In this document: piece by piece, positions 1-32,451 of the stretch | How the letters are laid out: the number at the start of each line of letters is the position of its first letter | Position numbering within the stretch: the first letter of the stretch is position 1 | Assembly: GCA_019347595.1 (NCBI GenBank) | Contig: JAHWLA010000004.1 | Location: 1-32,451, forward strand | Reading direction: 5' to 3' | DNA from: Actinomycetota bacterium | GTDB lineage: Bacteria; Actinomycetota; Acidimicrobiia; Acidimicrobiales; JAHWLA01 | Length of the DNA: 32,451 nt | The notes under the pieces: model-generated | What the model was told of the DNA's origin: nothing | Databases searched by the model: none | The model's input: only the letters and a program-made list of their open reading frames with translations | Translations under genes and position numbers: made by a program

Positions 1-939
1 GACGACAACGGCGACGCGGTCGTCCGCCCGACATTCGCATCGGGCACCACGATGGGCAACCTGCAAGCCAAGGGCAAGATGGTCGTCGGGGTGAAGTTCG
101 ACCAGCCGGGGTTCGGCCAGAAGAACCCGACCAGCGGCAAGATCGAGGGCTTCGACATCGAGATCGCCAAGCTCATGGCCCAAGGCCTGTTCGGCGGCCG
201 CCTGGAGGACCAAGAGGCGAACATCGAATTCGTGGAGGCGGTGTCCAAGAATCGTGAGCCGTTCATCCAGGAAGGCCGCGTCGACCTCGTGATCGCCACC
301 TACACCATCAACGACACCCGCAAGGAGGTCGTCGACTTCGCCGGGCCGTACTTCGTGGCCCAGCAGGACATGATGGTGAAGGCCGACAACGACACCATCA
401 AGTCGGTGACCGACCTGGAGGGCAAGCGGGTCTGCACCGTGAAGGGCTCCACCTCGGAGAAGAACGTGCGGGCCAAGGCGCCCACCGCCGAGGTCATCCT
501 CTTCGACACCTACTCGCAATGCGCCGAAGCCCTCGGCGACGACCGAGTGGTGGCGGTGACCACGGACAACACCATCCTGGCCGGCCTGGTGGAGCAGTCC
601 AACGGCGACTACAAGCTGGTGAAGGCGCCGTTCAGCGACGAGCCCTACGGCATCGGCCTCAACAAGGGCGACGACCCGTTCCGCGACTTCCTGAACGACC
701 GGCTGGAGGTCATCTTCGCCAACGGCCAGTGGGCGGATGCCTTCGAGCGGACGCTGGGGGAGATCGGCCTGGACACGCCGGAGCCGCCGGAGATCGACCG
801 CTACATCAGCAGCGCGTCGACCAGCGGTACAGGCTCGACGTCCACGACCAGGGGCGGGGGCGGGGCGACCTCGTCGTCCACCTCGTCGTCGTCGACCTCG
901 ACGTCGACGGTGTCGTCGACCACGAGCACGACCCGGTAA
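1..939 (+). CDS. Polar amino-acid (glutamate-type) ABC transporter substrate-binding protein, 5' truncated by window edge
   Basis: Frame is open from base 1; SBP_bac_3-like sequence (GKMVVGVKFDQPGFGQ...GFDIEIAKLMA...YTINDTRKEVVDFAGPYFVAQQDMMV); followed by two permeases; Ser/Thr-rich C-terminal tail. Confidence 0.9.
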   Translation, partial: DDNGDAVVRPTFASGTTMGNLQAKGKMVVGVKFDQPGFGQKNPTSGKIEGFDIEIAKLMAQGLFGGRLEDQEANIEFVEAVSKNREPFIQEGRVDLVIATYTINDTRKEVVDFAGPYFVAQQDMMVKADNDTIKSVTDLEGKRVCTVKGSTSEKNVRAKAPTAEVILFDTYSQCAEALGDDRVVAVTTDNTILAGLVEQSNGDYKLVKAPFSDEPYGIGLNKGDDPFRDFLNDRLEVIFANGQWADAFERTLGEIGLDTPEPPEIDRYISSASTSGTGSTSTTRGGGGATSSSTSSSSTSTSTVSSTTSTTR

Positions 940-943
940 CCCA

Positions 944-1588
944 CTGAACATCGTCCTCGACAACCTCGGCACCTACGCCGAGGGGATGCGCACCACGGTG
1001 TCGCTCACCTTGCTGTCGTTCATGGCAGCACTGGTGATCGGCACCGTGGTCGCCGCGTTCCGGGTCGGGCCCATCCCGCCGCTCCGGTGGGTGGGCGCGG
1101 CCTACGTGGAGCTGGTCCGCAACACGCCGCTGGCCGTGCACTTCATCCTCTTCTACTTCGGGCTCACCAAGGTGGGCATCCGCTACGAGGCGTTCGTCAC
1201 GGCCGTGATCGTGCTCAGCATGTACACCAGCTCGTTCGTGGCCGAGACGGTCCGCTCCGGGATCAACGCCGTCTCGTCGGGGCAGGCCGAGGCGGCTCGC
1301 GCCCTCGGGCTCACGTTTCCCCAGGTGCTCGGGATCGTCGTGCTCCCCCAGGCCTTCCGCACGGTGGTATCACCGCTGGGCAGCCTTCTCAGCGCCCTCG
1401 TGCGCAACTCCGCAGTGGCGTCGGTGATCTCGGTGCTCGAGCTGACCGAGGTGGCCGACCGGCTCAACACGGCCACCGCCCGGCCCATCCCCGTCTTCCT
1501 GGGAGCGGCGGCCGCCTACATCTCGCTGACCCTGCCGCTGGGGTGGGGGATCGGCTTCGTGGAGCGACGGGTGGCGATCAAGCGATGA
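944..1588 (+). CDS. Amino-acid ABC transporter permease 1 (HisM/GltJ-like)
   Basis: Hydrophobic segments and EAA-type loop (SGQAEAARALGLTFPQVLGIVVLPQAFRTVVSPLGS). Start uncertain: CTG at 944 gives LNIVLDNLGTYAEG; first in-frame ATG is 986. Confidence 0.85.
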   Translation: MNIVLDNLGTYAEGMRTTVSLTLLSFMAALVIGTVVAAFRVGPIPPLRWVGAAYVELVRNTPLAVHFILFYFGLTKVGIRYEAFVTAVIVLSMYTSSFVAETVRSGINAVSSGQAEAARALGLTFPQVLGIVVLPQAFRTVVSPLGSLLSALVRNSAVASVISVLELTEVADRLNTATARPIPVFLGAAAAYISLTLPLGWGIGFVERRVAIKR

Positions 1589-2454
1589 CGGCCGTCATCC
1601 TCGCCGACGCCCTCGGCCCTCGCGCTCGCCGTCGCGTGTGGATCGCGTCGGTCGTGGCGGGCGTCCTGGTGGCGGCGGCAATCGGCGTGGCCGTGCAGCG
1701 CCTGGCCGCCAGAGACCAGTTCGACGCGCGCCTGTGGGAGCCGTTTACCGAACCGGCCGTCCTCCGTTTCTTCCTCACAGGGCTCGCCAACACGCTCAAG
1801 GCGGCGCTGGTCGCCATGGGCTTGGCGCTGGTCGTGGGCGCCTTCCTGGCCCTCGGGCGCCTGGCCCGCAACGCGCCGGTGCGGTGGGCGGCGGGCGCGT
1901 GGGTCGAGTTCTTCCGAGCCGTCCCCCTGCTGCTGCTGATCTACTTCTCCGGGCTGGGCCTGCCCAAGTACGGGATCGACCTGCCCGTCTTCTGGTACCT
2001 GGTGCTGGCGCTGGTCGCCTACAACAGCACGGTGCTGGCGGAGATCTTCCGGGCGGGCATCCTCTCGCTCGACCGGGGGCAGTCGGAAGCCGCCTTCGCC
2101 CTCGGGCTGTCGTACTGGCAGACGATGTTCACGGTGATCGTGCCCCAAGCCGTGCGCCGCATGGTCCCCGCCATCGTCAGCAGCCTGGTCACGCTGCTCA
2201 AGGACACGTCGCTCGGCTACGTCATCACCTACGAGGAGCTGCTGCGGCGGGGGCGGTTGGCGGGCGAGTTCTACGGCAACATGCTCCAGTCGCTGGTGTT
2301 CGTCGCCGCCTTCTACATCGTGGTGAACTTCACGCTCAGCCAGATCGCCCGCCGGCTGGAGCTGCGCCAGCGCCGCCGCTACAACGCGGGGACGATCGAC
2401 GTCGGCGGTGTGGAGGACTTGGCCACGGTGGCCGCCGAGAGCCGCCGCGCCTGA
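1585..2454 (+). CDS. Amino-acid ABC transporter permease 2 (GltK-like)
   Basis: ATGA overlap with previous gene; EAA loop (DRGQSEAAFALGLSYWQTMFTVIVPQAVRRMVPAIVSS). Confidence 0.88.
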   Translation: MTAVILADALGPRARRRVWIASVVAGVLVAAAIGVAVQRLAARDQFDARLWEPFTEPAVLRFFLTGLANTLKAALVAMGLALVVGAFLALGRLARNAPVRWAAGAWVEFFRAVPLLLLIYFSGLGLPKYGIDLPVFWYLVLALVAYNSTVLAEIFRAGILSLDRGQSEAAFALGLSYWQTMFTVIVPQAVRRMVPAIVSSLVTLLKDTSLGYVITYEELLRRGRLAGEFYGNMLQSLVFVAAFYIVVNFTLSQIARRLELRQRRRYNAGTIDVGGVEDLATVAAESRRA

Positions 2455-2471
2455 CCCGGACGAAAAGCGCC

Positions 2472-3362
2472 TTACCGGCGCAGGGCGGCGCGGAGGGCGG
2501 CGGCGGCCTCCCGCAGCGCCGGCTCGGCTGCTTCGTACACCCCGACGACCGTGAAGAAGGCGTGCATCTGGCCCTCCCACCGCCGCACGTCCACCGGCAC
2601 ACCGGCCTTCCGGAGCAGCAACCCGTAGGCCTGGCCCTCGTCGCGCAGCGGGTCGTACTCGGCGGTCACGATGAAGGCAGGCGGCAGATCGCCATGGTCG
2701 GCGGCGTAGAGCGGCGAGAGGTAGGGATCGCGCCGGTCGTGGCCGTCGGCGTAGTGGTCCCAGAACCACTTCACGTCGGCGGCGTAGAGGAAGTACCCCT
2801 CGCCGTTCTCGCGCATGGACGGGTAGCTGAGCTCGCCGTCGACCGCTGGGTAGACCAGCAGTTGGAACGCCAGGGGCGGCCCTTCCTCGTTGCGAGCCCG
2901 CAGCGCCACGGCGGCGGCCAGGTTGCCGCCCGCGCTGTCGCCCCCCACGGCGACCGGCCCCGGCATGTGCTCGACCGCCCAACCAGTGGCGCTCCAGCCG
3001 TCGTCGAACCCGGCGGGGAAGGGGTGCTCGGGCGCCAGGCGGTACTCGATGTTGACCACGTTCACGCCGGCCTCCGCCGCCAGGTGGCGACAGAAGTCGT
3101 CGTGCTCGTCCACGCTGCCCAGGCACCACCCACCGCCGTGGAACCACACCAGCGTGCCGACCGCGCCAGGCGGCCGGTAGACACGCGCCGGCACGCCGTC
3201 GGCGTCGACGTCCTCGGTCGGCATGTCGGGCCCTGGCGTCCCCGACCGGTTCCAGTTGCCCAGCAGTGTCCGCGACAGGTCGAGGCCGAGTTGGTCGACG
3301 GTCGGGTTGCCGGCCGCCGCCAGCCGGTCGAATACCGCCTGCGCATCCGACGTCAGCCCCAT
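2472..3362 (-). CDS. Alpha/beta hydrolase (HSL-type esterase/lipase)
   Basis: HGGGW oxyanion motif, GDSAGG nucleophile elbow, YDPLRDEG, C-terminal H (GQMHAFF). Confidence 0.9.
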   Translation of the reverse strand: MGLTSDAQAVFDRLAAAGNPTVDQLGLDLSRTLLGNWNRSGTPGPDMPTEDVDADGVPARVYRPPGAVGTLVWFHGGGWCLGSVDEHDDFCRHLAAEAGVNVVNIEYRLAPEHPFPAGFDDGWSATGWAVEHMPGPVAVGGDSAGGNLAAAVALRARNEEGPPLAFQLLVYPAVDGELSYPSMRENGEGYFLYAADVKWFWDHYADGHDRRDPYLSPLYAADHGDLPPAFIVTAEYDPLRDEGQAYGLLLRKAGVPVDVRRWEGQMHAFFTVVGVYEAAEPALREAAAALRAALRR

Positions 3363-3374
3363 GCGCCGAATCCT

Positions 3375-3427
3375 ACGAAGTGTGCGGAGTTGGGGCCGCG
3401 GGAGCGGCCCAACTCCGCACACTTCGT
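3375..3427. terminator. Long near-perfect hairpin (H1), putative operon-end terminator
   Basis: ACGAAGTGTGCGGAGTTGG(G)GCCGC-GGGA-GCGGCCCAACTCCGCACACTTCGT; immediately after the stop of the minus-strand 3815->3432 gene. Confidence 0.7.
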
Positions 3428-3431
3428 CAGA

Positions 3432-3815
3432 TCAGGGGACAGTGAAGCCGGTGATGCGGATGTCGAGTGTTCCTGTGGCCGGGTCGTCGACGAAGAGGAA
3501 CGCCACCTCGGCGGTCTCGTTGCGCGCCAGGAACTCGACGCTCTGGTCGGCTACCGACACCTGGCCGCCGATGGTGAGCTCGGCCGCCACCTGCACGGAT
3601 TCCGCCGTGGCCCCGCCCTCGTTGCGGATCTTCACCGGCACCAGGAACGCGTCGCCGTGGCGCTCGACCGGGCCGGACTCGACCACGCGAGGCAGCGCGG
3701 GGCCGTCCGGTTCGCCCGCCTCGACGCCGATCAGCCCGACGAGCACGACGAGGACCACGACCGACGCCGCGAACGTCACCCACTCGGCCGGGCTGCGGGC
3801 GGGCCTGCCGCTCAT
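3432..3815 (-). CDS. TIGR02588-like small membrane-anchored protein
   Basis: N-terminal TM segment (WVTFAASVVVLVVLVGLIGVEAG) then a beta-rich domain (VPVKIRNEGGATAESVQVAAEL...AEVAFLFVDDP); adjacent to TIGR02587-like gene. Confidence 0.7.
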   Translation of the reverse strand: MSGRPARSPAEWVTFAASVVVLVVLVGLIGVEAGEPDGPALPRVVESGPVERHGDAFLVPVKIRNEGGATAESVQVAAELTIGGQVSVADQSVEFLARNETAEVAFLFVDDPATGTLDIRITGFTVP

Positions 3816-4690
3816 ACCGCCAGCCTTCCGGCCGCCCCGCCCACGGCAGCGGGGAGCCCGAGCACGATCACATGCGAGACCACGAGCGACATCGGGTCCT
3901 CGGGCGTCAGCCGTTGGAAGAACCACAGCATCCCGGCCGCCACCACCAACGACACCAGGTACGACGCCACCGTCTCGGTCATCGGGTGTTGGAAGATGCC
4001 CGGCTGGTTGCGGCGACGCTTCTGGTCGGAGAAGCCCGCCACGAACACGATGCAGTACGAGATCACGAGCGACGCCAGCACCATGGCAATGAGCCAGGCG
4101 GCGGGCATGGCCGCGGCCAGCATCGGGATCTCGTCGGTGGGCGCCACGTTGAAGGCGATGAACACGGCCCCGATGGTGGTGGCCCCCACGTCGACCAGGG
4201 TGGCCTGGAGCCCCTTTCCGTCGGCCGCCTCCTCGGTCGCCTCGTCCTCCGCTTCGGCCGGGGCCCGACGCAGCATGTGCTGGGCGATGGCGCTGCCGAT
4301 GGCGAACGGCGTCGCCTCGTAGACGATCTTGCCCAACGCCTCCTCCAGCGGCGTCGTCGCCGTCACTTCGCGCAACAGCACGAGCAGCAGGAAGACCGAC
4401 ACCACGGCCAGGGCGACGGTCTCCACCGAGTCCATGGCGGCGTCACGCCGCCGGATGTCCTGCGTGGTGCGGAACCCTGCCGTGCGGTTGAGCAGGAAGA
4501 CCGGCACGAACATGAAGACGAGGACGCCGAGCATGTGGACCGTCTGCGTCTGGCTGCCGATCCACCACACCTCCATGGTGTAGAGGAGCGGGATGCCGAA
4601 CAGCATCCCGCCGGAGACCGCACGTACCAGGTCGGTCGCTTCGCGTCGCCACGGCCCGCGGTCCCGTGCGTCGGCGTCGGCGGCTCCCAT
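3812..4690 (-). CDS. TIGR02587/DUF2391-like integral membrane protein
   Basis: Multiple TM segments (SGGMLFGIPLLYTMEVWWIG...); overlaps downstream partner. Confidence 0.75.
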   Translation of the reverse strand: MGAADADARDRGPWRREATDLVRAVSGGMLFGIPLLYTMEVWWIGSQTQTVHMLGVLVFMFVPVFLLNRTAGFRTTQDIRRRDAAMDSVETVALAVVSVFLLLVLLREVTATTPLEEALGKIVYEATPFAIGSAIAQHMLRRAPAEAEDEATEEAADGKGLQATLVDVGATTIGAVFIAFNVAPTDEIPMLAAAMPAAWLIAMVLASLVISYCIVFVAGFSDQKRRRNQPGIFQHPMTETVASYLVSLVVAAGMLWFFQRLTPEDPMSLVVSHVIVLGLPAAVGGAAGRLAV

Positions 4691-4698
4691 GAGGCCGC

Positions 4699-4869
4699 CT
4701 ATTCCCCGTCGGGCCGCTCGTCGTGCATCAGCACGTCCCACCGGTCCCGGCAGTCCTCGCAGCGATAGGTGGCCAAGCCGCCGTGGTAGCCGAGGAGATG
4801 GCAGCGCCCGCCGCAGTCGATGCAGTCGATGACCTCGGGGATGTCGGCCCGTTCCGGAATGTCGGTCAC
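4699..4869 (-). CDS. Small zinc-ribbon protein (56 aa)
   Basis: GTG start at 4869 overlapping upstream stop (GTGA); CIDCGGRC...CEDC motif. Confidence 0.65.
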   Translation of the reverse strand: MTDIPERADIPEVIDCIDCGGRCHLLGYHGGLATYRCEDCRDRWDVLMHDERPDGE

Positions 4870-5279
4870 TGCCTGACCTGGACGAACAGCCCGGTCGCTT
4901 CCACGGCGACGCGCTGGTGGGGGAGCAGGATGCGCCCCTTGACCTCCTGGGCGCGACGGGACTGCGCGCGCTCCCGCCACGCCTCGACGCGGACCGGCCC
5001 GCCGTCGAGCGGAATCCCGTTGCGGTACCGGAGCTCGAGCCGCGCCGTGACGCACCCGATGTCGTCGAGCGCCCACCCCAGTGAGGCCATGACCTCGTCG
5101 AGCACGGCCGCGGCGATGCCGCCGTGCACGTGCCCGGGCGGGCCGCGGTGATCGGGCCGCGGGTCGAAGCGGGCCACCAGTCGGGCAGGCTCCGTGGACC
5201 GGTCGAGCCAGAAGACCAGCCCGAGGCCGAGGGGGTCCTCGCCGGTGATGCCCTCGCCGGGAAGGTCGTCGAACGACAC
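4866..5279 (-). CDS. Hotdog-fold (PaaI-like) thioesterase domain protein
   Basis: GHVHGGIAAAVLDEVMASLGW hotdog signature; GTG start inferred. Confidence 0.75.
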   Translation of the reverse strand: MSFDDLPGEGITGEDPLGLGLVFWLDRSTEPARLVARFDPRPDHRGPPGHVHGGIAAAVLDEVMASLGWALDDIGCVTARLELRYRNGIPLDGGPVRVEAWRERAQSRRAQEVKGRILLPHQRVAVEATGLFVQVRQ

Positions 5280-5299
5280 GGTCGGCGAAGCTACCCGGC

Positions 5300-5851
5300 T
5301 CAGGCGCGCACTTCGTAGAAGCAGAACAACAGGTTGCCGTAGCGGCGATGCCGGCCCGGCACCAGGTTCGTCAGGTCGAGCTCCCGGTACTCGCGGGGAT
5401 CGAGGTGGACGACGACGATGCCGTCCTCGGCGACGAGCTCGGGGTGGGCGTCGACGGCGAGCACCGCCCGCGACCACAGGTCGAGCCATTGGGGCGGCGA
5501 GGCGAAGACGACGTCGAACGGCGTCGGCTGGGAGGCGATGTAGGCGAAGGCATCGGCCCTCACGACCTCGGCGACGTGGTCGAGGCCCGTCTTGGCCAGG
5601 TTCTGGCGGAGGTCGCGCAACGGCTTGTCGTGCACCTCCACGAAGACGCACGACTGGGCGCCCCGACTGGCCGCCTCGATGCCGACGCCGCCGACGCCTG
5701 CGAACAGGTCGAGGAAACGACAGCCCGGCAGGCGGGGCTGGAGGATGTCGAAAAGCGCCTCCTTGGCCCGTCCCAGGATGGGGCGCGTGCCCTCGTAGTC
5801 CTTGGGCGACACCAGCTTGTGGCCCTTGGCACTCCCGGCGATGACTCTCAC
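5300..5851 (-). CDS. rsmD: 16S rRNA (guanine(966)-N(2))-methyltransferase, RsmD family
   Basis: MRVIAGSAKGHKL...TRP...KEALFDIL, FLDLFAGVGGVGIEAASRGA; motif IV reads SPPQW. Confidence 0.85.
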   Translation of the reverse strand: MRVIAGSAKGHKLVSPKDYEGTRPILGRAKEALFDILQPRLPGCRFLDLFAGVGGVGIEAASRGAQSCVFVEVHDKPLRDLRQNLAKTGLDHVAEVVRADAFAYIASQPTPFDVVFASPPQWLDLWSRAVLAVDAHPELVAEDGIVVVHLDPREYRELDLTNLVPGRHRRYGNLLFCFYEVRA

Positions 5852-6003
5852 GGGAGCCGTCCTGCGGGCTCGCCGCCGGCGCGGATTGCGTTGTGGTCGT
5901 GGCTGTTCATGCGATCGTCGTGCCGATCTCTCATGGTGATGGAGCCAGCCTCGCGCGAGCGGGATTCGCCGTTCGCAGTTCTCGGGCCCCAGGACAACGG
6001 AAG

Positions 6004-6009
6004 TACGGT
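6004..6009 (+). promoter_or_regulatory. Putative -10 (TACGGT) for coaD operon, 7 nt before GTG 6017
   Basis: TAnnnT hexamer spaced for leaderless initiation. Confidence 0.45.
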
Positions 6010-6016
6010 TGTCGAC

Positions 6017-6058
6017 GTGGCAGACATCGCACCCGACAGCACCGGCGACATCCGGTGA
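6017..6058 (+). CDS. Putative 13-codon leaderless leader ORF (VADIAPDSTGDIR*), GTGA-coupled to coaD
   Basis: GTG 7 nt after TACGGT; TGA at 6056-6058 overlaps coaD GTG at 6055. Confidence 0.35.
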   Translation: MADIAPDSTGDIR

Positions 6059-6540
6059 GGACCGCCCTCTTCCCGGGGTCGTTCGACCCGCTCCACAACG
6101 GTCACCTCGAGATCATCGAGACCGCCGCGCTCCACTTCGACCACGTGATCGTGGCCGCCATGCGCAATCCCCAGAAGGGCGAGCCGCTGTTCTCCTACGA
6201 GGAGCGCAAGCAGATGATCGAGGATTCGATCGCACATCTGTCGAACGTCACCGTGGAGCAGTTCGGCAGCCTGGTCGTCGACCTGGCCCGCCGGGTGGGC
6301 GCCGACGTCCTCATCAAGGGTTTGCGGGTGGCGTCCGACTTCGAGCACGAGCTTCAGCAGGCCCAGATGAACCACGCCATCTCGGGGATCGACACGCTGT
6401 TCATCCCGTGCGCTTCGTCGCACTCGTTCATCGCGTCGAACCTCGTCCGCCAGATCGCCCGCTTCGGCGGGGCCGACCGCATCGAGGGCATGGTTCCCGA
6501 GCCGGTGGCCAAACGGCTGCAGGAGAAGTTCGCCCCGTGA
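6055..6540 (+). CDS. coaD: Pantetheine-phosphate adenylyltransferase
   Basis: TALFPGSFDPLHNGHLEII nucleotidyltransferase motif; ISGIDTLFIPCASSHSFIASNLVRQIA. Confidence 0.95.
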   Translation: MRTALFPGSFDPLHNGHLEIIETAALHFDHVIVAAMRNPQKGEPLFSYEERKQMIEDSIAHLSNVTVEQFGSLVVDLARRVGADVLIKGLRVASDFEHELQQAQMNHAISGIDTLFIPCASSHSFIASNLVRQIARFGGADRIEGMVPEPVAKRLQEKFAP

Positions 6541-7106
6541 GCGACTACGACCCACCCACATCGGCGGCCAACAGCGACATCGACGCCGAGACCCTGCTGC
6601 GGCGCGTCATCGAGATCGTCGACAACGCCAAGTCGATGCCGCTTTCGGCCTCCGTGCTCATCAGCAAGGAGGAGGTCCTCGAGCTGCTCCAGGACGCGCT
6701 CGGGCGGCTTCCCGACGAGTTGCGCGAGGCGCGCTGGATGCTGAAGGAGCGCCAGGAGTTCCTGGCCAAGACCCAGCGTGACGCCGACGAGATCCTGGAG
6801 GCGGCGCGGGTGCGGGCCGAGCGTATGGTGCAGCGCACGGAGATCGTCCGGTCGGCCCAGCAGACGGCCAAGCGGACGATGGAGCAAGCGGAGGACGAGG
6901 CCCGCCGGCTGAAGCACGAGGCCGAGGACTACTGCGACAAGAAGCTGGCCGCCTTCGAGATCGTGCTGGAGCGGACGATGAAGACCGTCCAGGCGGGCCG
7001 CGACAAGCTGCGGGTCACCCCGGCGCCGCTGACCGACGCCGCCCGCACGGCCTACGGCGAGGACGCCGAGGCCGTCGACGAGGCCTTCTTCGACCAGGAC
7101 TCCTGA
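6537..7106 (+). CDS. Coiled-coil protein of the coaD-linked actinobacterial family (DivIVA/ATP synthase b-like)
   Basis: GTGA overlap with coaD; long charged helical region (DADEILEAARVRAERMVQRTEIVRSAQQTAKRTMEQAEDEARRLKHEAEDYCDKKL). Confidence 0.75.
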   Translation: MSDYDPPTSAANSDIDAETLLRRVIEIVDNAKSMPLSASVLISKEEVLELLQDALGRLPDELREARWMLKERQEFLAKTQRDADEILEAARVRAERMVQRTEIVRSAQQTAKRTMEQAEDEARRLKHEAEDYCDKKLAAFEIVLERTMKTVQAGRDKLRVTPAPLTDAARTAYGEDAEAVDEAFFDQDS

Positions 7107-7114
7107 CCACCGCC

Positions 7115-7163
7115 CGTCCCGAGTACATAGCGTGCGGATTCCGGACGCTATGTACTCGGGACG
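7115..7163. terminator. 49-nt near-complete palindrome (H2), putative terminator
   Basis: CGTCCCGAGTACATAGCGT-GCGGATTCCGG-ACGCTATGTACTCGGGACG; perfect 19-bp arms between operon end (7106) and next promoter (7189). Confidence 0.75.
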
Positions 7164-7188
7164 TGGTGGGGTCGGGCGTGCGGCTTCG

Positions 7189-7194
7189 TACAAT
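7189..7194 (+). promoter_or_regulatory. Putative -10 TACAAT, 7 nt before GTG 7202 (leaderless type)
   Basis: TACAAT-cgatggc-GTG. Confidence 0.55.
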
Positions 7195-7201
7195 CGATGG
7201 C

Positions 7202-7714
7202 GTGCCCCCCCGCCCCTTCCTGGTGAGCGTGACCGCGCTGCGTCGATCGCCGGCCGCCACCGTGCAGCACGAGCGCCGCTGCGGTCCCCTCGACGGCCTA
7301 GCCGTCACGTCGACCCGCGTCCCCTCGGGCGCCGAGGTGTGCGTCGACGTCGACCTGGAGGCGGTCCACGGCGGGGTCATGGCGCACGGAACCGTCAGCG
7401 CCCCGTGGGAAGGCGAGTGCCGCCGGTGCCTGGGGACGGCGCTCGGGACGCTGGAGACCGAGGTCCGTGAGCTGTTCGAACCGAACAGCGCCGACGACGA
7501 CACGTACCGCCTCCGCGGCGAGCAACTCGACTTGGAGCCGCTGGCGCGCGACGCTGTCCTGCTGGAACTTCCCCAGGCGCCCCTCTGTGCGGAGGCGTGC
7601 CAGGGGCTGTGTCCCACGTGCGGCGCCAACCTCAACGAGGGTGAGTGCTCGTGCGAGGCGCAGCCAACCGACCCGCGTTGGGCAGCGCTCGACGCGCTTC
7701 GCCACGAGACATAG
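7202..7714 (+). CDS. DUF177 (YceD-like) protein
   Basis: C-terminal Cys cluster CAEACQGLCPTCGANLNEGECSCE; directly precedes rpmF. Confidence 0.88.
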   Translation: MPPRPFLVSVTALRRSPAATVQHERRCGPLDGLAVTSTRVPSGAEVCVDVDLEAVHGGVMAHGTVSAPWEGECRRCLGTALGTLETEVRELFEPNSADDDTYRLRGEQLDLEPLARDAVLLELPQAPLCAEACQGLCPTCGANLNEGECSCEAQPTDPRWAALDALRHET

Positions 7715-7729
7715 AGAGAGCGACCGACG

Positions 7730-7909
7730 ATGGCCGTCCCCAAGAAGAAGACCTCGAAGGCCAAGAGCCGTAGCCGCCGGGCCAGCAACTGGACGCTCGC
7801 CGTCCCGGCGCGGAGCGTCTGCCCGCAGTGCCGCCACGCCAAGCTTCCCCACGTCGTCTGCCCCAACTGCGGGTGGTACGGCGGTCGCCAGGCCATCGAC
7901 GTCGGCTAG
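7730..7909 (+). CDS. rpmF: 50S ribosomal protein bL32 (zinc-binding form)
   Basis: MAVPKKKTSKAKSRSRRASNWTLAVPARSVCPQCRHAKLPHVVCPNCGWYGGRQAIDVG; 59 aa, absent from the supplied ORF track. Confidence 0.95.
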   Translation: MAVPKKKTSKAKSRSRRASNWTLAVPARSVCPQCRHAKLPHVVCPNCGWYGGRQAIDVG

Positions 7910-7922
7910 TTGTGAACGGGTG

Positions 7923-7947
7923 GCTCTTCGCCTGACGGTTCAGCGCG
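7923..7947. repeat. Dispersed fragment of the 87-bp repeat found at 11773-11958
   Basis: GCTCTTCGCCTGACGG is identical to both tandem copies; 23/25 match across 7923-7947. Confidence 0.6.
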
Positions 7948-7948
7948 G

Positions 7949-8935
7949 GTGACCACCATCCTCCCCATCGCGGTCGACGCCATGGGCGGTGACCGTGCGC
8001 CCGGTGAGGTCGTCGCCGGCGCCCGTCAGGCGGCCGACGAACTCGGCGTTCCCGTTGTCCTCGTCGGCGACCCGGGCGTCATCGGCGATGCGGCGGGCCT
8101 GGAGGTGTTCCCCGCCTCCGAGGTGATCGGCATGCACGACGACCCCGGCGCGGGTGTCCGCCGCAAGAAGGACTCGTCGCTCGTGCGCGCCGCCGAGGCG
8201 GTTCGCGACGGCCGGGCCTCCGCCATGGTGAGCGCGGGCAACACCGGCGCCACCATGGGCAGCGCCCTGTTGCGCATGGGACGGCTGCCCGGCGTGAGCC
8301 GCCCCGCCATCGCCACGCCCATCCCCGTGCCCGGCTCGACGCCCACCGTCCTGCTCGACGCCGGCGCCAACGCCGACTGCAAGCCGGAGTGGTTGGTGCA
8401 GTTCGCCCAGATGGGGGCCGTGTTCGCCACCGAGCGCTACGGCCTGGAGAAGCCCCGCGTCGGGCTGCTGTCCATCGGCGAGGAGGAGACCAAGGGCAAC
8501 GCGCTGGTGAAGGAGACGCACGCACTCCTGGCGGCCGGGGTGCCGGGCGTGGAGTTCGTCGGCAACGTCGAAGGACGCGACATCCTCACCGACGACATCG
8601 ATGTGGTGGTCACCGACGGTTTCACCGGCAACGTCACGCTCAAGACGCTCGAAGGGGCGATGAAGTTCATGCGCGACGCGGTGTTCGGGGCCATGGTGTC
8701 GACCGATGAGGCAGTGAAAGCGTCCGAGGTGCTGCTTCCTATCCTGCTCCCGCTGGCCGAGGAGATGGACCCCGACAGCCACGGCGGCGCCGCCCTGCTC
8801 GGCGTCGACGGCGTGTGCATCATCAGCCACGGCTCGTCGTCGGCCAAGGCCATCGTGAACGCCGTGCGGGTCGCTCGCGACATGGTCGAACAGCGTCTCG
8901 CCGAGCGGCTGGCCGAGGCGGTCGCCCCCGCCTGA
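7949..8935 (+). CDS. plsX: Phosphate acyltransferase PlsX
   Basis: IAVDAMGGDRAPGEVV start; LDAGANADCKPEWLVQFAQMG; VVTDGFTGNVTLKTLEG. Confidence 0.95.
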   Translation: MTTILPIAVDAMGGDRAPGEVVAGARQAADELGVPVVLVGDPGVIGDAAGLEVFPASEVIGMHDDPGAGVRRKKDSSLVRAAEAVRDGRASAMVSAGNTGATMGSALLRMGRLPGVSRPAIATPIPVPGSTPTVLLDAGANADCKPEWLVQFAQMGAVFATERYGLEKPRVGLLSIGEEETKGNALVKETHALLAAGVPGVEFVGNVEGRDILTDDIDVVVTDGFTGNVTLKTLEGAMKFMRDAVFGAMVSTDEAVKASEVLLPILLPLAEEMDPDSHGGAALLGVDGVCIISHGSSSAKAIVNAVRVARDMVEQRLAERLAEAVAPA

Positions 8936-8943
8936 TCGGCCCG

Positions 8944-8949
8944 TACACT
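8944..8949 (+). promoter_or_regulatory. Putative -10 TACACT in the loop of a GGCCCG/CGGGCC palindrome, 7 nt before ATG 8957
   Basis: GGCCCG-TACACTC-CGGGCC-ATG. Confidence 0.5.
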
Positions 8950-8956
8950 CCGGGCC

Positions 8957-9742
8957 ATGCACGCCACGGAGGTACGGGGGGACCGGCGGGTTCGGTTGTC
9001 GGCGTTGGCGACGGCGTTCCTCTTTGTCTTCTCCGCGCTCGGCCTGGTGACGCACGACGCGGGCGATCCCGACGCCGAGTTGGTGGCGGGGGCGGCCGAG
9101 GCCACCGCCCGTACCGGCGCGGCGAAGGTCAGTTTCACCGTGGAAGTCGAGGCGGACGCCGCCACCTTCACCACCAGAGGCGACGGTGTGGTGGACCTGG
9201 CAGGCAACCGTGCCGCACTCGCCATCACCGTGGCCGATCGGGAGCCGGTGGACGTCGTCCTCGTGGGCGACCAGGCGTATCACCACGTCGGCCCCGGTGC
9301 GCCCAAGCCGTGGATCGCCATGCCGCCGCCGCCCATGACTGCGCCGTTCCTGGGAGCGGCCGGGCCGGGCGGCCATGCGCTGGCGGCGTTGGCACTGCTG
9401 GAGGACGCCGATGCGCTGCGCGGGATGCGACGGGCCGGTGTCGACGAGGTGGGCGGCGTGCGCACCGACAAGTACGTCGGCAGCCTCGACGCCGACGTCA
9501 TGGGGACGGGGGCCGAGGCGCCTGCGGGCGGGCGCCCGCTCCAGGCCCTGCGGTTCCTGCCCTCGTCGCTGGAGGTGTGGGTGTCAGACGACGGCCTGAT
9601 CCGGCGCTATCGCACAGTGGTGGTGGCGAGCGTGGACGAGACTGCCTTCCGCATGCACGTCTCCGTGGAGCTGGACGAGTTCGGCGTCCCCGTGCGGATC
9701 GAGGCGCCCCCCGCCGATGAGGTGCAGCAGCCGGCGGCGTGA
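8957..9742 (+). CDS. Predicted secreted protein, possibly LppX/LprG/LolA-like
   Basis: N-terminal hydrophobic segment (LATAFLFVFSALGLVTH); beta-rich body with G-D-G-V-V-D-L-A-G pattern; no lipobox seen. Confidence 0.6.
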   Translation: MHATEVRGDRRVRLSALATAFLFVFSALGLVTHDAGDPDAELVAGAAEATARTGAAKVSFTVEVEADAATFTTRGDGVVDLAGNRAALAITVADREPVDVVLVGDQAYHHVGPGAPKPWIAMPPPPMTAPFLGAAGPGGHALAALALLEDADALRGMRRAGVDEVGGVRTDKYVGSLDADVMGTGAEAPAGGRPLQALRFLPSSLEVWVSDDGLIRRYRTVVVASVDETAFRMHVSVELDEFGVPVRIEAPPADEVQQPAA

Positions 9743-9825
9743 GGCGGCCTGCTCGTTCACAAGCGCACGAACTCCGCCCGCCGTACCATGTCGGCCGCAC
9801 ACGTCCCCCCGTGCGAGGAGCAGCA

Positions 9826-10122
9826 GTGCCCGCAGAAACCCATGTGGAGCGTGGCCCGATGGACCGCACGCAGGTCTTCGAGCTCATCCGTGACCGCTTG
9901 GCCGACATCCTGGAGATCGAGCCGGGTAAGATCAGTGAAGGCGCGTCGTTCTCCGACGACCTCGGCGCCGACTCCCTGGCCCTCATCGAGCTGGTCGAGG
10001 CGCTGGAGGAGGAGCTGGGCGAGCGCAGCGTCGGCTTCCGAATCGACGACGAGGACCTCGAGGACCTGAAGACGGTCCGCGACGCGGTCGACTACGTCGT
10101 CGCCAAGCTCGAGGCGTCCTGA
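9826..10122 (+). CDS. acpP: Acyl carrier protein
   Basis: DDLGADSLALIELVEALEEEL phosphopantetheine site; GAGGAG SD before GTG 9826. Confidence 0.92.
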   Translation: MPAETHVERGPMDRTQVFELIRDRLADILEIEPGKISEGASFSDDLGADSLALIELVEALEEELGERSVGFRIDDEDLEDLKTVRDAVDYVVAKLEAS

Positions 10123-10139
10123 GCGCGAACCGGGGCGAC

Positions 10140-10940
10140 GTGCCGGAGAGCAGCGAACGGGCCGAGCTCGACGCGCTCGCCGAGCGCATCGGCTATCGAT
10201 TCGACGATCGCGTCCTGCTCGCCCGCGCCATGGCCCACCGGTCGTGGTGCGCGGAGACGAGCGGCGAGGACCCCAACGAGCGGTTGGAGTTCCTGGGCGA
10301 CGCCGTGCTCGGCCTGGTCGTGACCGACCACGTGTACCGCACCTACCCCGACCTCCCCGAGGGCGAGCTGGCCAAGGTGCGCGCCTCGGTCGTGAACTCG
10401 GCCTCGTTGGCCGAAGTGGCCGCCGAGCTGCGCCTGGGTGACGCCCTCCTGCTGGGCAAGGGCGAGGACCTCTCCGGGGGGCGGGAGAAGCCGTCGATCC
10501 TGGCCGACGCCATGGAGGCCGTCATCGGCGCCGTCTACATCGACGGCGGCTGGGACGCCGCCGAGGGGCTGGTCATGCGCCTGGTCGGCGAGCGCATCGC
10601 CGAGGCGGCGGTCGGCCCCGGCGGGCAGGACTACAAGACCCGGCTCCAGGAGCTGGGCGCCCGTCGCTACGACCAGCTCCCGCGCTACGACGTGCTCGAC
10701 GAAGGGCCCGACCACGCCAAACGCTTCTTCGCCACCGTGCACCTGGGCAACCGGGCGTGCGGCGAGGGGGAGGGGCGGTCCAAGAAGCAGGCCGAACAGG
10801 CGGCCGCCCGGGTGGCGTGGGAGCGATTGCAGGCCGAGGCGGCCGAGACCCGCGATGGCACGGCGGCGGCGGCCGCCACCATTGCGCTCGTCGAGGGCGA
10901 CGAGGACGAGGCGGCCGGGGAGGCAGTGGCCGGTGCCTGA
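10140..10940 (+). CDS. rnc: Ribonuclease III
   Basis: ERLEFLGDAVLGLVVTDHVY signature; C-terminal dsRBD (DYKTRLQELGARRY...GRSKKQAEQAAARVAW). Confidence 0.95.
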   Translation: MPESSERAELDALAERIGYRFDDRVLLARAMAHRSWCAETSGEDPNERLEFLGDAVLGLVVTDHVYRTYPDLPEGELAKVRASVVNSASLAEVAAELRLGDALLLGKGEDLSGGREKPSILADAMEAVIGAVYIDGGWDAAEGLVMRLVGERIAEAAVGPGGQDYKTRLQELGARRYDQLPRYDVLDEGPDHAKRFFATVHLGNRACGEGEGRSKKQAEQAAARVAWERLQAEAAETRDGTAAAAATIALVEGDEDEAAGEAVAGA

Positions 10941-11772
10941 GCTTCCCGAAGTCGAGACCATCCGACGCGACCTCGACCGCGAGGTCGTGGGCAAGCGCAT
11001 CAAGCAGGTGGAGGCGACGGGCACGCGCACCATCCGCAGGCACAAGTCCAAGAAGGACTTCGTGGCCAAGCTGGAGGGTCGCAAGATCACCGGCATCGTC
11101 CGCCGGGGCAAGAACCTGCTCATCAAGCTCGACGGCGGCGACGTCCTCGTCATCCACCTGGGCATGAGCGGGCAGCTCCTGCGGGCCAAGGGCCCCAAGG
11201 AACCGCTGGCCAAGCACACCCACGTCGTCATCACGTTCACCCAGGGCGGGCAGCTCCGCTACATCGATCCCCGCACCTTCGGCGAGCTGTTCGTCACGGC
11301 GCTCGACGGGGTGGAGGCGGCCGTGCCCGAGCTGGCCCACCTCGGCTTCGACCCCCTCGACGACGTCATGTCGTGGAACGCCTTTGGGGCGAGGCTCACG
11401 GCCCGCAAGGCCAAGCTCAAGGCGCTGCTGATGGACCAGAAGTTCATCGCCGGCATCGGCAACATGTACGCGGATGAGATCCTGTGGGCGGCCGGGCTGC
11501 GACCGGACCGCACATCGGAGAGCCTGTCGTCGCAGGAGGTGCGGCGGCTGTACCGGGCCATGGTGGAGACCCTGCAGGACGCCATCAAGCACCGGGGCTC
11601 GTCGCTGGCCGACGAGCAGTACCGCGACCTGTTCGGCGAGGTCGGCGGGTACCAGGGCGAGCACAAGGTCTACGACATGGAGGGCAAGCCCTGTCGTCGG
11701 TGCCGCACGCCGATCGTGCGCACCAAGGCGGCGGGCCGGTCCACGTTCTTCTGCCAGCAGTGCCAGGTTTGA
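10933..11772 (+). CDS. mutM: DNA-formamidopyrimidine glycosylase
   Basis: PELPEVETIRRDL N-terminus; IAGIGNMYADEILWAAGLRP; C-terminal zinc finger CRRC...CQQCQV. Confidence 0.95.
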   Translation: MPELPEVETIRRDLDREVVGKRIKQVEATGTRTIRRHKSKKDFVAKLEGRKITGIVRRGKNLLIKLDGGDVLVIHLGMSGQLLRAKGPKEPLAKHTHVVITFTQGGQLRYIDPRTFGELFVTALDGVEAAVPELAHLGFDPLDDVMSWNAFGARLTARKAKLKALLMDQKFIAGIGNMYADEILWAAGLRPDRTSESLSSQEVRRLYRAMVETLQDAIKHRGSSLADEQYRDLFGEVGGYQGEHKVYDMEGKPCRRCRTPIVRTKAAGRSTFFCQQCQV

Positions 11773-11958
11773 TTGCTCTTCGCCTGACGGCTCATCGCGA
11801 TGCCGGCGGGGGCCCCAACCCCGCCGGCGCGCCGGGCCTCCACGGCAGTGCCGGCTCCGTTGCTCTTCGCCTGACGGCTCATCGCGATGCCGGCGGGGAC
11901 CCCAACCCCGCCGGCGCGCCGGGCCTCCGCGGCAGTGCCGGCTCCGTTGCTCTTCGCC
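11773..11958. repeat. 87-bp tandem repeat, two copies (11773-11859, 11860-11946; 85/87 identical) plus 12-nt third copy
   Basis: ttgctcttcgcctgacggctcatcgcgatgccggcgggg(g/a)ccccaaccccgccggcgcgccgggcctcc(a/g)cggcagtgccggctccg. Confidence 0.95.
11802..11828. terminator. Hairpin in repeat copy 1 (10-bp arms); same hairpin at 11889-11915 in copy 2
   Basis: GCCGGCGGGG-GCCCCAA-CCCCGCCGGC. Confidence 0.6.
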
Positions 11959-11963
11959 GCAAC

Positions 11964-12022
11964 CCTCGAACTTGCGTACGAATCGCGCCGCGATCCGACG
12001 CGATCCGTACACAGGTTCGAGG
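11964..12022. repeat. 59-nt inverted repeat (24-nt arms, 3 mismatches) upstream of smc
   Basis: CCTCGAACTTGCGTACGAATCGCG ... CGCGATCCGTACACAGGTTCGAGG. Confidence 0.75.
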
Positions 12023-12048
12023 TGCGCGCGCGGCCTCGGGCACGTCGG

Positions 12049-12054
12049 TACCCT
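12049..12054 (+). promoter_or_regulatory. Putative -10 TACCCT, 8 nt before smc GTG
   Basis: TACCCT-gagtcgcg-GTG. Confidence 0.5.
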
Positions 12055-12062
12055 GAGTCGCG

Positions 12063-15000
12063 GTGTTCCTGAAGTCGCTCACCCTCAAGGGGTTCAAGTC
12101 CTTCGCGGACGCCACGTCGCTGGAGTTCGAGCCCGGCATCACCGTGGTCGTCGGCCCCAACGGCAGCGGCAAGTCGAACATCGTCGACGCCGTGGCGTGG
12201 GTGCTCGGCGCTCAGGGCCCCCGCACCGTGCGCTCGCAGAAGATGGAGGACGTCATCTTCGCGGGCTCGGCCAAGCGCCCCGCCCTGGGCCGGGCCGAAG
12301 TCGGCCTCACCATCGACAACTCCGGCGGCCTCCTGCCCATCGAGTTCTCCGAGGTGACGATCACCCGCACGCTGTTTCGCAGCGGCGACAGCGAGTACGC
12401 CATCAACGGCGTGCCGTGCCGCCTGCTCGACATCCAGGAGCTGCTCTCGGACAGCGGCGTGGGCCGCCAGCAGCACGTCATCGTCTCCCAGGGGCAGCTC
12501 GCTCAGATCCTCGACTCCCGGCCCGAGGACCGGCGGCTGGTCATCGAGGAAGCGGCGGGGGTGCTCAAGTACCGCCGCCGCCGGGAGAAAGCCCAGCGCC
12601 GCCTGGAGGCCACCGAGGGGAACCTGCTCCGCCTCCAGGACCTGCTCCGTGAGGTCCGCCGCCAGCTCCGCCCGCTCGAGCGCCAGGCCGACGCCGCCCG
12701 GCGCCACGGCTCGTTGGTGGAAGAGCTGCACGGCATCCGCCTGTTCCTCGCCGGCCGCGAGATCACCACGCTGACCACCCGGCTGGAGTCGGGGTCGCGG
12801 TCCAAGGCCGAATTGGCGAGAGCCGAAGCCGAGGTGCGCCAGGCCCTGGCCCGACTCGACGCCGACGTGGCCGTCGCCGAAGCGGGCGTCTCCTCCCAGG
12901 GCACAGACGACCTCGGCGACTCGCTGCTCCGCTTCGAAGGGTTGCGCGAGAAGGCACGGGGCATGTCCGCCGTGCTGGCCGAGCGCCACCGGTCGCTGCA
13001 GCGGGAGCTGGCCGCGTCGGTCGACGAGGGCGTCATCGCCTCGCTGGAATCCGACGCCGCCCACCTGGCCGCCCAGTTGCAGTCGGTGGAGACGGAGGCC
13101 GAGGCGCTGGTCCCGCAACACGAGGACCTGGCCGCCGCCGAGGCGTCGCTGCACGGTGAACGGACGACGTTCGACGAGGAGTGGGGCGACGAGAGCGCGC
13201 CCCCGGTCAGCAGCGAGGCCGCCCAGGTGCGCGGCGAGCTCACGGCGTTGCGGTCGGCCGCCCAGCGGGGCCGGGCCGAGGTCGGACGCATGGAGGCCCG
13301 CCTGGCGGCGTTGCAGCAGAAGGCGGAACGTCTCGACGCGGAGGTCGCCCGTCGGCGCGCCGAGGTGGCCGAGGCCGACGCCGCCGAACAGCCGCTGGTG
13401 GCTGCCCTCGAGGCAGGCGAGTCGGCTCGCGCCGCGGCGGAAGCGGCAATGGCCGAGGCCGACGAGTCGCTGCGGGCCGTCGAGCAGGAGCGCCAGACGT
13501 GGGCAGCCCGTGCCGAGGCGCTGGCGTTGGCGCTCGACGAGGCGCGTGCCCGTGCGGGTGCAGAACGGCTGGCCGACGTGCCCGGCGTGGTCGGCACCCT
13601 GTTGGAACTGGTCGAGGTCGACGAGGGCTGGGAGGCAGCTTTCGAGGCCGCCGCGGGCGAGGCCATCGCCGCCGTGGTGGTCGACGGCGTGGAAACGGCA
13701 CGCGCCGCGCTGACGCATCTGCGCGACGGCAACGCGGGCGGCGCCGTGCTGGCGCTCGATGCGGTCGGCTTCCCCGCCTCGCTGGCGCTCGACGCCGCCG
13801 CCGTCGGCGGCGAGCCGGTGCGCTCGCATGTGCGGTCGCGGCTGCCGTCGGTCGACCGGTTGCTCGACACGCTGCTCGGCCACGCCGTCGTCGTCGACGG
13901 CGGGTGGGAACGGGCGCTCGACCTGGCGCTCCAGCACCCGGGCCTGGTGGCCGTCACCCGCGACGGCGACCGCTTCGCCGCCACCGGCTGGCGGGCGGGC
14001 TCGGGCGGGAGCGGCGCCACCGGCGCGGCGTTGGACGAGGCACGAGCGCGGGCCGAGGAGGCGGTCACCCGGGTGGCCGCCGCCCGCGACCACGTGGCCG
14101 CCTGCCGTTCGGCATTGTCCGCGGCGCGGGCCACCGAGGCGGATCTGGCCAAGCAGCTCGACGCCAACGACTCCCGGCTCACCGCCGCGGGCGACGCCTT
14201 GCAGCGGCTGGAGACGGAGCGGCGCGACGTCGCCGTGGAGCAGGAGACCGTCGAGGCCCACCTGGGCGAGCTGTCCGAGCGGGTGGTGCGCGAGGAGGCC
14301 CGGGTGGCGGAGCTCGACGCCATGCTCCCCGCGCTGGAAGCCGAGGAGGCGGCAGGCGCGGAGCGGGTCATGGCCATGCGGGCGGCCCGGAGCCGGCTGG
14401 AGGAGCGGGTGGCCGCGGTGGCGGCGTTGCGCCGCGACCTCGAAGTGCGGGCCGCCGGCCTGGACGAGCGGCGCACGCTCCTGTCGCGTCGGCTGGCCGA
14501 GGTCGAAGAACGCCTCCATCGCAACGTCAGCGAGCGGGAAGCGGCCGCCGCCCGTCGCGAAGGGCTGGAGACGCGGGCCGTCGCCACCGCCCGGTTGTCG
14601 GCGGTGGTGGCCGACCGGTTGGCCGCCGTCGAGGGCGCCTTGGCGGGCCTGCACGAGCAGCGCCGGCAGCACAACGAGAAGATGCGCGCCGCCCTCGATC
14701 GGCTCGAGCAGTTGCGCCGTGAGCGTTCGACGGCGGAGCGGCAGTTGGCCGAACTGCGGGAGCGGGCGCAGCGGGGCGAGCTGGAGGAGGCCGAGGTTCG
14801 CCTGCGGCTGGAGTCCGCCGTCGAGGCCTTGCGGCGCGATTTCGACTGCGAGCCGGAGTCGGCGGCCAAGGCCGAATGCCCGGCGCTGCCCGAGGGCGTC
14901 TCGGCGTCGGCCCGGGTGCGCGAGCTCGAGCGGGAGCTGCGGCTCATGGGGCCGATCAACCCGCTGGCGCTGGAGGAGTTCACGGCCCTTCAGGAGCGCA

Positions 15001-15548
15001 ATCAGTTCCTCGAGGCGCAGTTGGAGGACGTGAAGTCGGGGCGGCGGGAGCTGTCGAAGGTGATCAAGGCCATCGACACCGAGATCGTGGAGGTGTTCGC
15101 CGCCGCCTTCGCCGACGTGGCCGACAACTTCGCCAAGCTGTTCACGACGCTCTTCCCGGGCGGCACCGGTCGCTTGAAGCTGACCGACCCCGACAACCTG
15201 CTGGAAACCGGGATCGAGGTCGAGGCCCGGCCCTCGGGCAAGAACGTGAAGAAGCTGTCGCTGCTGTCGGGCGGCGAGCGCTCGCTGACGGCGCTGGCGT
15301 TCCTGTTCGCCGTGTTCCGCAGCCGGCCGTCGCCGTTCTACCTGATGGACGAGGTCGAGGCAGCGTTGGACGACGTCAACCTGCACCGCTTCATCGACCT
15401 CATCAACGAGTTCCGCCAGGAGGCGCAGCTCCTGGTGGTGTCGCACCAGAAGCGGACGATGGAAGCGGCCGACTGCCTCTACGGGGTGACGATGGCGCCC
15501 GGCGGGTCGACCCGGGTGGTGAGCGAGAAGGTCGCCGCCGGCGCCTGA
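12063..15548 (+). CDS. smc: Chromosome segregation protein SMC
   Basis: FLKSLTLKGFKSFADATSLEFEPGITVVVGPNGSGKSNI Walker A; hinge (LADVPGVVGTLLELVEVDEGWEAAFEAAAGEAIAAVVVDG); LLSGGERSLTALAFLFAV; Walker B (FYLMDEVEAALDD). Confidence 0.97.
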   Translation: MFLKSLTLKGFKSFADATSLEFEPGITVVVGPNGSGKSNIVDAVAWVLGAQGPRTVRSQKMEDVIFAGSAKRPALGRAEVGLTIDNSGGLLPIEFSEVTITRTLFRSGDSEYAINGVPCRLLDIQELLSDSGVGRQQHVIVSQGQLAQILDSRPEDRRLVIEEAAGVLKYRRRREKAQRRLEATEGNLLRLQDLLREVRRQLRPLERQADAARRHGSLVEELHGIRLFLAGREITTLTTRLESGSRSKAELARAEAEVRQALARLDADVAVAEAGVSSQGTDDLGDSLLRFEGLREKARGMSAVLAERHRSLQRELAASVDEGVIASLESDAAHLAAQLQSVETEAEALVPQHEDLAAAEASLHGERTTFDEEWGDESAPPVSSEAAQVRGELTALRSAAQRGRAEVGRMEARLAALQQKAERLDAEVARRRAEVAEADAAEQPLVAALEAGESARAAAEAAMAEADESLRAVEQERQTWAARAEALALALDEARARAGAERLADVPGVVGTLLELVEVDEGWEAAFEAAAGEAIAAVVVDGVETARAALTHLRDGNAGGAVLALDAVGFPASLALDAAAVGGEPVRSHVRSRLPSVDRLLDTLLGHAVVVDGGWERALDLALQHPGLVAVTRDGDRFAATGWRAGSGGSGATGAALDEARARAEEAVTRVAAARDHVAACRSALSAARATEADLAKQLDANDSRLTAAGDALQRLETERRDVAVEQETVEAHLGELSERVVREEARVAELDAMLPALEAEEAAGAERVMAMRAARSRLEERVAAVAALRRDLEVRAAGLDERRTLLSRRLAEVEERLHRNVSEREAAAARREGLETRAVATARLSAVVADRLAAVEGALAGLHEQRRQHNEKMRAALDRLEQLRRERSTAERQLAELRERAQRGELEEAEVRLRLESAVEALRRDFDCEPESAAKAECPALPEGVSASARVRELERELRLMGPINPLALEEFTALQERNQFLEAQLEDVKSGRRELSKVIKAIDTEIVEVFAAAFADVADNFAKLFTTLFPGGTGRLKLTDPDNLLETGIEVEARPSGKNVKKLSLLSGGERSLTALAFLFAVFRSRPSPFYLMDEVEAALDDVNLHRFIDLINEFRQEAQLLVVSHQKRTMEAADCLYGVTMAPGGSTRVVSEKVAAGA

Positions 15549-15563
15549 CCGCCGGCCCCCGAC

Positions 15564-15615
15564 CCTTCTCGTGTCGGAAATGCGCATGGGGGTGCGCATT
15601 TCCGACACGAGAAGG
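15564..15615. terminator. Perfect 23-bp hairpin (H3), putative terminator after smc
   Basis: CCTTCTCGTGTCGGAAATGCGCA-TGGGGG-TGCGCATTTCCGACACGAGAAGG. Confidence 0.8.
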
Positions 15616-15628
15616 CGGCCGATCCTGA

Positions 15629-15651
15629 CTGTCACACCCCCTCGGTAGGCT
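15629..15651 (+). promoter_or_regulatory. CTGTCACAC-N8-TAGGCT box upstream of ftsY
   Basis: Same layout as boxes at 27985-28007(-) and 28037-28059(+). Confidence 0.6.
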
Positions 15652-15661
15652 GCACGCCGCC

Positions 15662-16867
15662 ATGGAAATCGTCCTCGCCCTTTCCGTCCTCCTGCTGGTG
15701 GTGTCGCTGGTGGGCATCGCCGTCAGCCGCCGCCGCGGGCGCCGCCCCGACCTGGAGCCGCCCGCCACGGGGCCGGCCGTCGACGTCGCCGCCGACACCG
15801 ACCTCACGCCGGAGCAGGTGGCCGAGATCGAGGCGGCCCTGGCCGAGGCCGCGGTGGAGACCGCGGAAGAGACACCCGAGTTCCCGCTGGGCGCGCAACC
15901 CGTCGAGCTCGAGCCCGAGCCCGAGGTCGTCGAACCCGAGCCGGACGCCATCGACTTGCGAGCTCCGGTCAAGCCCCGGTTCCGCGACCGGCTGGGGAAG
16001 GCCCGCAGCCTGCTCGCCGGCTACATGGGGTCGGTGCTGTCGCGCTCCGGCATCGACGACGAGACGTGGGACGAGTTGGAGGAGGCGCTCATCCGGGCCG
16101 ACGTCGGCGTGGGGACGACCACAGCGGTCCTCGACGACCTGCGCGCCAAGGTGAAGGCCGACGGCATCACCGACTCGGCGGCGCTGGTCGACGCCTTGAA
16201 GGCCGATCTCAAGGCCCGGCTGGCCGAGGGCGACCGGTCGCTGCACTTCGAGGAGGGCGGCCCCAACGTATGGCTGTTCGTGGGGGTCAACGGCGTGGGC
16301 AAGACCACCACGATCGGCAAGGTCGGCCTGCGCGAGTCGAGCGGCGGGCGGCACGTTGTCATGGCGGCGGGCGACACCTTCCGGGCGGCGGCGGCGGAGC
16401 AGCTCGAGCTGTGGGCCAAGCGGGTCAACGCCGACCTGGTGCGGGGGGCTGAGGGCGCGGATCCCGGCTCGGTGGTCTTCGACGCCGTCGAGCGCGCCGC
16501 CGCCCGCGGCGCCGACCTGGTGCTGGCCGACACGGCGGGCCGCCTGCACACCAAGGTCAACCTCATGGAGGAGCTGAAGAAGGTGCGCCGCATCGCCGAA
16601 CGGCCGCCCGCCAAGCTCACCGAGGTGTTGCTGGTGCTCGACGCCACCACCGGCCAGAACGGCCTGGTGCAAGCCAAGGAGTTCACCGACGCCGTCGGCG
16701 TGACGGGTGTCGTGCTCACCAAGCTCGACGGCACGGCCAAGGGCGGCATCGCTCTGGCGATCCGCACCGAGCTCGGCCTGCCCATCAAGCTGGTAGGGCT
16801 GGGCGAGACGGCGGACGACCTCGTGGAGTTCGACCCCGACGAGTTCGTCGACGCGCTGTTCGAGTAG
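15662..16867 (+). CDS. ftsY: Signal recognition particle receptor FtsY with N-terminal TM anchor
   Basis: N-terminal TM then NG domain: VGVNGVGKTTTIGKVGL, AAGDTFRAAAAEQLELW, LADTAGRLHTKVNLMEEL, LTKLDGTAKGG. Confidence 0.95.
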   Translation: MEIVLALSVLLLVVSLVGIAVSRRRGRRPDLEPPATGPAVDVAADTDLTPEQVAEIEAALAEAAVETAEETPEFPLGAQPVELEPEPEVVEPEPDAIDLRAPVKPRFRDRLGKARSLLAGYMGSVLSRSGIDDETWDELEEALIRADVGVGTTTAVLDDLRAKVKADGITDSAALVDALKADLKARLAEGDRSLHFEEGGPNVWLFVGVNGVGKTTTIGKVGLRESSGGRHVVMAAGDTFRAAAAEQLELWAKRVNADLVRGAEGADPGSVVFDAVERAAARGADLVLADTAGRLHTKVNLMEELKKVRRIAERPPAKLTEVLLVLDATTGQNGLVQAKEFTDAVGVTGVVLTKLDGTAKGGIALAIRTELGLPIKLVGLGETADDLVEFDPDEFVDALFE

Positions 16868-16887
16868 GGAACCAAGGGGGAGCCGGG

Positions 16888-18612
16888 ATGCGTCGAACGG
16901 ACATGCGCAATCGACTCGCCGCTCTCGCCGCCGTCTCCGCCTTTGCCGTCGGGCTCACCGCTGTGGCGCTGGTGGCCGCCCGGTCGGGCGGGGGAAGCGG
17001 GCTCCAGCGGCTGCCCAGCCTCGCCGGCGGCCGGGAGACGGCCGACATGGCGATGGCCGCAGGTGGCGGGTGGTCGCCTTCCGTCGAGTACGTGGTCGAG
17101 GGCGCGCTGCCTGCATTGCCCGGCACAGCTCCCGCGTTCCGCCTGCCCACCGACGCCGACCGTGGCGCCGTCCGCCGCCTCGCTGCGGCGCTGGGAATGA
17201 GCGGCACGGCGGTCAAGCAGCGCAGCAGCTACGTGGTCGACGACGCCGGCCGCCGCTTGACGGTGGAACTGGCGCCCGGCATGCCGTGGTACCTCTCGGC
17301 CGGCTGCCCGGACGCTCCGGTGTCGTCGCACGGCGAGGGCGTCACGGCCGCGGTGTGCACGGTGATGTCGACAGTGGTGGGGGAGCCGGCGGGGCCCGTC
17401 GCACGGCGAGCGCCCGCCGTCGGCTCCTCGTCGGCGGGCGGATCGAGCGGCTCGCCGTCCGGGTCGGCATCCGCATCGGGATCGCCCGAGGTGCGGTCGT
17501 CCGCGGTGCAACCGGCCCAGGATGCTCCGCTCCGGCCGCCCCCGGCGGAGAAGCCCGAGCCCTTGGTACGGGAGCCGCGACCGGCGCCCGACGTCCCGGC
17601 GCCGCCCGCCGACCTGCCGTCGAAGGAGGACGCCGACCGGCTCGCCCGCGCCCTATTCGAACGGTTGGGCCTCGGCACCGACACGCTGCGGCTCGAAGCG
17701 GGCACGTACTCGTGGGAGGCTTTCGTCTCGCCGCCCGTCGGCGGGCTGCCGGTGGTCGGCATGGACCACATCGTCTCCATCGGGCCCAAGGGCACGATCT
17801 CGGGCGGGCACGGCTACCTGCTCAAGGCCAAGCGCATCGGCGACTACCCGCTGGCCGGGGTGGATGTCGGCTTGGCCCGGTTGCGTGAGGGACGCGGCGT
17901 GGGGGCGAGGCCGATGGCCGACGCCGCTCTCGGCGCCATCGAGCCCTACTGCCCGGACACGGCCGACTGCGCGGCCCCGCCGCCGTCCGGCCCCGTCATC
18001 GTCACGATCACCGGCGTCCACCTCGGCCTGCAGCACGTGGCCGACGCCCTCGTGCCCGTGTACGTGTTCAAGACCGACCACGGCGGCGAGCTCGCCGTCC
18101 CCGCGGTGACCGACCGGTGGCTGGAGGAGACCAGCCCGACACGCGATGACGACGGCGAACCCGAGCCCGACATCGGACACAGCAGCGGGGCGTGCGGCGT
18201 GTCGGTGTCGGGACGAGGGGTGGACGCCGAGGGGGGCACCGACGACGTCAATGCGCCCCTGACCGTCGAGGTCTGTGTGGAGCCCGCCCGGGCCAAGGTG
18301 GGCGAGGAGGTCACCTTCACGGTGACGGTCAAGGACCCGGACGCCGAGATCTACGACGAGGTGTGCGCGGGGCCGTTGGTCGTCTTCGGCGACGAGGAGC
18401 TGGTGGCCCGCACAATGTGCGCCCACGCGTGCGACGCGGGCGGGCGAGCGCCCACCGTCACCGAGCGGAGAGCGGGCGAGCTGACCCGCACGTTCACCCA
18501 CGCCTACGCCAAGCCGGGCACGTATACGGCTCGCTTCGCCTACCGCTCGGAGCCGTGCTCGACGTGGTCGAGCTCCGGCCAGGGGACAGCCACGGTCGTC
18601 GTCGTCGGCTGA
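16888..18612 (+). CDS. Large secreted/anchored protein: N-terminal TM, S/G/P-rich linker, C-terminal PKD-like Cys-containing domain
   Basis: GGGGGA SD at 16876-16881; TM (LAALAAVSAFAVGLTAVALVAA); linker SSSAGGSSGSPSGSASASGS; C-terminus EVTFTVTVKDPDAE...RTFTHAYAKPGTYTARF. Confidence 0.65.
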   Translation: MRRTDMRNRLAALAAVSAFAVGLTAVALVAARSGGGSGLQRLPSLAGGRETADMAMAAGGGWSPSVEYVVEGALPALPGTAPAFRLPTDADRGAVRRLAAALGMSGTAVKQRSSYVVDDAGRRLTVELAPGMPWYLSAGCPDAPVSSHGEGVTAAVCTVMSTVVGEPAGPVARRAPAVGSSSAGGSSGSPSGSASASGSPEVRSSAVQPAQDAPLRPPPAEKPEPLVREPRPAPDVPAPPADLPSKEDADRLARALFERLGLGTDTLRLEAGTYSWEAFVSPPVGGLPVVGMDHIVSIGPKGTISGGHGYLLKAKRIGDYPLAGVDVGLARLREGRGVGARPMADAALGAIEPYCPDTADCAAPPPSGPVIVTITGVHLGLQHVADALVPVYVFKTDHGGELAVPAVTDRWLEETSPTRDDDGEPEPDIGHSSGACGVSVSGRGVDAEGGTDDVNAPLTVEVCVEPARAKVGEEVTFTVTVKDPDAEIYDEVCAGPLVVFGDEELVARTMCAHACDAGGRAPTVTERRAGELTRTFTHAYAKPGTYTARFAYRSEPCSTWSSSGQGTATVVVVG

Positions 18613-18625
18613 GCCCCCTCCCCCC

Positions 18626-18677
18626 CGATCTCGTTGCGGAAGTGCGCACGGGGGCGCGCACTTCCGCAACGAGATCG
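18626..18677. terminator. 22-bp perfect-arm hairpin (H4), putative terminator, homologous to H3
   Basis: CGATCTCGTTGCGGAAGTGCGC-ACGGGGGC-GCGCACTTCCGCAACGAGATCG. Confidence 0.8.
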
Positions 18678-18732
18678 CTTGTGAGCAGCGCTTTCGAGCG
18701 TGCGGGGGCCGTCAACTACCCTGGCTCTCCGC

Positions 18733-20073
<1,341 letters not shown>

Positions 20074-20091
20074 ACAGGAAGAGACGCCACC

Positions 20092-20349
20092 GTGGCAGTA
20101 AAGCTCCGCCTCATGCGGATGGGCAAGAAGAAGCAGCCGACCTACCGGGTCGTGGCGGCCGACAGCCGCTCGCCTCGCAACGGCCGGTTCATCGAGATCA
20201 TCGGGACCTACGAGCCCCGCCTGGAGCCGTCGGGCGTGAAGATCGACAACGACAAGGCGGTCGGCTGGCTCCAGAAGGGCGCCCAGCCCACCGAGACGGT
20301 GGCGAAGCTGCTCAAGATCTCCGGCGCCTGGGAGCAGTTCAAGCCGTGA
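20092..20349 (+). CDS. rpsP: 30S ribosomal protein bS16
   Basis: [41 protein letters not shown]. Confidence 0.97.
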
Positions 20350-20681
20350 GCGACGAGCCCGTCGACGATGTCGAATACGAAGACGGCGACGTGAACCAGG
20401 TCGACGCCCACTACGAAGAAGGCGACGCCAATCAGGTGGAGGGCGGGACGGCCAAGCGGGTGCTGGAGTACGTCGCCCGCCAAATCGTGGACGACCCCGA
20501 CTCCGTCGTGGTCGAGCAGGAGCCGGGCCGCCGTGGCGTGTCGCTCCGCTTGCACGTGGCCCCCGACGACATGGGCAAGATCATCGGCAAGCGAGGCCGG
20601 GTGGCGCAGTCGATTCGCACGGTGGTGCGTGCGGCCGGTGCCCGTGACGGCAGCGAGGCCGCCGTCGACATCGTCGACTGA
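20346..20681 (+). CDS. khpA: KH-domain RNA-binding protein KhpA with acidic N-terminal extension
   Basis: [29 protein letters not shown] motif; GTGA overlap with rpsP; N-terminal repeat [24 protein letters not shown]. Confidence 0.9.
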
Positions 20682-20685
20682 CGCC

Positions 20686-21138
20686 GTGCTCGAAGTAGGC
20701 CGAGTGGTGAAGCCCCACGGCCTGCGCGGCGAGGTGGTGGTCGAGCTGTTCACCAATCGCAGCGAGCGGATGGACCCCGGGACCGTCCTGTCCGCCCCCG
20801 GCCGCTCGCTCACCATCGAACGCTCGTCTCCTCACCTGGGCCGGTGGATCGTCACCTTCGAAGGCGTCCTGTCACGCGAGGACGCCGACGCCCTGCGGGG
20901 CACCGTGCTGTCGGCCGAGCCGCTCGACGACCCGGACGAGCTGTGGGTGCACGAGCTCATCGGCGCCGAGGTCGTCGGCGTCGACGATCGGTCGTACGGG
21001 GCGGTCACCGCCGTCGAGGCCAACCCGGCCAGCGATCTGTTGGTGCTCGAAGGCGGCGGACTGGTGCCGCTGCGCTTCGTCGTCTCGCACGGCGACGGGC
21101 GCATCGTGATCGACCCGCCGGAGGGGTTGCTCGACTAG
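20686..21138 (+). CDS. rimM: Ribosome maturation factor RimM
   Basis: LEVGRVVKPHGLRGEVVVELFTN; ELWVHELIGAEVV; PRC barrel end RIVIDPPEGLLD. Confidence 0.93.
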   Translation: MLEVGRVVKPHGLRGEVVVELFTNRSERMDPGTVLSAPGRSLTIERSSPHLGRWIVTFEGVLSREDADALRGTVLSAEPLDDPDELWVHELIGAEVVGVDDRSYGAVTAVEANPASDLLVLEGGGLVPLRFVVSHGDGRIVIDPPEGLLD

Positions 21139-21473
21139 CTGCCGGGCAGGTCGAGGGCGACGACGAGCGAGCGCCCGCCCCAGTCGGCCAGTTCGCCGGC
21201 GCGGTCGTACTTCTCGACCAACAGCCTGCGGGCCAGCCCGTCCTCGGCCGGGTCGTCGACCAGCCGGAAGCGGGCGGGGTACGTCACGTCGCCGACGCGG
21301 ACGGTGACCTCCGGGCGGGCTTGCCCGTTGCGCACCCAGTCGGCGCCGTCGCCGCCGCCGGAGAGCAGGTAGAGCGTCGGCGCGTCGCCGTCCCGGCCGA
21401 ACCAGATCTCGACGGTGTGGGGGTTGCCGGTGCGTCGGCCGGTCGTGGTCAGGTAACAGAACGGCTCGGCCAT
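21135..21473 (-). CDS. Deazaflavin (F420)-dependent nitroreductase-family protein
   Basis: FCYLTTTGRRTGNPHTVEIWF signature; ~112 aa. Confidence 0.8.
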   Translation of the reverse strand: MAEPFCYLTTTGRRTGNPHTVEIWFGRDGDAPTLYLLSGGGDGADWVRNGQARPEVTVRVGDVTYPARFRLVDDPAEDGLARRLLVEKYDRAGELADWGGRSLVVALDLPGS

Positions 21474-21492
21474 CGCTGTACGGTCTAGCGCC
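21474..21492. promoter_or_regulatory. 19-bp divergent promoter between 21473(-) and 21493(+) start codons
   Basis: cgcTGTACGGTCTAgcgcc: TACGGT (+) and TAGACC (-) overlap, each 8 nt from its ATG. Confidence 0.5.
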
Positions 21493-22482
21493 ATGCGAGC
21501 GTGGCAGGTGCACGAGCTGGGCGAACCTTCGGACGTCATGCGGTTGGTCGACGTCCCGTCGCCGTCGCCGCCTCCCGGCTCGGTGGTCGTCGAGGTCGCC
21601 GCTGCGGGCCTCAACTTCCCGGACATCCTGCTGTGCCGCGGTGAGTACCAGGAGAAGCCCGCGCTGCCGTTCACACCCGGGGGCGAGCTGGCGGGCACGG
21701 TCGTCGAGGTCGGCGAGGGCGTCGACACCCTGCGACCGGGAGACCGCGTGCTCGGGTCGCCGACGGTGGGCCCCGGCGCCTTGGCCGAGCGGACGATCGC
21801 CCCGGCCGCCGGGCTCTACGCCGTCCCCGACGGCATGTCGTGGTCGGCCGCCGCTGCGCTGCACGTGACGTACCAGACCGGCTGGGTGGCGCTGCACACC
21901 CGTGCGGGCATCCGGGCGGGCGAGACGCTCCTCGTCCACGCCGGTGCAGGCGGCGTCGGGTCGGCCGCCATCCAACTGGGCAAAGCCGCAGGCGCCCGGG
22001 TGGTGGCAACGGCGGGCGGAGCCGACAAGGTGAAGATCCTCCACGAGCTGGGGGTCGACCTCGCCGTCGACTACACCGACGAAGACTTCGTCGAGCGGAT
22101 GAAGGAGTTCACCGACGGGGCGGGCGCCGATGTGATCTACGACCCGGTGGGCGGCGACGTGTTCGACCGCTCCACGAAGTGCATCGCCTTCGAGGGCCGG
22201 CTGTTGGTCATCGGCTTCACGTCGGGTCGGATCCCCGCCGCTCGCGCCAACCACGTCCTGGTGAAGAACTACTCGGTGGTCGGCGTGCATCTGGGGCTCT
22301 ACCGCCGGAAGCACCCCGAGGTGCCCCGCACCGCGCACGCCGAGCTGACGCGTCTCTACGCCGAAGGCCTGATCGACCCGTTGGTGTCGCAGGTGGTGCC
22401 GCTCGCACAAGCGCCCGCCGCCCTCACGTCGCTCGGGTCGCGGGGCACCTACGGCAAGGTGGTCGTGGACGTCGCCACGTGA
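21493..22482 (+). CDS. NADPH:quinone oxidoreductase, zinc-less MDR family
   Basis: AAGLNFPDILLCRGEYQEKPALPFTPGGELAGTV; HAGAGGVGSAAIQLGKAAGARVVATAGG. Confidence 0.9.
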   Translation: MRAWQVHELGEPSDVMRLVDVPSPSPPPGSVVVEVAAAGLNFPDILLCRGEYQEKPALPFTPGGELAGTVVEVGEGVDTLRPGDRVLGSPTVGPGALAERTIAPAAGLYAVPDGMSWSAAAALHVTYQTGWVALHTRAGIRAGETLLVHAGAGGVGSAAIQLGKAAGARVVATAGGADKVKILHELGVDLAVDYTDEDFVERMKEFTDGAGADVIYDPVGGDVFDRSTKCIAFEGRLLVIGFTSGRIPAARANHVLVKNYSVVGVHLGLYRRKHPEVPRTAHAELTRLYAEGLIDPLVSQVVPLAQAPAALTSLGSRGTYGKVVVDVAT

Positions 22483-23279
22483 GCGAGGCGAACGACGCAC
22501 CGGTCGGCGCGCTGCGCATCGATGTGTTCACCATCTTCCCGGCCGTGGTCGAGGGGTTCCTTTCGGAGAGCCTGATCGGCAAGGCCAGGCGAGCGCGGCT
22601 GCTCGACCTGCGCGTGCACGACCTGCGTTCGACGGCTGTCGATCCTCACCGCTCGGTCGACGACGCCCCCTTCGGCGGCGGAGCCGGGATGGTGTTGGCT
22701 CCGGAGCCCATCTTCGGCGCCGTCGAGAAGGTGCAACCGCCTCGGCCGTTGCTGCTGCTCGGCCCGGGCGGGCGGCGGTTCACCCAGGCGGTCGCCCGCG
22801 ACCTGGCTGCGGGCCGGCCCGGTTTCTCGCTGCTGTGCGGGCGCTACGAGGGGGTCGACCAGCGGGTCGTCGACCATCTGGTCGACGACGAGCTGTCGAT
22901 CGGCGACTACGTGCTGGCCGGTGGCGAGGCGGCCTCGCTCGTGGTGATCGAGGCGGTGGCACGGCTGGTGCCCGGCGTGATGGGCAACGAGGCGTCGGCC
23001 CACGACGAGTCGTTCAGCGACGGGCTGCTCGAGTACCCGCACTACACGAGGCCCGCCGACTTCCGTGGATGGGGCGTCCCGGACGTCCTGCGCTCGGGTG
23101 ACCACGGCCGCATCGCCCGGTGGCGCCGGGCCCAATCGTTGCGCCGGACGCTGGCCCGCAGGCCCGATCTCATCGAGGCTCGCGGCGGCCTGCGGGACGA
23201 CGAGGTGCGCCTGCTCCGGGAGCACGGCTATTCTGAGTCGTCCCCCGGGAACATCACCGAGGAGCCTCCCGCGCCATGA
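22479..23279 (+). CDS. trmD: tRNA (guanine-N1)-methyltransferase
   Basis: [56 protein letters not shown]. Confidence 0.97.
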
Positions 23280-23626
23280 ACCCCACCGATCTGGTCGACC
23301 GCAGCAGCTTGCGCGACGACGTGCCCGCCTTCTCGCCGGGCGACCACCTCAAGGTCCACGTACGCGTGGTCGAGGGCAACCGCGAGCGCGTCCAGGTGTT
23401 CCAGGGTGACGTCATCCGTCGCCAGGGTTCCGGGGTGCGCGAGACGTTCACCGTCCGCAAGGTGAGCTTCGGCGTGGGCGTGGAGCGCACGTTCCCCGTG
23501 CACTCGCCGATCATCGCCAAGATCGAGGTCGTGCGGCGGGGCGACGTCCGCCGGGCGAAGCTCTATTACCTGCGCGACCTGCAGGGGAAGGCAGCGAAGA
23601 TCAAGGAGAAGCGGGCGGCGCGGTGA
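23276..23626 (+). CDS. rplS: 50S ribosomal protein bL19
   Basis: [60 protein letters not shown]. Confidence 0.97.
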
Positions 23627-24303
23627 CCACGGAGGCAGCGCCTCCTGGGGGGGAGACAACGGCCGACACGCCGCACGCAATCGAGCCGGCGCCGGTCGAC
23701 CGGACGAGCGTCGCGGTGCGGACGATCCGCGAGCTGCCCGTTCTCTTCTTGGTGGCGCTCGTCATCGCCTTCCTGGTCAAGACGTTCGTGGCCCAGGCGT
23801 TCTACATCCCGTCGGGCTCGATGCTGCCCCAGCTCCAGCTCTACGACCGGGTGGTCGTCTCCAAGGTCGCGTACAAGCTCCATGAGCCGCGACGGGGCGA
23901 CATCGTGGTGTTCGACGAGCCGATTCGCGACTTCGTGCCCGAGCCGGACCACGGCAACGCCGTGGCCAAGGCGGTGAACTGGGTGCTGGAGCGGGTGGGC
24001 ATCGTGCCGCCGTCCACCGACGAGTTCATCAAGCGCGTGATCGCCCTGCCGGGCGAGAGCGTCGAGGGCAGGGACGGCAAGATCTTCATCGACGGACGCG
24101 AGCTGCGGGAGCCCTACCTCGACGCCACCGTCCGGACGGGCGCCTTCGGACCTGTGACCGTCGAAGACGGCGAGCTGTGGGTCATGGGCGACAACCGCGG
24201 CAACTCGCAGGACAGCCGGGTCTTCGGCGCCATCGACCAGGACACGGTGGTCGGACGCGCCATCGTGAGGGTCTGGCCCCTGGCCGATGCCTCGTTCCTG
24301 TAG
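23623..24303 (+). CDS. lepB: Signal peptidase I
   Basis: [51 protein letters not shown]. Confidence 0.95.
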
Positions 24304-24306
24304 CCC

Positions 24307-24312
24307 TACCAT
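24307..24312 (+). promoter_or_regulatory. Putative -10 TACCAT, 6 nt before ATG 24319
   Basis: TACCAT-gggcgc-ATG. Confidence 0.45.
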
Positions 24313-24318
24313 GGGCGC

Positions 24319-24612
24319 ATGAGCGCCGAGGACCTCGAACGGTACGAAACCGAGATCGAGCTCCAGTTGTACCAGGAGTACCGAGCGGTCCTTCCCATGT
24401 TCCGCTACGTCGTGGAGACGGAGCGGCGGTTCTATCTGGCCAACGAGGTGAACATGGAGGCGCGCAACAAGGACGGGCGCACCTACTTCGAGATCGAGCT
24501 CGGTGACGCGTGGGTGTGGGACATGTACCGGCCCGCCCGCTTCGTCTCGTCCGTCCGCGTCGTCACGTTCAAGGACGTCAACGTCGAAGAGCTGCCCGAA
24601 AAGGAGCTCTAG
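24319..24612 (+). CDS. DUF2469 family protein
   Basis: MSAEDLERYETEIELQLYQEYRAVLPMFRYVVETERRFYLAN... Confidence 0.92.
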   Translation: MSAEDLERYETEIELQLYQEYRAVLPMFRYVVETERRFYLANEVNMEARNKDGRTYFEIELGDAWVWDMYRPARFVSSVRVVTFKDVNVEELPEKEL

Positions 24613-24959
24613 TGACCGACGTGCGCCGGGCGCTCGGCGCCCGCGGCGAAGCGGCCGTCGCCTCGTGGTACGAGGCGCGGGGCTACGAGGTGTTGGCCCG
24701 GAACTGGACGTGTCGCGAGGGCGAGCTCGACCTGGTCGTCCGGCAGGGACGCGCGTTCGTGTTCTGCGAGGTGAAGACGCGCACGACCGATGCGTTCGGG
24801 ACGCCGGCCGAGGCCGTCACCCGTGCCAAGCAGGACCGCCTGCGCCGCCTGGCCGCCCGGTGGCTGGAGGAGGACGCCCCGGTCCGCCCTCGCGAGATCC
24901 GCTTCGATGTGGCCGCCGTCCTCGACGACGAGATCGACGTCATCGAGGGTGCGTTCTGA
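24612..24959 (+). CDS. YraN/UPF0102 family nuclease-like protein
   Basis: ALGARGEAAVASWYEARGYEVLARNW...GELDLVVRQGRAFVFCEVKTR. Confidence 0.92.
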   Translation: MTDVRRALGARGEAAVASWYEARGYEVLARNWTCREGELDLVVRQGRAFVFCEVKTRTTDAFGTPAEAVTRAKQDRLRRLAARWLEEDAPVRPREIRFDVAAVLDDEIDVIEGAF

Positions 24960-24982
24960 CCGCCCGGCCCTGACCCCCGCCG

Positions 24983-25180
24983 TCAGCGGCCCGGCCGCCG
25001 CCGGTGACGGTGCTCCCAGCAGGCGTGGTGCCAGTGGCGCCGCAGGTCCGGCGCTTGGCGGGGCACGACCACCAGGTGCCCGACGCCGGCCGGTATCTCC
25101 TGGTTGCACCCCGGGCAGAGGTACGCCTTGCGGGCCTCGTAGGGCTGGATGCGACGAACCTCGGCCGGCTCCTCGCTCAC
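24983..25180 (-). CDS. Small Cys/His-rich protein (65 aa), actinobacterial ATP/GTP-binding-annotated family
   Basis: VSEEPAEVRRIQPYEARKAYLCPGCNQEIPAGVGHLVVVPRQAPDLRRHWHHACWEHRHRR; GTGA overlap with upstream small ORF. Confidence 0.7.
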   Translation of the reverse strand: MSEEPAEVRRIQPYEARKAYLCPGCNQEIPAGVGHLVVVPRQAPDLRRHWHHACWEHRHRRRPGR

Positions 25181-25290
25181 CGCGGGAGGAGCGCCCACAG
25201 GAGGAGCACGGCCACCACGGCCAAGGCCGACGCCACCAGCACATAGTCGGACGTGCGTCGCTTCTGCGGGCGATAGGGGTTGAATCCCAT
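25177..25290 (-). CDS. Tiny membrane protein (37 aa)
   Basis: MGFNPYRPQKRRTSDYVLVASALAVVAVLLLWALLPR; overlaps next gene GTGA; not in supplied ORF track. Confidence 0.65.
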   Translation of the reverse strand: MGFNPYRPQKRRTSDYVLVASALAVVAVLLLWALLPR

Positions 25291-25313
25291 GGCACTCAGT
25301 ATCGTCGGCGCGC

Positions 25314-26084
25314 ATGGACACCCTGATCGTGGAGCGGTCCGGAGGCATCGTCACCGTCACCATGAACCGGCCGGACAAGAAGAACGCAGCCGACATGACC
25401 ATGTGGCGTGAACTCCAGGCCACGTTCCGGGAGATCGCCGACCGCCGCGACGACCGGGTGGTCGTCCTCACCGGTGCGGGCGGCTCCTTCTGCTCGGGGG
25501 CCGACCTGGGGGACCCGGCGACGGTGGAGCTGCACCACCTGCCCCGGATGCGCCTGATCCACTCGGTCGCCGTCGCCCTCCACCGCCTGCCCCAGCCCAC
25601 GATTGCCAAGGTCGGCGGCGTGGCCGCGGGCGCGGGCTGCAACATGGCGTTCGGCTGCGATCTGATCGTGGCGTCCGAGGACGCCCGCTTCTCCGAGATC
25701 TTCTCCCAGCGCGGCCTGTCCGTGGACTTCGGCGGCTCGTGGCTCTTGCCGCGGCTTATCGGGCTCCATCGGGCCAAGGAGCTCGCCTTCTTCGCCGACA
25801 TCCTCTCGGCCGCCGACGTCGCCGCCTTCGGGCTCGTCAACCGGGTGGTCCCTGCCGACGAGCTCGACGACTTCGTCGAAGCCTGGGCGACGCGCCTGGC
25901 TGCCGGCCCGCCACTCGCCCTGTCGATGACCAAAGCCGTGCTCAACAACTCGATCGCTCCTTCCATCGAGCACGCCCTCGAGGTGGAGGGTTACGCCCAG
26001 AGCGTCAACTTCGGCACGCAGGACGCCGGCGAGGCGATGCGAGCCTTCATCGAGAAGCGGCCGCCGACCTTCACAGGCCGGTGA
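25314..26084 (+). CDS. Enoyl-CoA hydratase/isomerase family protein
   Basis: VTVTMNRPDKKNA; GAGGSFCSGADLGDP; GVAAGAGCNMAFGCDLIVASEDARFSEIFSQRGLSVDFGGSW. Confidence 0.92.
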   Translation: MDTLIVERSGGIVTVTMNRPDKKNAADMTMWRELQATFREIADRRDDRVVVLTGAGGSFCSGADLGDPATVELHHLPRMRLIHSVAVALHRLPQPTIAKVGGVAAGAGCNMAFGCDLIVASEDARFSEIFSQRGLSVDFGGSWLLPRLIGLHRAKELAFFADILSAADVAAFGLVNRVVPADELDDFVEAWATRLAAGPPLALSMTKAVLNNSIAPSIEHALEVEGYAQSVNFGTQDAGEAMRAFIEKRPPTFTGR

Positions 26085-26093
26085 CGATCGAGG

Positions 26094-27977
26094 TCAGCGT
26101 GGGAGCGCGCTGACGAAACGGGCGGCGATGGGCGCCGCCTCCCTGCCGCCGACGCCGCCGCCCTCGACGAGCACGGCGAAGGCGATGGTGCCCGAGAAGC
26201 CCGCGAACCAGGCATGCGTCTTCGGGGGCACGTCCGTGCCGAATTCCGCCGTTCCCGTCTTGCCCGCCACCTCACGCCCGGCGACCGCAGCCGCCGTTGC
26301 CGTGCCCGCGGTGACCACCTCGCGCATGAGCGCGCGCAGCGCGTCGACGATCGGAGGGGCGAGCGTCTCCGTGGTGGCCGGCTCCGCGTCCCCCGCGAGC
26401 AGCGACGGCGCTCGCCATCGCCCTCCGGCTGCGGCTGCGGCGACGCTTGCCATGAGCAACGGACTCGCCGTCACGCGCCCCTGACCGATGGCGGCTGCGG
26501 CCCGTTCGGCGTCGTCACGAGGGTCGGGAAAGGCGCCGCCCGCCACGGGGAGCGGCAAATCCAGCTCGGCCTCGAAGCCGAACCGGCGTGCCGCGTCCGC
26601 CAGCGCACCGTCGGGCAGACGGGCGGCCACTTGGACGAAAACGGTGTTGCAGGAGTGGGCGAAGGCGGTGCGGAACGCGATATCCCCCGCCGACTCACCT
26701 TCGAAGTTGCGGAAGGGCTTGCCGCCGACGGTCACCTGCGGCGGGCAGGACACCGGCGTGGCGGGCGTCATTCCGTTGGCCAGGAGGGCGGCCGTCGTGA
26801 CGATCTTGAACGTCGAACCCGGCGGGTAGCGGCCCGCGAGCGCCCGGTTGAAGGCGTGGTCCAGGGGTCTGCTGGCGACCGCCCGCACCTCGCCCGTTCC
26901 CACGTCCACGGCAACGAGGGCGGCGGGCAGGGTGACGCCGTCGAGGGCCGCGTCGGCCGCCGTCTGCACGGCGCGCTCGAGCGTCGTCGTCACCGGCGTG
27001 CCCGGCACGCCGTCGAACTGCGTCAGCGTGGCCACCAGCTCGTTGCTGCCGTCGGCCTCGATGCGCACCTCGCCCGACGGCTGTCCGGCCAGTTCCCGCT
27101 CACGAGTGGCTTCCAGCCCGCTGAGGCCCACCTCGTCGCCCACCACGTACGGCTCGCCCAGCTCCTTCAGGCGTTCGGCCGTGATCTCGCCGACCCGCCC
27201 CACGGTGTGGCGGGCGAACGCCGCCGACGGCGTGAGCCGGGCCGTTTTTCGTCGGAAGACCAGCCCGGGCACCGGTTGGAGGTCGCCCCGCACGGCGGCA
27301 TAGCGCTCTTCTCGGAGATCGATCACGGGCACGAATACGTCGGGCCGCAGGCCCGGTCGGTCGAGGAGAGCGTGCACCCGAGCGGGGTCCACGCCTACGT
27401 GTTGCTGGAGCGCGGCCGTCACGTGGGACCGGTCACGGACGCGGCGGGGCTCGATGCCCACCGACACCACCTGTCCCACGGCGGTGATCGGGCTGCTGTC
27501 GGCGGCGAGGATCGGCGCCCGTTCGGGCCACTGCCTGGTGCGCGAGAAATGCATGCCTGCCCCCAGTTGCGGGTGGAGCGTGGCGCGGGCCCAGCGCACC
27601 AGCCAGTCGCCGTCGCGACGGACGAGATCGAAGGAGCCCTCGTACTCCCACGTCCCGAGCCCGCGAAGGCGGAGCTCGGCCGTGAATGCAGCCGTGGCCG
27701 CGTCGCCTTCCCGGCGCACCGTGCCGCGGCGGAACCTCCGCGTCGCCACCTGGAGGTCTCGCGTCATCGCCTCGTGCGTGTCCGCGAACTCGGCGGGCGG
27801 GTCGGCCACCAGCGCCCGCATCTCCACCCACTCGCCGCGAGCCCATCGGTCGAGGTAGGCGCGAACGGCGTCCTCGGGGCCGTTCGAGGAACGAGCGCGC
27901 ACGACGACGAAGGCGCCCACCCCTACGACCAGCACCGCAACCGTGATGGCTGCCGCCGTGACCCACGTCCGTCGCAT
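26094..27977 (-). CDS. Penicillin-binding protein, MecA_N/NTF2-like N-terminus plus transpeptidase domain (PBP2a-like layout)
   Basis: PPGSTFKIVTTAALL (SxxK), HSCNTVF (SxN), AGKTGTAEF (KTG); N-terminal TM and NTF2-like segment. Confidence 0.9.
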   Translation of the reverse strand: MRRTWVTAAAITVAVLVVGVGAFVVVRARSSNGPEDAVRAYLDRWARGEWVEMRALVADPPAEFADTHEAMTRDLQVATRRFRRGTVRREGDAATAAFTAELRLRGLGTWEYEGSFDLVRRDGDWLVRWARATLHPQLGAGMHFSRTRQWPERAPILAADSSPITAVGQVVSVGIEPRRVRDRSHVTAALQQHVGVDPARVHALLDRPGLRPDVFVPVIDLREERYAAVRGDLQPVPGLVFRRKTARLTPSAAFARHTVGRVGEITAERLKELGEPYVVGDEVGLSGLEATRERELAGQPSGEVRIEADGSNELVATLTQFDGVPGTPVTTTLERAVQTAADAALDGVTLPAALVAVDVGTGEVRAVASRPLDHAFNRALAGRYPPGSTFKIVTTAALLANGMTPATPVSCPPQVTVGGKPFRNFEGESAGDIAFRTAFAHSCNTVFVQVAARLPDGALADAARRFGFEAELDLPLPVAGGAFPDPRDDAERAAAAIGQGRVTASPLLMASVAAAAAGGRWRAPSLLAGDAEPATTETLAPPIVDALRALMREVVTAGTATAAAVAGREVAGKTGTAEFGTDVPPKTHAWFAGFSGTIAFAVLVEGGGVGGREAAPIAARFVSALPR

Positions 27978-27984
27978 GTCGCCC

Positions 27985-28007
27985 ATTCTGCACGGGGGGT
28001 GTGACAG
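27985..28007 (-). promoter_or_regulatory. CTGTCACAC-N8-CAGAAT box, 7 nt before PBP ATG 27977
   Basis: Reverse-complement reading CTGTCACACCCCCCGTGCAGAAT. Confidence 0.55.
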
Positions 28008-28036
28008 TGAAGCGATCCGCGAATTGAGCGGTGTCA

Positions 28037-28059
28037 TTGTCACACCCCCTCGCTAAGGT
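28037..28059 (+). promoter_or_regulatory. TTGTCACAC-N8-TAAGGT box upstream of comM-dprA
   Basis: TTGTCACACCCCCTCGCTAAGGT. Confidence 0.6.
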
Positions 28060-28109
28060 GATCGACGTCGCTTCGGCGATCCGTTCCTGCGGCCGGCGTC
28101 CAGGCCCTG

Positions 28110-28133
28110 CTCCAGCAAGAAACCCTCTTGGAG
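28110..28133 (+). promoter_or_regulatory. Leader hairpin enclosing comM Shine-Dalgarno
   Basis: CTC(cag)CAAGA-AACCC-TCTTG GAG; SD GGAG at 28130-28133, GTG at 28140. Confidence 0.45.
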
Positions 28134-28139
28134 CATGCC

Positions 28140-29654
28140 GTGATCGCCACCATTCCGTCTGCCACCCTGCTCGGCGTCGAGGGCTACCCGGTCGCCGTCG
28201 AAGCCCACGTCTCCACCGGCCTGCCCGGCTTCCACGTGGTCGGGTTGCCTGACGCCGCCTGCCGCGAGTCCCGCGATCGCGTGCGCGCCGCGCTGCTCTC
28301 GAGCAACCTGCCGTGGCCGCTGCGGCGGGTCACCGTGAACCTGGCGCCCTCGGGGATGCGCAAGACCGGCGCCGGGCTCGATCTCCCCATTGCCATCGCG
28401 CTGCTGGCGGCGGCGGGGGAGTTGCCCATCGAGGCGTTGACGGGAATCGCCTGCATCGGCGAGCTCGGCCTGGACGGGTCGGTGCGCCCGGTGCCCGGCA
28501 TCCTGCCGCTCGTCGACGCGGTCGACGTCCCCATCGTCGTCGTCCCCGAGTCCTGTCGCCGGGAGGCGGCGCTCGTCGGCCGCCACGACGTGCGCGCCGT
28601 CGCCACCCTGTCGGTGGTTGTCGACGCCTTGCGCGGCGACGGGCCGTGGCCCGACGCGTCGACAGCCGAGGACGACCCCGACCCACCGTCCGACCCGCCG
28701 CCCGACCTGGCCGAGGTGCGAGGCCAGCGCGTGGGCCGATGGGCGCTCGAGGTGGCGGCGGCCGGCGGCCACCACCTGCTCATGACCGGGCCGCCGGGCG
28801 CGGGCAAGACGCTGCTGGCCCAGCGCCTGCCCGGCATCCTGCCGCCGCTGACGCGCGAGCAGGCGCTGGAGACGACGCGCGTGCACTCGGCAGCCGGCGT
28901 GCCGCTACCGCCCCGCGGAATGGTCGAGCGCCCGCCGTTCCGGGCGCCGCACCACAGCGCCTCGGCCGTTTCGCTCGTCGGCGGCGGGACGGCCGTCATG
29001 CGGCCCGGCGAGAGGTCGTGCGCCACCAACGGCGTGCTCTTCCTCGACGAGCTGGGCGAGTTCCACGCGGGCGTCCTCGACATGCTTCGCCAGCCGCTCG
29101 AGGAAGGCGTCGTCCGGGTGTCGCGGGCCCGGGCGACGGTCACCTTCCCGGCGCGGTTCCTGCTTGTCGCCGCCATGAACCCGTGTCCGTGCGGACGCGC
29201 CGGGCCTCCTGGTGCGTGCCGGTGCAGCGAGACCGAACGCGCTCGTTACGCGCGGCGTGTGTCCGGGCCGTTGCTCGACCGATTCGACCTGCGCGTCGCC
29301 GTCACGTGGGCCGATCCCGAGGAACTCCTCGGCGCCGCCCCCGCCGAGTCGTCCGCCGACGTGGCGGCGCGGGTCGCATCGGTACGCGTCATGGCGGCGG
29401 CTCGCGGCGTGCGGGTGAACGCCGCCATCCCCGCCGAGCGGCTCGACGAGGTGGCGCCCGTGACGAAGCCCGCGTGGGACGTGCTCGACCGCCGGCTGCG
29501 GTCGGGGGCGCTCACGGCCCGCGGGCTGCATCGGGTACGCCGGGTGGCCCGCACGCTGGCCGACCTCGACGGGTGCGAGACCCTCGACGAGGAGCACGTG
29601 TGCGCGGCCATGGCGCTGCGTGTCGACCACGCCGATCTCGGGCTGGCGTCGTGA
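28140..29654 (+). CDS. comM: YifB/ComM family Mg-chelatase-like AAA ATPase
   Basis: VIATIPSATLLGVEGYPVAVEAHVSTGLPGFHVVGLPDAACRESRDRVRAAL; GPPGAGKTLLAQRLPGILPPL; MNPCPCG. Confidence 0.95.
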   Translation: MIATIPSATLLGVEGYPVAVEAHVSTGLPGFHVVGLPDAACRESRDRVRAALLSSNLPWPLRRVTVNLAPSGMRKTGAGLDLPIAIALLAAAGELPIEALTGIACIGELGLDGSVRPVPGILPLVDAVDVPIVVVPESCRREAALVGRHDVRAVATLSVVVDALRGDGPWPDASTAEDDPDPPSDPPPDLAEVRGQRVGRWALEVAAAGGHHLLMTGPPGAGKTLLAQRLPGILPPLTREQALETTRVHSAAGVPLPPRGMVERPPFRAPHHSASAVSLVGGGTAVMRPGERSCATNGVLFLDELGEFHAGVLDMLRQPLEEGVVRVSRARATVTFPARFLLVAAMNPCPCGRAGPPGACRCSETERARYARRVSGPLLDRFDLRVAVTWADPEELLGAAPAESSADVAARVASVRVMAAARGVRVNAAIPAERLDEVAPVTKPAWDVLDRRLRSGALTARGLHRVRRVARTLADLDGCETLDEEHVCAAMALRVDHADLGLAS

Positions 29655-30721
29655 GCGGCGACGGCTGTGCGGCGGCGCTGGCGGGGTTGCCGGGCATGGC
29701 GCCGTTTCGCCTGCGTGACTTGCTCGCCGACCGGTCGCCGGCGCAGGCGTGGGCCGCGGTGCGCGAGGGTGAGGAGGGCGCCGAGTGGCAGAAGGTGGCC
29801 GCGGGGGTCGAGGTCGAGGCGGTTGCCGAGGCCCATACGGCGGCCGGTGTCGGCGTGCACGTCCTGGGCTCGCCGGAGTACCCGACGGCGTTGGCGGACG
29901 ACGCGGAGGCGCCCGCCGTCCTGTTCAGCGTGGGCGACCTCGATGCTGTTCGTCGTCCGCTTGTCGGGGTGGTGGGCACCAGACGGTGCACCCACGCCGG
30001 TCGTCAGACGGCCCGTACGTTCGGCGTCGACCTGGCTTGTGCCGGCGTTGCGGTCGTCTCCGGTCTGGCGCTCGGCATTGACGGCGCCGCCCACGCGGGC
30101 GCCCTGGAGGCCGCCGACGCCGGTGGGCGGCCGCCGGTCGCAGTCGTCGGGAGCGGCCTCGACGTCGTCTACCCCCGCCGCCACGCGCGGCTGTGGGAAC
30201 GAGTAGCCGAGATCGGCTGCCTCCTGTCGGAGTGGCCGTTGGGCGTCCGCCCCGAGCGGTGGCACTTCCCGGCCCGCAATCGCATCATCGCTGCCCTTGT
30301 CGACGTGCTTGTAGTCGTCGAGTCGCATGCCGCGGGCGGGTCGATGCACACGGTGGAGGCGGCCGATGCGCGCGGACGGACCGTGCTCGCCGTGCCCGGT
30401 CCCGTGCGCAGCCCGGCCAGCGAGGGCACCAACCGCCTTCTCCACGACGGCCACGGGCCTGCCCGTGACGCCGCCGACGTGCTGACCGCGCTCGGTCTGG
30501 CCCGGCCGCTGCCGCCGCGACGGCGGCTGCGCGCCGTGCCCGACGGCACCGACGGGGCCGTGCTCGACGCCGTCGACTGGGAGCCCACCAGCTTCGAGCA
30601 GATCGTGGCCCGCACGGGTCTCGGGCTGGGCCCCGTCTCGGCCGCGTTGGCCCGTCTCGAGCACGATTCGTGGGTGGCCGGTGACGCCGGGTGGTGGGAA
30701 CGCGTTGGAATGGGCGAGTAG
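29651..30721 (+). CDS. dprA: DNA-processing protein DprA
   Basis: [63 protein letters not shown] overlap with comM. Confidence 0.95.
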
Positions 30722-30773
30722 TTGTCTACACTCGGTGCAAGCGGGTGCCCCTATTGCCGGGCCGAGGATAGGC

Positions 30774-31556
30774 GTGGACGAAGAGGACCTCAGGGCGATC
30801 GATCAGCTGTGGGCCGACTACAAGGCCAGCGGCTCGCGCGAGGCGAGAGACCGCTTGATCGTCCACTACTCGCCGCTGGTCAAGTACGTAGCGGGCCGCG
30901 TATCGGTCGGATTGCCCCAGAATATCGAGCAGGCCGACCTCGTCAGCTACGGCATCTTCGGGCTGATCGACGCCATCGACAAGTTCGACCCGGCGCGTGC
31001 CATCAAGTTCGAGACGTATGCCATCGCCCGCATCAAGGGCGCCATCATCGACGAGCTGCGCTCCATCGACTGGGTGCCCCGTTCCGTCCGAGCCAAGGCC
31101 CGGGCGGTGGAGAAGGCCTACGCCAAGCTCGAAGCAGGCTTGCTGCGCACGCCGACCGACGCCGAGGTCGCCACCGAGATGGGCATCAGCGAGCAGGACC
31201 TCCACAACGTCTTCAACCAGATCTCCTTTGTCGGCCTAATTGCCCTCGACGAGATGCTCTCGGTCGGCGGCGACCGGGGCGAATCGACCACGTTGGGCGA
31301 CACCATCCCCGACAAGGGCGAGGGGCCGGTGGCGGCCTTCGAGGTCGAGGAGATGAAGCAAATCCTCGCCTCGGCCATCAACCGCTTGGGCGACCGCGAG
31401 AAGATCGTCCTCACCCTCTATTACTACGAGGGCCTCACCTTGGCCGAGATCGGCGAAGTGCTCGGCGTGACCGAGAGCCGCGTCTGCCAGATCCACACCA
31501 AGGCCGTGCTCCAGCTCCGCTCGAAGATGGCAGAGCCCGAGCGCGAGCCCGCCTGA
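30774..31556 (+). CDS. whiG: RNA polymerase sigma factor, FliA/WhiG family
   Basis: [81 protein letters not shown]. Confidence 0.93.
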
Positions 31557-31623
31557 CCGCCCGCCGCACGCCGGCCCACCACTTCCCCCTCGTCCCCCGC
31601 ACGCCATGCCCGAGGGGAGGCAG

Positions 31624-32139
31624 ATGTCCTCGCTCGCCGTCTGTTCCGCTGCGGTCTGCCTGTTGGCGGCCGCCCTGGCGACCACCGTCGCCCCGGCCCG
31701 CACCCGGCAGGCCGATGTCACCTACATGGCGCCCGTCGATGCCGAGGTCGTCGACCCCTTCCGCGCACCTGCCACGCGCTACGGCGCAGGCAACCGCGGT
31801 GTCGACTACGCCACCACGCCGGGCATCGCCGTGCGGGCCGCGGCGGCCGGGGTGGTCGTGTTCGCCGGCCGCGTGGCGGGGTCGGTGCACGTCACCGTCC
31901 GCCACCCCGACGGGATCCGGACGACGTACGCCTTCCTGGAGTCCGCATCGGTCGCCCGCGGGCGGCGGGTGGCGGCGGGCGACGAGGTGGGTCGCGCCGG
32001 GGCGTCGTTGCACTGGAGCGCACGGGCGGGCGCCGCCTACCTCGACCCGCTGGCGCTGCTCGCCCCCGCCCGGGGGTGGGGCCGGGCCCGGCTGGTCCCC
32101 GACGACGGCGACGTCACGCCACGGCATCGAGGAGCCTGA
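31624..32139 (+). CDS. M23/LytM-like secreted protein with degenerate active site
   Basis: Signal-like N-terminus; [27 protein letters not shown]...YAFLESASV...[27 protein letters not shown] before ATG 31624 (alternative ATG 31606). Confidence 0.8.
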
Positions 32140-32141
32140 CC

Positions 32142-32162
32142 CGCCGCGCTTGGGGCGCGGCG
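32142..32162. terminator. Short GC-rich hairpin
   Basis: CGCCGCGC-TTGGG-GCGCGGCG directly after stop at 32139. Confidence 0.65.
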
Positions 32163-32174
32163 ACAGCCCGCGGA

Positions 32175-32180
32175 TACACT
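32175..32180 (+). promoter_or_regulatory. Putative -10 TACACT for rpsB
   Basis: TAnnnT about 140 nt upstream of rpsB ATG. Confidence 0.45.
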
Positions 32181-32244
32181 GGTCCGTCGGCTCGCTCGCC
32201 CTTGGTGGCTCGCGCCGCCGGCATCAACCGTTCACCGACCTTGC

Positions 32245-32295
32245 ACCCGGCTGCACCCACGGTCGTCGCTCACCGCGAGCGGCGCGGCAGCCGGG
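32245..32295 (+). promoter_or_regulatory. Nested stem-loop in rpsB 5' leader
   Basis: ACCCGGCTGC...CGCTC-ACCGC-GAGCG...GCAGCCGGGT. Confidence 0.5.
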
Positions 32296-32320
32296 TCTCA
32301 CAACCGATGGGAGACACGAC

Positions 32321-32451
32321 GATGGCTGTCGTCACGATGAAGCAACTGCTGGAGGCCGGCGTCCACTTCGGCCACCAGACCCGGCGCTGGAACCCCAAGA
32401 TGAAGCGGTTCATCTTCGGTGAGCGCAACGGCATCTACATCATCGACCTGC
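32321..32451 (+). CDS. rpsB: 30S ribosomal protein uS2, 3' truncated by window edge
   Basis: [43 protein letters not shown]. Confidence 0.95.

Follow-up and report, generated by a model that had tools for sequence, protein, structure and literature searches.

A probable clade variant of the PafBC DNA-damage promoter upstream of repair and DNA-uptake genes in Acidimicrobiia

The RecA-NDp promoter is the PafBC-dependent promoter, and its consensus has been given as tTGTCRgtg-N8-TAnnnT, with gtg in lower case (PMC5656591). For Mycobacterium tuberculosis, the PafBC motif was described as TGTC(GG/AG/AC)-N10-TAnnnT, i.e., with three tolerated forms, and the PafBC box at lexA was shown to point to the rv2719c operon (PMC8151990). 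In M. tuberculosis, ssb and, in part, dnaB have also been reported to be under PafBC control. In the study of the Arthrobacter structure, arginine 44 of PafB was called strictly conserved (PMC6789036). As for competence, the upstream signals and the regulatory cascade in Micrococcus luteus were stated to be unidentified (PMC12849477).

The window, i.e., the whole 32,451-nucleotide stretch of DNA analyzed, contains three exact matches to YTGTCACAC-N8-YAnnnT where 0.01 were expected, a number reached in 0 of 100 shuffles (Table 1). Two of them had been picked out in the original prediction, which was right about the existence of the boxes, about the 8 nt between the 9-mer and the -10 at both sites, and about the genes downstream (PBP, comM, and dprA), for which Pfam agrees. 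The third copy, which had been overlooked, precedes ftsY. The pair had been described as face-to-face; instead, the boxes are divergent and stand back-to-back, with 29 bp between the 9-mers and with each promoter reading outward. The ATG lies 7 nt past the -10 of the PBP promoter, a leaderless layout, and 10 nt past that of the ftsY promoter. The start of dprA overlaps the stop of comM (GTGA). No LexA palindrome (GAACN4GTTC) was found within -150/+120 of the window sites. G304, a near relative of the same genus with a 99% complete genome, retains the box before ftsY and both boxes of the PBP/comM spacer, spelled TTGTCACAC at comM and CTGTCTCAC-N8-CAGAAT at the PBP gene. Directly upstream of the ftsY box lies an inverted repeat (cttctcgtgtcggaaatgcgcat/atgcgcatttccgacacgagaag, positions 15570-15615) that is probably a terminator or a repeat element.

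Table 1. Putative promoters and associated features of the window
Feature	Position	Strand	Description
Putative PafBC-type promoter of PBP gene	27985..28007	-	CTGTCACAC-CCCCCGTG-CAGAAT (28007-27985), exact match
Putative PafBC-type promoter of comM-dprA	28037..28059	+	TTGTCACAC-CCCCTCGC-TAAGGT, exact match
Third copy, putative ftsY promoter	15629..15651	+	CTGTCACAC-CCCCTCGG-TAGGCT, exact match
Class B penicillin-binding protein (PBP), 627 aa	26094..27977	-	Pfam MecA_N, PBP_dimer, Transpeptidase
comM, 504 aa	28140..29654	+	Pfam Mg_chelatase, ChlI, Mg_chelatase_C
dprA, 356 aa	29651..30721	+	Pfam DNA_processg_A, DprA_WH
ftsY (SRP receptor), 401 aa	15662..16867	+	Pfam SRP54, SRP54_N
comM 5' leader	28060..28139	+	By folding, GCTCCA (28109-28114) and TGGAGC (28129-28134) can form a stem that covers the ribosome-binding site

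A possible hairpin with its 3' arm over the ribosome-binding site was also seen in the comM leaders of about 10 Acidimicrobiia, the arms varying by genome (GCTCC/GGAGC, CCCTCC/GGAGGG, or CCTCCT/AGGAGG). Over 19 comM leaders the folding z averaged -1.5, with a best value of -3.9. These leaders suggest that comM may be subject to translational control.

We then considered the distribution of the box in the assembly from which the window comes (2.34 Mb, 76% complete), taking its regulon from pattern matches. TGTCACAC-N8-YAnnnT gave 19 matches, versus 0 for the reversed pattern, and at 14 of the 19 sites a start codon follows 7 to 10 nt past the -10, as expected of leaderless transcripts. The targets include recA, comEA-comEC, comM-dprA, a LysM-type gene upstream of nrdR (its identity was read from the sequence, without a Pfam match), dgt, a DNA methyltransferase gene, two PBP genes, ftsY, ftsH, and others; sbcD and a RecB-like nuclease gene are preceded by TGTCTCAC forms. 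Several sites precede genes that have no evident part in repair (those of ftsY, ftsH, a cation exchanger, and an ABC transporter). In G304, the box also stands before comEA, ftsH, dgt, the methyltransferase gene, and sbcD, with extra targets in radA, dnaB, a RecB-like nuclease gene, and a ComF-like gene (weak, under the curated cut-off). Targets in G335 are lhr, ssb, SNase, and DUF222 genes, and those in G421 are rpsF, gyrB, RecB-like nucleases, and a UvrD-family helicase. Judged from the genes found at the sites, DNA repair genes are thus prominent among the targets.

Two further features were observed at these sites. Four copies of the box occur on one strand within about 400 bp of a single contig (G421:C10:2404-2804). 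Moreover, CGCTTCCCCCTCG is common to the early leaders (first 40 nt past the -10) of two unrelated transcripts of the window's genome, those of comEA and of a 158-aa open reading frame convergent with dnaE2 (L001 C3 and L003 C24).

The recA gene of the same genome is preceded by TTGTCACAC-CCTCTTCG-TAGGGT, which follows a LexA box, GAACAGACGTTC, at a distance of 45 nt. Upstream recA sequence was available for 64 class genomes; 52 of them had a coding-strand site scoring at least 10, and 1 had such a site on the reverse strand. The motif thus lies upstream of recA both here and in most of the class, and the original prediction was not refuted on this point. Of the other genes named in its genome scan, no box was seen driving lexA or dnaE2 in the direction of either gene, and uvrA and ruvC were not located. 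The named recA promoters form a graded spelling series in one slot: TTGTCGGTG in Mycobacterium and Rhodococcus, the intermediate spellings CTGTCGGAC in Micromonospora, CTGTCAGAC in Actinocatenispora, and TTGTCGTAC in Actinoplanes, and CTGTCACAC in Aquihabitans. The latter has the nearest named recA, and the named loci place the class of the window's genome as Acidimicrobiia. In the lexA/LysM-nrdR spacer (L023), where a LexA box is present, the box is directed at LysM-nrdR and away from lexA; the PafBC box at rv2719c of M. tuberculosis has been published with this same orientation. In G304, the same box adjoins LexA boxes (L118). LexA-type sequences also accompany the box elsewhere. In G016, 13 of 13 HNH genes (L315-L327) carry the box followed by a LexA-type GAACATATGTTC right after the -10, and in G093, which belongs to another class, the box before dnaB is followed by GAACACATGTTC. 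The thirteen G016 genes are paralogues encoding 13E12-repeat-like endonucleases, all in one 2.5-Mb genome and all with GAACATATGTTC at the start site.

At the level of the class, TGTCACACC-N7-YAnnnT was found in 241 of 296 genomes, with TGTCACACCC as the class-wide dominant spelling, a new observation. TTGTCRGTG-N8-TAnnnT gave 0 matches in the window's genome and background numbers in the class. Among 247 genomes covering the whole phylum, the canonical form was abundant in one family set, with 10 to 40 sites per genome in the Streptomyces-like family f29, and the ACAC form was common in Acidimicrobiia and several other deep families; reversed controls gave almost none. In 69 chosen genomes, canonical TGTCRGTG remained at background in ACAC genomes versus 16 to 49 sites per genome in Streptomyces- and mycobacterium-like ones, these labels being based on motif content and on the size of the genomes. 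Across the phylum, canonical TTGTCRGTG and the TTGTCACAC form show reciprocal distributions. The notion of a lineage variant of the RecA-NDp/PafBC promoter gained support, but the variant is less exotic than had been envisaged, TGTCAC being known in M. tuberculosis, and wider than one lineage, extending through the whole class and to some other deep actinobacterial families. A canonical RGTG switch inside the class, suggested by GTGTCAGTG at the recA gene of G286, was rejected, as this genome has only 2 RGTG sites, which is background and points to local drift.

In line with the original prediction, the genome encodes both PafB and PafC. It has exactly two WYL-domain genes, which adjoin each other on the contig that carries pafA, and searches with their products returned PafB and PafC from the complexes solved for mycobacteria and Arthrobacter (E values of 4e-25 and 9e-37), the closest structures being those of 7p5x/9fnd and 6sj9. 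The second gene carries PF19187 (HTH_PafC). A WYL pair was present in nearly all class genomes tested, so that its presence or absence has little statistical power when set against motif counts. In the tested members of the reduced-genome family f85, WYL matches were degenerate or absent, and there were at most 3 motif matches per genome. In about 25 tested class genomes, WYL pairs occurred without an exact TGTCACACC site, and many of these genomes had one-base variants at recA.

Taken together, the boxes are very probably a clade variant of the PafBC (RecA-NDp) DNA-damage promoter and not a new kind of promoter, since the published M. tuberculosis motif already tolerates TGTCAC-N10-TAnnnT. 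By analogy with mycobacteria, single-stranded DNA produced by damage would activate the PafB-PafC heterodimer, which would join sigma-A RNA polymerase. The helix-turn-helix of PafB would then read TGTCACAC in place of a -35 box. The promoter of Acidimicrobiia would be spelled (C/T)TGTCACACCC at about -26, with the -10 TAnnnT 8 nt past the 9-mer, and transcription would begin about 7 nt past the -10, in many cases directly at the start codon. In the window, one box would raise expression of the recombination and DNA-uptake operon comM-dprA and the other that of a MecA_N-type transpeptidase (the PBP).

Alternatively, PafBC might not be the factor that reads a damage promoter of this kind; ClgR or an activator not yet known could do so. 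PMC5656591 cites a claim that ties ClgR to the P1 promoter of mycobacteria, and in G280 there are 12 sites while an intact WYL pair was not found. However, the siblings G277, G377, and G457 have the pair, and the case of G280 is for this reason likely an assembly gap. Moreover, the only WYL proteins of the window's genome are the adjacent PafB and PafC near pafA, and the layout, the recA slot, and the lexA-spacer slot equal those of mycobacterial PafBC sites. We thus regard another factor as unlikely.

With PafBC as the favored factor, the unexpected part of the box regulon is its competence genes: comM-dprA and, in the window's genome and G304, comEA-comEC, which are new members. Across the class, comM had a same-strand site in 19 of 36 genomes, versus 1 on the reverse strand; none of the comM loci tested from mycobacterium- and Streptomyces-like genomes had such a site. 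Of the predicted joining of recombination and DNA-uptake genes to a PBP by this promoter, the site at comM recurs in the class, whereas the PBP link was seen within the genus only. In 11 class genomes (G081, G343, G359, G398, G439, G475, G481, G508, G231, G287, and G290), no or almost no exact motif was found; these genomes tend to lack detectable comM, a hint of joint loss. A search of one open-access library returned no report of the motif in Acidimicrobiia or of PafBC control of competence genes there.

These genes could also be taken as a competence regulon proper, under a dedicated transformation regulator and with recA, radA, and dprA as recombination helpers, and the boxes at comM-dprA, comEA-comEC, the ComF-like gene, radA, and recA in one or both of the two genomes would fit, as would the 11 genomes just mentioned. 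We consider it very unlikely, because repair-only targets are many (lhr, sbcD, RecB-like nucleases, LysM-nrdR, and the LexA-boxed HNH genes), the box adjoins LexA boxes at recA, recA sites remain in G221 and G430, where comM was not detected, and no competence regulator was found. Chance sharing of a C-rich spacer by ordinary sigma-70 promoters is highly improbable: a weak preference for CTTGAY upstream of the sites in the window's genome does resemble a -35 hexamer, but it vanishes across the class recA sites, TGTCACAC is conserved far beyond any -35, the gene set is biased by function, and the reversed control gave 0 matches. Finally, the dyad formed by the two window boxes could be read as one palindromic operator, GTGTGACA-N31-TGTCACAC, through which a homodimeric regulator would act on the PBP/comM spacer, but this has next to no probability. 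Elsewhere in the genome the sites stand singly and have a direction, with the -10 at fixed spacing. In G304, moreover, both boxes are kept although only 16 bp separate them instead of 29 (a 13-bp alignment gap), which fits two independent promoters better.

Returning to PafBC, we examined PafB for residues that vary with promoter spelling (Arthrobacter numbering, PMC6789036). Position 43 is R or H in every PafB read from the ACAC class, whereas canonical PafB proteins have S, N, E, or G there, and position 45 is often A or T in Acidimicrobiia. Position 43 is a possible specificity determinant. The correlation is phylogenetically confounded and has exceptions, since G286 has R43 and yet an AGTG-type recA site, and family f2 has lost R44 while one f2 genome keeps a TGTCACAC recA site; it is therefore offered only as a lead. 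In the f2 genomes G031, G114, G157, G092, and G296 (L269 and L289-L292), R44 is replaced by G, Q, or A, and TGTGACAC occurs at recA in three of them.

A bolder model, which we put forward tentatively and would not yet count on, is that in Acidimicrobiia PafBC might directly control comEA-comEC and comM-dprA together with the repair genes, such that DNA damage would induce competence, and that the PafB recognition helix, which has R or H at 43 and in many cases A or T at 45, might have been altered so that it reads TGTCACACCC and not TGTCRGTG. The boxes before DNA-uptake genes hint that damage may switch on gene uptake in a little-studied class, and they provide a concrete candidate for the control of competence genes in Actinomycetota. 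With the clade variant, the PafBC damage response would reach beyond mycobacteria into a deep actinobacterial class whose members are mostly uncultured. The variant also gives a readable motif for annotating the damage regulon of the class in metagenomes, and natural pairs of PafB helix and promoter spelling for studying specificity change in a sigma-adapting activator.

Compared with known systems, the LexA SOS box (GAACN4GTTC) shares the pathway and often the genes (recA, the G016 HNH genes, and G093 dnaB), but it is a palindromic repressor site of another sequence that adjoins the damage box. The RecA-NDp/PafBC promoter, known from recA P1 of mycobacteria and from other Actinobacteria, shares with the Acidimicrobiia sites the TTGTC core, the 8-nt gap to TAnnnT, the position at recA beside a LexA box, the lexA/LysM-nrdR box facing away from lexA, the repair regulon, and pafBC near pafA. 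In contrast, positions 6 to 9 are ACAC (then CCC) in Acidimicrobiia and not RGTG, the regulon takes in comM-dprA and comEA-comEC, and the PafB recognition helix has R or H at position 43 and not S, N, E, or G. Among the consensus features tested, only the weak gtg (positions 7 to 9 of tTGTCRgtg) is absent from the sites, and although it is weak in the consensus and relaxed in M. tuberculosis, its absence makes them a variant rather than a textbook member. Indeed, the window sites agree with the M. tuberculosis form TGTCAC-N10-TAnnnT (PMC8151990) at every letter, except that the -10 of the PBP site is CAnnnT; TGTCAC, one of three tolerated forms there, is dominant in Acidimicrobiia and extended to TGTCACACCC.
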